Shown here: positions 1 to 64,000 of the stretch, in pieces | Layout: every line of letters starts with the position of its first letter | Numbering within the stretch: position 1 is the first letter of the stretch | Assembly: GCF_023195885.1 (NCBI RefSeq) | Contig: NZ_JALPKO010000003.1 | Span: forward strand, 248,001 to 312,000 | Source of the DNA: Methylonatrum kenyense | GTDB lineage: Bacteria; Pseudomonadota; Gammaproteobacteria; Nitrococcales; Aquisalimonadaceae | DNA length: 64,000 nucleotides | Direction of reading: 5' to 3' | The notes under the pieces: model-generated | Seen by the model: the letters and a program-made list of their open reading frames with translations, nothing else | What the model was told of the DNA's origin: nothing | Database searches by the model: none | Program-made: the position numbers and the translations under genes

Positions 1-167
1 CCGGGGCACCTGAAACGGTGCTGCTCGACTACGTCAACGATCAGGCACAACCGACCCTCGTGATCATGGGGCGTCGCGGCATGAGTGGTTGGCAGGAGGC
101 GCTGCTCGGCAGCATCAGCCGAAATCTGCTGAGCAAGGCATGTTGCCCTGTGATGGTCGTTCGATAG
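1..167 (+). CDS. Universal stress protein, C-terminal fragment cut by window edge
   Basis: The reading frame is open from base 3 to a TAG at 165-167 and gives about 54 residues. The stretch VIMGRRGMSG followed by LLGSISRNLL and a terminal CPVMVVR matches the UspA-type nucleotide-binding end (family motif G-2x-G-9x-G-S/T). UspA proteins are cytoplasmic stress proteins, often ATP-binding. The N-terminal part and start lie outside the window, so single- or tandem-domain architecture cannot be judged. The gene points toward the toxin-antitoxin pair but is separated from it by about 170 bases containing that pair's own promoter. Confidence 0.85.
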   Translation, partial: GAPETVLLDYVNDQAQPTLVIMGRRGMSGWQEALLGSISRNLLSKACCPVMVVR

Positions 168-277
168 TGGCGGATGGTTTTTCGCTCTTCGTTAGCAGTA
201 CGCGAGCCATGGCCTTAACTCTCTGCGCATCAGGGATTTCCTGGACGTCACAGTGCGGGTTACACATAACGTCCGTT

Positions 278-305
278 TTGGCGAACGTACGGTATGGCGT
301 ACAAT
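278..305 (+). promoter_or_regulatory. Candidate sigma70 promoter of the yefM-yoeB pair
   Basis: TTGGCG (278-283), a 16-base spacer and TACAAT (300-305) match the -35/-10 consensus well and lie about 32 bases before the antitoxin start. Two CGTAC copies (286-290 and 298-302) flank and overlap the -10, as expected if the antitoxin complex autorepresses. The promoter is seen in the sequence; autoregulation is inferred from family knowledge. Confidence 0.5.
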
Positions 306-337
306 CTGCTTGGAGTTGATCATGCAAGAGGTGCGTC

Positions 338-580
338 ATGACCGGAATCACAGCAACTGAGGCGCGCAGTAAGCTATATCGGCTGATTGATGAAACCGCG
401 GAGTCCCATCAACCGATCGTCATCATGGGTAAGCGGAACAGAGCCGTTTTGGTGTCAGAAGAGGATTGGTCGGCAATTCAGGAAACACTCTATCTGCTCT
501 CTGTACCAGGTATGCGAGAGTCCATTCGTGAGGGTATGGATACCCCCGCGGGGGAATGCGATGAGGAGTTGGATTGGTGA
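338..580 (+). CDS. Type II antitoxin, YefM/Phd family
   Basis: This 80-residue protein begins MTGITATEARSKLYRLIDE and contains the segment PIVIMGKRNRAVLVSEEDW, the Phd/YefM DNA-binding fold in which the N-terminal half binds operator DNA. The acidic C-terminal tail (ECDEELDW) is the usual toxin-wrapping region. An AGAGGT Shine-Dalgarno lies just upstream of the ATG. The stop overlaps the toxin start by 7 bases, so the two are translationally coupled. By family knowledge it neutralises the RNase toxin and autorepresses the operon together with it. Confidence 0.92.
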   Translation: MTGITATEARSKLYRLIDETAESHQPIVIMGKRNRAVLVSEEDWSAIQETLYLLSVPGMRESIREGMDTPAGECDEELDW

Positions 581-840
581 CATGGACGTTGGTTTACACG
601 AAACAAGCCCAGAAGGACGCAAAGAAACTGGCCTCCAGCGGCCTGAAGCCAAAAGCCGAGGAATTGCTGGCGCTGATTGCAGAAGACCCGTACCGCAAAC
701 CACCTCCGTTTGAGAAGCTCATTGGCGACCTTGCGGGGGCCTGTTCACGCCGCATCAACATTCAGCACCGTCTGGTCTATCAGGTCCTCGAAGAAGAAAA
801 AGTGGTCAAGGTTTTGCGGCTTTGGAGCCACTACGAGTGA
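574..840 (+). CDS. Type II toxin, YoeB/Txe-family mRNA endoribonuclease
   Basis: This 88-residue protein has the YoeB layout: an N-terminal WTLVYTKQAQKDAKKL helix, a central PFEKLIGDLAGACSRRINIQHRLVYQV core and a C-terminal SHYE. In the YoeB family an Arg in the core and a C-terminal His-Tyr pair carry out ribosome-dependent mRNA cleavage; the Arg-rich core and the His-Tyr are both present. Unlike E. coli YoeB, one Glu follows the His-Tyr. The start overlaps the antitoxin gene. Length and motifs are intact, so an active toxin is expected. Confidence 0.92.
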   Translation: MVTWTLVYTKQAQKDAKKLASSGLKPKAEELLALIAEDPYRKPPPFEKLIGDLAGACSRRINIQHRLVYQVLEEEKVVKVLRLWSHYE

Positions 841-900
841 TCCGTGACCGACTGCTACGTTACGCTAACCGATCACCTCACCCAGAACCGCCGAACCGTC

Positions 901-1311
901 TTACCCCGCAACCGTCACGATCAGCTTCCGCGCATGCGGCGCGTGACGGTGCTCCCAGAGCCATATGCCTTGCCAGGTGCCGAGATCGAGGCGTCCTTCA
1001 TCCACCGGCACCGTGACCTCGGTCTGGGTGAGGATCGTGCGGATGTGCGCTGCCATGTCGTCAGGTCCTTCCTCGGCATGCTCGAACATCGGGTCGCCGT
1101 CCTGGACCAGGCGGCTGATGAACCGCTCCAGATCCCGGCCAACGGCCGGATCGGCGTTTTCCGAGATGATCAGCGAGGCGCTGGTGTGCTGCAGGAACAC
1201 GTGGCAGAGCCCGATGCGGACCCCGGAGTCGGTAACCACCCTGGCGATCTGCGCGGTGATATCGGTCTGGCTGCGTCCGTTGTTGCGGATGGTCAGGGTT
1301 TCGCGATGCAT
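901..1311 (-). CDS. YjbQ/UPF0047 family protein
   Basis: This 136-residue protein matches the YjbQ (secondary thiamine-phosphate synthase-like) family, with CHVFLQHTSASLIISENADP near residues 36-55 and a C-terminal GTWQGIWLWEHRHAPHARKL. The conserved His and Glu in these motifs form the presumed active site. Family members have weak thiamine-phosphate synthase activity in vitro, but their physiological role is uncertain. A strong AGGAGGA lies about 9 bases before the ATG. The gene is transcribed toward yoeB and ends about 60 bases from it, so the two are convergent. Confidence 0.9.
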   Translation of the reverse strand: MHRETLTIRNNGRSQTDITAQIARVVTDSGVRIGLCHVFLQHTSASLIISENADPAVGRDLERFISRLVQDGDPMFEHAEEGPDDMAAHIRTILTQTEVTVPVDEGRLDLGTWQGIWLWEHRHAPHARKLIVTVAG

Positions 1312-1331
1312 GGGTAGTGGTCCTCCTGTTG

Positions 1332-1919
1332 TCAGGCAGTCGGTTTCAGACCCATCAGTTTCAGATCCAGCAGAAACAGTTGCGGTGCGGCTGCCGGTAT
1401 TCCGTCCGGGTTCGCCCGTTGCCAGCGCCAGTTGTCGCCGAGTTCTTTGAGGAATGCCAGCACGGCGTCGTGTTCCTCGCCGCCACCGGGGTGACCGGTG
1501 TAGACCATGACACTGATGCGCCCGCCGGGAGCGAGCAAGCGGCAGGCCGCATCCAGGCCGCGCAGGCTGGTGTCCGTCCGCGTGGTGACGGTCTTGTCGC
1601 CACCGGGCAGATAGCCGAGGTTGAACATCGCTGCCCGGATCGGCGCCTTGATGTGTTCTTCCATGGTTTCATGGCCAGCGGCGACCAGGCGGACGGGCGC
1701 CAACAGGTCCTGTTCCTGCAGTCGGCGCCGGGTGGCGTCCAGTGCCACCGGTTGGATATCGAACGCCGTAACACGGCCTGCCGGGCCGACGGTTTGTGCC
1801 AGGAACAGGGTGTCGTGGCCATTGCCGGCGGTGGCATCCACGGCATGGTCGCCGGTTCCAAGCACCTCGGCAATCGACTCCTGCGCCAGCCTGACCAGTG
1901 AGATGCGCGGTCGACTCAT
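1332..1919 (-). CDS. Class I SAM-dependent methyltransferase, YtqB/MnmM-like
   Basis: This 195-residue protein has the SAM-binding motif DATAGNGHDTLFLA (about residues 28-41) and the family-specific NLGYLPGGDK (about 100-109), both diagnostic of the YtqB (rRNA methylase-like) family. Some family members, called MnmM, methylate the wobble base 5-aminomethyl-2-thiouridine in tRNA; whether this one does is inferred only. The ATG overlaps the stop of the upstream FAD oxidoreductase (ATGA), giving tight coupling. It ends 20 bases before yjbQ, probably in one operon. Confidence 0.85.
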   Translation of the reverse strand: MSRPRISLVRLAQESIAEVLGTGDHAVDATAGNGHDTLFLAQTVGPAGRVTAFDIQPVALDATRRRLQEQDLLAPVRLVAAGHETMEEHIKAPIRAAMFNLGYLPGGDKTVTTRTDTSLRGLDAACRLLAPGGRISVMVYTGHPGGGEEHDAVLAFLKELGDNWRWQRANPDGIPAAAPQLFLLDLKLMGLKPTA

Positions 1920-2968
1920 GGTTTCAGCGGTATCAGGGACTTGTTCATGAAACCCTGGACGAAGCGGTCCACATGCCAGGGGCCGAGGAGGGTGCCGCGG
2001 GAGCCGAAGCCGTCCAGCAGTGCCAGCGCCGGCTGATCGCTGGCGAGGCCGGCGAACGGCGGGCCCGGGCGGGAGCCGGCGCGGATGCCGCCGATATGGT
2101 CCAGCACCTCGGGCGACGGTGCCTCCGGAAACAGGCTTCGATAGTCGTCCAGCAATGCCTGTCGCGTCTCCGGATCCGAATCACGCCGATCCAGGTCATG
2201 CTGGTAGGTGGCACCGAACCAGGCGCGGTTGTCGTCCAGCGCTGCGAGCGTGCGCCCGGCATGCACGACCTCGTCCGGCATGGCGGAATCGCGCCGCAGG
2301 ACCAGGGCCTGGCCGCGACTGAGGCGCCAGGGAAGGGCGCGAAAGGCGTCCCAGTGTCGTGCCTGATGGCCGGTGCACAGTACGCAGAGACGCGCCGTGT
2401 GCCCGTTCCAGTGGCAACCCGCTGTCTCCAGTTCCAGTGCATCCGGTTCCAGTCGTGTTTGCCGGAGGCGTCCGCTGGCCTCGAGCCAGGCGCGGGTTCG
2501 TTGCAGCAGGGTCGCGACGTCCACCTGACCGCCGCCGTCGATCCGGCAGGAGCCCAACGGGTCGGGCATGCCGGCCGGGCCATGGCCGGGTAGTTGAAGC
2601 GGGCCGAGCAGCCGGGCGCCGGTGGCGGTCTGCCGTTGCCGGGCATGACGGCGGAGTTCCTCGTCCAGCGTGAAGATGCGGATCATCGGCTGCGGTCGGT
2701 AGAGCGGGGCATCCAGCCGTTCGGACAGGCTGGCGTAGCGTCGTTTCGCGGTCTCCAGCAGGGTGTCGAGATTCTCCGGGGCGCTGAAGCGGCGGCCGGT
2801 ATACGGCGTCATCAAGCCGGCGGCGGCCAGGCTAGCCGCATCCTGGTGGCCGTCGTCGACGAGCAGGAAGTCGAGGCCTGCATCTGCCGCCGCATGGGCA
2901 AGCAGGCTGCCGATCAATCCCTGGCCGACGATGAGCAGGTCGAGTGATGATGAAGCGGCGTGACGCAA
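1916..2968 (-). CDS. FAD-dependent oxidoreductase, D-amino-acid oxidase (DAO) superfamily
   Basis: The N-terminus LDLLIVGQGLIGSLLAHAAADAG is a Rossmann dinucleotide-binding motif (GxGxxG), followed by the DDG acidic end. The second half contains a GLIG/ALVLR-type DAO core, and the C-terminus GIRAGSRPGPPFAG...LLDGFGSRGTLLGP matches the family's FAD-capping segment. At 350 residues it has the usual length for glycine oxidase or MnmC-C-like enzymes. Coupling to a tRNA-methyltransferase-like gene suggests, but does not prove, a role in tRNA wobble modification like the MnmC oxidase domain. Substrate is unassigned. Confidence 0.82.
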   Translation of the reverse strand: MRHAASSSLDLLIVGQGLIGSLLAHAAADAGLDFLLVDDGHQDAASLAAAGLMTPYTGRRFSAPENLDTLLETAKRRYASLSERLDAPLYRPQPMIRIFTLDEELRRHARQRQTATGARLLGPLQLPGHGPAGMPDPLGSCRIDGGGQVDVATLLQRTRAWLEASGRLRQTRLEPDALELETAGCHWNGHTARLCVLCTGHQARHWDAFRALPWRLSRGQALVLRRDSAMPDEVVHAGRTLAALDDNRAWFGATYQHDLDRRDSDPETRQALLDDYRSLFPEAPSPEVLDHIGGIRAGSRPGPPFAGLASDQPALALLDGFGSRGTLLGPWHVDRFVQGFMNKSLIPLKP

Positions 2969-3049
2969 CGGGGAATCAATCCTGAATCAGCAGTTTGTGG
3001 ATGGCGACGCAGCCCAGTAGCATACGCGATCCTGCAGTGAGGGCCGGCC

Positions 3050-4384
3050 ATGCAACACGCCACTGAATCATCCCACCGTATCGGTTTTGTCAGCCTGGGC
3101 TGCCCCAAGGCGCTGGTGGATTCCGAGCGCATCCTGACCCAGCTCCGCGGCGAGGGCTACCAGCTGGTCAGCGGCTATGACGAGGCCGACCTGGTGGTGG
3201 TGAACACCTGCGGCTTCATCGAATCGGCACGCGAGGAATCGCTGGATGCCATCGGCGAGGCCCTGGCCGAGAACGGCAAGGTGGTGGTCACCGGCTGCCT
3301 GGGGGCCACCGAGGACCTGATTCGCGAGCGGCACCCGGATGTGCTGAACATCACCGGGCCGCATGATTACGAGGCGGTGATGCGGGCAGTGCATGCGCAA
3401 CTGCCCCCGCCCGCACGCAATCCGTTCACCGACCTGCTGCCGGCCAGCGGCGTGAAGCTGACGCCGCGGCATTACGCATATCTAAAGATTTCAGAAGGTT
3501 GTAACCACAAGTGCAGTTTCTGCATTATCCCGAAGCTGCGCGGCAAGCTGGTCAGCCGGCCGCTGCCGGAGATCCTGCGCGAGGCGGAACGGCTGGTGGC
3601 CGATGGCGTCCGCGAACTGCTGGTGGTCAGCCAGGACACCTCGGCCTATGGCGTTGATCGGCGGTTCGAGACGGTGGACTGGAAGGGTGAGCAACTGCGC
3701 ACCAACATGACGGATCTGTGCAAGGCGCTGGGTGATCTCGGTGTCTGGGTACGCCTGCATTACGTCTATCCGTATCCCCATGTCGACGAAACCATGCCGT
3801 TGCTGGCCGACGGTCACATCCTGCCGTACCTGGACATCCCGCTGCAGCACGCCAACCATCGCATCCTCAAGGCGATGAAACGGCCGGCCAATGGTGAGAA
3901 GGTGCTCGAGCGCATCCGCAACTGGCGGGCACAGGCGCCGGACCTGACCATTCGCTCCAGTTTCATTGTCGGTTTCCCCGGCGAGACCGAGGCGGATTTC
4001 GACGAGCTGGTGGACTTTCTGCGCGAGGCGAAGCTGGACCGGGTCGGCTGCTTTACCTATTCGCCGGTGGACGGCGCCGATGCCAATGCGCTGCCGGACT
4101 GGGTGCCTGCCGAGGTGGCGGAGGAGCGTCGGCGCCGGCTGATGGAGGTGCAGGCGGAAATCAGCGCCGAGCGGCTGCAGCGTTTCGTGGGTCAGACCAT
4201 GCAGGTGCTACTGGACGGTTTCGATGATCAGGGCGTTGCCGTGGCGCGGAGTTTCGCCGATGCGCCGGAGATCGATGGCGTGGTCTACATGGATGAGGCG
4301 GACGGCCTGCAGGCCGGTGATTATGCGGACGTACAGATCACCCAGGCCGATGCCCATGATCTGTACGCCCGCCATTTGCGGTAA
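3050..4384 (+). CDS. rimO: Ribosomal protein uS12 methylthiotransferase RimO
   Basis: RimO is a radical-SAM enzyme that adds a methylthio group to an Asp of ribosomal protein S12. This 444-residue protein has the three expected parts: the N-terminal UPF0004 domain ([17 protein letters not shown], with Cys in LGCPK, NTCGF and TGCLG), the radical-SAM cluster motif CNHKCSFC (Cys151, 155, 158) and a C-terminal TRAM domain from about residue 375. CPKALVDSE at the N-terminus distinguishes RimO from MiaB. It is monocistronic and convergent with the wrbA remnant, which ends 11 bases away. Confidence 0.97.
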
Positions 4385-4395
4385 AACTCGAACAA

Positions 4396-4578
4396 CTATG
4401 CCTGCAGCTTCTGGCCAATCGTCGCCAGCCGCTTGCCGAGCACGCTGTCCGGCATCAACTCCGGCAGCTTGCGGATCACGGCAGTGGCGCCGGAAACACT
4501 CTCCACACCTTCAGCGACCAGTTTCGCCATCTGGTAGACATTGCCAAAGGTGCTGTAGTACACGATCAGGACGTTCAT
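4396..4578 (-). pseudogene. Truncated wrbA-like flavodoxin gene (first 60 codons only)
   Basis: The 60 residues MNVLIVYYSTFGNVYQMAKL...GATAVIRKLPELMPDSVL match the N-terminus of WrbA (NAD(P)H:quinone oxidoreductase, normally about 200 residues), including the FMN phosphate loop YYSTFGN. After PDSVL the similarity stops and a short GKRLATIGQKLQA tail reaches a TAG just 11 bases from the end of rimO. About 140 residues, including the rest of the flavin pocket, are missing. The Shine-Dalgarno GGGAGG is intact. It follows the MarR regulator by 18 bases. Most likely a deletion remnant; a functional microprotein is less likely. Confidence 0.72.
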
Positions 4579-4596
4579 CGGACCTCCCTGGGTTCT

Positions 4597-5043
4597 CTAG
4601 TCGAAGACATTGCGAAGGCGGGCCAGACTGGCCCGCACTTCCTGCATTTCCGCTTCCGACAGTTGCTCCAGCTTTCGCCGTAGGTGTTCGCTGTGCGCGG
4701 GGAAGACCTCCGCGAACAGGCGGTGGCCCTCGTCGGTCAGTTCCGCGACCGTGCTGCGGCGATCGTTGTCCGCCGGCCGCCGCCGGACCAGGCCGCGGGC
4801 CTCCAGCCGGTCAACGACGCTGGTCAGCGTGGTCTTGTAGATCAGCGTGCGTTGCCCCAGCACCTTGAACGTCAAACCGTCGGTGTTGCCGAGCGTGGCC
4901 AGCACGTCGAACTGCGCCGGTGTCAGCCCCTGGGCCTTGATATGCGGCTGGGCATAAGCCTCGAAGGCCTGATAGGCCTCCACCAGATCGCGTAGCAGCC
5001 GCATGAATAGCGGGCGGGGCCGTTGATCTTGCATATTGTTCAT
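4597..5043 (-). CDS. MarR-family transcriptional regulator
   Basis: This 148-residue protein has a winged helix-turn-helix: AQFDVLATLGNTDGLTFKVLGQRTLIYKTTLTSVVDRLEARGLVRRRPADNDRR, ending in the D-x-R-S/R wing characteristic of MarR. The flanking helices would form the dimer interface. It precedes the wrbA remnant, so the intact operon was probably a redox-sensing MarR controlling a quinone reductase. Two ATATTCG copies, 15 bases apart (5042-5048 and 5057-5063), overlap and precede the start codon and are candidate operator half-sites. A second ATG three codons in (5034) is an alternative start. Confidence 0.9.
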   Translation of the reverse strand: MNNMQDQRPRPLFMRLLRDLVEAYQAFEAYAQPHIKAQGLTPAQFDVLATLGNTDGLTFKVLGQRTLIYKTTLTSVVDRLEARGLVRRRPADNDRRSTVAELTDEGHRLFAEVFPAHSEHLRRKLEQLSEAEMQEVRASLARLRNVFD

Positions 5044-5163
5044 ATTCGAAATGTCTATATTCGTACAAAAAGTGCAAGCCAGATTTCTCCGGCGTTCGAA
5101 CGGATAAAAGTGTCCTTGGCGTCAGACAGGGCGTCCGCGTCGTACCGGCGGTTGGCGCGGCGG

Positions 5164-5928
5164 TCAGACAAAGTGCCGTCTGATGAAATCGTCCATCAGG
5201 CGCGTCACGTCGGTCGGTTGTTCCACAGGCAACATGTGACCTGCTGGCGCCACCACGGCGAGTCGGGCGTTGGGTAGGCCGTCCTCCAGCCGCTGCGCCT
5301 CGCCCAGTGGCGTCATGCGGTCGCTATCGCCGCTCAGCAACAGGGTTCGCTGGGGGATGGCATCCAGGCAATCGCGAATGTCGAAGTGATTGCAGGCGTT
5401 GAAATCCCGCAACCAGACATCTGCCGGCACGTGCCTGGAGGTTTCCCGGAAGCGTTCGGCGAGGCTGGGGCTGGCCATCGGGGAGAAGATGGCGCGGGAC
5501 ATCTCGTCGATTGCCTCTTCGGGATCATCGACGAACAGGTCCAGTAGTCGTTCGGAGATGCGCAGCGTGGGTCCACAGCCGAGGATGATCAGACCCTGCA
5601 GCCATGACGGCTGCTCCTGGCCAAGCGTCAGCGCAATACCGCCGCCCATGGAGTGTCCGGCAAGCACCACGCGATCGGCATCCAGGAAATCGATGAACTC
5701 GGCGACCAGTTCCGCGTGGTCGTCGATGGTGGCAAGTGTCTCGCCATCGGACCGGCCATGCCCGGGTAGGTCGAGGCCGTAGATATTGCAGTTCTCGAGC
5801 TGGAACAGTGCCGGCGGCCAGATGCTGTGGTCGCAGCCGGCGCCGTGAATGCAGATCAGCGTGACTGGCGCATCAAGATCGTGGCCTGTGTAAAAGCAAG
5901 AAATGCCGTCAAGTGTGACTTCTGGCAT
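5164..5928 (-). CDS. Alpha/beta-fold hydrolase
   Basis: This 254-residue protein shows the alpha/beta hydrolase order: oxyanion segment ICIHGAGCDHSIW, LDLPGHGRSDG, nucleophile elbow GHSMGG (Ser about residue 94), acid LLSGDSDRMTP and catalytic His in VAPAGHMLPVEQP. All three catalytic residues are present. There is no signal peptide, so a cytoplasmic esterase or lipase-like enzyme is likely. Substrate cannot be inferred from context. It is monocistronic with about 120 gene-free bases before marR. Confidence 0.9.
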   Translation of the reverse strand: MPEVTLDGISCFYTGHDLDAPVTLICIHGAGCDHSIWPPALFQLENCNIYGLDLPGHGRSDGETLATIDDHAELVAEFIDFLDADRVVLAGHSMGGGIALTLGQEQPSWLQGLIILGCGPTLRISERLLDLFVDDPEEAIDEMSRAIFSPMASPSLAERFRETSRHVPADVWLRDFNACNHFDIRDCLDAIPQRTLLLSGDSDRMTPLGEAQRLEDGLPNARLAVVAPAGHMLPVEQPTDVTRLMDDFIRRHFV

Positions 5929-6018
5929 CGAACGCCCCCCGAGCCGTCTGTCTGTCAGCTTTGCCCATGCGCCCCGGATTTACCAGTACGCCAGCCGCCG
6001 TCCGCCGGCCACGCGACG

Positions 6019-6627
6019 TTACGGGCTCGAGGGCCGGAAAGCCCTGGTCCCTACCGCGGCGCTGATTCTGCCAACGATCTCCGGCGGTTCCGCATCCCGC
6101 GGACGGATGATCAGCATATCGGCGGGGTTGAGTGCGGTGTCGGTCAGCCCGACGATGTTCAGCCGATGGGTCACCAGGATGACCGACGGACCGTCCGCCA
6201 GCGCCGCGATCAATTCGCGCATGTCGGCCAAGCGCTGCTCGCGTTGCTCACGGGCATAGAAGAAACTGTCCAGCGCGGGCTGCCGGGTCACCGGACCCAG
6301 GCCCAGGGCTTCCGCGGTCTGCCAGCAGCGGCAGTAGCGGCTGGTGTGAACCGGGGTCTCGCCCAATCCATGCTCCCGGAACAGCAGTCCGAGGCGCTGC
6401 GCCTCCTCCCGACCGCGGTCCGAAAGTTCGCGCTGCCGGGAACAGTCGTCAAGGTCGATGTCGTCGACCATGTCGGCCCCGGGAGCGGAGGCATGCCGCA
6501 TCAGCACGATGTAGCCGCCGTCGTGGAGCTGTGCAAGCAGGGGAGGCAGGTCCGCCGGTTCGGTGTGCAGCGGCAGTGGCGGCAGGCAGGCCGCCAGCAG
6601 GCCCAGAAGAAACCGTATCCGTGTCAT
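6019..6627 (-). CDS. Secreted histidine phosphatase family protein at the end of the cyd operon
   Basis: Starting at the ATG that overlaps the cydC stop (ATGA, 6624-6627), the protein has 202 residues. It begins with a signal-peptide-like MTRIRFLLGLLAACLPPLPLHTEP, then the catalytic YIVLMRHASAPG (Arg-His phosphohistidine motif) and a second catalytic His in VILVTHRLNIV. This is branch-2-like histidine phosphatase architecture with probable periplasmic location. The longer reading frame upstream runs through cydC and lacks a signal sequence, so it was not used. Coupling to cydC suggests coexpression with the bd oxidase; the substrate is unknown. Confidence 0.85.
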   Translation of the reverse strand: MTRIRFLLGLLAACLPPLPLHTEPADLPPLLAQLHDGGYIVLMRHASAPGADMVDDIDLDDCSRQRELSDRGREEAQRLGLLFREHGLGETPVHTSRYCRCWQTAEALGLGPVTRQPALDSFFYAREQREQRLADMRELIAALADGPSVILVTHRLNIVGLTDTALNPADMLIIRPRDAEPPEIVGRISAAVGTRAFRPSSP

Positions 6628-8315
6628 CTGCCGTCCCCCCGGGGCTGGAGGTGTCCGTCGATCAGCTGCAGCCGTCGAAACGTGTCGGGGATGACTGCGC
6701 TGGCATGGCTGACCATGACGATCACGCGCTGTGATTCGCTGGCACTCAGCCGTTCGAGTATACGTCGCCCCTGGTCCATGGGCAGTCCCTCGGTGGGTTC
6801 GTCCAGCAGCAGGAGATTGCCAGGGGCGAGCAGGGTCCGTGCCCATGCCAGGCGTCGCGCCTGTCCTCCCGAAAGTCCGCCACCGCCGGGGCCGAGTTGG
6901 CTGTCGAGTCCATCCGGCATGCCATCAATGAATTCGGCCAGCTCGACCAGTTCCAGCACATCCCAGAGCATCGCATCGCTGGCGTCCGGTCGCGCCAGTA
7001 GCAGATTGTCCGCAATGCTGCCCTGGAACAGCACGGTACGTTGCTCCAGCAAGGCCAGCTGCCGGGCCCGGCGGGTCGGGGGAATGGCGTTCACCATCGT
7101 GTCGCCGAGCATCACGCGGCCATTGAGGGGTTCGAGCTCGCCCATCAGCAGGTCCAGCAACGCCGACTTGCCGGTGCCGCTGGGGCCGACAATCGCCAGC
7201 CTGTCGCCCGGGTGCAAACTCAGGCTGACCGCGTCAAGGCACAGCGGCTGGCCGTCGCGATACCGGAACGATACCTGTTCCATACGCAGCGGCTGCTCTG
7301 CCGGCGCGTCGCTGCCGGATTCGTCCGGCACAGGCCCGGAATCACTCTGGCGCAGGCCGAAAAGGCGCACCGCGCTCCATTGCAGGCGGCCGAGTTGCTG
7401 CCAAGCGGTGGGCAGCGGACGCAGGATCTCGCCAAGGGCGAATACCGTTAGTACCAGCATGACCAGAATCGGGCCGCTGATGGCGCCATCGCCATACAAC
7501 GCGATGCCGAACAGGGCGGTCAGCCAGACCGCCAGTTGCGAGAGCACGGTCAGCAGGCTGTCGCCCAGCGCTGTCTGTTGGCCGAGCTGCAGCCGCAGGC
7601 GTGCGGTATGTCGCCCCGTATCGAGCAATGCGGTGCCGTAACGCCCATCGCTGTCGAAGAACCGCAGCTCGGTCATGGCGTTGAGACTGGCGATCAGTTG
7701 CTGGCGGAAGTGACTCTGGGCGGCGGCCAGCTCGGTACCGGGTCGATGCCCGCGCCAGATCAGCCAGCCGATGCAGCAGAGACTGCCGGCCAGCAGCAGG
7801 ACAACGATCAGGAACCCTGTCAGGGGCGCCCAGATGGCCATCAGTAGTCCCGCCGCCAGCAGACCGAGCGCGGCAACGATGCTGGGCGCGAGCAGCCGCA
7901 GAAACAGTTGGTCCAGGGTGTCGACGTCGGTGGTGATTCGGTTCAGCAGCTCACCGTCGCGCAGCTGAGCCAGGTCCTGCCGCCGTTTCGGCAGCAAGCC
8001 ATTCACCACCCAGAGCCGGAGGTCCGCCAGGGTGCGCAGCACCGCCTCGTGGTTCAGAAGGCGTTCGCCGTAGCGGAACACGGCCCGGCCGACGGCAAAG
8101 GCCCGAATGCCGGCGCCGGGGCGGTAGATGTCCAGGCTGACGCTGGCGCCGGCGGCCATCAACAGGCCGGTGAGCCCGGTGGCGGTGACAAACCACCCGG
8201 ATAGCGCGAGCAGGCCGATGCCTGACAGTACGGCCAGCAGCATCAACAGCAGGCCACCGGCGAGCCAGCGCCAGCGGCGTGCGTGCAGCCGGATGAAGTA
8301 GCCCAGCACGCTCAT
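6624..8315 (-). CDS. cydC: Cysteine/glutathione ABC exporter subunit CydC
   Basis: CydC is a half-transporter (membrane domain plus ATPase) that pairs with CydD to export cysteine and glutathione to the periplasm and is required for cytochrome bd maturation. From MSVLGYFIRLH the protein has 563 residues: about six membrane segments, then Walker A GPSGTGKSALL, signature LSGGQARRLAWAR and Walker B LLLLDEPTEGL. The start is the ATG overlapping the cydD stop (ATGA). The 28 extra upstream codons lie inside cydD and were rejected. The stop overlaps the phosphatase start. Confidence 0.95.
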   Translation of the reverse strand: MSVLGYFIRLHARRWRWLAGGLLLMLLAVLSGIGLLALSGWFVTATGLTGLLMAAGASVSLDIYRPGAGIRAFAVGRAVFRYGERLLNHEAVLRTLADLRLWVVNGLLPKRRQDLAQLRDGELLNRITTDVDTLDQLFLRLLAPSIVAALGLLAAGLLMAIWAPLTGFLIVVLLLAGSLCCIGWLIWRGHRPGTELAAAQSHFRQQLIASLNAMTELRFFDSDGRYGTALLDTGRHTARLRLQLGQQTALGDSLLTVLSQLAVWLTALFGIALYGDGAISGPILVMLVLTVFALGEILRPLPTAWQQLGRLQWSAVRLFGLRQSDSGPVPDESGSDAPAEQPLRMEQVSFRYRDGQPLCLDAVSLSLHPGDRLAIVGPSGTGKSALLDLLMGELEPLNGRVMLGDTMVNAIPPTRRARQLALLEQRTVLFQGSIADNLLLARPDASDAMLWDVLELVELAEFIDGMPDGLDSQLGPGGGGLSGGQARRLAWARTLLAPGNLLLLDEPTEGLPMDQGRRILERLSASESQRVIVMVSHASAVIPDTFRRLQLIDGHLQPRGDGR

Positions 8316-10021
8316 GACGCCGCGTAGTCCCGCAGGTCCAGGTGTTGCCGGATCCAGTCGAACTGCTCCGGCTGGTGACTCGCCACCAACAGGGTGCATT
8401 GACCAGTGAGTCGGCGCAGGGCGTCGAGCACCAGCTGCCGACTCTCCGGATCCAGCCTTGCCGTCGGCTCATCCAGAATCACCAGCGGAGGCCGTTTCAG
8501 GAGCAGGCGGGCCAGCGCCACCCGCTGTGCCTCGCCACCGGAAATGCCGGCGCCTCGCTCGCCGATCTCGGTGTCGAATCCGTCGGGCAGGGCATCGGCA
8601 AAGCGCGAGACGCCGGCAGCATCCGCTGCCCGCCGGATTGCCGCCTCACTGGCGTCAGGTGCCGCCAGGCAGATGTTGTCCCGCAGGCTGCCGGGAAGCA
8701 GCTGGGGGTTCTGGCCGAGCCAGCCGATTCCGGCTTCCAGTCCACCGGGCCGGAACGCGCCGACCGTTTGGCCGGCGATATGAATGCTGCCGCCAGCCGG
8801 GGCCAGCAACCCCATCACCGCCTGCAGCACGCTGCTTTTGCCGCTGCCGCTGGGTCCGGTCAGGATCAGGCTGGAGCGGGCGTCCAGTTGGAAACTCAGG
8901 CCGGAGAGGAAACATTTGCTGTCGCCATAAGCGAGACGCAGATCGCGCACCGCCACCGGCGCCGGTTCAGGCGGCATCACCGCGCCGCCCGCTGACCGCG
9001 GCGGTTCCCGCGATGGCTGTTCCAGCAGTTCGCGGATGCCCCGGCTGGCGCCCAGCGCGGCGGCGCGGTCGTGGTAATGCTGTGCCAGCTCGCGCAGGGG
9101 CGCGAACACGTCCGGCGCCAGCAGCAGGATGAACAGGCCGCTGAACAGGGTCAGCTCGGGGGCCGGGCCGATGGTCAGGTAACCGAGCAGCCCCAGGCCG
9201 ACGTAGATGGCAACCATGGCGATGGCGGCCGCACTGAAGAACTCGAGCACCGCCGAGGACAGGAATGCCACCCGCAGGACCGACATGGTGCGGCGGCGGT
9301 AGGAATCGGTGGTGCTGCGCATCTCGGCGGCCGTGTCCGCCCCGCGACCGAGCTGGCGCAACGTGGCGAGGCCCTGCAACCGGTCCAGGAAGAAGCCGCT
9401 CAGCCGCTCCAGGGCGACGAACTGGCGGCGGTTGACTGCATCGGCACCCATGCCCACCAATGCCATGAACAGGGGGATCAGGGGTAATGCCAGGAACAGC
9501 AGTGCCGCTGCCAGCCAGTCAAGGAACGCGGCGACCGCGATGATGCTAAGCGGCAGGATCACTGCCAGCACGCATTGCGGCAGAAACCGGGCGTAGTACC
9601 CCTCCAGCGCGTCCAGCTGGTCGAGCAGGGCGGCGCTGGCGCGGCCGGTACCGATATGAGCGAGACCCACCGGTCCAAGGTCGATGGCCTGCCGCATCAG
9701 CCGTTGTCGGAGGTGTTCGCGGATACCGAGTGCCGCCTTCAGCGCAAGCTGGTCCCGCACGGCCAGCCCGGCGCTTCGCAAGGGGATGGTCAATAGCCAG
9801 ACGCCGAAGGCCGTGGTCAGCCGTTCCGCATCGGTGCCGGCGACAAGCAGGGCATGAACCAGCCAGGCGATGATGCCGACCTGCACGATGGCCAGCCAGC
9901 CGGCAAGGACACCCGCCGCCGTTGCCAGCAGCAAGCGACGTCTGGCACCCGGGGTAATCTGCGAAGACAGCCAGGCTGCGTCCTCGTGCCCGGGTCTTGA
10001 TGTCGTACTGTCCGCCTGCAT
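8312..10021 (-). CDS. cydD: Cysteine/glutathione ABC exporter subunit CydD
   Basis: This 569-residue protein has the CydD arrangement: N-terminal ABC membrane domain (LLATAAGVLAGWLAIVQVGIIAWLVHALLV onward), Walker A GPSGSGKSSVLQ, signature ISGGEAQRVALAR and Walker B LVILDEPTARLD. With CydC it forms the heterodimeric thiol exporter of the inner membrane. It starts 58 bases after the cydB stop and overlaps cydC by four bases. The order cydA-cydB-cydD-cydC puts the oxidase and its assembly exporter in one transcript. Confidence 0.95.
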   Translation of the reverse strand: MQADSTTSRPGHEDAAWLSSQITPGARRRLLLATAAGVLAGWLAIVQVGIIAWLVHALLVAGTDAERLTTAFGVWLLTIPLRSAGLAVRDQLALKAALGIREHLRQRLMRQAIDLGPVGLAHIGTGRASAALLDQLDALEGYYARFLPQCVLAVILPLSIIAVAAFLDWLAAALLFLALPLIPLFMALVGMGADAVNRRQFVALERLSGFFLDRLQGLATLRQLGRGADTAAEMRSTTDSYRRRTMSVLRVAFLSSAVLEFFSAAAIAMVAIYVGLGLLGYLTIGPAPELTLFSGLFILLLAPDVFAPLRELAQHYHDRAAALGASRGIRELLEQPSREPPRSAGGAVMPPEPAPVAVRDLRLAYGDSKCFLSGLSFQLDARSSLILTGPSGSGKSSVLQAVMGLLAPAGGSIHIAGQTVGAFRPGGLEAGIGWLGQNPQLLPGSLRDNICLAAPDASEAAIRRAADAAGVSRFADALPDGFDTEIGERGAGISGGEAQRVALARLLLKRPPLVILDEPTARLDPESRQLVLDALRRLTGQCTLLVASHQPEQFDWIRQHLDLRDYAAS

Positions 10022-10079
10022 CGGATGATCAGATGTCCCGCGCGGTCCTGCTGCCGCGGGACCGCCTGTTGTGCCGATG

Positions 10080-11096
10080 TCAGTGATAGCCCACCGAATC
10101 GCGTGTGACCTTGCCGCGGAACACCCAGTAGGTCCAGGCCGTGTACATCAGGATCAGCGGAATGATGAACAGCACGCCCAGCAGCAGGAACAGCTGCGAG
10201 CCAGGTGATGCCGCGGCGTCCCAGAGGCTGATGTCCGGCTGGATCACGTTCGGCCACAGGCTGATCGCCAGGCCCGAATAGCACAGCAGGAACAGACCCA
10301 GCGAGCAAAGGAAGGGCAGATAGTCCGTCCGGTCGCGCAGCGCCTTGATCATCAGCAGGGTAATCAGCCCGGTGACGACCGGCACCGGGAGGAAATAGTA
10401 GAGATTCGGTGTCGAGAACCAGCGTTCGGCAATGGCCTCGCGCATCAGCGGCGTCCAGAGGCTGACCAGCGAGATGAACAGCAGCACCAGGATTAGCAGC
10501 ACAGGCGCCACGCGGTACGCCCAGTCGCGGACCTCGCCCTCGGTCTTCATGATGATCCAGCAGCCGCCGATCAGGGCATAGCCGGCCATCAGGCCGAATC
10601 CGGTCATGATCGCGAACGGCGTGGCCCAGTCGAACGCGCCGCCGACGAAACGGGTGCCGTCCACATCGAAGCCCTGGATGAAGCTGCCGAGGACCAGCCC
10701 CTGGGCAAACGTGGCGACAACCGAGCCGACAGTGAACGACACGTCCCAGAGCCATTTCGAGTCCTTGGCCTTGAACCGGAACTCGAAGGCGACGCCGCGG
10801 AAGATCAGCCCTGCCAGCATGATCAGGATCGGCAGGTAGACGGCCGGAAGTACGATCGAATAGACCAGTGGGAAGGCACCGAGCAAGCCGGCCCCGCCCA
10901 GGACCAGCCAGGTTTCGTTGCCGTCCCAGACCGGCGCGACCGTGTTCATCATGATGTCGCGGGCTTCCTCGTTCGGCGCGAACGGGAAGAGAATCCCGAC
11001 GCCGAGGTCGAAACCGTCCATCAGGACGTACATGAACACGCCGAAGGCGATGATCAGCGCCCAGATCAGTGTCAGGTCAATGAGCTGGCCTTCCAT
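10080..11096 (-). CDS. cydB: Cytochrome bd ubiquinol oxidase subunit II
   Basis: This 338-residue integral membrane protein carries the subunit II hallmarks: MYVLMDGFDLGVGILFPF near the N-terminus, PVWDGNETWLV (about residues 56-66), the FRGVAFEFRFK segment and the GSFIQGFDVDG loop. Subunit II stabilises CydA in the inner membrane. It starts 58 bases after cydA. No cydX-type micro-subunit reading frame was recognised in the 58 bases between cydB and cydD. A MEGQL start with an upstream GGAGGA supports the chosen ATG. Confidence 0.96.
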   Translation of the reverse strand: MEGQLIDLTLIWALIIAFGVFMYVLMDGFDLGVGILFPFAPNEEARDIMMNTVAPVWDGNETWLVLGGAGLLGAFPLVYSIVLPAVYLPILIMLAGLIFRGVAFEFRFKAKDSKWLWDVSFTVGSVVATFAQGLVLGSFIQGFDVDGTRFVGGAFDWATPFAIMTGFGLMAGYALIGGCWIIMKTEGEVRDWAYRVAPVLLILVLLFISLVSLWTPLMREAIAERWFSTPNLYYFLPVPVVTGLITLLMIKALRDRTDYLPFLCSLGLFLLCYSGLAISLWPNVIQPDISLWDAAASPGSQLFLLLGVLFIIPLILMYTAWTYWVFRGKVTRDSVGYH

Positions 11097-11154
11097 GCTC
11101 GATCATCCTCCGTATGCGTAATGGCAAAAGTTCAACGACACCCTGGCCGATTCA

Positions 11155-12543
11155 CTAGCCGTCGGCCGCCGACATCGGGCGTGCCGGACGCCGCATGTGC
11201 CGTGTAACGGCATCGTCCTCCGGCGTCGTTTCCTGCTCGGGCCCGGCCTTCAGGATCCGGCTGATGTAATAGCCACCGGCAATAAAGATCAGCGCGTAGA
11301 CGACGACGAAGACGATCAGGGACGTCAGTGCCACGCCGCCGGTCAGGGACGGGGTAACGGCGTCCTCGGTGCGCATGATCTCGTACAACACCCACGGCTG
11401 CCGCCCCATTTCCGTGGTAATCCAGCCGGCAAGCACCGCAATAAAGGGCAGTGGCATCATGCAGGTGCACAGGCGCAGGAAACCGCGATTGACGAACAGC
11501 GTGCCGCGGTAGCGCAACAGCAGACTGAGTGCTGCCACCAGAATCATCAGCATGCCAATCCCCACCATGACGCGGAACGACCAGAACACCGTCGCGACAT
11601 GGGGGCGGTCCTCGGGAGCCCATTCCTTCAGGCCCGGGACCACGCCGTCCAGATCGTGCTTCAGGATCAGGCTGGCAAGCCCGGGAATGCCGACCTCGAA
11701 GTGGTTCATCTCCGCTTCCTGGTCCGGGATCGCGAACAGCAGCAACGGCACCCGGCTTTGCGTCTCCCAGTTGCCTTCCATGGCCGCCACCTTGGCCGGC
11801 TGATGTTCCAGCGTGTCCAGGCCGTGCAGGTCGCCGACGAAAAGTTGCAGCGGTGCCATGATCGTGACCAGCCAGAGCGTCATCGAGAACATCACCTTGG
11901 CGTATTCCCGCGACTTGTTGATCAGCAGGTACCAGGCGCTGACAGCAATCACGAAGAAACCCGTGGTCAGGAATGCGGCCAGCACCATGTGTGCAAACCG
12001 GTACGGGAAGGAGGGATTGAAGATCGCCTCGAGCCAGCTCACCACCTCGACCCGGCCATTGATGATCTCGATGCCGGCCGGTGTCTGCATCCAGCTATTG
12101 GCCGACAGGATCCAGAATGAGGAAATGAACGTGCCCACGGCCACCATGATGGCGGCAAACAGGTGCATGCCCTGGGGCACCTTGTCCCGGCCGAACAGCA
12201 GAACGCCGAGGAAGGTGGCCTCCAGGAAGAAGGCGGTGACCACCTCGTAGCTTAGTACCGGACCGAGGAAATTGGCCGATGCATAGGACAGTTCACTCCA
12301 GTTGGTGCCGAACTGGAACGACATGACGATGCCCGACACCACGCCCATGCCGAAGGACACGGCGAAGACCTTGATCCACATCTTCGAAAGCTGCAGGTAG
12401 ACCGGGTTGCCGGTCCTGAACCAGAGGCCTTCGAGTACGGCAATGAAGGCCGCAAGCCCGATCGTGAAGGCCGGGAAAATGATGTGGAACGAGACGACAA
12501 AGGCAAACTGAATGCGGGACAGAAGAAGCGGATCGAACTCCAT
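11155..12543 (-). CDS. cydA: Cytochrome bd ubiquinol oxidase subunit I, short Q-loop type
   Basis: Subunit I carries the three haems and oxidises quinol while reducing oxygen to water. This 462-residue protein has the ligand His in SFHIIFP (haem b595 side), His in RFAHMV and Met in TTEMGRQPW (haem b558), and the quinol-binding GDLHGLD...HQPAKVAAMEG. The Q-loop after this motif is short, so the protein is closer in length to CioA (cyanide-insensitive type) than to the roughly 520-residue E. coli CydA. It heads the cydABDC operon; a TATACT -10 candidate lies at 12652-12657. Confidence 0.96.
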   Translation of the reverse strand: MEFDPLLLSRIQFAFVVSFHIIFPAFTIGLAAFIAVLEGLWFRTGNPVYLQLSKMWIKVFAVSFGMGVVSGIVMSFQFGTNWSELSYASANFLGPVLSYEVVTAFFLEATFLGVLLFGRDKVPQGMHLFAAIMVAVGTFISSFWILSANSWMQTPAGIEIINGRVEVVSWLEAIFNPSFPYRFAHMVLAAFLTTGFFVIAVSAWYLLINKSREYAKVMFSMTLWLVTIMAPLQLFVGDLHGLDTLEHQPAKVAAMEGNWETQSRVPLLLFAIPDQEAEMNHFEVGIPGLASLILKHDLDGVVPGLKEWAPEDRPHVATVFWSFRVMVGIGMLMILVAALSLLLRYRGTLFVNRGFLRLCTCMMPLPFIAVLAGWITTEMGRQPWVLYEIMRTEDAVTPSLTGGVALTSLIVFVVVYALIFIAGGYYISRILKAGPEQETTPEDDAVTRHMRRPARPMSAADG

Positions 12544-12651
12544 TACAGCCTTCCCATGGTCGGCCCGGCCGGGCAGTGCGCCGAATCAGGCGACAAGCCC
12601 TTGCCGGGCGGCGATGCCGGGATCGGGCCTGTCAGCGAACGTGTTTGGGCC

Positions 12652-12657
12652 AGTATA
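12652..12657 (-). promoter_or_regulatory. Candidate -10 element upstream of cydA
   Basis: On the minus strand TATACT sits about 110 bases before the cydA ATG, within the 200-base gap between the small helix-turn-helix gene and cydA. No convincing -35 was found at 16-18 bases, so an activator-dependent promoter is possible. No FNR-type TTGAT-N4-ATCAA site was seen in this gap. Confidence 0.3.
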
Positions 12658-12743
12658 TAGAAGCTGCGTGCCGTGACCACCCGGAGGAGCCCGGGTTCAG
12701 GATGCCCGCGGCAGCGGGGTTGAGCTGATCCCGGCGGATGCCG

Positions 12744-12926
12744 TCAGGGGCGTTGAATGCCAGGGCGGGAGCGCTCGCCGAAGCCGATGCAGGACTGGCT
12801 GGCCAGCCAGCCGCGCAGTGCTCCCGGATGCAGGCCGAGCATATCGGCAATCAGGGACGGCGCATGGCCCCTGTGGTGCATGGTCAGGGCGATGCGGTGC
12901 AGTTCGACCGGTGACTTTCGTGCCAT
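12744..12926 (-). CDS. Small helix-turn-helix protein upstream of cydA
   Basis: A 60-codon gene begins with an ATG preceded by a near-ideal Shine-Dalgarno (GGAGG at 12935-12939, eight bases before the start). Residues 1-44 (MARKSPVELHRIAL...) read as a homeodomain-like helix-turn-helix: RIALTMHHRGHAPSLIADMLGLHPGALRGWLAS has the helix, turn and recognition-helix spacing seen in transposase/Trp-repressor-like domains. The tail GERSRPGIQRP is basic. It lies in the same orientation 200 bases before cydA. No family name was recognised. It could be a local regulator of cydABDC or a domesticated transposase N-terminus. Confidence 0.6.
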   Translation of the reverse strand: MARKSPVELHRIALTMHHRGHAPSLIADMLGLHPGALRGWLASQSCIGFGERSRPGIQRP

Positions 12927-13000
12927 GATGGATTCCTCCGTATGTCTTCGTTCACGGCAGGATCGTAGTTCCGGTAGATGGCCGGCTCATGGCAGCCAGA

Positions 13001-13016
13001 TGTCATTTCAATGACA
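13001..13016. promoter_or_regulatory. Perfect palindrome, candidate operator
   Basis: TGTCATT-TC-AATGACA is a perfect 7-bp inverted repeat with a two-base centre. It lies 75 bases upstream of the small helix-turn-helix gene and 45 bases past the end of the 13062 gene, where an operator for the former would be expected. It matches neither the FNR, CRP nor NorR consensus. Confidence 0.4.
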
Positions 13017-13061
13017 GGCAGGGCCTGCGCCCGTGCAATGTCCATTGAGGCCGGTGGGGAA

Positions 13062-13574
13062 TCAGTCAGCGTTTCCCTGGCCCAGTGCCTGCGGCGGCGG
13101 ATAGTCCCGCCGCAACAGTTCCAGCAGCTCCGGGGTGCGTGCGTTGGGCAGCGGGGCGGTGGCCTGCAGCTTTGCCAATACCGCCCGGGGCCAGGCGGTC
13201 TCCCCGCTTTTCAGGCTTTCCAGGCTGCCCCACCAGTGCACACCGAAACCTGGTGCACTGATTTCGTTGAACTGCTGCCGGAGGTCTTCATTCAATCCGG
13301 CAACCTCCATCGCCGTGATGACCGGCATGGCCGCTGTCTTGAAGCCGATGAAGTCGGCGCCGCGCAGCCCGGCCCGGCGCGGTTCCACGCGCAACAGAAA
13401 CTGGGCCAGCTCGGTGTGACGCACGAACCATTGCAGCGCACAGGCCGGGCCATCCGGCCAGGGCCCGACGGTCAGCAGACCGATTCGGTAATGCCGCGGG
13501 TCGCGGCCGGAGACAATACGGCAGGCCTCGTCCACCGCAGCGCCTTCCCACTCGAACATCGTGCCAATGGCCAT
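13062..13574 (-). CDS. Protein of unknown function (170 residues)
   Basis: From the ATG at 13574 (AAGG about five bases upstream) the protein reads MAIGTMFEWEGAAVDEACRIVSGRDPRHYR and has no signal peptide or membrane segment. Notable features are an Arg-rich middle, VHWWGSLESLKSGETAWPRAVLAKLQ near residues 120-146, and a C-terminus rich in Pro and Leu. No family was recognised. The reading frame continues upstream for about 100 more codons, but that part overlaps the divergent DUF1820 gene and has no good start, so it was left out. Confidence 0.7.
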   Translation of the reverse strand: MAIGTMFEWEGAAVDEACRIVSGRDPRHYRIGLLTVGPWPDGPACALQWFVRHTELAQFLLRVEPRRAGLRGADFIGFKTAAMPVITAMEVAGLNEDLRQQFNEISAPGFGVHWWGSLESLKSGETAWPRAVLAKLQATAPLPNARTPELLELLRRDYPPPQALGQGNAD

Positions 13575-13664
13575 GGAACCTTGTCTTAAAGCGTTATGAT
13601 GGTCGAAGGGTAGGGAAATACGGCATGCTTCGCATCTTTTCGGGCGGGAGGACAGTCGGTTCCG

Positions 13665-13997
13665 ATGGGTATGACGCGAGAACGCATTTACCGGGTGATT
13701 TTTCACAACCAGGGGCAGGTCTACGAGATCTATGCCAGCGAGGTCCAGCAGACCGAGTTGATGGGATTCGTCGAAGTGGCCGGATTGCGCTTCGGTGAAC
13801 GCAGCCAGGTGGTTGTGGATCCCTCCGAGGAACGGCTCAAGGCTGAGTTCGAGGGGGTGAAGCGGATGCATATCCCGATGCATGCGGTGGTTCGTATTGA
13901 CGAGGTGGAAAAGGCCGGGCCGGGCAAGATCAGCGAGGCGCAGGGCAACATCGCCCAGTTTCCAAGCGGCAGCTACAGCCCCGGCCGCAAGACTTAG
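13665..13997 (+). CDS. DUF1820 family protein
   Basis: This 110-residue protein, MGMTRERIYRVIFHNQGQVYEIYASEV..., matches the small DUF1820 family of gammaproteobacteria, with ERSQVVVDPSEERLKAEF and MHIPMHAVVRIDEVEKAG in the conserved core. Function is unknown in the family. A GGGAGGA lies 14 bases before the first ATG; the second ATG at 13671 is an alternative start. It is divergent from the 13062 gene and about 90 bases before tRNA-Ser. Confidence 0.85.
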   Translation: MGMTRERIYRVIFHNQGQVYEIYASEVQQTELMGFVEVAGLRFGERSQVVVDPSEERLKAEFEGVKRMHIPMHAVVRIDEVEKAGPGKISEAQGNIAQFPSGSYSPGRKT

Positions 13998-14056
13998 CGT
14001 TTTCCGCGCCCCTGGCTAAATTGCACAGCACCCCCAGTTGGTTTAACCTCGCTCCC

Positions 14057-14079
14057 GCATTGGGTCGGCGACCCAATGC
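14057..14079 (+). other. Perfect 10-bp hairpin before tRNA-Ser
   Basis: GCATTGGGTC, loop GGC, GACCCAATGC. It ends 10 bases before the tRNA 5' end, so it lies within the tRNA leader if transcription starts upstream. There is no T-run after it, so it is not an obvious terminator for the preceding DUF1820 gene, though a weak one is possible. Confidence 0.5.
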
Positions 14080-14089
14080 AACAGCTTCA

Positions 14090-14180
<91 letters not shown>

Positions 14181-14228
14181 TACGAACAAAAATGGGGTGC
14201 CCAGCCGGGCACCCCATTTTTGTTCGTA
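14181..14228 (+). terminator. Rho-independent terminator of tRNA-Ser with 22-bp perfect arms
   Basis: Immediately after the CCA, bases 14181-14202 are the exact reverse complement of 14207-14228 with a four-base loop (AGCC). The G+C core GGGGTGCCC/GGGCACCCC followed by ATTTTTG gives the terminator signature. The A-rich left arm makes it bidirectional in principle. Confidence 0.85.
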
Positions 14229-14230
14229 AA

Positions 14231-14430
14231 GACAAAGGCGGGAATCGAACCCACGTTTCAACAAGTCGGGTTCGACTCCCGAAGCGAAGCGCAGGGAGCC
14301 CGTTGGCGCGGAGCGCCAACGACAATCCCACCTCCTCAGTTTGACCATGTTGACGATCGAGGCCGCCACGGAATCAAACAAGTCGGGTTCGATTACCGAA
14401 GCGACTGCGACAATCCCACCCCCGGCATTT
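14231..14430. repeat. Decayed tRNA T-arm-like repeats
   Basis: Two direct copies of ACAAGTCGGGTTCGA, at about 14263 and 14377, are each followed by a CGAAGCGA segment and then CGACAATCCCACC. A third T-arm-like sequence, GGGAATCGAACCCACG (about 14239-14254), is in reverse orientation. Copy one carries an extra perfect hairpin CGTTGGCGC-GGA-GCGCCAACG (14301-14321) between GGTTCGA and ATCCCACC. No cloverleaf can be built, so these are T-arm-derived repeats rather than tRNA genes. Confidence 0.55.
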
Positions 14431-14459
14431 GCCGCAGTCCGTCCGAAAAGGCTTCCCGC

Positions 14460-17177
14460 CTAACTCGTCCTGACCCATGACAGCCGACGCAGCACCAGTT
14501 TTTCCAGTTCCACGACAACAAACACGGCAGCACCGAAGGTCAGAATCCGCGCCCAGTCGTTCAAGCCGATCGGTGCGGTGCCGAAAAGGGCATGTGCCAC
14601 TGGCGTATAGGTAAACGCGAGTTGCAGCAGGATCAGGATACCGATCGCCGTCCACATGGCGCGGCTCTGGAAAAGCGCGAAGCCTGCCAGTACCGGCTGG
14701 TAGATCAGCCGCAGGTTCAGCAAGTAGAACGCCTGTCCCGCCACCAGGGTATTGATCGCCACGGTCCGCGCGATTTCGTCCGGCGCATCGACGACGGTTT
14801 CCATCCAGACGAAATGGCCGAAGGTGCCCAGCCACAGCAGCACCGCGACGAACGGGATTCGCCAGAGCAGGAAACCCGATAGCAGCGGTGCGGCGGGATC
14901 ACGTGGCGGGCGCTGCATCACGCCGGGCTCGCTGGGCTCGAACGCCAGCGCCATGGCCAGCGTGACCGAGGTCACCATGTTGACCCACAGTACCTGGACC
15001 GGAGTGAGTGGCAGGGCCAGGCCCATCAGGATCGCCATCATGATGGTCAGGGACTGCCCGGCGTTGGTGGGCAGCATGTGCAGGATGGCCTTGCGGATGT
15101 TGTCGTAGACGGTGCGGCCTTCTTCCACCGCATGGGCGATGGAGGCGAAATTGTCGTCGGCCAGCACCATCTCCGAGGCTTCCTTGGCGGCCTCGGTGCC
15201 CTTGTTGCCCATGGCGACGCCGACGTCGGCACGTTTCAGTGCTGGTGCGTCGTTGACCCCATCCCCGGTCATGGCAATCACGCTGCCGGTTGCCTGCAGG
15301 GCCTTGACCAGACGCAGCTTGTGCTCCGGCGTCGTACGCGCGAACACATCCGTTTCGCTGGCAACGCGACGCAGTTCGTCGTCGTTCAGGTCATCGAGTT
15401 CGTGGCCGGCCATGGCCCGGCCGTTGTGTTCGCCGCCGATCCCCAACTCCCGGCCCACCGCACAGGCCGTAATCAGATGATCGCCGGTGATCATCTTCAC
15501 GCGGATGCCGGCCTCGTGACATTCGGCCACCGCGCTGATTGCCTCGTCGCGCGGCGGGTCGATGATCCCGAGCACCGCGAGGAGCGTGAAACCGCCGCGC
15601 TCGGCGTCTTCGTAGTTCAGGCTCTGGTGCTCCACATCCGCCGACCGTTTTGCAACGGCCAGCAAGCGTTGCCCGCGGTCGGCGATGCGATCCATGACCT
15701 CTTTCAGTCGGGTCTGGTCCAGCTCGGTTTCACCGTCGGCGGTGGCCTGTGAGTCGCACAACTCCAGGACCCGTTCCGGGGCGCCCTTGAGATAGACGAC
15801 CCCATGGCCTTTATGGTCATGGTGCAGGGTGGCCATGTATTTGTGGGCCGATTCGAACGGAATCACGTCTGTTCGCGGATAGTCGCGATGGACTTCGTCC
15901 AGTTCCAGCCCGGCCTTGAAGGCGAGGGTAAGCAGGGCACCCTCGGTCGGGTCGCCTTCGAGGACCCAGTTTCCGTCCCGGTGATGCAGCTGCGCGTCGT
16001 TGCACAGCAGCGCCGCCAGAAAGGCCTCCGACAGGACGGGTTCCGATTCCGGATCAATCGTGCTGCCGTCGCGGTTGAAGCCGCCTTCCGGCGCGTAACC
16101 AACACCATCCACATCCACCAGGCCATCGGCCATGGCCAAGGTCTGGACGGTCATTTCGTTTCGGGTCAGGGTGCCGGTCTTGTCCGAACAGATCACCGAC
16201 ACCGAGCCCAGCGTTTCGACGCCGGGGAGGCGCCGGATGATGGCATTGCGCCTGGCCATCTTCTGCACGCCGATGGCCAGGGCGATGGTCATGATCGCCG
16301 GCAGGCCCTCCGGGATGGTGGAAACGGCAAGGCTGGCCGCCGCCAGAAACATCTCGTCCAGCGGGTAGTCGCGGATCCAGTAGCCGAAGGCGAAGGTCAG
16401 TGCCGAGATCGCGATGATCACGCCCGCCAGCCAGCGGCCGAATTGCTCGATCTGGCGGACCAGCGGGGTTTCCAGGCCTTCGACCTCGCCGAGCATGCCC
16501 GAGATCCGGCCAATCTCCGTGTGCTCGCCGGTGGCAACGACCAGGCCGGACGCCCGCCCGAAGGTCACCAGGGTGCCTGAATAGGCCATGCAGCCACGGT
16601 CGCCCAGGTCCGCTTCGGCCGGGACCGGCTCGGTGCCTTTCTCCACCGGCACGGATTCGCCGGTCAGCACCGCCTCGTCGATCTGGAGGTTCTTGGCCTG
16701 CAGGAGACGCAGGTCTGCGGGCACCTTGTCGCCGGCCTGCAGCAGTACCACGTCGCCGGGAACGATCTGGTCCGCGCTGACTTCGCGGCGCTTGCCGCCG
16801 CGCATGACCAGGGCGGACGGCGACAACATCTGGCGGATCGCATCCAGCGCCTTTTCCGCGCGGCCTTCCTGGACGAAGCCGATCAGGGTATTGATCAGCA
16901 CAACGGCAAGGATGACGCCGGTATCCACCCAATGCCCCAGCAGCGCCGTGCCGATAGCCGCCGCGATCAGGATGTAGATCAGGATGTTGTGGAAGTGGCG
17001 CAGGAAACGAACCACGGGCCCCGCCTTGCGGGGTGGGTTCAGCTGGTTTTTTCCGTAGCGTTCCAGTCTCTCGCTGATGTCTTCCTCGGTCAGTCCCTGT
17101 TTTCCACTGGCCAGCCTCTCGATGACCTCCTCGGTCTCACATGCGTGCCAGTCGCTGCGTTGTTCGCCGTTTTCCAT
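14460..17177 (-). CDS. P-type (P2/SERCA-like) cation-transporting ATPase
   Basis: This 905-residue protein has the full P-type order: N-terminal cation-ATPase domain (residues 5-75), actuator motif LTGESVPVEKG, M4 motif STIPEGLPA, phosphorylation site SVICSDKTGTLT, nucleotide domain, hinge MTGDGVNDAPALKRADVGVAMG and C-terminal membrane helices. M4 keeps the Glu of PEGL. M5 reads TNAGQSL and M6 WVNMVTSVTLA, so two acidic residues that bind Ca2+ in SERCA (Glu771, Asp800) are Gln and Ser here. Ca2+ specificity is therefore doubtful; the ion is not assigned. Monocistronic. Confidence 0.93.
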   Translation of the reverse strand: MENGEQRSDWHACETEEVIERLASGKQGLTEEDISERLERYGKNQLNPPRKAGPVVRFLRHFHNILIYILIAAAIGTALLGHWVDTGVILAVVLINTLIGFVQEGRAEKALDAIRQMLSPSALVMRGGKRREVSADQIVPGDVVLLQAGDKVPADLRLLQAKNLQIDEAVLTGESVPVEKGTEPVPAEADLGDRGCMAYSGTLVTFGRASGLVVATGEHTEIGRISGMLGEVEGLETPLVRQIEQFGRWLAGVIIAISALTFAFGYWIRDYPLDEMFLAAASLAVSTIPEGLPAIMTIALAIGVQKMARRNAIIRRLPGVETLGSVSVICSDKTGTLTRNEMTVQTLAMADGLVDVDGVGYAPEGGFNRDGSTIDPESEPVLSEAFLAALLCNDAQLHHRDGNWVLEGDPTEGALLTLAFKAGLELDEVHRDYPRTDVIPFESAHKYMATLHHDHKGHGVVYLKGAPERVLELCDSQATADGETELDQTRLKEVMDRIADRGQRLLAVAKRSADVEHQSLNYEDAERGGFTLLAVLGIIDPPRDEAISAVAECHEAGIRVKMITGDHLITACAVGRELGIGGEHNGRAMAGHELDDLNDDELRRVASETDVFARTTPEHKLRLVKALQATGSVIAMTGDGVNDAPALKRADVGVAMGNKGTEAAKEASEMVLADDNFASIAHAVEEGRTVYDNIRKAILHMLPTNAGQSLTIMMAILMGLALPLTPVQVLWVNMVTSVTLAMALAFEPSEPGVMQRPPRDPAAPLLSGFLLWRIPFVAVLLWLGTFGHFVWMETVVDAPDEIARTVAINTLVAGQAFYLLNLRLIYQPVLAGFALFQSRAMWTAIGILILLQLAFTYTPVAHALFGTAPIGLNDWARILTFGAAVFVVVELEKLVLRRLSWVRTS

Positions 17178-17409
17178 ACGGTAGTCTGTGTTCCTGGTTG
17201 ATTATTCTTCGACCAAACGGGCAGTTCAGTGGGTATGAACCTACCATTGGATCATCGCCTCGCCGCTTGATCCACATCAGCCACGGGACTGCCAGGCGAC
17301 CGGCTCAGGGCTTCGCCTCCGGATTTCATGTCCCCGCCGCCGAATGCTAGACTCCGCTCCACCTGACAGCCCACGCGGCTTGTCAGGGGGTCAAGCGGCC
17401 CGCTTCAAT
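17178..17409. other. Intergenic region before the ATPase and 4.5S RNA genes
   Basis: This divergent spacer should hold the ATPase promoter (minus strand) and the ffs promoter. On the plus strand, TGCTAGACT near 17346-17354 is an extended -10 candidate, followed by a bulged hairpin CCTGACAGCC/GGCTTGTCAGG (about 17361-17387) in the RNA leader. No protein-coding gene was recognised. Confidence 0.4.
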
Positions 17410-17520
17410 GGCGGCGCCGCCGGTCCCCTCGCGACGATATGTTGTGAATCCGGTCAGGCCCGGAAGGGAGCAGCCGTAGCAGCAGATTCGGGCGCCGGGG
17501 TGTGGCTGGTGGTTGCCGCC
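17410..17520 (+). ncRNA. ffs: Signal recognition particle 4.5S RNA
   Basis: The conserved domain IV loop sequence GGTCAGGCCCGGAAGGGAGCAGC is present, with the usual pairing partner GCCGGGGTGTGGCTGG downstream. The ends GGCGGC (17410) and GCCGCC (17520) close the long helix. At about 111 bases it is the short bacterial SRP RNA that binds Ffh for co-translational membrane targeting. It is followed directly by dnaX, a common gammaproteobacterial arrangement. Confidence 0.95.
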
Positions 17521-17657
17521 TCCAATATCGCGGAGCAGTTCGGGTTCCGCGCGCCTTTGCCCCGGGTTCGGGGTCCATCAAAGACTCCTGCATGTCCGTC
17601 GCGGTGTTACACTTCGGCTTTGTTTCAGCCCGGGGTCAGCCGTACCACGTCCACGCC

Positions 17658-19349
17658 ATGAGTCATCAGGTTCTCGCTCGAAAATACCGGCCGCGCAGCT
17701 TTGACGAGCTGGTCGGACAGCAACATGTGCTGCGCGCCCTGGCCAATGGCATGGCGCAGTCGCGGCTGCATCATGCCTACCTGTTTACCGGTACCCGGGG
17801 AGTCGGCAAGACCACACTGGCGCGTATCCTTGCGCGCTGCCTGAATTGCGAACAGGGCGTCAGCAGCACGCCCTGCGGCGCGTGTGGCGCCTGCCGCGAG
17901 ATCGATGAAGGCCGCTTTGTCGATCTGATCGAGGTGGATGCGGCCTCGCGGACCAAGGTCGAGGACACCCGCGAACTGCTCGACAATGTGCAATACGCGC
18001 CGACGCGTGGGCGCTACAAGATCTACCTGGTGGACGAAGTCCACATGCTGTCCGGTCACAGTTTCAATGCCCTGTTGAAGACGCTGGAAGAACCGCCACC
18101 GCACGTGGTGTTTCTGCTCGCCACCACCGATCCGCAGAAACTGCCGGCGACGGTGTTGTCGCGTTGCCTGCAGTTCAACCTGAAACGCTTGCCGCCGGAC
18201 CTCATCGCCAGCCATCTGCGTGCCTTGCTCGACCAGGAACAGGTCGAGGCCGAGGAGCGGGCGCTGCAACGCCTGGCGCGGGCGGCCGATGGCTCGATGC
18301 GTGACGCGCTAAGCCTGACCGATCAGGCGCTGGCATTTGGCTCCGGCGCACTGCGTGACGACGATGTCGCGAGCATGCTCGGTTCCATCGATACCCGCTG
18401 GGTGCTGGATATATTGCAGGCCCTGCAGGCGGGCGATGGTCCGGCGCTGATGCAGGCGGCGGACGGGCTTGCAGAACAGGCGCCGGATTTCAGCGATGTA
18501 CTGGCGGCCATGCTGGAAACGCTGCACGGGCTGGCCGTGTTGCAGACGGTGCCGGAGGCCGCGGATCAGGATGACCCGGAGTTCGAGCAACTGCAGCAAC
18601 TGGCCGAGGCCCTGGCGCCGGAAGACGTGCAGTTGTTCTACCAGATCGCGCTGAACGGACGCCGGGATTTGGCGCTGGCACCTGATCCGCGCCTCGGCTT
18701 TGACATGGTGTTGTTGCGCCTGCTGGCGTTTCGTCCCGATGCCGGCGAGACGCCTGATCCGTCGTCCGGTGCGGGCCGGCAACCGAAGCCACGGTCGGCG
18801 GCGGCTTCGCCGCGACCGAAAAAACCGGAACCAACGGCCACCGCGCCGGCACCGCAGACAGCCACGGCCGTGCCGGAACCGGCGGTCGAGGAAGCCCTAC
18901 CCGGTGATCGTGGTGATTCGACGACGCAGGAGGCGCCCGACTCGCAAGCCGCAGCTTCGAAGTCGGTGCCACCGTGGCCGCAACTGCTGGAACAACTCGG
19001 CTTGTCCGGCATGTCCCAGGAACTGGCGATGCAATGCCACTGGGGTCGGCAGGATCAGGATCTGGTTGTACTTCACCTGGACCGGGCGCATATCCACCTG
19101 TGTATGCCACCGCTGGAAAAGCGACTCCGTGAGGCACTGTCGGACTGGTTCGGTCGACCGGTTACCTTGCGTATCGAGCCGGTGGAGGCAGCGGCAACGC
19201 AGACGCCTGCGGCAATGGCCGATGAACAGCGCCGGCAACGGCAGCGGTTGGCGGAGCAGGCCATTGACGGTGATCCGACCGTGTCCGCGCTGCGCGAGAC
19301 GTTCGGCGCCGAGATTGTTCCCGATTCGGTCCAGCCACGCGGGCACTGA
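17658..19349 (+). CDS. dnaX: DNA polymerase III subunits gamma/tau
   Basis: DnaX is the clamp-loader ATPase. From MSHQVLARKYRPRSFDELVGQ the protein has 563 residues: Walker A GTRGVGKT (45-52), zinc-binding Cys 61/64/73/76/79, Walker B LVDEVHML, sensor 1 LATTDP, then a Pro/Ala/Lys-rich linker (about 365-440) and a C-terminal domain that in tau binds the polymerase core. The start is chosen by family alignment; the frame is open further upstream but that part overlaps ffs. No good Shine-Dalgarno is visible; TACACT at 17608-17613 is a -10 candidate. An A6 run at 18819 may allow a shorter gamma form. Confidence 0.96.
   Translation: MSHQVLARKYRPRSFDELVGQQHVLRALANGMAQSRLHHAYLFTGTRGVGKTTLARILARCLNCEQGVSSTPCGACGACREIDEGRFVDLIEVDAASRTKVEDTRELLDNVQYAPTRGRYKIYLVDEVHMLSGHSFNALLKTLEEPPPHVVFLLATTDPQKLPATVLSRCLQFNLKRLPPDLIASHLRALLDQEQVEAEERALQRLARAADGSMRDALSLTDQALAFGSGALRDDDVASMLGSIDTRWVLDILQALQAGDGPALMQAADGLAEQAPDFSDVLAAMLETLHGLAVLQTVPEAADQDDPEFEQLQQLAEALAPEDVQLFYQIALNGRRDLALAPDPRLGFDMVLLRLLAFRPDAGETPDPSSGAGRQPKPRSAAASPRPKKPEPTATAPAPQTATAVPEPAVEEALPGDRGDSTTQEAPDSQAAASKSVPPWPQLLEQLGLSGMSQELAMQCHWGRQDQDLVVLHLDRAHIHLCMPPLEKRLREALSDWFGRPVTLRIEPVEAAATQTPAAMADEQRRQRQRLAEQAIDGDPTVSALRETFGAEIVPDSVQPRGH
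18819..18824 (+). other. Possible programmed -1 frameshift site in dnaX
   Basis: The codons CCG AAA AAA CCG contain an A6 run in the linker region. A -1 slip here enters a frame that stops at TGA 18905-18907 after 27 codons, giving a product of about 416 residues, close to the proportion of E. coli gamma (431 of 643). A 7-bp stem CCGGCAC/GTGCCGG lies about 20 bases downstream. E. coli uses A-AAA-AAG, so the site is similar but not identical. Confidence 0.35.
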
Positions 19350-19419
19350 GGCGCGTCGTAGCGGTCCGAACTGGAAATCATCAAGATATTGATCAGTTAT
19401 CAAGTGACGGAGGCAGACC

Positions 19420-19746
19420 ATGCGTGGTGGTGGATTGGGCAACCTGATGAAGCAGGCCCAGAAGATGCAGGCGGACATGCAGAAGGCGCAGGAAGAGCTG
19501 GCCAATCTGGAAATCACCGGACAGGCCGGCGGCGGCCTGGTGTCGGTGATCATGAACGGCAAGCATGAGGTGCGCCGCGTTGATATCGACGATTCGCTGT
19601 TCGAGGACGACAAGGACATGATCGCGGATCTGGTGGCAGCGGCTATCAACGATGCAGTGCGCAAGGTGCAGGAAACCAGTCAGGAACGGATGTCGAAGAT
19701 GACCGCGGGCATGGGTCTGCCGCCGGGCATGAAGCTGCCTTTCTGA
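19420..19746 (+). CDS. Nucleoid-associated protein, YbaB/EbfC family
   Basis: This 108-residue protein, [57 protein letters not shown], is a standard YbaB/EbfC member: an N-terminal amphipathic helix that dimerises, a beta-rich core and a C-terminal Met/Gly tail. Family members bind DNA as tweezer-shaped dimers. It lies between dnaX and recR, the conserved order in gammaproteobacteria, with a GGAGG-like ribosome site (ACGGAGG) upstream of the ATG. Confidence 0.96.
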
Positions 19747-19753
19747 TCGCACC

Positions 19754-20353
19754 GTGGCATTTTCACCACTGATTCGTGATCTGATCGACAGCCTTCGCTG
19801 CCTGCCCGGCGTCGGGCCGCGCAGCGCCCAGCGCATGGCCTTTCATCTGCTGCAGCGGGACCGTGCCGGTGGCGAGCGGCTGGCGACGCTGCTGGAGCGG
19901 GCCATGCGCGAAATCGGTCAATGCGAACAGTGTCGCCAGCCGACCGAGGAACCGGTCTGCAGTGTTTGCCGCGAGAATGGACGTGACCCGGCGCTGCTGT
20001 GTCTGGTGGAAAACCCGGCCGATGTGTTTGCGCTGGAGCAGGCCACCGATTACCGGGGGTTGTATTTCGTGCTCATGGGGCGGCTTTCGCCGCTGGATGG
20101 CATCGGTCCGGAGGCACTCGGTCTGGACAGACTGGAGCAGCGCTTTCGCGACGGCGTGGTGCGCGAGGTGATTCTCGCCACCAGCCCGACCGTTGAAGGC
20201 GAAGCCACCTCGCATTATGTTGCCGAAATGGGCCGCGAGTACGGCGTGCGCTGCAGCCGCATCGCGCATGGCGTGCCGGTAGGCGGTGAGCTGGAATTCG
20301 TGGACAGCGGGACCTTGTCCCACGCATTCGCCGGCCGCCGCGACTACGGCTGA
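19754..20353 (+). CDS. recR: Recombination mediator protein RecR
   Basis: RecR works with RecF/RecO to load RecA at gaps. The 199-residue protein has the helix-hairpin-helix [18 protein letters not shown], the four-Cys zinc finger [16 protein letters not shown], the Toprim segment [16 protein letters not shown] and C-terminal [17 protein letters not shown]-type motif. Translation starts at GTG, seven bases after the ybaB stop. The 3' end overlaps the convergent rsgA gene by 10 bases. Confidence 0.97.
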
Positions 20354-21231
20354 ACGGCTTTCCGCTCGCGGAGCAGGGCCTGGTAACTGGCCAGCCGCCG
20401 CGCGGAGATCCCGCCCTGGTCCGCGGCTGCCAGCACCGCGCAGTCCGGCTCATCCTCATGCCGGCAATCCCGGTAATGGCAGTGCTCGGCCAAGGCCCCG
20501 ATTTCACTGAAGCCCGCTGCCAGCGCCGGTGGGTCCAGGTGCGCCAGCCGGAGGATCCGGATGCCCGGTGAATCCATCAAGGCACCGCCGGATTCCAGCG
20601 GGTACAGCGTGGTCTCGGTGGTGGTGTGACGGCCCTGACCTGATGTCCTGGACAGTGCCTGGGTGCGGGCCGGCAGGTCGGGTATCAGGGCGTTGATCAG
20701 GGACGATTTCCCGACCCCGGACTGGCCCAGCAGAATCGCGGTGCCGCCGGCCATGGTTCGCGCCAGGGAATCCAGTCCACGACCGGTCTTCGCGCTCAGT
20801 TGGCGGGTTTCAACGCCCAACTGCTGCCATTCCCCCAGCAGGCGGGTTTCCGCCGCGCCGCCGTCGGCGACCAGATCGACCTTGTTCAGCAGCAGCACCG
20901 GTTTGACCGACAGATCGTGGGCCAGCACAAGATACCGGTCCACCAGTTCCGGGTCCGGTGCCGGTTCCGGTGCCAGCACCACCATCATGCAATCGATATT
21001 CGCCGCCAGCGGCCGTACCTGACCGCGGTAGTTGGTCCGGCTCAGCGTGTTGCGCCGGGGCAGGATCTCCTCGATCACGCCCTCGTTGGGCTGCGGCAGG
21101 CTGAAGCGCACGTGGTCGCCGCAGATGGCGCGCCCTGTGCGGCGCCGGGATACGCAGCGGTACAAGCGGTCGTCCGCCTCGTGCACCACCGAGGTGGGGC
21201 CGTAGCCGACCAGCACCCGTCCGCTCAGCAC
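20344..21231 (-). CDS. rsgA: Ribosome small-subunit-dependent GTPase RsgA
   Basis: RsgA acts in late 30S maturation. The 295-residue protein has an N-terminal OB fold, then a circularly permuted GTPase domain with G4 LLNKVDLV before G1 [14 protein letters not shown] and G3 DSPG, and a C-terminal zinc-binding segment with the family Cys-x-His-x-Cys pattern ([15 protein letters not shown]). The permuted motif order is diagnostic. It is divergent from orn, the usual gammaproteobacterial neighbour. Confidence 0.97.
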
Positions 21232-21321
21232 CGGAGGCCGTCCGTCGCTCTGTTACACTTTGCGGCCGCCGGTCTGTTGCCGAGGCGGCGTTCTGCTTCA
21301 ACCATACAAGGTAGCCTGCTC

Positions 21322-21894
21322 ATGCCCGAAGTCAGTGACGCGAATCTGATCTGGATCGATCTGGAAATGACCGGCCTCGACACGGACCGGGATGCCATCA
21401 TCGAGATCGCGACGGTCATTACCGACAGCCAGCTCAATGTCCTTGCCGAGGGGCCGGTGCTGGCCATCCATCAGCCGGACAAGGTCCTGAACGGCATGGA
21501 TGACTGGAACACGAAGCAGCACACCCAATCCGGGCTGGTTGACCGGATCCGCCGCAGCAAGCACGACTACGCCAGTGCCGAGGCACAGACACTGGCCTTC
21601 CTGCGGCAATGGGTGCCGGCCCGCAAATCCCCGATGTGCGGCAACAGCATCTGTCAGGACCGGCGGTTTCTGCATCGCCTGATGCCGGAACTGGAGCGCT
21701 ATTTCCATTACCGGCACATCGATGTCAGCACCCTCAAGGAACTGGCCAGTCGCTGGATTCCCGACATGGCCCGGGAATTCAAGAAACGGTCCAGCCATCT
21801 GGCGATGGATGACATCAAGGATTCCATCCGTGAACTGCGCTTCTATCGCGAACGCTTCCTGAAAGTGCCGGAAGAACTCATCTCCGGTTCCTGA
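21322..21894 (+). CDS. orn: Oligoribonuclease
   Basis: Orn degrades 2-5-mer RNAs and linear di-GMP. The 190-residue protein shows the DEDDh exonuclease motifs: [11 protein letters not shown] (Asp, Glu), central [11 protein letters not shown] (Asp) and C-terminal [11 protein letters not shown] (His, Asp). The ATG at 21322 matches the family N-terminus ([12 protein letters not shown]); the frame is open much further upstream through rsgA but that part has no homology. TACACT at 21254-21259 is a plausible -10. Confidence 0.97.
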
Positions 21895-21932
21895 GCGATT
21901 CGACCCGCCGGTCGGCCCGGATTCGAGCCGGT

Positions 21933-22766
21933 CTATTCGCCATGGTCCACCGGCGTATCGGGCCGGTTGCCCCAATCGGACCAGGAACCATCGTAGCCGC
22001 GGGCATCCGGGTAGCCCAGCAAGTGCAGCACGAACCAGCTCAGGGCCGAGCGATGGTGCGTCTGGCAGTGGGTGACCACCGTGTGTTCGGGACGCAGGTC
22101 GCGCTGTTCCAGCATGCGGCGCAGTGTCTCGGTGTCCTTGAGTCGTCCGTGATTGTCCGGATCGAGAAACGCGGTCCATTCCAGATGGCGTGCTCCGGGG
22201 ATGTGCCCACCCCTGGCTGCCCGCACGTCCTCGCCGAGGAATTCCGCCCGCGAGCGCGCATCCAGGATGCGCAGGCCCGGATCATCCAGCCGCTGCAGGA
22301 TCATGGCCCGGTCCGCGCGGGCCGCCGGTGCCGCAGGAATCTGCGCCGGATAGGGTGCGGCAGCGGACTGTTCGGTATTGCCGCGTTCCAAGGGCAGGCC
22401 TGCGGCCCGCCAGGCGGCAAGACCACCGTTCAGCAGGGAATAGCCGCCGCCGTGGCCGATCACATCCAGCGTCCACAGCAGACGACTGGCACGGCCGCCA
22501 CCGGTGTTGTCATAGGCGACCACATGGTGCTCGGGGCGCAGGCCGATGGCGCCCAGCGCTTGTGACAGGTCGGCTGCATCCGGCAGCAGGCCCATGGCCG
22601 GCGGCTCCTTCCGTAGCAGGGCACTGAATGGCAGCGGCAGGGCGCCCGGAATATGGCCGGCCTGGTGCACCTCGGTATCGCAGAGGTCGACGATGCGCAG
22701 GTCCTGCTGGTCCACGCGAGCGGCGAGGTCCGTCGGTTCGAGCAGCAGGGGAAGTGATTCGCTCAT
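21933..22766 (-). CDS. Two-domain thiosulfate sulfurtransferase (rhodanese)
   Basis: From MSESLPLLLEP the protein has 277 residues and two rhodanese domains: an inactive N-terminal domain (DLCDTEVHQAGHIPGALPLPF) and a C-terminal domain with LDARSRAEFLG and active-site loop VVTHCQTHHRSAL, whose Cys would carry the persulfide. The CQTHHRS loop is the type seen in SseA-like thiosulfate/mercaptopyruvate sulfurtransferases. The ATG overlaps the glcF stop (ATGA), so it is the last gene of the ppsA-glcDEF cluster. The longer upstream extension inside glcF was rejected. Confidence 0.92.
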   Translation of the reverse strand: MSESLPLLLEPTDLAARVDQQDLRIVDLCDTEVHQAGHIPGALPLPFSALLRKEPPAMGLLPDAADLSQALGAIGLRPEHHVVAYDNTGGGRASRLLWTLDVIGHGGGYSLLNGGLAAWRAAGLPLERGNTEQSAAAPYPAQIPAAPAARADRAMILQRLDDPGLRILDARSRAEFLGEDVRAARGGHIPGARHLEWTAFLDPDNHGRLKDTETLRRMLEQRDLRPEHTVVTHCQTHHRSALSWFVLHLLGYPDARGYDGSWSDWGNRPDTPVDHGE

Positions 22767-23992
22767 GGGTTTGTTCCGTCCTTGACCTGCAGCAGTTCCA
22801 GCCAGTGTCGCACCGGGATGTCGGCCGCTGCACCCAGGTGGGTGATGCAGCCGATGTTCGCGCTGGCAATCAGCGCCGGACTGCCCGCCTTGAGATTGGC
22901 GAGCTTGTTCTGCCGCAGGCGCCTGGACAATTCCGGTTGCAGGACCGAATAGGTCCCGGCGGAACCACAGCACAGATGGGCGTCGGCGACCGGGGTCAGG
23001 CTGAAGCCGATGCGCGACAGCAGCGCTTCCACGCGTCCCCCCAGCTTCTGGCCATGCTGCAGGGTGCAGGGCGACTGAAAGGCGATCGCACGCGGCATGT
23101 CCGGCGCCGGTTCGAGCCGCGCCTCTTCCTCCAGCAGCAGCTCCACCGGGTCCTTGCACAGTGTGGTCACCCGCTCGGCCTTGTCGGCGTATTTCGGGTC
23201 GTCGGCCATCAGGTGTGCATAGTCCTTGACCTGCACGCCGCAGCCGCTGGCATTGACGATGATCGCCTCGGCACCTGCCTCGATCGCAGGCCACCAGGCA
23301 TCGATGTTCCGGCGGATCCGCTGTCGTGCCGTCTCCGGATGTCCCAGGTGCTGGTCGATGGCGCCACAACAGCCGCTGGCCGGCGTGCGCACCACGCCGA
23401 TGCCGAGTTGATCCAGCAGGCGGGCGGTCTGCGGGTTGATGACCGGATCCATGGCCGGCTGCACGCAGCCTTCCAGCATCAGGACCTGGCGCCGGTGCCT
23501 GCCATCGGCAGGCCAGGCGGGAGCCTGCCGCCGGGGCGGAATCTTGTCCCGCAATGCGGACGGCACCAGTGGCTGGAACTGCTGACCGAGGCGGAGCAGG
23601 GCGCCGAACAGCCGCCGGCGAGGCAGCAGCCAGCGCAGGGTCAGCCGTTGCAGGCCAGCCGCGCGACTGCGCGGTACCTGCTGCTCGACCAGTTCGCGAC
23701 CGATGTCGGCAAGCCGGCCGTACTGCACCCCGGACGGGCAGGTCGTTTCACAGGCCCGGCAGGTCAGGCAGCGGTCCAGGTGCAACTGGGTCTGTGCGCT
23801 GGGCTCGCGGCCTTCCAGCACCTGCTTGATCAGGTAGATGCGGCCGCGCGGACTGTCGCGCTCATCGCCCAGCAGCTGATAGGTCGGGCAGGTGGCAAGA
23901 CAGAAACCGCAATGCGTGCAACTGCGCAGGATGCGATCTGCTTCCTGTCCCTGGGCGGTCTGCTGGATGTCGTCGCGAAGCCAGGTCTGCAT
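22763..23992 (-). CDS. glcF: Glycolate oxidase iron-sulfur subunit GlcF
   Basis: GlcF carries electrons from the GlcD/GlcE flavins to the quinone pool. The 409-residue protein has two N-terminal 4Fe-4S motifs, CTHCGFCLATCP (about 25-36) and CLTCRACETTCP (about 76-87), and two CCG-type domains (ASGCCGAIDQH; HLCCGSAGTYSVLQP). An AGGA lies seven bases before the ATG. It follows glcE by 28 bases and overlaps the sulfurtransferase start. Confidence 0.96.
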   Translation of the reverse strand: MQTWLRDDIQQTAQGQEADRILRSCTHCGFCLATCPTYQLLGDERDSPRGRIYLIKQVLEGREPSAQTQLHLDRCLTCRACETTCPSGVQYGRLADIGRELVEQQVPRSRAAGLQRLTLRWLLPRRRLFGALLRLGQQFQPLVPSALRDKIPPRRQAPAWPADGRHRRQVLMLEGCVQPAMDPVINPQTARLLDQLGIGVVRTPASGCCGAIDQHLGHPETARQRIRRNIDAWWPAIEAGAEAIIVNASGCGVQVKDYAHLMADDPKYADKAERVTTLCKDPVELLLEEEARLEPAPDMPRAIAFQSPCTLQHGQKLGGRVEALLSRIGFSLTPVADAHLCCGSAGTYSVLQPELSRRLRQNKLANLKAGSPALIASANIGCITHLGAAADIPVRHWLELLQVKDGTNP

Positions 23993-24020
23993 CGGAAAGT
24001 CCTAGGGGAGCGCTGATGAG

Positions 24021-25088
24021 TCAGAAGTCGGCATACATCCGGCCAGGGTTCAGGATACCGGCAGGATCGAAGGCCTGCTTGAGGCGGCGGTGGAAGGTCT
24101 GCAGCGGTGCGGCCAGCGGATGGAACACGGCGTCTTCCTGATCGCCACCGCGGAAGCATACGGCATGACCGCCAAGAGAGGCGGCCTGTTCCCGCAGCGC
24201 TGCGGCATCCCGCGCACCACGCAGCCAGAGTTGCTGGCCGTTCCAGTCGTGCAGGACCGGTCCGTCAAAACCGCTGCTGTCGGTCAATGGCGGCAGCGAG
24301 ACCCGCCACAGGGGCGTGTCAGCGTCTTCGAAGAACGGCAGCGCCTGATCCCGCAGTGCCGACCACCAGTTGGCGACCTCGGCCACATGTTCGCCGCCAA
24401 TGGTCTGGCCGGCGGCCTGTAGCGCGCTTTGCGAACCCGACAGCCTGAGATGCAGGTGGCTGCCGTCATGGGCAGCGCCGGTGACCGGAAAGCCCTGACG
24501 GAACCAGTCCTCCACCTGGCTGAACCCCTCCATGACGGGTAGGTTCAGACGCAGACCCAGCTCGGCCTCGGGACGCGGTAGAACCTTCAGCGACACCTCG
24601 GTGAGCACACCCAGGGTGCCGAGCGCGCCCGCCATCAAGCGGCTGACATCGTAACCGGCCACATTCTTCATCACCTCACCGCCGAAGCGCATGTGTTCGC
24701 CGCGGCCGTTGATCAGGCGCAGGCCCAGCACCTGATCGCGGGCCGCGCCGAGCCAGGGACGGCCGGGGCCGGACAGGCCGGTGGCGATGGCGCCGCCCAG
24801 CGTGCCACCGCCGAAGCGCGGCGGATCGAAGGGCATCTGCTGGCCTTCGGCGGCCAGGGCCTCATCCAGTTCCGCCAGCGGCGTGCCGGCACGTGCGGTC
24901 AGCACCAGCTCCGTTGGCTCGTAGTTGACGATGCCAGTGTGGCCGTCAACAGCCAGCGTTTCACCGCGGCTTGCGCGTCCGTAGAAGGTCTTGCTGCCGC
25001 TGCCGTGGATGGTCAGCGCCGTTCCCGACTGCGAGGCCTCGGCCACGCGCGCTGCCAGGTCGTGGCTAATGTCCTGTCCGCTCATCAT
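24021..25088 (-). CDS. glcE: Glycolate oxidase FAD-binding subunit GlcE
   Basis: This 355-residue protein has the FAD_binding_4 core (ALTIHGSGSKTFYGR...GIVNYEPTELVLTARAGTPLAELDEALAAEGQQMPFDPP, GGTLGGAIATGLSGPGRPW), shorter than GlcD as expected for GlcE, and the C-terminal LKQAFDPAGILNPGRMY. It forms the glycolate dehydrogenase complex with GlcD and GlcF, oxidising glycolate to glyoxylate. A second ATG directly follows the first. About 84 bases separate it from glcD. Confidence 0.95.
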   Translation of the reverse strand: MMSGQDISHDLAARVAEASQSGTALTIHGSGSKTFYGRASRGETLAVDGHTGIVNYEPTELVLTARAGTPLAELDEALAAEGQQMPFDPPRFGGGTLGGAIATGLSGPGRPWLGAARDQVLGLRLINGRGEHMRFGGEVMKNVAGYDVSRLMAGALGTLGVLTEVSLKVLPRPEAELGLRLNLPVMEGFSQVEDWFRQGFPVTGAAHDGSHLHLRLSGSQSALQAAGQTIGGEHVAEVANWWSALRDQALPFFEDADTPLWRVSLPPLTDSSGFDGPVLHDWNGQQLWLRGARDAAALREQAASLGGHAVCFRGGDQEDAVFHPLAAPLQTFHRRLKQAFDPAGILNPGRMYADF

Positions 25089-25172
25089 GCTCCCGGGGCC
25101 CGGTCTGATTCTCGCGCCCGCTGCGGCGCACGGCTGCGTCTCGCGTCAGTCATGTCCGGCACGTGCACCTCC

Positions 25173-26666
25173 TTAAAATCTCGGGATATCGGGGTGTGGC
25201 AATTGCCCGTCATGCACGTGCATGCCGCCGAACTCGGCGCAGCGGCTCAGCGTCGGAATGGCCTTGCCGGGGTTCAGCAGGCCATGCGGGTCGAAAGCGG
25301 CCTTCAGCGCATGGAACTGGGTGATCTCCGCCTCCGGAAACTGCACGCACATCTGGTTGATCTTCTCCATGCCGACGCCGTGCTCGCCGGTCACGGTGCC
25401 GCCGACCTCGACGCAGAGCTCCAGGATCTTGCCGCCCAGTTCCTCGGTACGATCAAACTCGCCCGGCACGTTGCCGTCGTACAGCACCAGCGGATGCAGG
25501 TTGCCGTCCCCGGCGTGGAAGACATTGACCACCCGCTGGCCGTACTGATCGCTGAGCTCCTGCATGCGCCGGAGAACCTCGGCCAGGCGCTTTCTCGGAA
25601 TCGTGCCGTCGATGCAGTAGTAGTCCGGCGAGATGCGGCCCACGGCCGGGAAGGCGGCCTTGCGCCCGGCCCAGAAGCTGGCCTGTTCCTCCGGCGTCTT
25701 AGCGACCCGGATGTCGTTCGAGCCAAGTCGGTCAAGCAGGATGCGAAGCTTGTCCAACTGGTCCTGCAGTTCCGCCGGGTTGCCATCCAGCTCGCAGATC
25801 AGGATGGCCGCGGCGTCCACCGGGTAGCCGGCATGCACGAAATCCTCGGCGGCGCGAATGGCCGGGTTGTCCATCATCTCCAGGCCGCCGGGGATGATGC
25901 CCGCCGCGATGATGCCGGCGACCGCATTGCCGGCGGTTTCGACATCGGCGAACCCGGCCAGCAGCACTTCCTTGGCCGGTGGATGCGGCAGCAGCTTGAC
26001 GGTGACGTCGACGATCACGCCGAGCATGCCCTCGGAACCGGTGATGGCCGCCATCAGGTCGAAGCCCGGGCTGTCCAGGGCTTCACTGCCCAGGGTCACC
26101 AGTTCGCCTTCCATGGTCACCATGGTCACCGACAGCACGTTGTGCACGGTCAGGCCGTATTTCAGGCAGTGCACCCCGCCGGCGTTCTCGGCGACATTGC
26201 CGCCGATGGAGCAGGTGATCTGGGAGGAGGGGTCCGGCGCGTAGTACAGGCCGTAGGGCGCGGCGGCCTCGCTGATCGCCAGATTGCGGACACCGGGCTG
26301 GACCCTGGCCAGCCGGCGCCGCTCATCGATGGACAGGATCTGGTTGAAACGTGACAGGCTGAGCAGCACGCCCTGCGGATGGGGCAGGGCGCCGGCGGAC
26401 AGGCTGGTGCCGGCGCCACGGGCCACCACCGGGACGCGTAACCGTGAACAGAGGGCGAGTACTGCCTGCACTTCGTCGATGCTGGAGGGCAGTGCCACCA
26501 CCAGCGGCATTTGCCGGTAGGCGGACAGGCCGTCGCACTCGAACGGCCGCATCGCCTCGTCATCCACCAGCAGGTTATCCGGAGCCAGCACCTCGCGCAG
26601 GCCCTGGATCAGCGTCTCCCGGTCGACCTCGAAGGCGTGATCTTCCTGACGATAGACGCTGACCAT
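25173..26666 (-). CDS. glcD: Glycolate oxidase subunit GlcD
   Basis: GlcD is the catalytic FAD subunit of glycolate dehydrogenase. The 497-residue protein has VARGAGTSLSAGALPHPQGVLLSLSR, the FAD-anchoring DPSSQITCSIGGNVAENAGGVHCLKYGLT, and the C-terminal NVFHAGDGNLHPLV and GEHGVGMEK motifs with catalytic His residues. A GGGAGAA precedes the ATG. It lies 27 bases after ppsA on the same strand, so it is probably cotranscribed with PEP synthase. Confidence 0.96.
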   Translation of the reverse strand: MVSVYRQEDHAFEVDRETLIQGLREVLAPDNLLVDDEAMRPFECDGLSAYRQMPLVVALPSSIDEVQAVLALCSRLRVPVVARGAGTSLSAGALPHPQGVLLSLSRFNQILSIDERRRLARVQPGVRNLAISEAAAPYGLYYAPDPSSQITCSIGGNVAENAGGVHCLKYGLTVHNVLSVTMVTMEGELVTLGSEALDSPGFDLMAAITGSEGMLGVIVDVTVKLLPHPPAKEVLLAGFADVETAGNAVAGIIAAGIIPGGLEMMDNPAIRAAEDFVHAGYPVDAAAILICELDGNPAELQDQLDKLRILLDRLGSNDIRVAKTPEEQASFWAGRKAAFPAVGRISPDYYCIDGTIPRKRLAEVLRRMQELSDQYGQRVVNVFHAGDGNLHPLVLYDGNVPGEFDRTEELGGKILELCVEVGGTVTGEHGVGMEKINQMCVQFPEAEITQFHALKAAFDPHGLLNPGKAIPTLSRCAEFGGMHVHDGQLPHPDIPRF

Positions 26667-26693
26667 CGGATGTTCTCCCGGCTGTGTTTCGGC

Positions 26694-29072
26694 TCAGGAC
26701 TCCGCTTCCCGCCCGGCCAGATAGAGCCAGGTTTCAACCACGGTGTCCGGATTCAGCGAAACGCTCTCGATGCCTTCATCCATCAACCAGCGTGCCAGAT
26801 CCGGATGATCGGACGGTCCCTGGCCGCAGATGCCGATGTACTTGTCGGCCTTGCGGCAGGCCTGGATCGCCTGGTGCAGCAAGGCCTTGACCGCGTCGTT
26901 CCGCTCGTCGAACAGATGCGCGATGGTGCCCGAATCCCGATCCAGGCCAAGCGTCAGCTGGGTCAGGTCGTTGGAACCGATGGAGAAGCCGTCAAAGTAC
27001 TCCAGGAACTGATCAGCCAGCAGGGCGTTGGAAGGCAGCTCACACATCATGATGAGCTTGAGGCCGTTCTCACCGCGTTTGAGGCCGTTCTGTTCCAGCA
27101 GTTCCACCACCTGGCGCGCCTCGTCCACGGTGCGGACGAACGGGATCATGATCCAGGTGTTGCTCAGGCCCATGTCGTCACGCACCTTGCGCAGGGCGCG
27201 GCACTCCAGCTCGAAGCACGGGCGGAAGCTCTCGTCGATATAGCGCGAGGCACCGCGGAAACCGAGCATCGGGTTTTCCTCGTCCGGCTCGTACTGCTCG
27301 CCGCCGATCAGGTTGGCGTATTCGTTGGACTTGAAGTCCGACATGCGGACGATCACCGGTTTCGGCGAAAACGCGGCCGACAGCGTGGAAATGCCCTCGG
27401 CCAGGCGGTCGACGTAGAACTGCACCGGATCCTTGTAGCCGGCGATCTGGGTATCGATCACCTTGCGCAGATCGTCGGGCTGCTGGTCGTATTCCAGCAG
27501 GGCCTTGGGGTGGATCCCGATCATGCGGTTGATGATGAATTCGAGCCGCGCCAGACCGATGCCGGCATTCGGCAGGTTGGCAAAGTCGAATGCCCGGTCC
27601 GGGTTGCCGACGTTCATCATGATCTTGAACGGCAGATCCGGCATGTCGTGCAGGCTGATTTCCCGCACTTCGTAATCCTGCAGTCCGGCGAAGATGTAAC
27701 CGGTATCGCCTTCGGCGCAGGACACGGTGACCTCATCACCGTCGTTAATGTGGTCGGTGGCGTTGCCACAGCCCACCACCGCCGGAATACCCAGTTCGCG
27801 GGCAATGATCGCCGCATGACAGGTGCGGCCGCCGCGGTTGGTGACGATGGCCGAGGCCTTCTTCATTACCGGCTCCCAGTCCGGGTCGGTCATGTCGGTG
27901 ACCAGCACGTCGCCGGCGTTGATCCGGTTCATCTCGCTGATGTCGGAGACCACCTTGGCCGGCCCGGCGCCGATGCGCTGGCCGATGGCGCGGCCGGTAA
28001 CCTTCACATCGCCACGATTCTTCAGGTGGTAGCGCTGCAGAGTCTGGCTGCCGTCCCGGCTTTTCACCGTCTCCGGGCGTGCCTGCAGGATGTAGAGCCG
28101 ACCGTCGTTGCCATCCTTGCCCCATTCGATGTCCATCGGCCGACCGTAGTGCTTCTCGATGATCAGCGCCTGCCGGGCCAGGGACTCGATTTCCTCGTTG
28201 CTCAGGCTGAAGCGCTGGCTGTCCTCGGGCGCGACGTCCACGGTCTGCACCGATTTGCCGTGGCCGGACTCGTCGCTGTAGACCATCTTGATGGCCTTGC
28301 TGCCGAGCACCCGTCGCAGTACTGCGGGGCGGTCGGATTCCAGCGCCGGCTTGTAGCAGTAGAACTCGTCCGGGTTGACCGAGCCCTGGACCACGGTCTC
28401 GCCCAGGCCGTAGCTGGAGGTAATGAACACCACGTCGCGGAAGCCGGACTCGGTGTCCATCGTGAACATCACGCCGGCCGCACCGATATCGGAACGCACC
28501 ATGCGCTGGATGCCCGCCGAGAGGGCGACCTCGCCGTGGTCAAAGCCCTGGTGCACCCGGTAGGAAATCGCGCGGTCATTGAACAGCGATGCGAAGACGT
28601 GCTTGATCGCCAGCAGCACGGCATCCAGTCCGCGCACGTTGAGGAACGTTTCCTGCTGCCCGGCGAAGGAGGCATCCGGCAGGTCCTCGGCGGTGGCCGA
28701 GGACCGGATGGCAAACGATGCTTCACCTGAGGTTTCGTTCTCAAGCTTCTGGTAGGCATCTTTTATTTCCCGATCGAGTCGTTCAGGGAAGGGCGTGTCG
28801 ATAATCATCTGGCGGAGGCTTTCGCCCGTCTTCGCAAGCTGTTCGACGTCATCGACATCAAGCCCTTCAAGCGCCTCGGCGATGCGTTCGCGGAGGCCGC
28901 TTTCGTCCAGAAAGTCCCAGTAAGCGGCAGCGGTGGTGGCGAAACCGCCGGGTACCTGCACGCCGGCGTTGGCAAGGTTGGAGATCATTTCGCCGAGGGA
29001 CGCGTTCTTGCCCCCGACCCGACCGACATCGTCCATGCCCAGTGAATCAAACCAGATGACGTAGTCCTGCAA
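26694..29072 (-). CDS. ppsA: Phosphoenolpyruvate synthase
   Basis: PpsA converts pyruvate and ATP to PEP, AMP and phosphate for gluconeogenesis. Starting at TTG 29072 (GGGGGA about eight bases upstream) the protein has 792 residues, exactly the E. coli length. It shows the N-terminal ATP-grasp part ([39 protein letters not shown]), the phosphohistidine motif [21 protein letters not shown] and the C-terminal PEP-binding domain ending [12 protein letters not shown]. The open frame extends 144 codons upstream without homology and overlaps ppsR, so that extension was rejected. Confidence 0.97.
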
Positions 29073-29334
29073 GGTTCTGTCCCCCTGTTGCCCGCGCCGC
29101 GCCGCGGCGCGCCGTGCTGCCGGTGGGTGGGCAGCGTCTGGATACCATGACGCATTCGTGACCGAGCCGCGCCGATGCGCGCGTATGGTACGAAATGCCG
29201 CAACGCAGCGTAACCCCCAGCGAAGCGTAGATCGATACCTGCGCAAGCCACGATCGCGGGGCCGGTCGCGTATCTGCCGCCTGTCTTTTCCGCTAGCATG
29301 CCGTATTTCGCGACATGGCAGGGGCAGTGTGCTT
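29073..29334. other. Intergenic region between divergent ppsA and ppsR
   Basis: This spacer must hold both promoters. TAGCAT (29294-29299) is a possible -10 for ppsR. Short inverted segments such as GCGCGCCGATGCGCGC (about 29170-29185) are present but no strong terminator. No protein-coding gene was recognised here beyond the extensions of the flanking frames. Confidence 0.35.
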
Positions 29335-30162
29335 ATGGCGGAATTGTCGAAACGGACCGTGTTCTTTGTCTCGGATCGAACCGGTATTACCGCCGAGACT
29401 CTGGGGCACAGCCTGATGACCCAGTTCGATCTGGAATACGAGCAGGTGACGCTGCCCTTCGTCGACAATGCGGAGCGCGCGCAGAAGGTCGTCGAGCAGG
29501 TCAATCACATCAATAACAATGGCGGGCCGCGGCCAATCATCTTCAGCACGGTGATCCAGGACGATGTGCGTGAAATCCTGAAAGACGGCAATGCCGCATT
29601 CTTCGATTTCTTCGATACCTTCATTTCACCGCTGGAGTCGGAACTGGGCACGGTCTCGTCCCACGCGGTGGGACGCTCCCACGGTATGGGCACGCCGCAG
29701 ACCTACGATGTGCGGATCGACGCCATCAATTTTGCACTGAACCATGATGACGGGGTGACCACGCATCACTACGATCACGCGGACATCATTCTGGTCGGCG
29801 TGTCGCGTACCGGAAAGACGCCGGTTTGCCTGTATCTGGCGCTGCAGTACGGGGTGTTCGCGGCCAATTATCCGCTGACCGAGGACGACCTGATGGGGAC
29901 CCGGCTGCCAAAGCGGTTGCATCCCCATCGCGGCAAGCTCTACGGATTGTCCATCGAGCCCGAACGCCTGCAGTCAATCCGTCAGGAGCGGCGACCGAAC
30001 AGTCGCTACGCGGCATTGGCCCAGTGCCAGATGGAGGTGATGCGGGCTGAAACCCTGTTCAAGCGGGAGAAGCTGCCCTTCGTCAACTCGACCACCGTAT
30101 CGATCGAGGAGATTGCCACCATGATCATGCATGAACGCAAACTGGTCCGCCGCGTTCACTGA
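29335..30162 (+). CDS. ppsR: PEP synthase regulatory protein (kinase/phosphorylase, DUF299)
   Basis: PpsR inactivates PEP synthase by ADP-dependent phosphorylation of the Thr next to the catalytic His and reactivates it by Pi-dependent dephosphorylation. From [27 protein letters not shown] the protein has 275 residues with the P-loop GVSRTGKTP (about residues 153-161) and the conserved SRYA...QCQMEV segment. It is divergent from its target ppsA, the common arrangement. The upstream extension of the frame has no homology. Confidence 0.96.
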
Positions 30163-30196
30163 CAGCGGCCGGGATCTGCTGTGATATTCTCGCGGG

Positions 30197-30673
30197 ATGA
30201 AGATAACGCTGCGAGATCATCCGCTACTGCAGGACTTGCCGAACCGTTCGTTCGCGACACTGATGGAGCTCTACGAGAGCAATTACATCCTGATGCGTCG
30301 CCTGGCGCCCGAGCTCGACGCCCTGCCACGGGACAACCGGTCGATTGGCCGGGACGGGGTTGATCTTTACCTGCACCTGCTGGATCGCACCCGCTACACG
30401 ACGGGTCTGCGCCTGACCCATTACTTTGATCCCGAGTCGCAGCCGGGCAATGAACCGGACCTGATGATTCGCGTTTACCATGATGCGCGCCTTGCCGAAG
30501 TGATGCCCGAGACGCCGGTGGATCGATTCCACTTCTGGAGCGGCGAGCGGCCGGAGCAGAAGAGCCTGCCCTGGCGCTGGGAACTCAATCGCTTCCTCAA
30601 CCGCTGGCTGCGTTATTGCCTCGGCCGCGGCCACGTCTTCCTGCCCGACCGGCAGCACGCCTCCAACGGCTGA
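30197..30673 (+). CDS. DUF1249 family protein
   Basis: This 158-residue protein has the DUF1249 sequence pattern: NYILMRRLAPELDAL, LYLHLLDRTRYTTGLRLTHYF, PDLMIRVYHDARLAEVMP and a C-terminal KSLPWRWELNRFLNRWLRYCLGRGH. Family members (E. coli YqiB-like) are conserved in gammaproteobacteria with unknown function. It follows ppsR by 34 bases on the same strand and could be cotranscribed. It converges with the tgpA gene. Confidence 0.88.
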   Translation: MKITLRDHPLLQDLPNRSFATLMELYESNYILMRRLAPELDALPRDNRSIGRDGVDLYLHLLDRTRYTTGLRLTHYFDPESQPGNEPDLMIRVYHDARLAEVMPETPVDRFHFWSGERPEQKSLPWRWELNRFLNRWLRYCLGRGHVFLPDRQHASNG

Positions 30674-30726
30674 CCCGGCTGCACTTTACCTGGTGCTGGT
30701 CAGTCGCGCGGGGAGCCGGGAAGCGA

Positions 30727-32733
30727 TCAAGCCTTCTGTCGTTTTGCCCGCGGCCGGAATGCGGCCACGGCGCGTTCCAGTGCGGCCTGATGATTGGCGT
30801 CCCGGTCCGGCGCCTGGTAGCGGCTGGCAACATAACGTTGTGCGATCCGCTGGACCTCTTCTGCCAGTTCCGGACGGGCCTCGGCCACCCGCCTGGCGTA
30901 GTCGATCGGTCCCTCCTGCGGCTGCCTAGGTAAACCGCGGGCCGCCAGCTTGCCGCAGAATCGGTTCCAGGCGCGCACGGCCGGATCAGCCGTGCGGCCC
31001 GTCCGGGGCCAGAACAGCAGCAGTGCAATCAGGACCAGAAGCAGCACGATGGCTCCGGTCATGGCGAGCAGGGCATCGCGCCAGCCGGCGAGGCCGAGGC
31101 GCTGCAGCAGTTCCTGCTGCAGATTCGGCCCATAGCCGAGCACCCACCGATCCCAGGCAGCGTTGAGCGCGTCCCAGCGCAGTTGCAGCGTGCGCGTCCA
31201 GCCGGCTTCGCGGCGTGACAGGGCACTCAGTCCGGTGGTGTCCTCCAGCGCCTCCGCCAGACCCAGTTCGATGCGTTCCGGCGCCACCCAGGCGGTCGGG
31301 TCCACGCGCCGCCAGCCCTCGCCCTCGATGAACACCTCGGACCAGGCATGGGCATCGGACTGGCGCACGATCATGTAGCCGCCGCTGGGGTTGATTTCGC
31401 CGCCCTGGTAACCGGTGACGACCCGAGCCGGGATCCCGGCGGCGCGCATCAGCACCGTGAAGGCCCCGGCATAGTGTTCGCAGAAGCCGCGCTGGTGATC
31501 GAACAGGAACTCGTCCACGGCGTCATCCGGCATCAGGGGCGGTTGCAGCGTGTAGTGAAAGGGCTGTTCGGCGAAATGCTCCAGGACCGCCTGAATCACC
31601 GCGTCCGGGGCATCGTCCTGTTGTTGCCAGTCGCGGGCCAACTCCCGGGCGCGGGGGTGACTGTCGTCGGGCAACTCCCGGTACCGCGCCAGTGTGTCGT
31701 CACGCAGTTCCGCGCCAAGGCGGTAATTGCGCGCGGAAGTCGCGGTGTAGCGCAGACGGCTGCTGATCCGCTGCTCGCTGGTGACATGGTATTCACTGTT
31801 GACCCGCGCGCTGACATCCATCTGCAGCGGCATGTCCAGGGCAATCAGCCAATGGCGGTTGTGCGGCTCCAGCGTCACCGTGTAGCGAATTTCACCGGCC
31901 AGGGGTTCCATGACCGGCAACGCGGGGTCGCTTTCCTCGGGCTGGCGCCATTGGCGACCGTCGTAATCCGGTAGCACCGGTCCGCGCCAATAGCGTTCGC
32001 GGGGTTGTGGCGGCGCGTCCTCGAATTCCACGCGAAAGGCCACCGCATCGGAAAGACTGAGCTCGCTGATGCTGCCCGGCTCCATTTCCTCGCTCAGGCC
32101 ACTGGTAGCGGTTTGGTCCGTATCAGGCATGCTCCAGAGTGGTCCGGGCAGGCGCGGGAACAGCAGGAATATCACCAGCATGATCGGCATGGCCTGCAAC
32201 AGCATGGTTGCGGCAAGCCGGCCGTGCTCCAGCGGTGCGGCACCGCCGCCGGGTCGATTGGCACTGATAAGCAGTGTGGTCATTGCCCAGACCAGCAGCA
32301 GCATGTAACCGAACATGGGCAGCGACTGCACATACAGCAGTTGCGTGACGATCAGGAAATAGCCGAGATAGATCGCAACATTGGTGTCACGCCGCCGGCG
32401 CAACTCCAGCAGTTTCAGGCCCAGCATCGCAGACAGGATCGCAACGCCGGCATCGAGGCCGAGCAGGGTGCCGTACTCCAGGTAGATCCCGCCGGTTGCA
32501 GCCACGGTCGCCAGCAGCAGCAAGCCGCGGTGGGGTAGTCGCAGGCCCCGGCGGGCGACCAGGTAACGCCACAGGGCGCAGGCGACGAAGCCGGCGGTGA
32601 TCCAGACCGGCAGGCGGACGGCATGGGGCAGGGCGACAGCCGAAAGCGTCAGCAGCAGCAGGGCCAGCGTCCGGTGCGGCAACAGGTGCGTGACCGCGGC
32701 CGGGTGCGCACTGTCTGAGCGTCGCCAGATCAT
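30727..32733 (-). CDS. TgpA-family membrane transglutaminase-like protein (DUF3488 plus DUF4129-type tail)
   Basis: This 668-residue protein begins with about six membrane helices (residues 10-200), then a periplasmic transglutaminase-like domain with catalytic Cys in RGFCEHYAGAFTVLMRAAGIPARVVTGY, His in SDAHAWSEVF and Asp in WRRVDPTAW, then another membrane helix (about 565-590) and a short cytoplasmic tail. Pseudomonas aeruginosa TgpA has this topology and is important for viability; its reaction is not established. It is the last gene of moxR-DUF58-tgpA, with its ATG overlapping the DUF58 stop. Confidence 0.93.
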   Translation of the reverse strand: MIWRRSDSAHPAAVTHLLPHRTLALLLLTLSAVALPHAVRLPVWITAGFVACALWRYLVARRGLRLPHRGLLLLATVAATGGIYLEYGTLLGLDAGVAILSAMLGLKLLELRRRRDTNVAIYLGYFLIVTQLLYVQSLPMFGYMLLLVWAMTTLLISANRPGGGAAPLEHGRLAATMLLQAMPIMLVIFLLFPRLPGPLWSMPDTDQTATSGLSEEMEPGSISELSLSDAVAFRVEFEDAPPQPRERYWRGPVLPDYDGRQWRQPEESDPALPVMEPLAGEIRYTVTLEPHNRHWLIALDMPLQMDVSARVNSEYHVTSEQRISSRLRYTATSARNYRLGAELRDDTLARYRELPDDSHPRARELARDWQQQDDAPDAVIQAVLEHFAEQPFHYTLQPPLMPDDAVDEFLFDHQRGFCEHYAGAFTVLMRAAGIPARVVTGYQGGEINPSGGYMIVRQSDAHAWSEVFIEGEGWRRVDPTAWVAPERIELGLAEALEDTTGLSALSRREAGWTRTLQLRWDALNAAWDRWVLGYGPNLQQELLQRLGLAGWRDALLAMTGAIVLLLVLIALLLFWPRTGRTADPAVRAWNRFCGKLAARGLPRQPQEGPIDYARRVAEARPELAEEVQRIAQRYVASRYQAPDRDANHQAALERAVAAFRPRAKRQKA

Positions 32734-33701
32734 CCGGCCCCCGCTTCCGGATGCCTCGCCAGGGCTTCCAGGCAGGCGCGGCGGTGTGCGGGGCCCAGGG
32801 CCGGCTCCAGCGTGCTGCCGGGAACACGCAGTCCATAGGGAATCGCGGCCTGGTGCAGGTCCAGCACCCAGCGGCAGAGGCGCGATAGCCGTGCCTCGGG
32901 ATCAAGTCCGTGCAGTTGCTGCCAGTCCAGCCAGATCTCGCCCTGATCATCGCTGCCGAACTGCTTGGTCTGCAGTTCCATGCCCCGCGCCCAGTTGCGC
33001 CAGGCAAGCTGGCGCAACGGGTCGCCGGCCTGGTAACGCCTGAGGCCGGAAAAATCCTCTTCGCCGGTGCTTGTGTTCAGGCCCTCGCCGTCGCCCGCGC
33101 CGCCGGATGGTGGCGGTACATGGCCGGTCTCGGGCCGCGGGTAGACCAGCCCCTGGCAGCGAAAACGCGGCCAGGACCAGGCACGAAACAATCCGCCGGG
33201 AAATTCGCTGTGCAGGCGCATCATCGGCATCGGCAGTACGCCGCGCCGTTCGGCGGCAACGGGGAGGGAGACCCGAGTTGCCCCGTCGGCGGGAACGTCG
33301 ACGGCACGCGTCTCGCCGCGACCGAGCCTGCAGATCAGACCGTAGCGCGAGCGTGGTGCCGGACAGGACAACTCGATCGGGAAATACAGGGATTCACCGG
33401 CGAACACGGCTTCGGGCTGTTCGACGCGCAACTCCAGGCCCAGCAGATTGCGAACCGCGTGAATCATCGCCACGGTGCCGAGCCCGGTGAGCAGGAAGGC
33501 CAGCAGGTAGGCCATGTTGTTCATGTAGTTGACGGCACCGAGCCAGATGGCCGCAACCATTGCGACGAACAGCAGCCCGCCAGGGCTTGGCAGAATGAAG
33601 ATTCGACGATACCCCAGGCGCATGCTCCGGTCGGGAGCGCCGAGGCGGTGATCAAGCCAGCGATCCGCCAGGCCCCTCGCTGCTGTGGCGAGTCCCGGCA
33701 T
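32730..33701 (-). CDS. DUF58 domain-containing protein
   Basis: This 323-residue protein has two adjacent membrane helices near residues 35-80 and the DUF58 core DFSGLRRYQAGDPLRQLAWRNWARGMELQTKQF, a degenerate von Willebrand A-like domain. It is always found with MoxR ATPases and usually TgpA; the trio is thought to act on membrane or cell-envelope protein complexes. Its ATG overlaps the moxR stop by one base (TGATG), and its stop overlaps tgpA. Confidence 0.93.
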   Translation of the reverse strand: MPGLATAARGLADRWLDHRLGAPDRSMRLGYRRIFILPSPGGLLFVAMVAAIWLGAVNYMNNMAYLLAFLLTGLGTVAMIHAVRNLLGLELRVEQPEAVFAGESLYFPIELSCPAPRSRYGLICRLGRGETRAVDVPADGATRVSLPVAAERRGVLPMPMMRLHSEFPGGLFRAWSWPRFRCQGLVYPRPETGHVPPPSGGAGDGEGLNTSTGEEDFSGLRRYQAGDPLRQLAWRNWARGMELQTKQFGSDDQGEIWLDWQQLHGLDPEARLSRLCRWVLDLHQAAIPYGLRVPGSTLEPALGPAHRRACLEALARHPEAGAG

Positions 33702-34645
33702 CAGGGCACGGGGACGGCCGCCAGCAGGTGATCCGCGGCCGCCTTGCGATCATCGCCATTGCCGACCGAGACGGCGAGCCGATGGCTGGCGACCGGCGGC
33801 AAGACGGCCTGGATGTCCTCCGGCAGCACGGCGGAGCGGCCGTTCAGTAGCGCCCAGGCACGGCCGGCACGAAGCAGCGCGAGACCGGCCCGGGGTGAGA
33901 GTCCGGTGCCGTAATCGCCACTGCTGCGGGTATGCGCCAGCAAGGCCTGGACATAATCGATCAGCGCCTCGGACACGAAGACGTCCTGCGCCTGGCGCTG
34001 CAGATCCTGCAACTGTTCCAGGTCCAGTACCGGTTCCATCTCCGCAAGCAGCTGCCTTCGATCGCGGCCGCGCAGCAACTCGTGCTCCGCTTCGCGGTCG
34101 GGAAACCCCAGGTGGATGCGCATCAGAAAGCGGTCCAACTGGGACTCCGGCAAGTCAAAGGTGCCGAGCTGGCTGACCGGGTTCTGGGTGGCGACCACGA
34201 AAAACGGTTCCGGCAGCGGCCGGGTCCTGCCGTCCACGGTGACCTGGCGTTCTTCCATGGCCTCGAGCAGCGCGCTTTGCGTCTTCGGCGTTGCGCGGTT
34301 GACCTCGTCGGCCAGCAGGAGCTGGGTGAAAACCGGACCAGGATGGAAGCTGAAGGTGCCGGATTCCCGTTCGAAGACACTGGCCCCGGTAATATCGGCG
34401 GGCAGCAGGTCGCTGGTGAACTGCACCCGCTGGAACTGCAGTCCGAACAGGGTCGACAGTAGATGCGCAAGGGTGGTTTTGCCGACGCCGGGCAGGTCTT
34501 CGATCAGCAAATGGCCGCCGGCCAGCAGACAGGTCACGGCCAGGCGTAGCTGGTGCTGCTTGCCGAGAATGACGGCTTCGCCCTGGCGGAACACGCGGGC
34601 AAGTGGGGTCGATGGATGCGGCTGCAGGACGTTCCTGGTCGCCAA
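33701..34645 (-). CDS. MoxR-family AAA+ ATPase
   Basis: This 314-residue protein has Walker A EDLPGVGKTTLA (about 48-59), Walker B LLLADEVNRATPKTQSALLEAM, sensor FFVVATQNPVSQLGTFDLPESQLDRF and the arginine-finger helical C-terminus. MoxR proteins act as chaperone-like ATPases for partner proteins with vWA-like domains, here the DUF58 protein downstream. The start is TTG with GGAG eight bases upstream. The operon reads toward ppsR. Confidence 0.94.
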   Translation of the reverse strand: MATRNVLQPHPSTPLARVFRQGEAVILGKQHQLRLAVTCLLAGGHLLIEDLPGVGKTTLAHLLSTLFGLQFQRVQFTSDLLPADITGASVFERESGTFSFHPGPVFTQLLLADEVNRATPKTQSALLEAMEERQVTVDGRTRPLPEPFFVVATQNPVSQLGTFDLPESQLDRFLMRIHLGFPDREAEHELLRGRDRRQLLAEMEPVLDLEQLQDLQRQAQDVFVSEALIDYVQALLAHTRSSGDYGTGLSPRAGLALLRAGRAWALLNGRSAVLPEDIQAVLPPVASHRLAVSVGNGDDRKAAADHLLAAVPVP

Positions 34646-34750
34646 GGGTGGGTCTCCGGTCGCTGAGAGTGTCGCGAGTCATGCCGAAAAGGCATGCCGC
34701 CGGTGGCGCCCCCAATCATACATGCAGTGACCGGTTGGTCGGGAAACCGT

Positions 34751-35530
34751 TCAGGCGGCGACTGGATGGCCTCCGGCCGAATGCAGAAACCGCCTGGCAG
34801 GCCGCAGCTCGAGCTGGCGCAGGTCGAGCAGCAAAAACAGGTCGGCAACCCGGAAGTCCGGGTCGAGACAGGGTTCGCCGCACACCCGGGCGCCGAGGGC
34901 CAAGTAGGTGCGGATCAGTGACGGCAATTCCACCGGCGTGGTCGGATCAAAGTCGCTTTCCGGTAGCGGGAGGCGCGGGCTGACCCGCAGCGGCTCCGGA
35001 GTCATGTGGCGGTTGCGAAGCTGGTGCATGATTGCTGCGGCGCGCGCGCCATGATCGCGGACCGAAATGCTTGCGCAACCGATCAGGTAATCGTAACGGT
35101 GGTGACGAACGAAATCGGCCAGCGCTGCCCACAACAGCGCAAGTGCCGGGCCGGAGCGATAATCCGGATCAACACAGGTCCGGCCGATCTCCAGCTTGCG
35201 GCCGGGCAGGGCGTTGATCGCGTCCATGCGGAATTCTCCGGCCGCGTAAAAGCCGCCGGCACGCGTTGCCTGCCAGCCTTCGAGGATGCGGGTGCAGGCG
35301 ACAACGCGCCGTTCGACGCAATCCTGCACCACCAGGTGTCGGCAATACGCATCAAATGCATCGACATCCCTTTCGGCTCGCAGCGTGTGCAGATTGGCAC
35401 CCATTTCGGTAGCGAACACGCGGAATCGCAGCGCCTGCGAGGCATCAATCTCCGCAGGCGATCGGGCCAGGCCCGCACAGAGACATCCCTCGGTCCGGTC
35501 GATGGTCGGAACGTGGTTGAGCGTGTTCAT
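34751..35530 (-). CDS. OlsB-like N-acyltransferase (GNAT, ornithine-lipid type)
   Basis: The protein has the family motifs LRFRVFATEMGANL, KLEIGRTCVDPDYRSGPALALLWAALADF, YLIGCASISVRDHG and the C-terminal LPSLIRTYLALGARVCGEPCLDPDFRVADLFLLLDL. OlsB enzymes acylate the alpha-amino group of ornithine to start ornithine-lipid synthesis; related proteins act as haemolysin-like acyltransferases, so the acceptor is inferred. The ATG at 35530 has GAGG about 10 bases upstream and gives 259 residues; an upstream ATG at 35569 lacks a ribosome site. No olsA-like partner is in this window. Confidence 0.82.
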   Translation of the reverse strand: MNTLNHVPTIDRTEGCLCAGLARSPAEIDASQALRFRVFATEMGANLHTLRAERDVDAFDAYCRHLVVQDCVERRVVACTRILEGWQATRAGGFYAAGEFRMDAINALPGRKLEIGRTCVDPDYRSGPALALLWAALADFVRHHRYDYLIGCASISVRDHGARAAAIMHQLRNRHMTPEPLRVSPRLPLPESDFDPTTPVELPSLIRTYLALGARVCGEPCLDPDFRVADLFLLLDLRQLELRPARRFLHSAGGHPVAA

Positions 35531-35852
35531 GGCCTCGTACCTCGTGATTTCGCTGATATCGACAGGCATGATGCGGCGATCTGATGTCCGGTTGATGGTG
35601 TAAGTATGACGGTTCCGGGACGAATTTCAGCGGCCGCCGGGTGTTCCGGAATGCCTGGTTCGCGTCGATCGTGACCGGGATCGGTTGGACTGAATTGATG
35701 AAGGGGTTGGGCTCCCAGGACCGCGGTCAGGATTATGTCCTCGCTGGTCCTGAGCCCTCCGGTCATCGCTCACCGAGGCCGAGCCATAACCGTGGCCGGA
35801 GACCAGCCTGTTCGGGTAGCGTGTTGCGAGTCATACCAGTGGAGACCATTCA
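35531..35852. other. Gene-free region between the acyltransferase and RND adaptor genes
   Basis: About 320 bases between divergent genes. A bulged 11-bp hairpin, GGCTC-cc-AGGACC (35710-35722) with GGTCCTGAGCC (35746-35756), lies in the middle. GGAG at about 35842 is the adaptor ribosome site. No convincing promoter pair, repeat or small gene was recognised. Confidence 0.4.
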
Positions 35853-37100
35853 ATGCGTCGGCTGAGGACGGTGCTGCGCCTGTTTTTCCCGTTCGTGATC
35901 CTGGGCCTGGCGGCGGCATTGACTGCCTTGCTCTGGGTGACCCGAACCGAGGTTCCGGCAGAGCCGGCGGAAGAACGGGCCTGGCCGGTCAGCATCACCA
36001 CCGTGGCGGTCTCCGCGAACCGACCGGTGCTGCGCCTCCAGGGCTTTGTCGAATCCCCGCGCGTCGCCACGCTCACATCAGCGGTCACGGCGGATGTCGC
36101 GGCAGTGCCGGCCCGGGAAGGGGATCAGGTGGTCTCCGGGCAGGGGCTGGTGCGGCTGGACCATCGGGAATTGCGCCTGACCCTGGATGAACGTGAGGCC
36201 GACCTGGCGGAACTGCGTGCCCAGCGCGAGGTGGAGGAACGCCGTATCGGCGTCGACCGGGAGGAGGTCGGGCGCGAACAGGAGCTTCTGGAACTGCTGG
36301 AGCGCGAAGTGGCGCGGCTGCGGGATTTGTCCCGGGAGCAGTTTGCCTCGCCGTCTGACCTGGAACGGGCCGAGCAGGAGCGCACCCGGCAGCGACAGGC
36401 ACTGGCCGAGAGACGCTTTGCGGTCGATACCGCGGCGCAGCGGCTGGAGCAACTCGATGCGCGGCTGGAGCGTGCGCGTGCACTGCGCGATCGATCCGCC
36501 CTCGACCTCGCGCGGATCGAGGTGAAGGCACCTTTCGATGGCCGCGTGGCTGAGCTGCTGGTGTCTCCCGGTGACAGGGTGACTGCCGGGGAACCACTGG
36601 TTCGCCTGTACGACCTGGATGCGCTGGAAATCCGTTCCACGGTGCCAAGCCAGGCGCTCGCTGCATTACGCCTGGCCCTAGCCTCTGATCAGGTGCAGGC
36701 CCGCGGCGAAGTGGATGGGCAGCCCCTCACACTGGTCCTGTCCCGTTTCTCGGGACAGTCCACCCGGGGACAGGGCGGCGTCGATGCGCTGTTCCAGGTG
36801 ACGACTGGTGCCGAGGAGCTGGTGATCGGCCGGTTCGCCAGCCTGGAAGTGGTGTTGCCTGCCGAACCTGACAGTGTTGTCTTGCCGTTTGAAGCCCTTT
36901 ACGACGCGGGACGGATCTACCGGGTCGTCGACGACCGCATGCAGGCCATTGACGTGCAACGACTGGGGCAGGCCTACCAACTGAACGGCGAACGGGGTGT
37001 GCTGGTCCGCGCCGAGGGGCTGCAGTCGGGGGATCAGGTGGTCAGTACCCAGATCCCCCAGGCCATGAACGGGCTGCGGGTCCAGGTCATTGAGCGCTGA
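35853..37100 (+). CDS. RND efflux system periplasmic adaptor (HlyD/AcrA family)
   Basis: This 415-residue protein has an N-terminal membrane anchor (FFPFVILGLAAALTALLWV), a lipoyl half (GFVESPRVATLTSAVTADVAAVPAREGDQVVSGQGLVRLD), a long coiled-coil hairpin very rich in Glu, Arg and Leu (about residues 105-225), the second lipoyl half (IEVKAPFDGRVAELLVSPGDRVTAGEPLVRLYD), a beta barrel and a membrane-proximal domain. It links the inner-membrane pump to an outer-membrane channel. No TolC-like gene is present in the window. The stop lies next to the permease start. Confidence 0.93.
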   Translation: MRRLRTVLRLFFPFVILGLAAALTALLWVTRTEVPAEPAEERAWPVSITTVAVSANRPVLRLQGFVESPRVATLTSAVTADVAAVPAREGDQVVSGQGLVRLDHRELRLTLDEREADLAELRAQREVEERRIGVDREEVGREQELLELLEREVARLRDLSREQFASPSDLERAEQERTRQRQALAERRFAVDTAAQRLEQLDARLERARALRDRSALDLARIEVKAPFDGRVAELLVSPGDRVTAGEPLVRLYDLDALEIRSTVPSQALAALRLALASDQVQARGEVDGQPLTLVLSRFSGQSTRGQGGVDALFQVTTGAEELVIGRFASLEVVLPAEPDSVVLPFEALYDAGRIYRVVDDRMQAIDVQRLGQAYQLNGERGVLVRAEGLQSGDQVVSTQIPQAMNGLRVQVIER

Positions 37101-37107
37101 TCCGGCA

Positions 37108-40100
37108 ATGACTGCCTCGTCAGGCGATTCCTGGCTGGCCTGGGTTGCCCGCCATCCGGTGGCGGCGAACCTGATCATGCTGCTGATGATGGTTTCGGGC
37201 CTCTGGTCGCTGCAGCAGCTCAACACCCAGTTCTTTCCCACCTTCGAACTGGACTTCGTCACCGTGCAGGTCGAGTGGCGTGGTGCCACCGCGGAAGAGG
37301 TGGCGGAGTCGATAACCGGGCCGTTGGAGGAAGAGCTGCGCGGCCTCGACGGCCTGCGCGAACTGACCTCCACCTCCGCCGAGGGCAGCGCCACCATTGT
37401 CCTCGAATTTCGCGAAGGCACGGACATCACCGAGGCCACCGACCAGGTCAAGGACCGGGTCGCCGGCGTGCGTGGCCTGCCCGAGGAATCCAGGGAACCC
37501 ACGATCCGGCGCGTGCTCCGCTATGACACGGTGGCGCGGGTGCTCGTCAGCGGTGATGAGCTGACCGTCCGCGAGGTGCGGGAACTGGCTCGCTGGCTGG
37601 AAGAGGAACTGCTGGAGCGGGGCGCGACCCGGGTCGAGTTGCAGGGGCTCGCAGAGCAGGAAATAAGCATCGAAGTCGACCAGCGCCGGCTCAACGACCT
37701 GGGGCTGGGGTTCAGCGAGCTTGCCGCCCGGGTGGATAGCCAGAGCCAGGATGTCCCAGGCGGCGAAGTGGGTGAACGGGATGTGGCCCGTCAGTTGCGC
37801 GGCGTTGATCAGGCGCGTTCGGTCCAGGCCTTCGAGAACCTGCCGATCCCGCTGGACGATGGCAGAAGCGTGCCGCTGGGTGCGCTGGCCACGATCCGCC
37901 AGCAGGCCCGTGACAAGGAAGTGCAGCTGCGGACCGCCCGGCGTGACGCGGTGGAACTGGTGGTCGAGCGTGCCGAGCAGGAGGATTCGCTGGCTGCCGC
38001 GCGGTTGCTGGACGGCTATCTGCAGGAACGCGTGCCGACGCTGCCGGATGGCGTATCCATCGAGGTGTTCGATGAGTTCTGGCAGTTCATCAGCGAACGG
38101 ATCGCATTGTTGCTGAAGAACGGTGCTGGCGGGCTGTTGCTGGTGATCGGCATCCTGCTGGCTTTTCTGTCTGCCCGCATGGCCTTCTGGGTGACGCTGG
38201 GCATCCCGATTTCCTTCCTGGCCGCGCTGACCGTGCTGTTCTTCACCGGCGGCAGCATCAACATGATGAGCCTGTTCGCCTTCATCATGGCGCTGGGCAT
38301 CATCGTCGACAACGCCGTGGTGGTTGGCGAGAACGCCTACAGCCGCTTTCAGGCCGGCGAGGGGTCGGCGGAGGCCGCGGTCAACGGCGCGCGCCGCATG
38401 TTTGCCCCGGTGATGGCGGCGTCATTGACTACGATTGCCGCCTTCCTGCCGCTGATGATCATCGGCGGGCCCATCGGCAATATCCTGTTCGACATACCGT
38501 TGGTGGTGGTGTGTGTGATCCTGGCCGCCATCATTCAGGCGTTCTTCATCCTTCCCGGGCATCTGCGGCGTTCTTTCGAGCGTGCCGCGCGTACCCGGCC
38601 GAATCGCTTTCGGCAGCGCCTCGACGCGGGCTTCAACCGCTTCCGCGACGGTCCCTTCTGCAGCGCGGTTGCCCTGGCCATTCACAATCCCTGGGCGACG
38701 ATGGCGGTACCCGTGGCCTTGCTGGTGCTGGCGCTGGCCCTGGTCGCCTCCGGTCGCCTGGCATTTACCTTCTTCCCCAGCGTGGAAGGGGAAACCCTGT
38801 ACGCCAACGTCAGCTTCGCACCGGGCACCCCGCGGGAGCGTGTTGAGGAGTATCTGGAGCGGCTCGAGGAAACGCTGGTTGCAACGGATGAGGAGTTGGG
38901 TGGCGGCATTCTGCGGACCCGCGTCAGCCGCACCGGGAGCACGGTCGCCACGGATCCCGCCGATACGCGCCTGGGCGAGAACTACGGCGGCATGTTCATT
39001 CAACTGAGCCCCCCGGATCAGCGCGACATACTCAACCGGGCATTCATTCGTGCCGTTGAGGAAAACGCGCCCGACGCACCGGGTCTGGAGAGCCTGGTGG
39101 TGCGCGAGCGCGGCCAGGGTCCCCCGGGCGCAGACATCGACCTGCGGCTCACCGGTGCGCCGGCGGAACAACTCAAGGCAGCATCGCTGGCGGTGCAGGA
39201 CGATCTGCGCCAGCGGCCCGGGGTCTCCGGTGTGACCGACGACCTGCCCTACGGACCGGAGCAGTGGATTTATCGGCTGAATGATCAGGGGCGTGCCCTG
39301 GGCCTGTCTTCGGCAGAGCTCGGCAACCAGCTCCGGCAGGCGTACAGCGGTGCGCTGGCGCAGATCTTCCAGCAGGGTCGCGATGAAGTGGAAGTGCGTG
39401 TGCGTTTGGCGCGGGAGGAACGCCACCACCTGGCCAGTCTGGAGGATTTCAGGGTCCGCACCCCGGACGGCCGGCTGGTGCCGCTGGAAAATGTTGCCGA
39501 TGTTGAAACCCGGCGCGGTTTCGCCTCGCTGCGACACTACGAGGGCAGGTTGGCCGTGCGCCCCACGGCGGACGTCGACTCACAGGTGGCCAATGCCAAC
39601 CGGATTATTGACGACCTGGAAAGCAAGCTGCTGCCGGAGCTGCGGGAGACATACGGGGTACAGACCGCGTTTGGCGGCCGGGCGGAAGACCAGGAGGAGA
39701 CGCTCGGAGACATGCGGGCAGGACTGCTGTTGGCCCTGGCATTGATTTACCTGGTTCTCGCCTTCGTCTTTTCCTCCTATGGCTGGCCACTGCTGGTTAT
39801 GGCGGTGATTCCCTTCGGTATCGTCGGTGCCTTTTTCGGCCATTTCCTGTTCGGCCTGGACCTGACGATTCTGTCCCTGTTCGGCCTGTTCGGCTTGTCC
39901 GGGATCGTGGTCAACAACAGCATCATCCTTGTGACCTTCTACCGCGAGATCCGTGACCAGAATCCGGATGCGCCGGTGGAGGAGGCGCTGCTGGAGGCCT
40001 CGCGCCTGCGCCTGCGACCGGTCCTGGTGACCACGCTGACCACCATTGGCGGCCTGACTCCGCTGTTGTTCGAGACCTCGGTACAGGCGCAGTTCCTGAT

Positions 40101-40254
40101 TCCCATGGCCATCGCCATTGCTTTCGGTCTGGCCAAGGCGTCCCTGATCGTGCTGTTCCTGGTGCCGGCGATGCTGGCCGTCTACGAGAACGTGGTCAGG
40201 CGGTGGCAGGGAGGTCACCGTCAGACCGCCGACCGGCGTCGAGCGTATCGGTGA
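37108..40254 (+). CDS. RND superfamily efflux permease (AcrB/MdtC-like)
   Basis: About 1048 residues, the usual length, with 12 predicted helices and two large periplasmic loops. The N-terminus VARHPVAANLIMLLMMVSGLWSLQQL and motif SFLAALTVLFFTGGSINMMSLFAFIMALGIIVDNAVVVGEN (TM4, with the proton-relay Asp of GIIVDN) identify the RND/HAE family, as does TLTTIGGLTPLLFET near the C-terminus. ATG at 37108 is used; a TTG at 37090, overlapping the adaptor, has an AGG close by and is an alternative. Substrate is unassigned. Confidence 0.94.
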   Translation: MTASSGDSWLAWVARHPVAANLIMLLMMVSGLWSLQQLNTQFFPTFELDFVTVQVEWRGATAEEVAESITGPLEEELRGLDGLRELTSTSAEGSATIVLEFREGTDITEATDQVKDRVAGVRGLPEESREPTIRRVLRYDTVARVLVSGDELTVREVRELARWLEEELLERGATRVELQGLAEQEISIEVDQRRLNDLGLGFSELAARVDSQSQDVPGGEVGERDVARQLRGVDQARSVQAFENLPIPLDDGRSVPLGALATIRQQARDKEVQLRTARRDAVELVVERAEQEDSLAAARLLDGYLQERVPTLPDGVSIEVFDEFWQFISERIALLLKNGAGGLLLVIGILLAFLSARMAFWVTLGIPISFLAALTVLFFTGGSINMMSLFAFIMALGIIVDNAVVVGENAYSRFQAGEGSAEAAVNGARRMFAPVMAASLTTIAAFLPLMIIGGPIGNILFDIPLVVVCVILAAIIQAFFILPGHLRRSFERAARTRPNRFRQRLDAGFNRFRDGPFCSAVALAIHNPWATMAVPVALLVLALALVASGRLAFTFFPSVEGETLYANVSFAPGTPRERVEEYLERLEETLVATDEELGGGILRTRVSRTGSTVATDPADTRLGENYGGMFIQLSPPDQRDILNRAFIRAVEENAPDAPGLESLVVRERGQGPPGADIDLRLTGAPAEQLKAASLAVQDDLRQRPGVSGVTDDLPYGPEQWIYRLNDQGRALGLSSAELGNQLRQAYSGALAQIFQQGRDEVEVRVRLAREERHHLASLEDFRVRTPDGRLVPLENVADVETRRGFASLRHYEGRLAVRPTADVDSQVANANRIIDDLESKLLPELRETYGVQTAFGGRAEDQEETLGDMRAGLLLALALIYLVLAFVFSSYGWPLLVMAVIPFGIVGAFFGHFLFGLDLTILSLFGLFGLSGIVVNNSIILVTFYREIRDQNPDAPVEEALLEASRLRLRPVLVTTLTTIGGLTPLLFETSVQAQFLIPMAIAIAFGLAKASLIVLFLVPAMLAVYENVVRRWQGGHRQTADRRRAYR

Positions 40255-40279
40255 GGTGTCCGCGGCAAGGCAATGAAAT

Positions 40280-40314
40280 CAATAATAATAAAAAAAGCCG
40301 CCCCGGGGCGGCTT
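40280..40314 (-). terminator. Rho-independent terminator of tmRNA gene
   Basis: The palindrome 40295-40314 (core GCCGCCCC/GGGGCGGC) is followed on the minus strand by TTTTTTTATTATTATT. It lies 12 bases past the tmRNA CCA end. The rightward RND permease ends 40 bases before it, so it may also insulate that gene. Confidence 0.85.
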
Positions 40315-40326
40315 CGGATGTTGAAT

Positions 40327-40696
40327 TGGTGGAGGCGGCGGGAATCGAACCCGCGTCCGCAGATGATCCACCGTCGGATCTACATGCTTAGCTCACTATT
40401 GACATTCGCCGATCGCTACCCAGCGAGCAAGGGAACGCGATCAACTAGCCCGATTGGATTTAACAGGATCGTGTGCGGGCGGAACCCGATACTGCGAGCT
40501 TGTGCTCTACGACTGTCGACTCGGGACCACAAGCATTCACCGAGTAGACAGCTGGCGGGGTTTTTAGGCCGCCAGGGCGTAGTTTTCGTCGTTGGCAACT
40601 ATATTTAAGTTGGTCGCTTTTATTTTACGAGGAGGAAACGACATCCTCGGCATGCACCTCAGGTTTCACTATCCACGTCGAGACCATGTCGCCCCC
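40327..40696 (-). ncRNA. ssrA: Transfer-messenger RNA
   Basis: The RNA begins GGGGGCGACATGG (5' end at 40696) and ends CGCCTCCACCA (40327); these pair as the acceptor stem, with the conserved G-U at position 3, and the T-arm GGGTTCGATTCCC precedes the 3' end. The internal tag frame (40596 down to 40564) encodes ANDENYALAA then TAA. tmRNA rescues stalled ribosomes with SmpB and marks nascent chains for proteolysis. TATACT at 40710-40715 is a good -10. SmpB is encoded just upstream on the same strand. Confidence 0.98.
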
Positions 40697-40786
40697 GGAT
40701 AGTCGGTTCAGTATACACCGCTTACTCGGAACAGTTATGGGGTTCGTGTCTGCCTGGATCAAGGCACTCCACGCCGGTCCCAGTAA

Positions 40787-41272
40787 TCAGACTCGGTTTT
40801 TCAGCAGGCGTTCCTTCTGCCGCTTCCAGTCCTGCTGTTTCTTCGTTTCCCGCTTGTCGTAGTTCTTCTTGCCCTTGGCCAGGCCGATATCGAGCTTGGC
40901 GCGTCCATGCCGCCAGTGCATATTGAGGGGCACCAGGGTATAGCCTTCGCGATCCGCGGCTCCGGCGAGGCGGCTGATTTCCTTGTCGTGCAACAGCAGC
41001 TTGCGGGTGCGTATCGGGTCTGCGGCGACATGCGTCGATGCCGAGCTCAGCGGCTGGATGTTGCTGCCGATCAGCCACGGCTCGCCCCGCCGCATGACCA
41101 CGTAACCTTCGGCCAGGCTCGCGCGGCCGGCGCGCAGGCTTTTCACCTCCCAGCCTTCCAGCACAAGCCCGGCCTCGACTGTTTCCTCGATGAAATAGTC
41201 GTGCCTGGCCTTGCGGTTGACCGCGATCACATTGGAACTGTCTTTTGCTTTCTTCTTGCTCACGGCGCGCAT
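40787..41272 (-). CDS. smpB: SsrA-binding protein SmpB
   Basis: SmpB delivers tmRNA to stalled ribosomes. The 161-residue protein has the family core [39 protein letters not shown] and [10 protein letters not shown]-type segment, and a basic C-terminal tail ending [24 protein letters not shown] overlaps the ATG (41271-41276), which would be a good -10 and would put the transcript start inside the annotated N-terminus. The GTG at 41263 (giving [10 protein letters not shown], like E. coli MTKKKAHK) is a strong alternative start. Confidence 0.96.
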
Positions 41273-41364
41273 TGTAGCGATAGGCCAGGTCGAGCACTAC
41301 CGGGCTTGCCCCGGCATGCGGCTATCGCGAAGATTGAAAACTGAAAACAATCAGAGGACCCGCC

Positions 41365-42735
41365 TTGGCCATTCCCCGGAGATCGCTGCAGGGTGACTGG
41401 ACGTCACCGTGGATCGCTTTATTCGCTTTGGTTGGCGCCGGGGTGGGTATTGCCAGCCTGTGGCGCTTTCCGGTGCTGCTGGCAGAACACGGGGCAGCAT
41501 TGCTGATCTGGTACGGTGTGGCGTTGCTGATCCTGGGCTTGCCGCTGCTGACCCTGGAACTGCTTGCCGGCCGAATCAGCCGGCAGCCCCCTATGCAGGC
41601 GTTCGCCGCCCTGGCCGAGGTGCATGGCTTGAGCCGCCATTGGCGATGGCTCGGCCTCGGTCTGCTTGCTTCCGCGTTCATGGTGTTGTCCGGTCTGGCG
41701 GTGGTCGCGGCATGGCTGTCGGGCTTCTCGTTTCGCATGATCGTCGCCGGTGGCGGGGCGCTGGAAGGGCCGGTACTCAGTCGGGCGCTCAGTGACCTGG
41801 TGGGTGAACCGGAGCGCGCAATGGGCTGGATGACGCTGTTCCTGCTGGCGGTGGCGCTGCCGGTGGCCGGAGGCCGGCGCAGTCTGGAGCGGTTTCTGTG
41901 CGTGGCAGTGCCATTCATGCTGGTGCTGCTGCTGGCGCTGAGCGTTTCGGTTGCCGCTGAGGATCATCCGGGCGCGGCATTGCCACCGCTCTCCCCGGAG
42001 TCGCTGTTTTCCGCGGAGGTCGTACTGGCCGGCGTCCAGCAGGCATTTTTCGGTCTCGCCCTGGCCTCCGGCGTCGCGATTACCTTCGGAATGGGCGTCA
42101 GCCGCGGCAAATCGGTTCTATGGCTGGCGCCTGTCACGGTGCTGATTCACGGCCTGGCCGCGGTTGTCGCCGCGCAATTGGTCATCGGGGTCGTGGGAAC
42201 CTCGACGGCGGCAGCCAACAGGGGCGGTCTGGATCTTTTGTTTCATGCGCTTCCACCAGCATTGATCGGCCTGCCTCATGGCGCCTTGCTGATGGCCGGC
42301 GTCGCGGTGCTGGTCCTGCTGGTGTTGTTGACCAGTGGTGTTGCCTTCCTGCAGGTGCTGGTGGCGAGCCTGCGCGCTTCAGGCCTCAGTCCGGCCCGAT
42401 CAGTCAGCCTGGCCACTTCGGCTTCCTGGCTGCTCGCCATGCTGCTGCTTCTGGCCTACAGCCTGTGGTCGGACTGGCAACCCGTCGCATTCTGGGGCGG
42501 TTTGTCGCTGGCGGATTTGCTGAATCGGTTTACCGCGCTTATCTTGCTGCCCGTTACGGCGTTGGCGTTGAGTCTGTTCATGGCTTGGCGCCTGCCCCGG
42601 GAGACCGTGTTGCTCGGCCTGACCCTGGTTGATCGCACGGCGGCACGGCTCGGCTATCTTGCGGTCCGGGTTATCCTGCCCCTGTCGCTGCTGGCCCTGT
42701 TCCTGGCCGGCCTGGGCTTCCCGATGAATCTCTAG
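41365..42735 (+). CDS. Neurotransmitter:sodium symporter (NSS) family transporter, divergent
   Basis: The first helix ALFALVGAGVGIASLWRFPVLLAEHG matches the NSS/LeuT TM1 signature (AVGLGNxxRFPxxxxENGG), and about eleven membrane segments follow over 456 residues (LeuT has 511). The Asn that binds sodium in LeuT TM1 (GLGN) is Ser here (GIAS) and the NGGGAF turn is HGAALL, so ion and substrate binding may differ. Translation starts at TTG with AGAGGA seven bases upstream. It precedes ratA by 17 bases. Confidence 0.85.
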   Translation: MAIPRRSLQGDWTSPWIALFALVGAGVGIASLWRFPVLLAEHGAALLIWYGVALLILGLPLLTLELLAGRISRQPPMQAFAALAEVHGLSRHWRWLGLGLLASAFMVLSGLAVVAAWLSGFSFRMIVAGGGALEGPVLSRALSDLVGEPERAMGWMTLFLLAVALPVAGGRRSLERFLCVAVPFMLVLLLALSVSVAAEDHPGAALPPLSPESLFSAEVVLAGVQQAFFGLALASGVAITFGMGVSRGKSVLWLAPVTVLIHGLAAVVAAQLVIGVVGTSTAAANRGGLDLLFHALPPALIGLPHGALLMAGVAVLVLLVLLTSGVAFLQVLVASLRASGLSPARSVSLATSASWLLAMLLLLAYSLWSDWQPVAFWGGLSLADLLNRFTALILLPVTALALSLFMAWRLPRETVLLGLTLVDRTAARLGYLAVRVILPLSLLALFLAGLGFPMNL

Positions 42736-42752
42736 GACGCGAAAATTTCAGC

Positions 42753-43190
42753 ATGGCAAGCATTTCCCGCAGCGCACTGGTCCCGCATTCGGCCACACAG
42801 ATGTTCGACCTGGTGGAAGACGTGGACCGGTACAAGGAGTTTCTGCCCTGGTGTTCCGACAGTGCCGTGCTGGAACGCAGGGGTGATGAGGTCAAGGCAT
42901 CGGTCACCATCAGCAAGGGCGGACTCAGCCGCTCATTCACGACCCTGAACCGGTCGCAACGCGGAAAGATGCTGGAAATCCGCCTGCTGGAAGGGCCATT
43001 CCGTCGGCTGGACGGGTACTGGCGTTTCCAGCAGCTGGCCGACGACGCCAGCAAGGTTTCACTGGATCTCGAGTTCGAGTTTTCCAATACGCTGGTGCGG
43101 CTGGCGTTCGGCAAGGTGTTCGATGAGCTGGCCAACCGGCTGGTGGACTCGTTCGTCAAGCGGGCACGGGCCGTTTACGGCGTGCCGTGA
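42753..43190 (+). CDS. ratA: RatA/COQ10-type START-domain protein
   Basis: This 145-residue protein, ISRSALVPHSATQMFDLVEDVDRYKEFLPWCSDSAVLERRGDEVKASVTISKGGLSRSFTT, is the RatA/UPF0083 polyketide-cyclase/START family, conserved beside rnfH. E. coli RatA was described as inhibiting 70S assembly, but homologues bind ubiquinone (Coq10-like), so the toxin role is disputed. Its TGA overlaps the rnfH ATG (TGATG). Confidence 0.94.
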   Translation: MASISRSALVPHSATQMFDLVEDVDRYKEFLPWCSDSAVLERRGDEVKASVTISKGGLSRSFTTLNRSQRGKMLEIRLLEGPFRRLDGYWRFQQLADDASKVSLDLEFEFSNTLVRLAFGKVFDELANRLVDSFVKRARAVYGVP

Positions 43191-43474
43191 TGGTTGGGAT
43201 GCTGGAGGTGGAGGTGGCCTACGCCTTGCCCAGCCGTCAGACCCTGCTGCGGATCGAGGTGGCACCCGGCACCACGGTGGCAGCGGCCATCGCGCAGTCG
43301 GCGATCCAGCGGCATCATCCGGAGATCGACCTTGCCAAGCAGGCGGTCGGGATTTTCGGCGAGCAGGTCCCGCTGGACCGGGTTCTGGAACAGGGCGATC
43401 GTGTGGAAATCTACCGGCCATTGCTGGCCGACCCCAAGGAGCACCGGCGTCAGCGTGCACGAAGGGGGCGCTGA
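43190..43474 (+). CDS. rnfH: RnfH family ubiquitin-fold protein
   Basis: This 94-residue protein has the ubiquitin-like pattern EVEVAYALPSRQTLLRIEVAPGTTVAAAIAQSAIQRHHPEIDLAKQAVGIFGEQVPLDRVLEQGDRVEIYRPL of the RnfH family, usually paired with ratA. Function is uncertain. The start is the ATG coupled to the ratA stop; a GTG one codon earlier is possible. The Arg-rich tail RRQRARRGR is typical of the family. Confidence 0.93.
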   Translation: MVGMLEVEVAYALPSRQTLLRIEVAPGTTVAAAIAQSAIQRHHPEIDLAKQAVGIFGEQVPLDRVLEQGDRVEIYRPLLADPKEHRRQRARRGR

Positions 43475-43485
43475 ACGCCGACCAG

Positions 43486-43833
43486 TCAGGCGCCCCAGTC
43501 GCTCGGGGCGAGATTGCCCTGCAACTCCTGCAGGGTGCCATCTTCGCCGAAAATCACGGTCAGGCGATCAGGATCGCCGCCGCCGCCGGCACGTTCCGTG
43601 TGGACGTAATCCCAGCGGTTCATGCGAAAGGTGTCCTCGATTGCGGGTGTGCCGAGGATAAACCGAACCTGTCGTTGCGACATGCCGGGCTGCAGTTGCG
43701 AGATCTGTTCTTCAGTGATCACGTTGCCCTGCTGCACCGGCACCTGGTAGGTGAAGGGGATATGGGGCAAGGCGCAGCCGCTGAGGGAGACGCTGCCGAG
43801 CGAGAGTAATACAATGAGAAAAATGCGTTGCAT
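43486..43833 (-). CDS. bamE: Outer membrane protein assembly lipoprotein BamE
   Basis: BamE is a lipoprotein of the outer-membrane beta-barrel assembly machine. From MQRIFLIVLLSLGSVSLSGC the protein has 115 residues with a lipobox LSGC (Cys20), then VPVQQGNVITEEQISQLQPGMSQRQVRFILGTPAIEDTFRMNRWDYVHT, the SmpA/OmlA core. The longer open frame before Met is not supported. It converges with rnfH and diverges from fur, the conserved gammaproteobacterial arrangement. Confidence 0.96.
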   Translation of the reverse strand: MQRIFLIVLLSLGSVSLSGCALPHIPFTYQVPVQQGNVITEEQISQLQPGMSQRQVRFILGTPAIEDTFRMNRWDYVHTERAGGGGDPDRLTVIFGEDGTLQELQGNLAPSDWGA

Positions 43834-43915
43834 GTAGGGCTCTTCTGCCGGGATAAATCTGGCAGGGATCATAACCTACTCATGCGCCGATGCACACGAT
43901 GGACAGGGGACAAGC

Positions 43916-44350
43916 GTGGAGTCGAAGGATCTCAAGAAAGCCGGACTCAAGGTCACATTACCCAGAATGAAGATCCTGGAAATGCTTGAGACCAGCGATA
44001 ACCGGCATCTGTCGGCCGAGGATGTCTACAAGCGGCTGCTGGACTCGGGCGAGGATATCGGTCTTGCCACTGTTTATCGTGTGTTGACCCAGTTCGAATC
44101 CGCCGGCCTGGTGCAACGCCACCATTTCGAGGGCAACCAGTCGGTCTTCGAACTGGACGAGCAGGGGCATCACGATCACATCGTCTGCGTCGAGTGTGGC
44201 TCGATCGAGGAATTCATCGATCCGCTGATCGAGGGTCGGCAAAAGATCATTGCCGAGGAGATGGGTTTTGTCATGCGCGATCATTCACTGATCATCTACG
44301 GCACTTGCCCGGCCTGCAGGGATCCGGAAACGGGCGGTCGCAAGAACTGA
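43916..44350 (+). CDS. fur: Ferric uptake regulator Fur
   Basis: This 144-residue protein has the winged helix KVTLPRMKILEMLETSDNRHLSAEDVYKRLLDSGEDIGLATVYRVLTQFESAGLVQRHHFEGNQSVFEL and the metal/dimer region HHDHIVCVECGSIEEF with C-terminal CPAC. This is a true Fur, with the HHDHIVC metal motif, rather than Zur or PerR. Translation starts at GTG with AGGGGA upstream. It is an iron-dependent repressor; no Fur box was looked for beyond the bamE-fur gap. Confidence 0.95.
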   Translation: MESKDLKKAGLKVTLPRMKILEMLETSDNRHLSAEDVYKRLLDSGEDIGLATVYRVLTQFESAGLVQRHHFEGNQSVFELDEQGHHDHIVCVECGSIEEFIDPLIEGRQKIIAEEMGFVMRDHSLIIYGTCPACRDPETGGRKN

Positions 44351-44364
44351 GCTGCCTGGCGCGG

Positions 44365-44436
44365 CCGGCCCGGTCGCTGCGGCTACCGAACCGGCACCGC
44401 GCCTTGCCAGGTGACAAAAACCGGTCTCGGGCGCAG
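44365..44436 (+). repeat. Decayed copy of the type-B end module
   Basis: This stretch matches 62683-62754 closely over its length (CCGGCCCGGTCGCT...GGGCGCAG, few differences) but lacks the terminal inverted repeat that follows in the intact element. It fills most of the gap between fur and recN. Confidence 0.75.
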
Positions 44437-44450
44437 GCCGAGCCCGTGGC

Positions 44451-46124
44451 TTATCCCGGAAGGGCACGTTCGAGCATTTCCCGCGCATGCTCCAGCGTTG
44501 TATCGGTCAGTTTCATGCCGCCGAGCATGCGCGCGACCTCCTGCAGGCGGTCATCATCCGCCAGCAGTGTCACGTCGCTGACCGTGTTGTCCTTTTCACT
44601 GTGTTTGCTGACGCGCAGGTGCCAGTTTGCCTGCGCGGCGACCTGGGGCAGGTGGGTCACGCAGAGCACCTGATGCTGCCGGCCCAATTGGCGCAGGTGC
44701 CGACCCACGACTTCTGCAACGCCGCCGCCGATGCCCGAGTCCGCCTCGTCGAAGATCAGCACCGGGATATTCGTGCCATGGCTGGCGACCACCTGGATCG
44801 CCAGACTCAGCCGCGACAGTTCGCCGCCGGAGGCAATCCGATGCATCGGTGCGAAGGCCTGGCCGGGATTGGTCCGCACCTCGAACAGGACGTCATCCAG
44901 TCCGTGCCGGCTTATGGACCCGTCCGCGCGTGGGATGACCTGGATGCGAAGCGCCGCACCGCCCATTCCAAGATCGGCAAGCTGCGCGGTCACTGCCTCT
45001 GCCAGCGACTCCGCGGCTGACTCCCGCCTTTGCCGCAGCGCGAGTGCGCTTTTCCGGTAAGCCTGCAGCAGGGCCTCACGCTCGGCGTTGATGGCCTGCA
45101 GGCGTTCACCGGCCTGGTCCAGCGCCTCCCTTTCCTGGTGCAGGGAATCCCGCACCTCGATCAGTTGGTCCACGTTGCAGCGGTGTTTGCGGGCAAGATC
45201 GGATAGCGTCTGGATCTTCTGGTTCAGTGCTTCCAGATGGGCCGGATCCAGATCCAGTCCCTCTGCATGGCGACGCAGGCTGTCGACGGCCTCGTCAAGC
45301 TGGATGGAGGCACTGGCAAGCAGTTCATGGCATTCACCGAGGCCTGGATCGACCGCCAGTTGCTCGTCAAGTGCCCGGACCGCCTGGCCGAGTCGGGACT
45401 GCGCCGAGTCCTCGTCCTCGCTGAGCTGGGTCAGCAGCGCCTGGCTGAGCTGCAGCAGGTCACCGGCGTTAGCCAGGCGCTTGTGCTCGGCTTCGAGCTT
45501 GGCGATGGACTCCGGTGCCAGATCCAGGGCATCCAGTTCCTGCAACTGGAAATCCACGTAATCACGGCGGGATTCCTGGTCGGCGTGTCCGCCACGCAGC
45601 CGATTCTGCTCCGCATCCAGTTCCGCCAGCCGGTCCGCCTGTCTCGCCAGGTCGGCAAGCATCGTGTCGTTTTCGGCGATGTTGTCCAGCGTCGAACGCT
45701 GGATGTCACGCCGCAGCAGGCTCTGGTGTTCATGCTGGCCGTGCAGGTCGACGAGTTGCTCACCCAGTTCCCGCAGCAGGCTCACCGGCACCGGACTGCC
45801 GTTGATGAAGCCGCGGGATCGGCCGCCCGCCTGGACAACCCGTCGGATCAGGCACTCGTCATCGGCTTCCAGCTCCTGCTGTTCGAGCCAGTGGCGCACG
45901 GCGGGCAGGCCGGCAAGATCAAAGTCCAGGTGGATTTCCGCCTTGTCGCCGCCCGCCCGCACGGCGTCCGCACTGGCGCGGTCGCCCAGGGCGAGGCCCA
46001 TGGCATCCAGCAGGATGGACTTGCCGGCACCGGTCTCGCCGGTGAGCACGGTCATCCCACCGTGCAGCTCCAGCTCCAGCCGGTCGACCAGCGCGAAATC
46101 GCGGATCGTGATGTGTCTCAGCAT
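44451..46124 (-). CDS. recN: DNA repair protein RecN
   Basis: RecN is an SMC-like ATPase acting early in double-strand-break repair. From MLRHITIRDFALVDRLELEL the protein has 557 residues (E. coli 553): Walker A TGETGAGKSILLDAM, a long coiled coil (about 150-350), then ASGGELSRLSLAIQVV signature and Walker B VLIFDEADSGIGG. The ATG at 46124 has GGGAG eight bases upstream; the ORF start six codons earlier does not. Divergent from hrcA. No LexA box was evident near the start. Confidence 0.96.
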   Translation of the reverse strand: MLRHITIRDFALVDRLELELHGGMTVLTGETGAGKSILLDAMGLALGDRASADAVRAGGDKAEIHLDFDLAGLPAVRHWLEQQELEADDECLIRRVVQAGGRSRGFINGSPVPVSLLRELGEQLVDLHGQHEHQSLLRRDIQRSTLDNIAENDTMLADLARQADRLAELDAEQNRLRGGHADQESRRDYVDFQLQELDALDLAPESIAKLEAEHKRLANAGDLLQLSQALLTQLSEDEDSAQSRLGQAVRALDEQLAVDPGLGECHELLASASIQLDEAVDSLRRHAEGLDLDPAHLEALNQKIQTLSDLARKHRCNVDQLIEVRDSLHQEREALDQAGERLQAINAEREALLQAYRKSALALRQRRESAAESLAEAVTAQLADLGMGGAALRIQVIPRADGSISRHGLDDVLFEVRTNPGQAFAPMHRIASGGELSRLSLAIQVVASHGTNIPVLIFDEADSGIGGGVAEVVGRHLRQLGRQHQVLCVTHLPQVAAQANWHLRVSKHSEKDNTVSDVTLLADDDRLQEVARMLGGMKLTDTTLEHAREMLERALPG

Positions 46125-46240
46125 GATGGCGCTCCCTGCCAACAGTCAGAGCCGTCACGAGCGACGGTGTGATTGTACCGAAGAAAAATGGGAAAAATTT
46201 CCAAGTGGTTGTTTTTCCTGATTATGAGTCAGTCTGCCAT

Positions 46241-46269
46241 TTGACGCTGATAGGCCTTGTTGATACCGT
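46241..46269 (+). promoter_or_regulatory. Candidate hrcA promoter overlapping CIRCE
   Basis: TTGACG (46241-46246), a 17-base spacer and TACCGT (46264-46269). The -35 is strong, the -10 weak. The -10 lies in the left arm of the CIRCE palindrome, so HrcA binding would block polymerase. Confidence 0.45.
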
Positions 46270-46301
46270 TTAGCACTCCCTTAAAAGAGTGCTAAACGGT
46301 A
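46264..46301 (+). promoter_or_regulatory. CIRCE operator for HrcA
   Basis: TTAGCACTC (46270-46278) and GAGTGCTAA (46287-46295) are exact CIRCE half-sites. Pairing extends outward to TACCG/CGGTA, giving 15-bp perfect arms. The spacer is eight bases (CCTTAAAA), one less than the canonical nine. It lies 20 bases before the hrcA ATG and implies autorepression of the chaperone operon. Confidence 0.93.
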
Positions 46302-46320
46302 CTGAGCACAGGGTACAGGT

Positions 46321-47373
46321 ATGACAGACGGCGATCTGAACGAACGCGCACGTCACTTGTTGCGGGTTATGGTACAGCGCCACATCCGCGATGGGCAGCC
46401 GGTCGGCTCACGCACACTGACGCGCGAATCGGGTCTGGACGTCAGTCCGGCCACGGTGCGCAATGTCATGTCCGATCTGGAGGAGCTTGGCTACGTCCGG
46501 GCGCCGCACACCTCGGCGGGCCGAGTGCCCACCGACAAGGGTTACCGCTTCTTTGTCGACAGCCTGCTGACCGTGCAGTCCCTCAGCCATGAACACCTGA
46601 AGGATCGGATCATTCGGCTGGATGCGGATGAGGACGCCGGTTCCGATGCGCTGATCGATTCCGCCTCCAACCTGTTGTCCGGGCTGACGCGCCTCGCCGG
46701 TGTGGTAACGCTGCCGCGTCGCTCCGCGGTTTCATTGCGGCATGTGGAATTCCTGCCGCTGACTGATCGCCGCGTCCTCGCGATCCTGGTGCTCAATGAG
46801 CACGAGGTGCAGAACCGCATTGTGCACACCGACCGGGATTACAGTCCCGAGGAATTGCAGATGGTGGCCAATTTCCTGAATCAGGAATTTGCGGGCCGCG
46901 AGGTCAATTCCGTGCGCAGTGCGCTGCTGGAACGCATGCAGACCGACCGCGAACGCATGAACGCCCTGATGGCTTCCGTGATCGAGGTGGGCGGCAAGGT
47001 TTTCGGCGAGGATGGCACGGGCCGTGACGAAGGCTACGTAGTGGCCGGGCAGACCAATCTGATGGAATTCGACGAGCTGTCGAACGTCGAGAAGCTCCGC
47101 GGCCTGTTCGAGGCCTTCACCCAGAAGCGGGACATCCTGCATATCCTCGATCAGTGCCTGGCCGCGGACGGCATTCAGATCTTCATCGGCGAGGAATCCG
47201 GCTATCACGTGTTCGACGGCTGCAGCCTGGTGACCTCGCCGTACTCCGCTGAAGGCGAGGTTCTCGGTGTCGTTGGTGTTATCGGTCCCACCCGGATGGA
47301 ATACGACCGCGTCATTCCCATCGTCGACATGACGGCGCGGCTTCTGGGCGCCGCCTTGAATAAAAAGCACTGA
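46321..47373 (+). CDS. hrcA: Heat-inducible transcription repressor HrcA
   Basis: HrcA binds CIRCE and is kept active by GroEL. The 350-residue protein has an N-terminal winged helix (LTRESGLDVSPATVRNVMSDLEELGYVRAPHTSAGRVPTDKGYRFFVDSLL), a GAF-like central part and the C-terminal GEESGYHVFDGCSLVTSPYSAEGEVLGVVGVIGPTRMEYDRVIPIVD. It heads hrcA-grpE-dnaK-dnaJ-dapB and follows the CIRCE site. Its presence argues against the enteric lineage. Confidence 0.97.
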   Translation: MTDGDLNERARHLLRVMVQRHIRDGQPVGSRTLTRESGLDVSPATVRNVMSDLEELGYVRAPHTSAGRVPTDKGYRFFVDSLLTVQSLSHEHLKDRIIRLDADEDAGSDALIDSASNLLSGLTRLAGVVTLPRRSAVSLRHVEFLPLTDRRVLAILVLNEHEVQNRIVHTDRDYSPEELQMVANFLNQEFAGREVNSVRSALLERMQTDRERMNALMASVIEVGGKVFGEDGTGRDEGYVVAGQTNLMEFDELSNVEKLRGLFEAFTQKRDILHILDQCLAADGIQIFIGEESGYHVFDGCSLVTSPYSAEGEVLGVVGVIGPTRMEYDRVIPIVDMTARLLGAALNKKH

Positions 47374-47502
47374 ACCCCACTAACAGAACAGGTGGGCAGC
47401 GCGCGCTCGCGTGCTCCGCTCGCATGGTATCGAGTTATCGGCAACGGATTCGTCAGCGCGAGGCGTGTATGACGCTTGTGGCGCTATTCAACGGGAGCAG
47501 TC

Positions 47503-48102
47503 ATGGCCGAGGAAGATCGCAGGACGGAGGACGAAGTGGCAGCGCAGGAAGCAGAGGCTTCAGAGGCCACCGAGCGTCCGGAGGAGAACGGCGCGGTGGA
47601 GAATGACGCCGAGCTGGAGGCGGCGTTGGAAGAGGCGCAGGCCAAGGCAGAGGAAAACTGGAATCAGTTCCTGCGTGCCCGCGCCGAACTGGAGAACATC
47701 CGGCGCCGGGCCGAGCGTGACGTGCAGCAGGCGCGAAAATACAGCATCGAGAAGCTCGCCGGCGATCTGCTGCCGGTCAAGGACAGCCTCGAGATGGGGC
47801 TGCAGGCCGCGCAGGAGGAAGGCGCCAGCGTGGCCAGCCTGCGTGAGGGGTCCGAGTTGACGCTGAAGATGCTGGAGCAGGTGCTGGAACGATTCGATAT
47901 CAAGCTGGTGGACCCGGTGGGCGAGAAGTTCGATCCCGAGCTGCACGAAGCCATGGCCATGCAGCCAAGCCGGGAGCATGCGCCGAACACGGTGATCCAG
48001 GTGGTGCAGAAGGGCTACGCCCTGCACGACCGCTTGTTGCGGCCGGCCATGGTCATCGTGGCCCGGGCCGCTGACGAGGACGGAATTGATTCCCGGGCTT
48101 GA
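47503..48102 (+). CDS. grpE: Nucleotide exchange factor GrpE
   Basis: From MAEEDRRTEDEV the protein has 199 residues: an acidic disordered N-terminus (to about residue 50), a long coiled-coil dimer helix (NWNQFLRARAELENIRRRAERDVQQARKYSIEKLAGDLLPVKDSLE) and the beta-wing domain ending VQKGYALHDRLLRPAMVIVA. It promotes ADP release from DnaK. GGGAGC precedes the ATG. About 130 bases separate it from hrcA, without a terminator. Confidence 0.97.
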   Translation: MAEEDRRTEDEVAAQEAEASEATERPEENGAVENDAELEAALEEAQAKAEENWNQFLRARAELENIRRRAERDVQQARKYSIEKLAGDLLPVKDSLEMGLQAAQEEGASVASLREGSELTLKMLEQVLERFDIKLVDPVGEKFDPELHEAMAMQPSREHAPNTVIQVVQKGYALHDRLLRPAMVIVARAADEDGIDSRA

Positions 48103-48123
48103 AATGCCCGGGGCTGCCCAAAT
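48098..48123 (+). promoter_or_regulatory. Candidate sigma32 promoter for dnaK
   Basis: CTTGAAA (48098-48104), 11 bases, then GCCCAAAT (48116-48123) resembles the sigma32 consensus CTTGAAA-N11-16-CCCCATNT. It overlaps the grpE stop and lies 60 bases before dnaK. If real, dnaK would be both heat-shock-sigma and HrcA controlled. Confidence 0.4.
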
Positions 48124-48182
48124 GTAGAGGGCATTGACGATTCACGGCGACGAGGTCGCAGGAAAGAACGGGAGCAAGACTT

Positions 48183-50108
<1,926 letters not shown>

Positions 50109-50162
50109 CGGGGTGCAATCCGGCGATTGCTAACCGTGCCGCGGCATGGCGCCGCGCTCTTC

Positions 50163-50192
50163 GGGCGCAGGATGCGGTATCATCCTGCGCCC
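50163..50192 (+). other. Perfect 12-bp hairpin between dnaK and dnaJ
   Basis: GGGCGCAGGATG, loop CGGTAT, CATCCTGCGCCC, followed by TTGTCGTT rather than a run of T. It lies 55 bases past dnaK in a 225-base gap. It may be a partial terminator or an RNA-stability or processing stem lowering dnaJ relative to dnaK. Confidence 0.6.
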
Positions 50193-50333
50193 TTGTCGTT
50201 GCGGTGACCCCTCGGAAAGCCGGCGGCGCCGGATCCGGACTCGCGCAGGCTGCAGCGCCGCTGGTCCGGCATCAGGGGCGTCGCGGCCCCGCGTCACCCC
50301 GCGGCACTCGACATGGACAGGATGTAGACAAGC

Positions 50334-52291
<1,958 letters not shown>

Positions 52292-52297
52292 TCGCGG

Positions 52298-52645
52298 TCA
52301 GCCCTCCAGGGCGGCGCGGTTGTCCGCCGGCGCCTGCTCCCGCTCGGACATGCCGTAATCACGGATCACGCCGGCCACCCGCAGACGGTAATTGGCGAAC
52401 AGCTCGCGCCGCCCCCTGGCCTGGGCCACGCGGTGTTCCGCCAGGGCCCGCCATTGCTGTACGGCCTGTTCGTCGCGCCAGACCGACAGCGACAGGATCT
52501 TTCCTGGCTGCACCAGGCTCTCGAAACGTTCCACCGAAATGAAGCCGTCGATCTCCTCAAGTAATGGCTTGAGGCTTTCAGCCAAGTTCAGGTAACTCTC
52601 CCGGCATCCGGGTTTGGGTTCCACTTCGAAAATCACCGCAATCAT
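52298..52645 (-). CDS. Antibiotic biosynthesis monooxygenase (ABM) domain protein
   Basis: This 115-residue protein, IAVIFEVEPKPGCRESYLNLAESLKPLLEEIDGFISVERFESLVQPGKILSLSVWRDEQAVQQWRA, is a dimeric alpha-beta-barrel ABM protein, a family that includes haem-degrading and quinol monooxygenases. Substrate is unknown. The ATG at 52645 has AGAGGG eight bases upstream; a GTG at 52651 is too close to the ribosome site. It converges with dapB. Confidence 0.85.
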   Translation of the reverse strand: MIAVIFEVEPKPGCRESYLNLAESLKPLLEEIDGFISVERFESLVQPGKILSLSVWRDEQAVQQWRALAEHRVAQARGRRELFANYRLRVAGVIRDYGMSEREQAPADNRAALEG

Positions 52646-52988
52646 TGCCACGTCCCTCTGTCTCTAAACGGGATGGCTTCAGTGAAACACATCCTGGCCG
52701 GGGAAGCGCCGGGGTGACCGCGATTCGTCGTCGGCGAGGGAAGGGATTGCTTATTTAATTCTTTTGGGTATGGTCATGGAAATTAATTAAAAAAAGGCGG
52801 CATTTTTGTGCCGCCTTTTTTACGGATCAGTGTTTCCTCAAGAAATCAGTTTTTTTTATTGAATATTTAAAAATACCCCGAGTTGTTTTTCCCGCGTTTC
52901 CTGAGGCTTTGCCTCGCATTTTTGTGCGGATCAGTTACTCGGATTGGTGTGCGGATACTGCCAATCCCATTTTCTTATGGTGAGATTG
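52646..52988. other. A+T-rich intergenic region before mgtC
   Basis: This spacer is markedly A+T-richer than its surroundings. It holds a bidirectional terminator (52791-52820), a 13-base match (52826-52838, ATCAGTGTTTCCT) to the terminal repeat of the elements at 56.1 and 62.4 kb, and runs of T/A (52847-52875). The hairpin GAGGCTTTGCCTC lies near 52905. No coding gene was recognised. Confidence 0.5.
52791..52820. terminator. Bidirectional terminator
   Basis: AAAAAGGCGGCA, a six-base loop, then TGCCGCCTTTTT. A-runs on the left and T-runs on the right make it usable in both directions. It would stop leftward-reading transcripts before the ABM gene or rightward ones before mgtC. Confidence 0.75.
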
Positions 52989-53696
52989 ATGTTGTCGTAC
53001 ATGATCGAGCATCTCGCATCCGAGGTGACGCTCCACTTGTTTGCAGCCTTGGTCATTGGTGGGCTGATCGGGATGGAGCGGACCTTCAGCGGTCGGCCGG
53101 CCGGATTCAGGACACATGTACTTGTCTGCATGGCGTCGGCCCTTTTAATGATGATTACTGTGTATCAACCGCTTTGGCTCGGCACATTGCCCCTGGAAAT
53201 GGTGCGTACCGACCCGACCCGCATGGCGCAGGGAATCATGACCGGAATCGGGTTTCTGGGCGCTGGTGTCATTTTCAAGGAAGGCTTGACGGTTCGAGGC
53301 CTGACGACGGCCGCATCAATTTGGATAACGGCAGCCATCGGCACATTGCTGGGTATTGGCTTCTACATGCCGGCGATTGTTGCTGCCGCTTTAACCCTCG
53401 TGACGCTTTCCATGCTGCGGCTTATCGAAGGCTGGCTGCCGAGTCGGCACCATGCGGAACACACCCTGCGTTTCTCTCGCGAGCAGGTGCTCCCGGAGCA
53501 GCAAGTCAGGGATCTGCTGGAGCACTACGGGTTTCATGTGCTGAAGGTGGGATACAGTCTGACCCAGGGGGGCGAGGTGTTCGAGTATCGCATGGTGGTA
53601 CGCGCGATTGAGCCTGCGAGTTTTCAGCGCCTGGTACGGGAGCTGTTGTCGAAGCCCGAGGTGCTCGAATTCCGGATTTCGCTGATGGCCGACTGA
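52989..53696 (+). CDS. MgtC/SapB family membrane protein
   Basis: The N-terminal half has the MgtC signature LFAALVIGGLIGMERTFSGRPAGFRTHVLVCMASALLMMITVY with Arg/Asp residues in the membrane segment, and TGIGFLGAGVIFKEGLTVRGLTTAASIWITAAIG. About five helices are followed by a cytoplasmic domain of about 90 residues. Members affect growth at low magnesium. ATG at 52989 has GGTGAG close upstream; ATG 52977 and TTG 52944 are alternatives. Monocistronic. Confidence 0.9.
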   Translation: MLSYMIEHLASEVTLHLFAALVIGGLIGMERTFSGRPAGFRTHVLVCMASALLMMITVYQPLWLGTLPLEMVRTDPTRMAQGIMTGIGFLGAGVIFKEGLTVRGLTTAASIWITAAIGTLLGIGFYMPAIVAAALTLVTLSMLRLIEGWLPSRHHAEHTLRFSREQVLPEQQVRDLLEHYGFHVLKVGYSLTQGGEVFEYRMVVRAIEPASFQRLVRELLSKPEVLEFRISLMAD

Positions 53697-53751
53697 GTTT
53701 CCGGAGGTATCTGGTGGGTCGGGGCTGGACGATGGGAAGGCGATGAGCAAG

Positions 53752-53774
53752 AAAGCCCTGCGAGGCAGGGCTTT
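53752..53774. terminator. Terminator between convergent mgtC and glcB
   Basis: AAAGCCCTGC, loop GAG, GCAGGGCTTT forms a perfect 10-bp stem followed by a short T-run. It sits in the middle of the 100-base gap between the two 3' ends. Confidence 0.7.
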
Positions 53775-53798
53775 GCAATGATGTTGCCCTCCGGTTTG

Positions 53799-55964
53799 TC
53801 AGTTTCGCTTCGCGTCCTGACGGCGACGATGCAGGACCGGTTCGGTGTAGCCGCTGGGCTGCTCACGGCCCTTGAACACCAGCTCACAGGCGGCCTGGTA
53901 GGCGACGCCGTCGAATCCGGGGGCCATCGGCGTGTAGTTGGGGTCACCGGCGTTCTGCCGGTCCACCACCTCGGCCATCCGTTTCATGGTTTCCATCACC
54001 TGTTGTTCATCGGCGATGCCGTGATGCAGCCAGTTGGCGATGTGCTGGCTGGAGATGCGCAGCGTCGCACGGTCTTCCATCAGGCCGATGTCGTTGATGT
54101 CCGGCACCTTGGAACAACCCACACCCTGGTCGATCCAGCGCACCACGTAGCCGAGGATGCCCTGGGCATTGTTGTCGAGCTCCTGCTGGATCTCCTCGGC
54201 CGACCACTGCGGATCCGCCTCGACCGGGATGGTCAGGATGTCGTCCAGACTGGCCCGTCCGCGTTTTTTCAGCTCTTTCTGAACCGCCTTCACGTCCACC
54301 TGGTAATAGTGGGTGGCATGCAGCGTCGCGGCGGTGGGCGAGGGGACCCAGGCGGTGTTGGCGCCCGCCTTCGGATGGCCGAGCTTGGCTTCCATCATCT
54401 CTGCCATGCGGTCCGGCTTCGGCCACATGCCCTTGCCGATCTGCGCATGGCCCTGCAGGCCGCATTCCAGCCCGACGTCGACGTTCCAGTCTTCGTAGGC
54501 CTTGATCCAGGGTTCGCCTTTGATCGCATCCTTGCGCTTGAACGGTCCCAGTTCCATCGAGGTGTGGATTTCATCGCCGGTGCGGTCGAGGAAGCCGGTG
54601 TTGATGAAGATCACCCGTTCGCGGGCCGCACGCAGGCATTCCTTCAGGTTGACCGTGGTGCGGCGTTCCTCGTCCATGACCCCGATCTTCAGGGTGTTGC
54701 GTTCCACCCCCAGTGCATCCTCGACCCGGTTCAGGATTTCACAGCCGAAGGCCACTTCCTCCGGGCCGTGCATCTTCGGCTTGACGATGTACATGCTGCC
54801 GGTCCGGGAATTGCTGTGCTTGCCCAGTCCCTTCAGGTCATGCAGCGCGCAAAGGGTGGTCAGCATGCCATCGAGCATGCCTTCCGGAATCTCGTTGCCG
54901 GAGGAGGCGTCGAGCACCGCCGGCGTGGTCATCAGGTGGCCAACATTCCGCACCAGCATCAGGGCACGACCCGGCAGCGTCAGCTCGGCACCGTCCGGTG
55001 TGGTGTAGTGACGGTCCGCGTTCAGGCGGCGGGTGAAGGTCTTGCCACCCTTGCTCACCTGTTCCTCCAGATCGCCCTTCATCAGACCCAGCCAGTTGCG
55101 GTAGACGCCAACCTTGTCCTCGCCGTCGACCGCGGCCACCGAGTCCTCGCAGTCCATGATGGCGGTAACCGCCGATTCGATCAGCAGGTCCTTGACCCCG
55201 GCCGCATGCTTGCTGCCGATGGCATCGGCCTTGTCGATCTGGATTTCCAGGTGCAGCCCGTTGCAACGCAGCAGCACGGCATCCGGGGTGTCGGCGTCGC
55301 CGTTGTAACCGGCGAACTGTGCGGTATCCTTCAGCCCGGCCTCGCCGCTGTTCAGGCGGACCACCAGCTTGCCACCGGTCACCGAATAGCCGGTGGCATC
55401 GGCGTGACTGCCCAGTGTAAGCGGCGCGGCCTGATCGAGGATGGCCGCTGCGCGGCGGACCACCTCGGCGGCGCGCTTCTCGTTGAAGCCGTCGGTGATT
55501 GCCAGGTCGCCGTCCTGGGGAATGACATCGGTGCCGTAAAGCGCATCGTACAGGCTGCCCCAGCGGGCGTTTCCGGCGTTCAGTGCAAAGCGGGCATTAT
55601 TGGTCGGCACCACCAACTGCGGGCCGGCGATCTCGGCGATCTCGGGATCGACATTGCGGGTGCTGACAGAAAACGCATCACCTTCAGGCAGCAGGTAACC
55701 GATTTCCTTGAGGAAGTCCTTGTATGCTGCCGCGTCGTGCGGCTGGCCCCGGCGGGCCAGGTGCCAGTCGTCGATCTGCCGCTGCATCCGGTCGCGGATT
55801 TCCAGCAGTTCGCGATTCCGCGGTCCCAGGTCCCGCACCATGTCGCCCAGTGCCTGCCAGACATGATCCGGCTTGATGTCCAGGCCCGGAACGATCTCGT
55901 TGGCGACCAGATCATGCAGTTCCTTCGCAACCTGCAGACCACCTGTTTCAATGCGTTCGACCAT
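53799..55964 (-). CDS. glcB: Malate synthase G
   Basis: Condenses glyoxylate with acetyl-CoA to malate. The protein has 721 residues from ATG 55964 (GGAGG five bases upstream), matching E. coli GlcB (723), and rejecting an ATG eight codons earlier. It carries the family motifs [56 protein letters not shown] and [16 protein letters not shown]. Genetically separated from glcDEF by about 27 kb, although the products act in the same pathway. Confidence 0.97.
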
Positions 55965-56090
55965 CGGAACCTCCATGCTGAAGGGCACGTGACGGCACGT
56001 ACCACTTGAATGGGAGCGCAGCAGGCGACACGGCGCGCCTACTGATCTGGCCCGTCAGTCTAGCCGATGTTGCAGTGCGATGCACAAAAA
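55965..56090. promoter_or_regulatory. glcB upstream region
   Basis: On the minus strand TAGACT at 56058-56063 is a possible -10, giving a leader of about 85 bases. No riboswitch-like structure was seen. See the palindrome at 56091 and the TATAAT at 56105-56110. Confidence 0.3.
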
Positions 56091-56105
56091 TGGAAACGGT
56101 TTCCA
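56091..56105. promoter_or_regulatory. Perfect palindrome upstream of glcB, candidate operator
   Basis: TGGAAAC-G-GTTTCCA has 7-bp perfect arms and resembles LacI/GalR-type operators in its GAAAC/GTTTC arms, although the single-base centre differs from the usual CG. It lies 127 bases before the glcB ATG. On the minus strand it is immediately preceded by a perfect TATAAT (56105-56110). Confidence 0.45.
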
Positions 56106-56225
56106 TTATAAGGAAACGCTGACTTATTCCCGCGCCTGCGATCAAGACCGGTTTTGCTCATCTGGCAAGGCGCGGTGCCGGTTCCGTGGCTCCCCTGACC
56201 CAAGGCGACGTGCTTCTGCCCAGAG

Positions 56226-56267
56226 GCGTAGGGTGGGTCAAGCGAAGCGGACCCACGCGGTGTGATC
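56226..56267 (+). repeat. GTAGGGTG hairpin repeat, left copy
   Basis: GCGTAGGGTG then GGTCAAGCGAAGCGGACC then CACGCGGTGTGATC. Internal stem GTGGGTC/GACCCAC. It is paired with an inverted copy at 56382-56423. The GTAGGGTG...AAGCG repeat is widespread in bacterial intergenic regions. Confidence 0.7.
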
Positions 56268-56381
56268 GGGTAGGGGACACCAAAGATTTTCGCACAAGGA
56301 AGGTTCAGGACGAACCAGGGCGCGGTGAGTATTAGCGGTGGCGGTCGTGGTGAGCGAGAGCCCGTTGCCACGATCATGGCG

Positions 56382-56423
56382 GATCACACCGCGTGCATTC
56401 GCTGCGCTTAATACACCCTACGC
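56382..56423 (-). repeat. GTAGGGTG hairpin repeat, inverted right copy
   Basis: On the minus strand it reads GCGTAGGGTG, TATTAAGCGCAGCGAATG, CACGCGGTGTGATC. The stem is GTGTATT/AATGCAC. The outer 14-16 bases at each end are identical to the left copy while the stem bases differ in a compensating way. Confidence 0.7.
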
Positions 56424-56523
56424 GGCGTGTTCGGTGCGCCTTGCCTCGGAAAAAATGCGGACTCCAACGCAGGCGCGAGAATTAGTCAGTGTTTCCTGGC
56501 GCCGTATTCCAGGTTGTGGGCTT

Positions 56524-57021
56524 TTAGAGTGCCAGTCGGCGCAGTTCCGGATCGTCGATGGAGTGGTCCCAACGCCGGTCGAACTGTTGTCCTTCGGCGA
56601 TTGCTGCGCCCCGGTCACCACGGCCATCCACCGCAAAGCTGGCCTTGTTGCGATCCCAGCGCAGCAGGCCGTTGCGGTCCGCGATAACCAGATTGCCGAC
56701 ATCGCCCCTGTCTTCGGCGGCAAGCCGTCGGAAATCCATCGCCGTCGTCAGCCGGTGGCCCAGCCCGAGTATCTGATGACCGCCATGGCTCACGCCGGCG
56801 GCGTCCTCGACCAGGATGCGGATCCGCGCCTGGGGGCCGGCGCGGACCACGAGCTCACGAATCGCGTCGGCGACGTCGCTATTGTCGAACAGCGCACGAT
56901 CGAGATCCGGCGAGAGTATGTCCAGGTGGCGGCTGGCGCCTGCGATCAGCTCCAGCAGGGCGGTTCGGGTTTCGGTCAGCGAATCCAGCCGCGTCGGGCT
57001 TTCCGGTGGCTTGGCGGGCAT
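56524..57021 (-). CDS. DUF7931-like / PLD-fold-like small protein
   Basis: This 165-residue protein starts MPAKPPESPTRLDSLTETRTALLELIAGASRHLDILSPDLDRALFDN and has RRLAAEDRGDVGNLVIADRNGLLRWDRN. The SRHLDILSPDLD...NLVIADRNGLL spacing recalls a phospholipase D half-domain, but no HKD motif is present, so it is not predicted to be catalytic. GGAGAC lies eight bases before the ATG. It is the last gene in the purB-roxA-GNAT group. Family assignment is from memory of the pattern. Confidence 0.7.
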   Translation of the reverse strand: MPAKPPESPTRLDSLTETRTALLELIAGASRHLDILSPDLDRALFDNSDVADAIRELVVRAGPQARIRILVEDAAGVSHGGHQILGLGHRLTTAMDFRRLAAEDRGDVGNLVIADRNGLLRWDRNKASFAVDGRGDRGAAIAEGQQFDRRWDHSIDDPELRRLAL

Positions 57022-57033
57022 GGCCTGTCTCCA

Positions 57034-57465
57034 TCAATCGGGCAGCCGCATGGCGCGATGCGGAATGCCGGCGTCATCAAAACCCGGGCCTTCGGCAATG
57101 AACCCCTGGCGTTCGTAGAAACCCAGCGCCTGTTCCTGGGCATGCAGGTGAGGCGTCGGCAGACCGGCTTCCCTGGCGTAATCGACCATGGCGCGCAACA
57201 ACGCGCTGCCGATGCCGCGGCCCCGCCAGTCCGGCATTACCGCCATCCGGCCAATCTGGCCGTCCGGAGCCAGTCGCGCGGTGGCAATGGCATCGCCATC
57301 GGCAGCGCGGACCAGCCAGTGGACGCAGTCGGGATCATGCAGATCGAGTTCCAGCTCTTCGGGCACCTGTTGTTCGAGTACGAACACCCCGAAACGGATC
57401 ACCACCGCTTCCGAACGGAGACTGTCCCAGTCACCATGCTCTATCTGGAAATCCCGATCAGTCAT
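57034..57465 (-). CDS. GNAT family N-acetyltransferase
   Basis: This 143-residue protein has the acetyl-CoA-binding IGRMAVMPDWRGRGIGSALLRAMVDYAREAG and a C-terminal ALGFYERQGFIAEGPGFDDAGIPHRAM. The N-terminal RFGVFVLEQQVPEELELDLHDPDCVHWLV is the ElaA/YjcF-like subtype. Substrate is unknown. The start overlaps roxA by eight bases and it ends 12 bases before the DUF7931-like gene, suggesting an operon. Confidence 0.88.
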   Translation of the reverse strand: MTDRDFQIEHGDWDSLRSEAVVIRFGVFVLEQQVPEELELDLHDPDCVHWLVRAADGDAIATARLAPDGQIGRMAVMPDWRGRGIGSALLRAMVDYAREAGLPTPHLHAQEQALGFYERQGFIAEGPGFDDAGIPHRAMRLPD

Positions 57466-58585
57466 CCAGCAACCACCAGTGTTCCTCCCGCAACAGGCCG
57501 AACAGCAGTGCTTCTCCCTCCTTACCGTAGCGTGCCAGCGCCAGCTCGGATACGCGCACCTGGCTGCTGCTGGCGAGTTGGCGCAACAGCGGCAGGCATC
57601 CCGGTGGCAGCGGTTGCAGACTGCCGTTGAGGTAAAAGCCGTCGTCCTGTCCCGGCAGCAGCAGGATACGACAGACCGGGTTGCGCAGCAGGACGGCGTC
57701 TGCCGGAAGCACCTCGGGCAGATCGGGTACGGGCTGGTCCGCAGGATCCGGCAGCCCGGGTTTCGGCGTACTGAGTGCGCGGGCTATGGCCTGATCGAGC
57801 AGTTCGGGCGTGGTCTGGAGCGCCTGCCGCAGGGCTTCGCGCAGGCTGGCCAGGCTGTCCGGATCAAGTTCCGCCCGGTGCCGTGCGGGCCCGCCCAGTC
57901 GGTCGGTAAGGACAGAGTCCGGGCATTGCACGACCAGGATCTGGAACAGCTCGGCCAGCAACTCATCCAGTTTGGGGCCTCGGAAACCGATCGACCAGGT
58001 CTGGCAGAGGCCATCCGCGATGCCGTGATGCGGAAGGCCGGCGGGCAGATAGAGCATGTCGCCCGGGTGCAGCAGCATGTCGTCGCTCGGCGCGAAACCT
58101 CTTAGCAGACGCAGCGGGCCGCTGGCGTCGTCCTGCAGGTCGGCAAGCGGATCCCGGTCGATCAACCAGCGCCGGCGGCCCTCGGCCTGCAGCAGGAAGA
58201 CGTCGTAGCGGTCGCGGTGGGCGCCGACCGAACCGCCATCGCCGGCGATGCTGATCATCAGGTCATCCACCCGCCAGTCCGGCAGGAAGGCGAAGCGGTC
58301 CAGAACTCCGGCCAGCTCCGGCAGGTGCTTGTCCACGTCCTGGACCAGCAGGGTCCAGTCCTGCGGCGGCAGGCTGCTCAGCGTTGCCTCGTCGAACGGC
58401 CCATGCTGCAGCGACCAGCCGGCATCGGTGGAGCCCAGGATCAGGCGTGACTCGATGTCCGCGTCAAGCGCCAGGCCGCCGACCTCGTCCACCGACAGCG
58501 GACAGTCGAAGTCGGCAAACGCCGAGCGGATCAGCAGGGGGCGTTGCTGCCAGTAACGACCGATGAAGGTCACGGCGTCGGGCAT
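57458..58585 (-). CDS. Ribosomal protein uL16 arginine hydroxylase (RoxA/YcfD), JmjC-cupin
   Basis: The RoxA family hydroxylates an Arg of ribosomal protein L16 using 2-oxoglutarate, Fe(II) and O2. The protein has RYWQQRPLLIRSAF, PDWRVDDLMIS, the metal motif GGSVGAHRDRYDVFLLQ (HxD) and a distal His in PAGLPHHGIADG, then a C-terminal winged-helix-like dimer region. ATG at 58585 has GAGG eight bases upstream and gives 375 residues (E. coli 373). ATG 58609, right at the purB stop, is an alternative. It follows purB directly. Confidence 0.9.
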   Translation of the reverse strand: MPDAVTFIGRYWQQRPLLIRSAFADFDCPLSVDEVGGLALDADIESRLILGSTDAGWSLQHGPFDEATLSSLPPQDWTLLVQDVDKHLPELAGVLDRFAFLPDWRVDDLMISIAGDGGSVGAHRDRYDVFLLQAEGRRRWLIDRDPLADLQDDASGPLRLLRGFAPSDDMLLHPGDMLYLPAGLPHHGIADGLCQTWSIGFRGPKLDELLAELFQILVVQCPDSVLTDRLGGPARHRAELDPDSLASLREALRQALQTTPELLDQAIARALSTPKPGLPDPADQPVPDLPEVLPADAVLLRNPVCRILLLPGQDDGFYLNGSLQPLPPGCLPLLRQLASSSQVRVSELALARYGKEGEALLFGLLREEHWWLLDD

Positions 58586-58609
58586 GCCCCGGACCTCGTC
58601 CACGCCCAT

Positions 58610-61501
<2,892 letters not shown>

Positions 61502-61513
61502 GTCAGCCTTTGA

Positions 61514-62353
61514 TCAGCTGCCGGGCGGCGCCAGCACCTGGTACCGGGCATAAAGCTGGCCCACCGCCGCGCCCTGATCGAGAAACAGGGTTTCCAGTTT
61601 CAGGTCGGCGGGTGGCTCCAGCGTCGCGCCGGCAATGAAGCTGCCCCCGTTGCCCGCCACCAGACGATGCCGTGTGGTCAGGAAAAGGGTGTCCAGCACG
61701 CCGTCCGCGGCCAGGGTATGGAACACCCAGGGGCCCGTCGCACAGTAGGCCCGGCGATATCCCAGACCGCTCAGGATCGACGCAATGGCGGTGCCACTGA
61801 CCCGTTCGCCGGTGCCAAGCTGGTGTACCCTTGCCCCCTCATCCTTGCGCCGATGCAGGCGTTCGGAATCGGCATCCGCGGTGGTCAGGACGTGGATGGT
61901 GCGTCCCTGCTCCAGCAGCAGTTGCGGGACCACGAAATCGAGGCTGGCACTGATCACCAGCACGTCCGGCTGCAGCGCCTGGCCGCGATCGCGCCGCGCC
62001 GCGTGCAGATCCAGGAAATCGGTGTCGCTGCCCAGCGGCAGGATGTCCTGCGCGGTGCCGGCCCGCAGGTCGCGCAGGTAGCGTCCGCTGGAGAGCAGCA
62101 CGTCTGCATGCGAGGCCAGTTCCTGGAACAGCCGCCAGTCCCGCGGGTCGGCGATGCTGCCTGCGACGCCCTCGATACCGGTCTGCGCGTCGATCAGGGA
62201 AATACGGCCGTCCAGGGTCTGTACGAAGTTGGCGTAGATCCACGGGCCGGCGCGGCCCCGGTCGGGTAGCACCTGGTCACGATAGAGGCCTTTCAGCGGG
62301 CGGGAAACCAGCGGGCCGGGACCGAACAGCGGTAAAACGCGATCTTGGTACAT
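61514..62353 (-). CDS. RibD C-terminal / dihydrofolate-reductase-like domain protein
   Basis: This 279-residue protein (from MYQDRVLPLFGPG, AGGA five bases upstream) has WIYANFVQTLDGRISLI, DWRLFQELASHADVLLSSGRYLRDL, YRRAYCATGPWVFHTLAADGVLDTLFLT, the RibD-C NADPH-dependent reductase fold. It lacks a deaminase domain, so it is not a full RibD. It is convergent with fumC. The extra N-terminal 25 codons have no homology. Substrate is unknown. Confidence 0.83.
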   Translation of the reverse strand: MYQDRVLPLFGPGPLVSRPLKGLYRDQVLPDRGRAGPWIYANFVQTLDGRISLIDAQTGIEGVAGSIADPRDWRLFQELASHADVLLSSGRYLRDLRAGTAQDILPLGSDTDFLDLHAARRDRGQALQPDVLVISASLDFVVPQLLLEQGRTIHVLTTADADSERLHRRKDEGARVHQLGTGERVSGTAIASILSGLGYRRAYCATGPWVFHTLAADGVLDTLFLTTRHRLVAGNGGSFIAGATLEPPADLKLETLFLDQGAAVGQLYARYQVLAPPGS

Positions 62354-62440
62354 GACATCCTTTGCAACACGGGGAGGGGTTTCGTTGGGCCGGCAGTGGC
62401 CTTTCGCTGATAGGCTTGGCGCCGACACTCACAGCAACAT

Positions 62441-62780
62441 AAGGAAATACTGATTCATTCGCACGCCTGCGTTGGAGTCCGCAATTTCTCCGGGGCAAGG
62501 CGCGCTTAAGGAAACACTGATTTATTCGCACGCCTGCGTTGGCGTCCGCATTTTTCCGAGGCAAGGCGCGCTGCGCAGCGCCGCAGTCGTTCTGCGGTCA
62601 AGCAGCGCAACGCAGCAGTCGGGAAAAATGCGGCCCAACCCAAGGGGCCCGGCCGGTTTTGGCCCCTGGCGGCGTTGCGCCACCGGCCCGGTCGCTACCG
62701 CTACCGAACCGGCACCGCGCCTTGCCAGATGACCAAAACCGGTCTCGGGCGCAGACGCGGGAATGAATCAGTGTTTCCTT
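62441..62780. repeat. Composite inverted-repeat element, copy 2 (MITE-like)
   Basis: The ends AAGGAAATACTGATTCATTC (62441-62460) and GAATGAATCAGTGTTTCCTT (62761-62780) are inverted repeats at 19 of 20. The left side has two tandem type-A modules (start 62441 and 62508, period 67). The right side is a type-B module in reverse. A further inverted pair, CCGCATTTTTCC (62546-62557) with GGAAAAATGCGG (62622-62633), lies between. No open reading frame resembling a transposase is inside. Confidence 0.8.
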
Positions 62781-62793
62781 ACCGGGGAACGCC

Positions 62794-64000
62794 ATGGCGC
62801 TGATCAGACCGACCGATGATGTCGTCGAACGCAGTTATCGAATACTCAGTGGCGATGACAGCGACGAGCGCAGCTGCGAGGCCATTCCCGACAGCGCCTG
62901 CTCGGATGTGCCCCGAAACTTCCTGCTGAATATCGGCAACGGCGCCTCGACCAAGCTGGCGGAACAGCTGGCCGGGCCGAATCTGGTGCTGCCCTGGCTG
63001 CTGTCTGCGCTGGGTGCACCGGCCGCTATCATCGGCTTCCTGATGCCGGCCAAGCAGGTCGGTTCGCTGGCGCCGCAGTTGCTGGTGTCCGGGCAGATCC
63101 GGCGGCTTGCACGACGCAAGTGGGCCTGGGTTGCTGCCGGGCTGTGCCAGGCCGCCTTGCTGCTGTTGATTGTCGTTGCTGTTCTCGTGCTGCCGCCAGT
63201 GGCCGCGGGGCTTGTGATCCTGGCGCTGTTCCTGTTGTTCGCGATCTGCAGCGGGGTCGGCTCGGTAGCCTTTCAGGATGTCACCGGCAAGACCATTCCC
63301 AAGGGCCGGCGGGGACGGCTGCTGTCGGCACGGGCGGCGATCGGTGGTGGACTGACCCTGGCGGCCGGGTTTGTGCTGCACCTGTTTTTCGGCGGGGCCG
63401 ACGCCATCGGCGTCTACCTGGGGCTGGTGGTCGTCGCGGCGGCGCTCTGGGGGCTGGCGGCGCTGCTGTTCCTGCTAGTGGACGAAACCCCGGGTGCCAC
63501 GGACGGGGGCCGCAATCCGGTGCAGGAGTTGCGCCGGGGGTTGGCGGTGACGCGCGATGTGCCGGGTTATCGGCGCTACATCACCACCCGCGGGCTGTTG
63601 CTGTCGGTGGAACTCGCGATGCCGTTCTATGCCTTGCACGGCGAGAACGTGTTTGGCGGTGAAGTGGCCGCCCTGGGTGTATTTGTCATCACCCTGGGGC
63701 TGGCCAGTGTTGTCAGCAGCCCGTTCTGGGGGTATTTCGCGGACCAGTCGAGTCGCACGGTGTTGCTCCTGAGCGGCCTGTTCGGTGCCCTGGCAGGCGT
63801 GCTTGCACTGATCATCGCGCTGGGTCCGGAGCCGCTGCAGCAGGCCTGGATCTACACCAGCGTATTCCTGGTGCTCGGCATTGCCGAGGCCGGGGTGCGG
63901 CTGGGGCGCAAGACCTACCTGGTCGACGCCGCGCCCAGCGGCGAGCGGCCGCTTTACGTGGCCTTCAGCAATACCTCGATCGGTCTGCTTGCGATCGCCG
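62794..64000 (+). CDS. MFS transporter, 5' part (cut by window edge)
   Basis: The frame is open from ATG 62794 to the window end (402 codons). After a hydrophilic N-terminus (MALIRPTDDVVERSYRILSGDDSDE) there are hydrophobic segments from about residue 45: KLAEQLAGPNLVLPWLLSALGAPAAIIGFLMPAKQVGSL, KWAWVAAGLCQAALLLLIVVAVLVLPP, and a TGKTIPKGRRGRLLSARAAIGGGLTLAAGF loop typical of MFS proteins. The start lies 14 bases past the repeat element, whose end may carry the promoter. Substrate is unknown. The C-terminus is outside the window. Confidence 0.85.
   Translation, partial: MALIRPTDDVVERSYRILSGDDSDERSCEAIPDSACSDVPRNFLLNIGNGASTKLAEQLAGPNLVLPWLLSALGAPAAIIGFLMPAKQVGSLAPQLLVSGQIRRLARRKWAWVAAGLCQAALLLLIVVAVLVLPPVAAGLVILALFLLFAICSGVGSVAFQDVTGKTIPKGRRGRLLSARAAIGGGLTLAAGFVLHLFFGGADAIGVYLGLVVVAAALWGLAALLFLLVDETPGATDGGRNPVQELRRGLAVTRDVPGYRRYITTRGLLLSVELAMPFYALHGENVFGGEVAALGVFVITLGLASVVSSPFWGYFADQSSRTVLLLSGLFGALAGVLALIIALGPEPLQQAWIYTSVFLVLGIAEAGVRLGRKTYLVDAAPSGERPLYVAFSNTSIGLLAIA

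Follow-up and report, generated by a model that had tools for sequence, protein, structure and literature searches.

In the analysed window, a stretch of 64,000 nucleotides from Methylonatrum kenyense, an element without a gene lies at 56112-56496, between the malate synthase G gene (glcB, 53802-55979, minus strand) and a DUF7931 gene (56527-57021, minus strand), 27 bp past the stop codon of the latter. The reading frames that overlap the element are mechanical only. A consensus promoter scan of the element detected no promoter-like site, and two weak terminator-like sites were found in it by a terminator scan. As a single strand, it is predicted to fold at -199.5 kcal/mol, against -153.3 kcal/mol (sd 5.95) in shuffled sequences (z -7.8). 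Searching Rfam gave 3 matches in the window, a tmRNA (40327-40696), a small SRP RNA (17418-17514) and a tRNA (14090-14177), and none in 56112-56496. About 5 bp from the element, upstream of glcB, there is a palindrome, ATGGAAACGGTTTCCAT (window 56090-56106, one central mismatch pair), which is conserved in the congener G002 and, with one change, in the congener G001. By its letters this palindrome looks like a repressor operator, and its halves GGAAAC and GTTTCC resemble the tip of the neighbouring element, perhaps by chance. The parts of the element are as follows.

56112-56496, no strand assigned: composite MITE, 385 bp, from a GGAAAC start to a GTTTCC end, with IS5-type terminal inverted repeats
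56112-56190, plus strand: A end module, ~79-83 bp, common to the 270-bp MITE class
56191-56227, plus strand: short linker from the A module to the REPIN, kept in the long composite subtype and deleted in others
56228-56421, no strand assigned: REPIN, a head-head REP dimer, GTAG...CTAC, 194 bp, with free genomic copies bounded identically
56228-56258, plus strand: left REP, GTAGGGTGGGTCAAGCGAAGCGGACCCACGC (G000:C23:304228-304258)
56391-56421, minus strand: right REP, GTAGGGTGTATTAAGCGCAGCGAATGCACGC on the minus strand (G000:C23:304391-304421)
56422-56496, minus strand: B end module, ~75 bp, with the tip GGAAACACTGACTAATTC

The outer arms (56111-56155 and 56453-56497) form a 45-nt inverted repeat with 80% identity (36/45), and the tips agree inversely at 17 of 19 positions, just as an earlier note on this DNA had it. 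The same note had described internal sequence that is unrelated to another copy in the window and contains a second repeat pair, and both points were borne out: the core is unrelated to the copy at 62510-62778, and an inner inverted pair (56226-56267 and 56382-56423) was identified over 42 nt with 83% identity. Its description of a second copy with the B end on the left and the A end on the right was correct in that the element is a further copy of the 62510-62778 repeat family, but the order of the ends merely reflects the opposite orientation. When the two copies were aligned, the end modules matched in inverted order in two minus-strand stretches, one of 79 bp (87% identity) and one of 76 bp (86%). 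Chance is ruled out as the source of this repeat structure. Being short, non-coding, bounded by a 45-nt TIR and a member of a multi-copy family, the element is a MITE, namely a gene-less one of IS5 type that belongs to a composite subfamily with REPINs inside.

Other members or pieces of the MITE family were detected in the window, where the tip motif matched 7 times (at most 3 mismatches) versus 0.75 expected.

62510-62778, minus strand: second full MITE of the 269-271-bp class, without a REPIN and in opposite orientation
62443-62503, minus strand: B module fragment adjoining the 62510 copy
44382-44438, minus strand: A module fragment
13059-13076, minus strand: solitary tip, GGAAACGCTGACTGATTC, from the tip motif search

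Within 62443-62778, the B module fragment stops at a TTAA where the full MITE begins; possibly, this is a MITE inserted in an older MITE, the other half of which is missing.

Throughout the 2.95-Mb genome (assembly G000, 29 contigs), the tip motif GGAAACNCTGANTNATTC was found 281 times with at most 2 mismatches (positions itemised for 100 of the 281), while the reversed-pattern control gave 0 matches. With the 62510 copy as query, the A and B ends recur as an inverted pair in at least 40 places at 82% identity or more (the query itself included; best 40 of 251 candidates, 30 fetched), and a parallel whole-genome copy search scored the best 40 of 236 first-look candidates. The earlier note would have dropped its reading had such an inverted pair been lacking everywhere else, and these places show that it is not. 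Nearly all fetched copies are 268-272 bp long, typically ~270 bp, and their mean pairwise identity is 92.5% over 28 of the 30 fetched loci, L025 and L028 being left out as their offsets differ at a contig end. Other MITEs are 50, 144, 165, 170, 191 or 406 bp long, with fixed tips and varied interiors. The 50 bp one (L187, G000:C25:196560-196609, flanks TTAG/CTAC) is a minimal form, barely more than two back-to-back tips. The tip motif was present in all 14 genomes searched (this one, 3 congeners and 10 of the same family), with counts of 281 (own), 367, 274 and 59 in the genus and 7 to 227 in other genera, against 0 to 2 in controls. No match was found in plasmids by the distant search with the 270-bp copy, or in phages by the distant search with the composite.

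We examined target-site duplications in 51 distinct two-ended elements whose tips each have at most 3 mismatches and whose 4-bp flanks were available; elements with poorer tips were excluded from this set, yet are counted among the two-ended composites given below. The 4-bp flanks are identical in 21 of the 51 and agree at 3 of 4 bases in another 14, whereas in 2000 shuffled pairings the identical pairs averaged 9.2 and never exceeded 18. YTAR lies on the left of 35/51 and on the right of 37/51, with TTAA and CTAG dominant. The MITE family therefore has a 4-bp YTAR target duplication, but the 56112-56496 copy, flanked by ATAA and TGGC, has no recognisable one. REPs are absent from 39 of the 51, and among the REP-bearing two-ended elements identical flanks were seen in only 3 of 12, which fits an older wave of insertion: the composites show a mean pairwise identity of 80.3% (12 compared) versus 92.5% in the 270-bp class.

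Since the tips are of IS5 type, a transposase partner was sought. No PF01609 transposase was found in the 29 contigs of the own genome, where a copy may have been collapsed in assembly, and present mobility of the MITE is thus doubtful; PF01609 is present in 9 of 13 relatives. An intact 1202-bp IS with YTAR flanks was identified in sister genera: G004 carries 4 copies and G011 a single one. At one end it reads GGAAACGCTGATTTATTC (G004) or GGAGACACTGATTTATTC (G011), the other end being the imperfect inverse, and its 327-aa protein is an NF033581 IS5-family transposase (339.5 bits, cut-off 140; PF01609 106.9 bits). For IS relatives in named genomes, the best 80 of 230 were kept, of which 29 loci, picked to span the list, were checked. 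The left tip agreed with the MITE tip at 14/18 or better in 18 of these 29, mostly with YTAR flanks; the more distant IS relatives among them, mainly from Pseudomonas, have different tips. The best named match to the IS (95%) was from an Ectothiorhodospiraceae MAG.

In the own genome, a protein search led to a decayed element on contig C24 (~201810-201950, L253). A stretch of 47 residues with a single stop is still 55% identical there, and the DNA of the element matches positions 1-56 of the IS (tip included; flank CTAA), 181-286 and 902-943. Judged by these matches, it is likely the fossil of the partner IS of the MITE. IS remnants were also detected in G005, G006 and G008. The strongest PF01609 match of the congener G001 (L059) was dropped for being without MITE-type ends, and at the single-end matches in other genera (L054-L056) no recognisable transposase was seen by eye at the end. 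By eye, the likeness of the MITE to the IS is limited to the tip, ~20 bp, and the MITE interior is not visibly IS-derived. With so little in common beyond the tip, the MITE is no plain internal deletion of the IS that was found. The IS5 family (NF033581, IS5_4) and its MITEs thus resemble our elements in the tip, the 4-bp YTAR duplication and the numerous short gene-less copies, but differ in that only the ~20-bp tips match and that the complete IS is missing from the own genome, which holds a decayed fossil only.

The core has a different origin. Its left inner repeat reads GTAGGGTGGGTC-AAGCGAAGCG-GACCCACGC and, on the opposite strand, the other reads GTAGGGTGTATT-AAGCGCAGCG-AATGCACGC; they are GTAG-tagged palindromes, inverted, with GTAG outermost. 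Such a pair with GTAG outside is called a head-head dimer in PMC3733652 and a REPIN in PMC3116915. The REP pattern has 96 matches in the own genome, 46 in G002 and 13 in G001; the remaining 11 genomes have none, and controls gave 0. An alignment combined nine free REPIN places with the 56112-56496 copy and two more composites. The free copies have unrelated flanks, and their homology begins at GTAG and reaches CTAC in 6 of 9; in the exceptions, the right end is diverged (C28:42311), only the left REP is present (C1:461432) or the copy is cut by a contig end (C9:24099). The REPIN is therefore an independent repeat with its own boundaries.

RAYT tyrosine transposases are thought to disperse REPINs. 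One RAYT gene was identified (G000:C29:126286-126810; NF047646 REP_Tyr_transpos, 188.3 bits), with the same REPs on either side, at 126184 and 127004, that is, ~70 bp upstream and ~190 bp downstream, so that an inverted GTAG-tagged pair, its independent dispersal and a cognate RAYT with the same REPs, all typical of REPINs, are found together here. RAYT-like genes are also present in relatives without this REP pattern; thus, in the family as a whole, the presence of the RAYT gene does not go along with that of the REP. A REP hot spot was noted at G000:C2:9995-56178 (L180, L185, L193-L199), a 46-kb tract holding 40 of the 96 REPs, none within a MITE, with many REP pairs that have GTAG inside and lie ~55 bp apart; the L180 part carries groEL and genes named by eye as nucleotide-sugar/polysaccharide-like. 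Our REPIN shares the inverted GTAG palindromes, the conserved spacer and the RAYT with the same REPs with the GTAG-type REPINs described in PMC3116915 and PMC3733652. Its spacer is ~130 bp between 31-bp REPs, compared to the usual 20-100 bp given in PMC3733652, and its population is partly carried in a MITE, unlike the systems those accounts describe.

Thirteen two-ended MITEs together contain 21 of the 96 REPs. Another 16 REPs are near a single MITE end, a class that includes probable chance neighbours (e.g. on C5 and C28), and the other 59 are near none, so the MITE is not the usual vehicle of the REPs. The aligned composites have the left and right MITE/REPIN junctions in common, although truncation or the loss of one REP is seen in several; at other loci, both the left junction AGAGGC|GTAG (with the linker) and the right junction CTAC|GC.TCGTG recur. 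One composite, L011, has an ortholog at the corresponding place in G002 (L051), where the flanks, ~1.45 kb each, are 86% and 81% identical. The fusion thus predates the split between the own genome and G002 and, since its junctions are the same in other composites, the composite moved as a unit. Where the earlier note had suspected a nest of insertions, it was right in kind, as a REPIN does lie within a MITE, but with junctions recurring in other composites the nest did not form at this locus. The site next to glcB, for which that note proposed looking for empty sites in sister strains, is indeed empty in both G002 and G001: flank homology ends within 3 bases of the left end of the element and resumes after 27 and 66 unrelated bases, respectively. 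Accordingly, the 56112-56496 copy was either inserted after the split or lost in the congeners. Among the stretches examined, none was a REPIN-free ancestor carrying the linker of the composite; a 191 bp candidate (L232) was rejected, being a composite with a collapsed REPIN.

It is highly probable that the element at 56112-56496 is an IS5-type MITE whose ancestor was entered by a REPIN, and that the composite was then carried by the MITE ends. The modules and their boundaries, the copy numbers, the duplications in the family, the matching IS of the relatives and its fossil, the RAYT gene between REPs of the same kind and the empty sites in congeners are documented directly; what we infer here is the enzyme that moved the element, the order of events, and the direction and mode of REPIN entry. 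The ends (GGAAACRCTGATTTATTC-like) would be the sites that a DDE transposase of the IS5 family recognises; acting in trans, this enzyme could have excised or copied the element and inserted it at a YTAR tetranucleotide. As a complete element, the IS would later have gone from the assembly, leaving the decayed fossil behind. The REPIN would have got into the interior of the ancestral MITE once, through either RAYT insertion or an exchange of cores, and the composite would thereafter have spread around the genome through its MITE ends.

The alternatives differ in what they take to be the mobile or selected unit. If a free MITE had settled here first and a REPIN had jumped into this very copy, then free REPINs with the same exact boundaries and a RAYT gene, both present in the genome, would be expected; but the recurrence of both junctions in composites elsewhere, one of which is orthologous in G002, makes the fusion older than this copy, and an independent nest, largely refuted already by the common junctions, is very improbable. 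Slightly less credible still is a RAYT-dispersed repeat that spans the entire unit, be it a large REPIN or a TIRtron, with the GGAAAC ends as mere flanking palindromes. RAYT genes can have long terminal inverted repeats at their flanks and REP dimers within palindromes are known (both from PMC3733652), and the strong single-strand fold would suit such a unit. Against it, REPs are absent from most two-ended MITEs, the family shows 4-bp YTAR duplications, and in relatives the same tips enclose a gene for an IS5-family transposase.

On the other hand, the element might now be maintained for the function of its RNA or DNA structure, at the 3′ end of the DUF7931 mRNA or as an upstream regulator of glcB, instead of being a parasite. 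Its position just past the DUF7931 stop and next to the conserved palindrome would suit such a role, as would the fold; yet the site is empty in two congeners, the composites are an old, diverged class and the scan detected no promoter-like site, which leaves this reading unlikely, if somewhat less so than the other two.

Compared with the IS5-type MITE carrying a REPIN that we favour, two described systems come close. In the GTAG-15 dimers of Anabaena variabilis (PMC3733652), REP dimers likewise lie regularly inside another palindromic repeat; as that account presents it, however, the outer palindrome was not found without REPs and no transposase is named for it, whereas here the MITE is mostly REP-free and an IS5-type partner was identified. 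The TIMEs, mosaic non-autonomous transposons of Pseudomonas described in PMC4133298, are similarly miniature, with fixed transposon ends and varied cores, but have Tn3-type ends, 5-6 bp duplications and larger gene-bearing cores, unlike the MITE here. In the open-access literature searched, we found no report of an IS5-type MITE with a REPIN core and none on MITE and IS5 in Ectothiorhodospiraceae. The components are ordinary and of known kinds; what is new is the fusion of the MITE and the REPIN, and the 56112-56496 element is a well-preserved case of one small genome parasite carried within another.

REPINs are usually treated as vertically persisting, RAYT-dependent populations, and MITEs as IS relics (in part after PMC3116915 and PMC8049555). 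As a speculation that we consider possible rather than probable, the composite may be a two-key mobile element, with DDE (IS5-type) sites at its ends and tyrosine RAYT sites in its core, dispersible by either enzyme; REPINs may then spread via the MITE ends at times when the RAYT is not active and, from within MITEs, give rise to new REPIN sites. One genus holds both repeats fused, with countable composites, one of which has its site in common with a congener; congeners also have empty sites, and the partner IS has left a fossil. The genus thereby offers a natural case for asking how a non-autonomous repeat travels on a second one and how MITEs outlive their IS.

Follow-up and report, generated by a model that had tools for sequence, protein, structure and literature searches.

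A non-coding IS5-type MITE of Methylonatrum kenyense with a mirror-paired core cassette that recurs between different transposon ends in Proteobacteria

Near the right edge of a 64,000-nt stretch of the Methylonatrum kenyense genome (contig NZ_JALPKO010000003.1, positions 248,001 to 312,000; here called the window), inverted repeats raise the question of where one mobile element begins and ends, what moves it and what it carries. A first-pass annotation had read positions 62441-62780 as a single MITE-like composite with 20-bp terminal inverted repeats. By computation, copies, target duplications, an empty site, an autonomous relative, twin cores, covariation and a diversity of ends were found. 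With a probability of about 80%, we read the locus as a MITE that is moved in trans by an IS5-group transposase, with landing on stop codons, and that carries a conserved mirror core cassette found with different ends across Proteobacteria.

The extent of the element was settled by comparison with its relatives. The sequence AAGGAAATACTGATTCATTC (62441-62460) agrees with the reverse complement of 62761-62780 at 19 of 20 positions, as reported earlier; the inner pair, 62508-62527 with 62761-62780, likewise agrees at 19 of 20. Two tandem A modules are indeed present on the left (62440-62506 and 62507-62573), with 92% identity over 48 nt and 91% over the 23 nt next to these; on the right lies a B end in reverse. 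In the 30 full-length copies from the genome that were compared, the element is limited by a single A end and a single B end. A composite spanning 62440-62778 was rejected against these copies, and its left module was assigned to a truncated neighbour. The following features were mapped:

62510-62778, forward strand: complete MITE of 269 bp with the A end left and the B end right, matching 263-272-bp copies in its own and related genomes
62506-62509, no strand: left target copy, TTAA
62779-62782, no strand: right target copy, TTAC, with one mismatch to TTAA
62510-62527, forward strand: left 18-bp terminal inverted repeat, GGAAACACTGATTTATTC; the same ends bound an IS5-group insertion sequence in genomes G011 and G004
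62761-62778, reverse strand: right 18-bp terminal inverted repeat, identical to the left one at 17 of 18 positions
62440-62506, forward strand: truncated A end of a second copy, abutting the 269-bp element, with 91-92% identity to 62507-62573 and missing together with the element at the sister site
62538-62639, forward strand: left hairpin P2, from the fold of the window element and its conserved pairs
62647-62750, reverse strand: right hairpin P4, from the same fold and conserved pairs
62560-62616, forward strand: core 1, 57 nt, 86.1 bits with covariance model R1, a score given by construction because the window sequence belongs to the R1 alignment
62669-62726, reverse strand: core 2, inverted, 24.5 bits with model R1 (E 7e-4) and outside the building of that model

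Being short (269 bp), non-coding and bounded by 18-bp terminal inverted repeats, the element is a MITE. It holds no open reading frame for a transposase, in line with the earlier description as non-autonomous. The genes on either side of it are divergently oriented, the distance to the downstream one being 15 nt (our own codon-based gene calls), and its end motif had no match in shuffled windows. The proposal of a MITE-like element with an A end and a B end was borne out by the copies, the target duplications, the empty site and a transposase-bearing relative; the tandem A modules as parts of one composite were not. A variable interior between the two ends, also proposed, holds for some copies but not for the standard copy, whose interior is a conserved twin-hairpin cassette and not arbitrary sequence.

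Two other pieces of the window are related. A second A/B-ended element at 56110-56497 differs from 62510-62778 in its interior, where the palindromic arms GCGTAGGGTGGGTC and GGTGTGATC of another repeat flank a unique stretch; composites resembling it lie elsewhere in the same genome (G000:C23:172253-172627 and 227147-227503). At 44351-44436 there is a lone B-end fragment that lacks the end repeat and has 90% identity to 62669-62754.

At least 40 related copies were found in the 2.95-Mb genome at 82% identity or more, most at 88-96% (best 40 candidates scored), and the end motif gave 224 genome-wide matches, against none for the reversed pattern used as control. Rather than sharing end modules alone, which the first-pass annotation had named as a ground against a transposon, 88 full-length copies from five genomes kept the inverted spacing at 263-272 bp. 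Other genera of the family hold copies of equal length at about 69-74% identity. Nor did the element match a known RNA: at the gathering score, Rfam gave no family match at the window element or at ten related loci. The flanks, whose comparison had also been suggested, carry 4-bp duplications, with YTAR, the target of the IS5 group, in most of the 88 copies. Palindromic YTAR duplications alone could mimic longer inverted ends; the pairs CAAG..CAAG (L209, L219) and CCAG..CCAG (L019) have no palindromic symmetry and are therefore true direct duplications. In sister genome G002 the orthologous site lacks the whole insertion, and it can be aligned throughout with the window's flanks once these are joined. 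Another sister genome holds head-to-tail tandem copies with one target site common between them (G001:C127:93956-94503 and G001:C143:12246-12793). The window element had no match in plasmid records, and L351 none in phage and plasmid records; a Pseudomonas type of element matched Azotobacter, P. aeruginosa and Halomonas entries among these.

Within each copy, variation at one end goes with variation at the other: 105 changes are two-sided (100 of them complementary), against 91 one-sided ones. Mismatch between the ends of one copy was about half or less of the mismatch to the nearest relative, nearness being judged by the rest of the element. Several copies (L017, L028, L029, L164, L188 and others) carry the same rare variants at both ends, and these are not found in their nearest relatives by interior. 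End-to-end correction or selection for matched ends are possible reasons for the matched ends within copies.

A relative that has these ends and also a transposase, for which a search had been recommended, was present in two genomes. Between window-type ends flanked by YTAR, transposase P0001 (327 aa; DDE_Tnp_1 and DUF772; NCBIfam IS5 family, E 5e-102) is found in G011, a MAG of the Ectothiorhodospiraceae, and G004 holds this arrangement in four complete copies. Further beta- and gammaproteobacteria contain related insertion sequences that bear these ends. The window element resembles the IS5 group in its YTAR target, the motif stated for IS5 (PMC10359306), and in its GG-ended terminal inverted repeats; it differs in lacking a transposase and in having only the ends, not the subterminal sequence, in common with these insertion sequences, and it is therefore not a simple deletion product of them. 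Matches to PF01609 at L081, L083 and L084 were rejected as partners, as their ends do not match. Beside the autonomous element in G011 lies a 181-bp derivative (L082:891-1071) with TTAA flanks and one core-like hairpin.

A search of the window's own genome with DDE_Tnp_1 gave no hit in the 29-contig draft, where an intact insertion sequence could hide in a gap. The genome holds a transposase relic, a stop-containing fragment with 46 aligned residues at 53-54% identity, near a decayed end. This fragment (L314; G000:C24:201810-201950) was the sole trace of an IS5-group transposase found in the assembly. An IS5-group transposase would cut at the 18-bp ends and insert at a 4-bp YTAR site, duplicating the target; the MITE would be mobilised in trans, with the cassette carried along.

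Insertion sites were compared with gene ends, using our own uncurated codon-usage gene calls for all stop-codon statistics. Of 23 YTAR-flanked ends on contig C23, 7 coincide exactly with the stop codon of a gene, compared with 6.9% of all YTAR sites (p 7e-4) and 10.9% of non-coding YTAR sites (p 0.009). Among loci mainly off C23, 15 of 66 ends do so (a few of these loci are on C23, and the two data sets partly overlap). Eight of 30 full-length copies lie at distance zero from a stop, four in each orientation, and orientation is neutral: genes point into the A end in 15 cases and into the B end in 16. The excess of copies on stop codons over chance arises because YTAR contains TAA or TAG. In such a landing, the duplicated target would keep the stop of the gene intact. 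A simple reason for the tolerance of a GC-rich genome towards so many copies would be that the target holds stop codons and that insertion there spares the gene.

Solo 18-bp ends beside unique DNA were seen at about 20 places on G000:C23 (e.g. C23:64532-64549), several of them overlapping or touching stop codons; downstream of guaA, the end motif continues from the stop codon. A role of these solo ends as regulator sites beside stops was rejected after comparison with orthologous sites in relatives. Those sites lack the motif, and the solo ends are therefore read as decayed ends.

Whole elements aligned with MAFFT folded poorly under RNAalifold (-59), and the consensus sequence was therefore folded and pairs were counted instead. 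The consensus fold (-163 kcal/mol, z -11.8) consists of an outer stem P1 and the hairpins P2 and P4 with a short linker. Pairing was kept in 96% of cells over the 88 copies; in the G011 copies, which are about 73% identical, pairs are kept through two-sided changes at about a dozen positions. P2 holds a 57-nt core, and P4 the same core inverted.

The core was found far beyond the genus. Its model matched 46 of 274 genomes (39 of 222 genera) in the window's class and, in another class of the phylum, 23 genomes, with up to 56 matches per genome; named hosts include Pseudomonas profundi, Halopseudomonas pachastrellae and Herbaspirillum aquaticum. Detection of the second core, which is weak, succeeded in some elements, not in every one. 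Wherever two cores were detected in one element they were convergent (26 of 26), with a gap of 49-54 nt in 21, 68-69 nt in four and 101 nt in one. Thirteen cores of several genera, aligned without fitting to the model, paired in 93% of cells and had two-sided changes at 10 of 16 pairs, which none of 500 shuffles reached; this is covariation as in a structured RNA. In 94 cores aligned by fitting to the model, 15 of 16 pairs had two-sided changes. Letters in unpaired columns rank with the most conserved ones; they are CAAGG, ahead of the stem, as well as GCAG, CAA and AAC. No description of the core was found in the openly licensed PMC literature, searched by sequence letters and by topic, with ISfinder outside the search.

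Most loci examined carry the cassette between inverted ends about 260-290 bp apart, and the end sequences around it include GGAARCRCTGATTTATTC, GGTCTGTTGCCGTTTC, AGTRCTCYTTCAAGG, AGTGTCCTGTCAC, TATTAACCCGGCAAC and AGAGCCTATTTCAGTAGG. An autonomous partner was established for one end type, that of the IS5 group. End type L070 resembles an IS630-family element of a Pandoraea plasmid at both ends, and the transposase of that element is DDE_3/IS630; the matching stretch is short (22 nt; E 0.9 when taken alone), and two transposase families are therefore supported, not proved. For ends of type AGTRCTCYTTCAAGGT, no 1-2 kb spacing that would mark an autonomous partner was present among the matches listed in four genomes. 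With the same cassette between different transposon ends across Proteobacteria, the cassette appears, as a lineage, to persist beyond any single transposase partner, and the lasting part of the element appears to be its folded middle rather than its ends. The end diversity would stem from end replacement rather than from very deep divergence of one end kind.

As to what the cassette does, conservation across hosts and end types, a wobble bias on the core's own strand and the mirror symmetry together suggest single-strand use of the core. Among non-Watson-Crick pairs on that strand, G.U outnumbers A.C by 94 to 4 in the fitted alignment (and by 31:0 and 15:0 when the stronger and the weaker core of each pair are counted apart), a ratio inflated because the model tolerates G.U; in the unfitted alignment, the two main stems have 18 G.U against at most 3 others. 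Each core may work as a single-stranded fold, most likely as RNA, and the mirror pair would supply one sense core in either landing orientation. Foremost, we infer that the core may be an orientation-independent RNA motif. The fuller account is offered tentatively, at somewhat less than even odds: a conserved, functional non-coding module of structured RNA (or ssDNA), distributed over the Proteobacteria as a mirror pair, would have repeatedly changed its ends (from IS5-type to IS630-type and others) and outlived its transposases, mirror pairing and stop-codon landing together placing one sense copy in the 3' region of a gene whichever way the element is oriented.

Structured DNA would account for part of the same evidence. 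The hairpins could form cruciforms or single strands in replication-coupled transposition, with a host or transposon protein binding the cores. Both strands of the element are palindromic (-163 and -180.5 kcal/mol), the stems outside the core have no strand preference within the genus, the ends of each copy co-vary, and DNA forms G.T wobble pairs too. IS5-group DDE transposases, however, act on double-stranded ends, and the cassette is kept across end types with different transposases; a DNA role is rather unlikely on this balance. It is likewise doubtful that this is an ordinary MITE with a palindromic filler, the core similarity reflecting horizontal spread of a functionless selfish element. 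High copy number and the many truncated and solo ends would fit such an element, and strong folds occur in other MITEs (PMC5896051, PMC2229807), but the conserved unpaired letters, the covarying stems and the core spacing fixed across classes exceed the needs of palindromy. That one MITE family diverged gradually at its ends alongside IS5-superfamily partners, as the many end types starting with GG or AG in CTAG or TTAG contexts would allow, is improbable, since one end type matches an IS630-family insertion sequence with a transposase of another Pfam family (DDE_3 versus DDE_Tnp_1) and ends such as TATTAACCCGGCAAC or ATACCAAGTCTCGATG are unlike all others.

Apart from these readings, the element was compared with known systems. 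MITEPsy1 of Pseudomonas syringae pv. phaseolicola (PMC3189936), a gene-free IS5-type MITE for which transposition was demonstrated, likewise has 18-nt inverted ends starting with GGAA, a 4-nt duplication (CTAG or YTAA) and an IS5-like partner, ISPsy2. It differs in its length of 100 nt, too short for a 270-bp twin-core interior, in its few copies and in its one end type, and the available part of its description holds no report of stop-codon landing or twin cores. QMITE1 of Coxiella burnetii is also a high-copy palindromic MITE (predicted fold -128 to -193 kcal/mol), with one locus expressed as RNA; unlike here, its authors found no orthologues in other genomes, and they reported an IHF site, whereas no exact IHF consensus was found in window-type elements (PMC5896051). 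CIR elements of Caulobacter and Brucella similarly have two long inverted-repeat arms with a linker and are conserved between genera, but they lack terminal inverted repeats, and the GANTC of their terminal loop is present in 3 of 94 cores here (PMC2229807). Correia/NEMIS, ERIC and RUP share high copy number, a MITE-like form and stable RNA folds, RNase III cleavage having been proposed for NEMIS RNA; they differ in being about 100-200 bp long with terminal TA, one end type each, restricted hosts and a single stem-loop (PMC2229807).

The MITE itself is of a known kind; what we rate as new is a superfamily of MITEs whose defining feature is the interior and not the ends. Bacterial MITEs are usually viewed as decayed copies of one insertion sequence, within one species or genus. 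With an interior conserved over two proteobacterial classes and different ends around it, a change of transposase partner by a MITE becomes testable, and the same contrast makes it testable whether a folded MITE interior has a function of its own.
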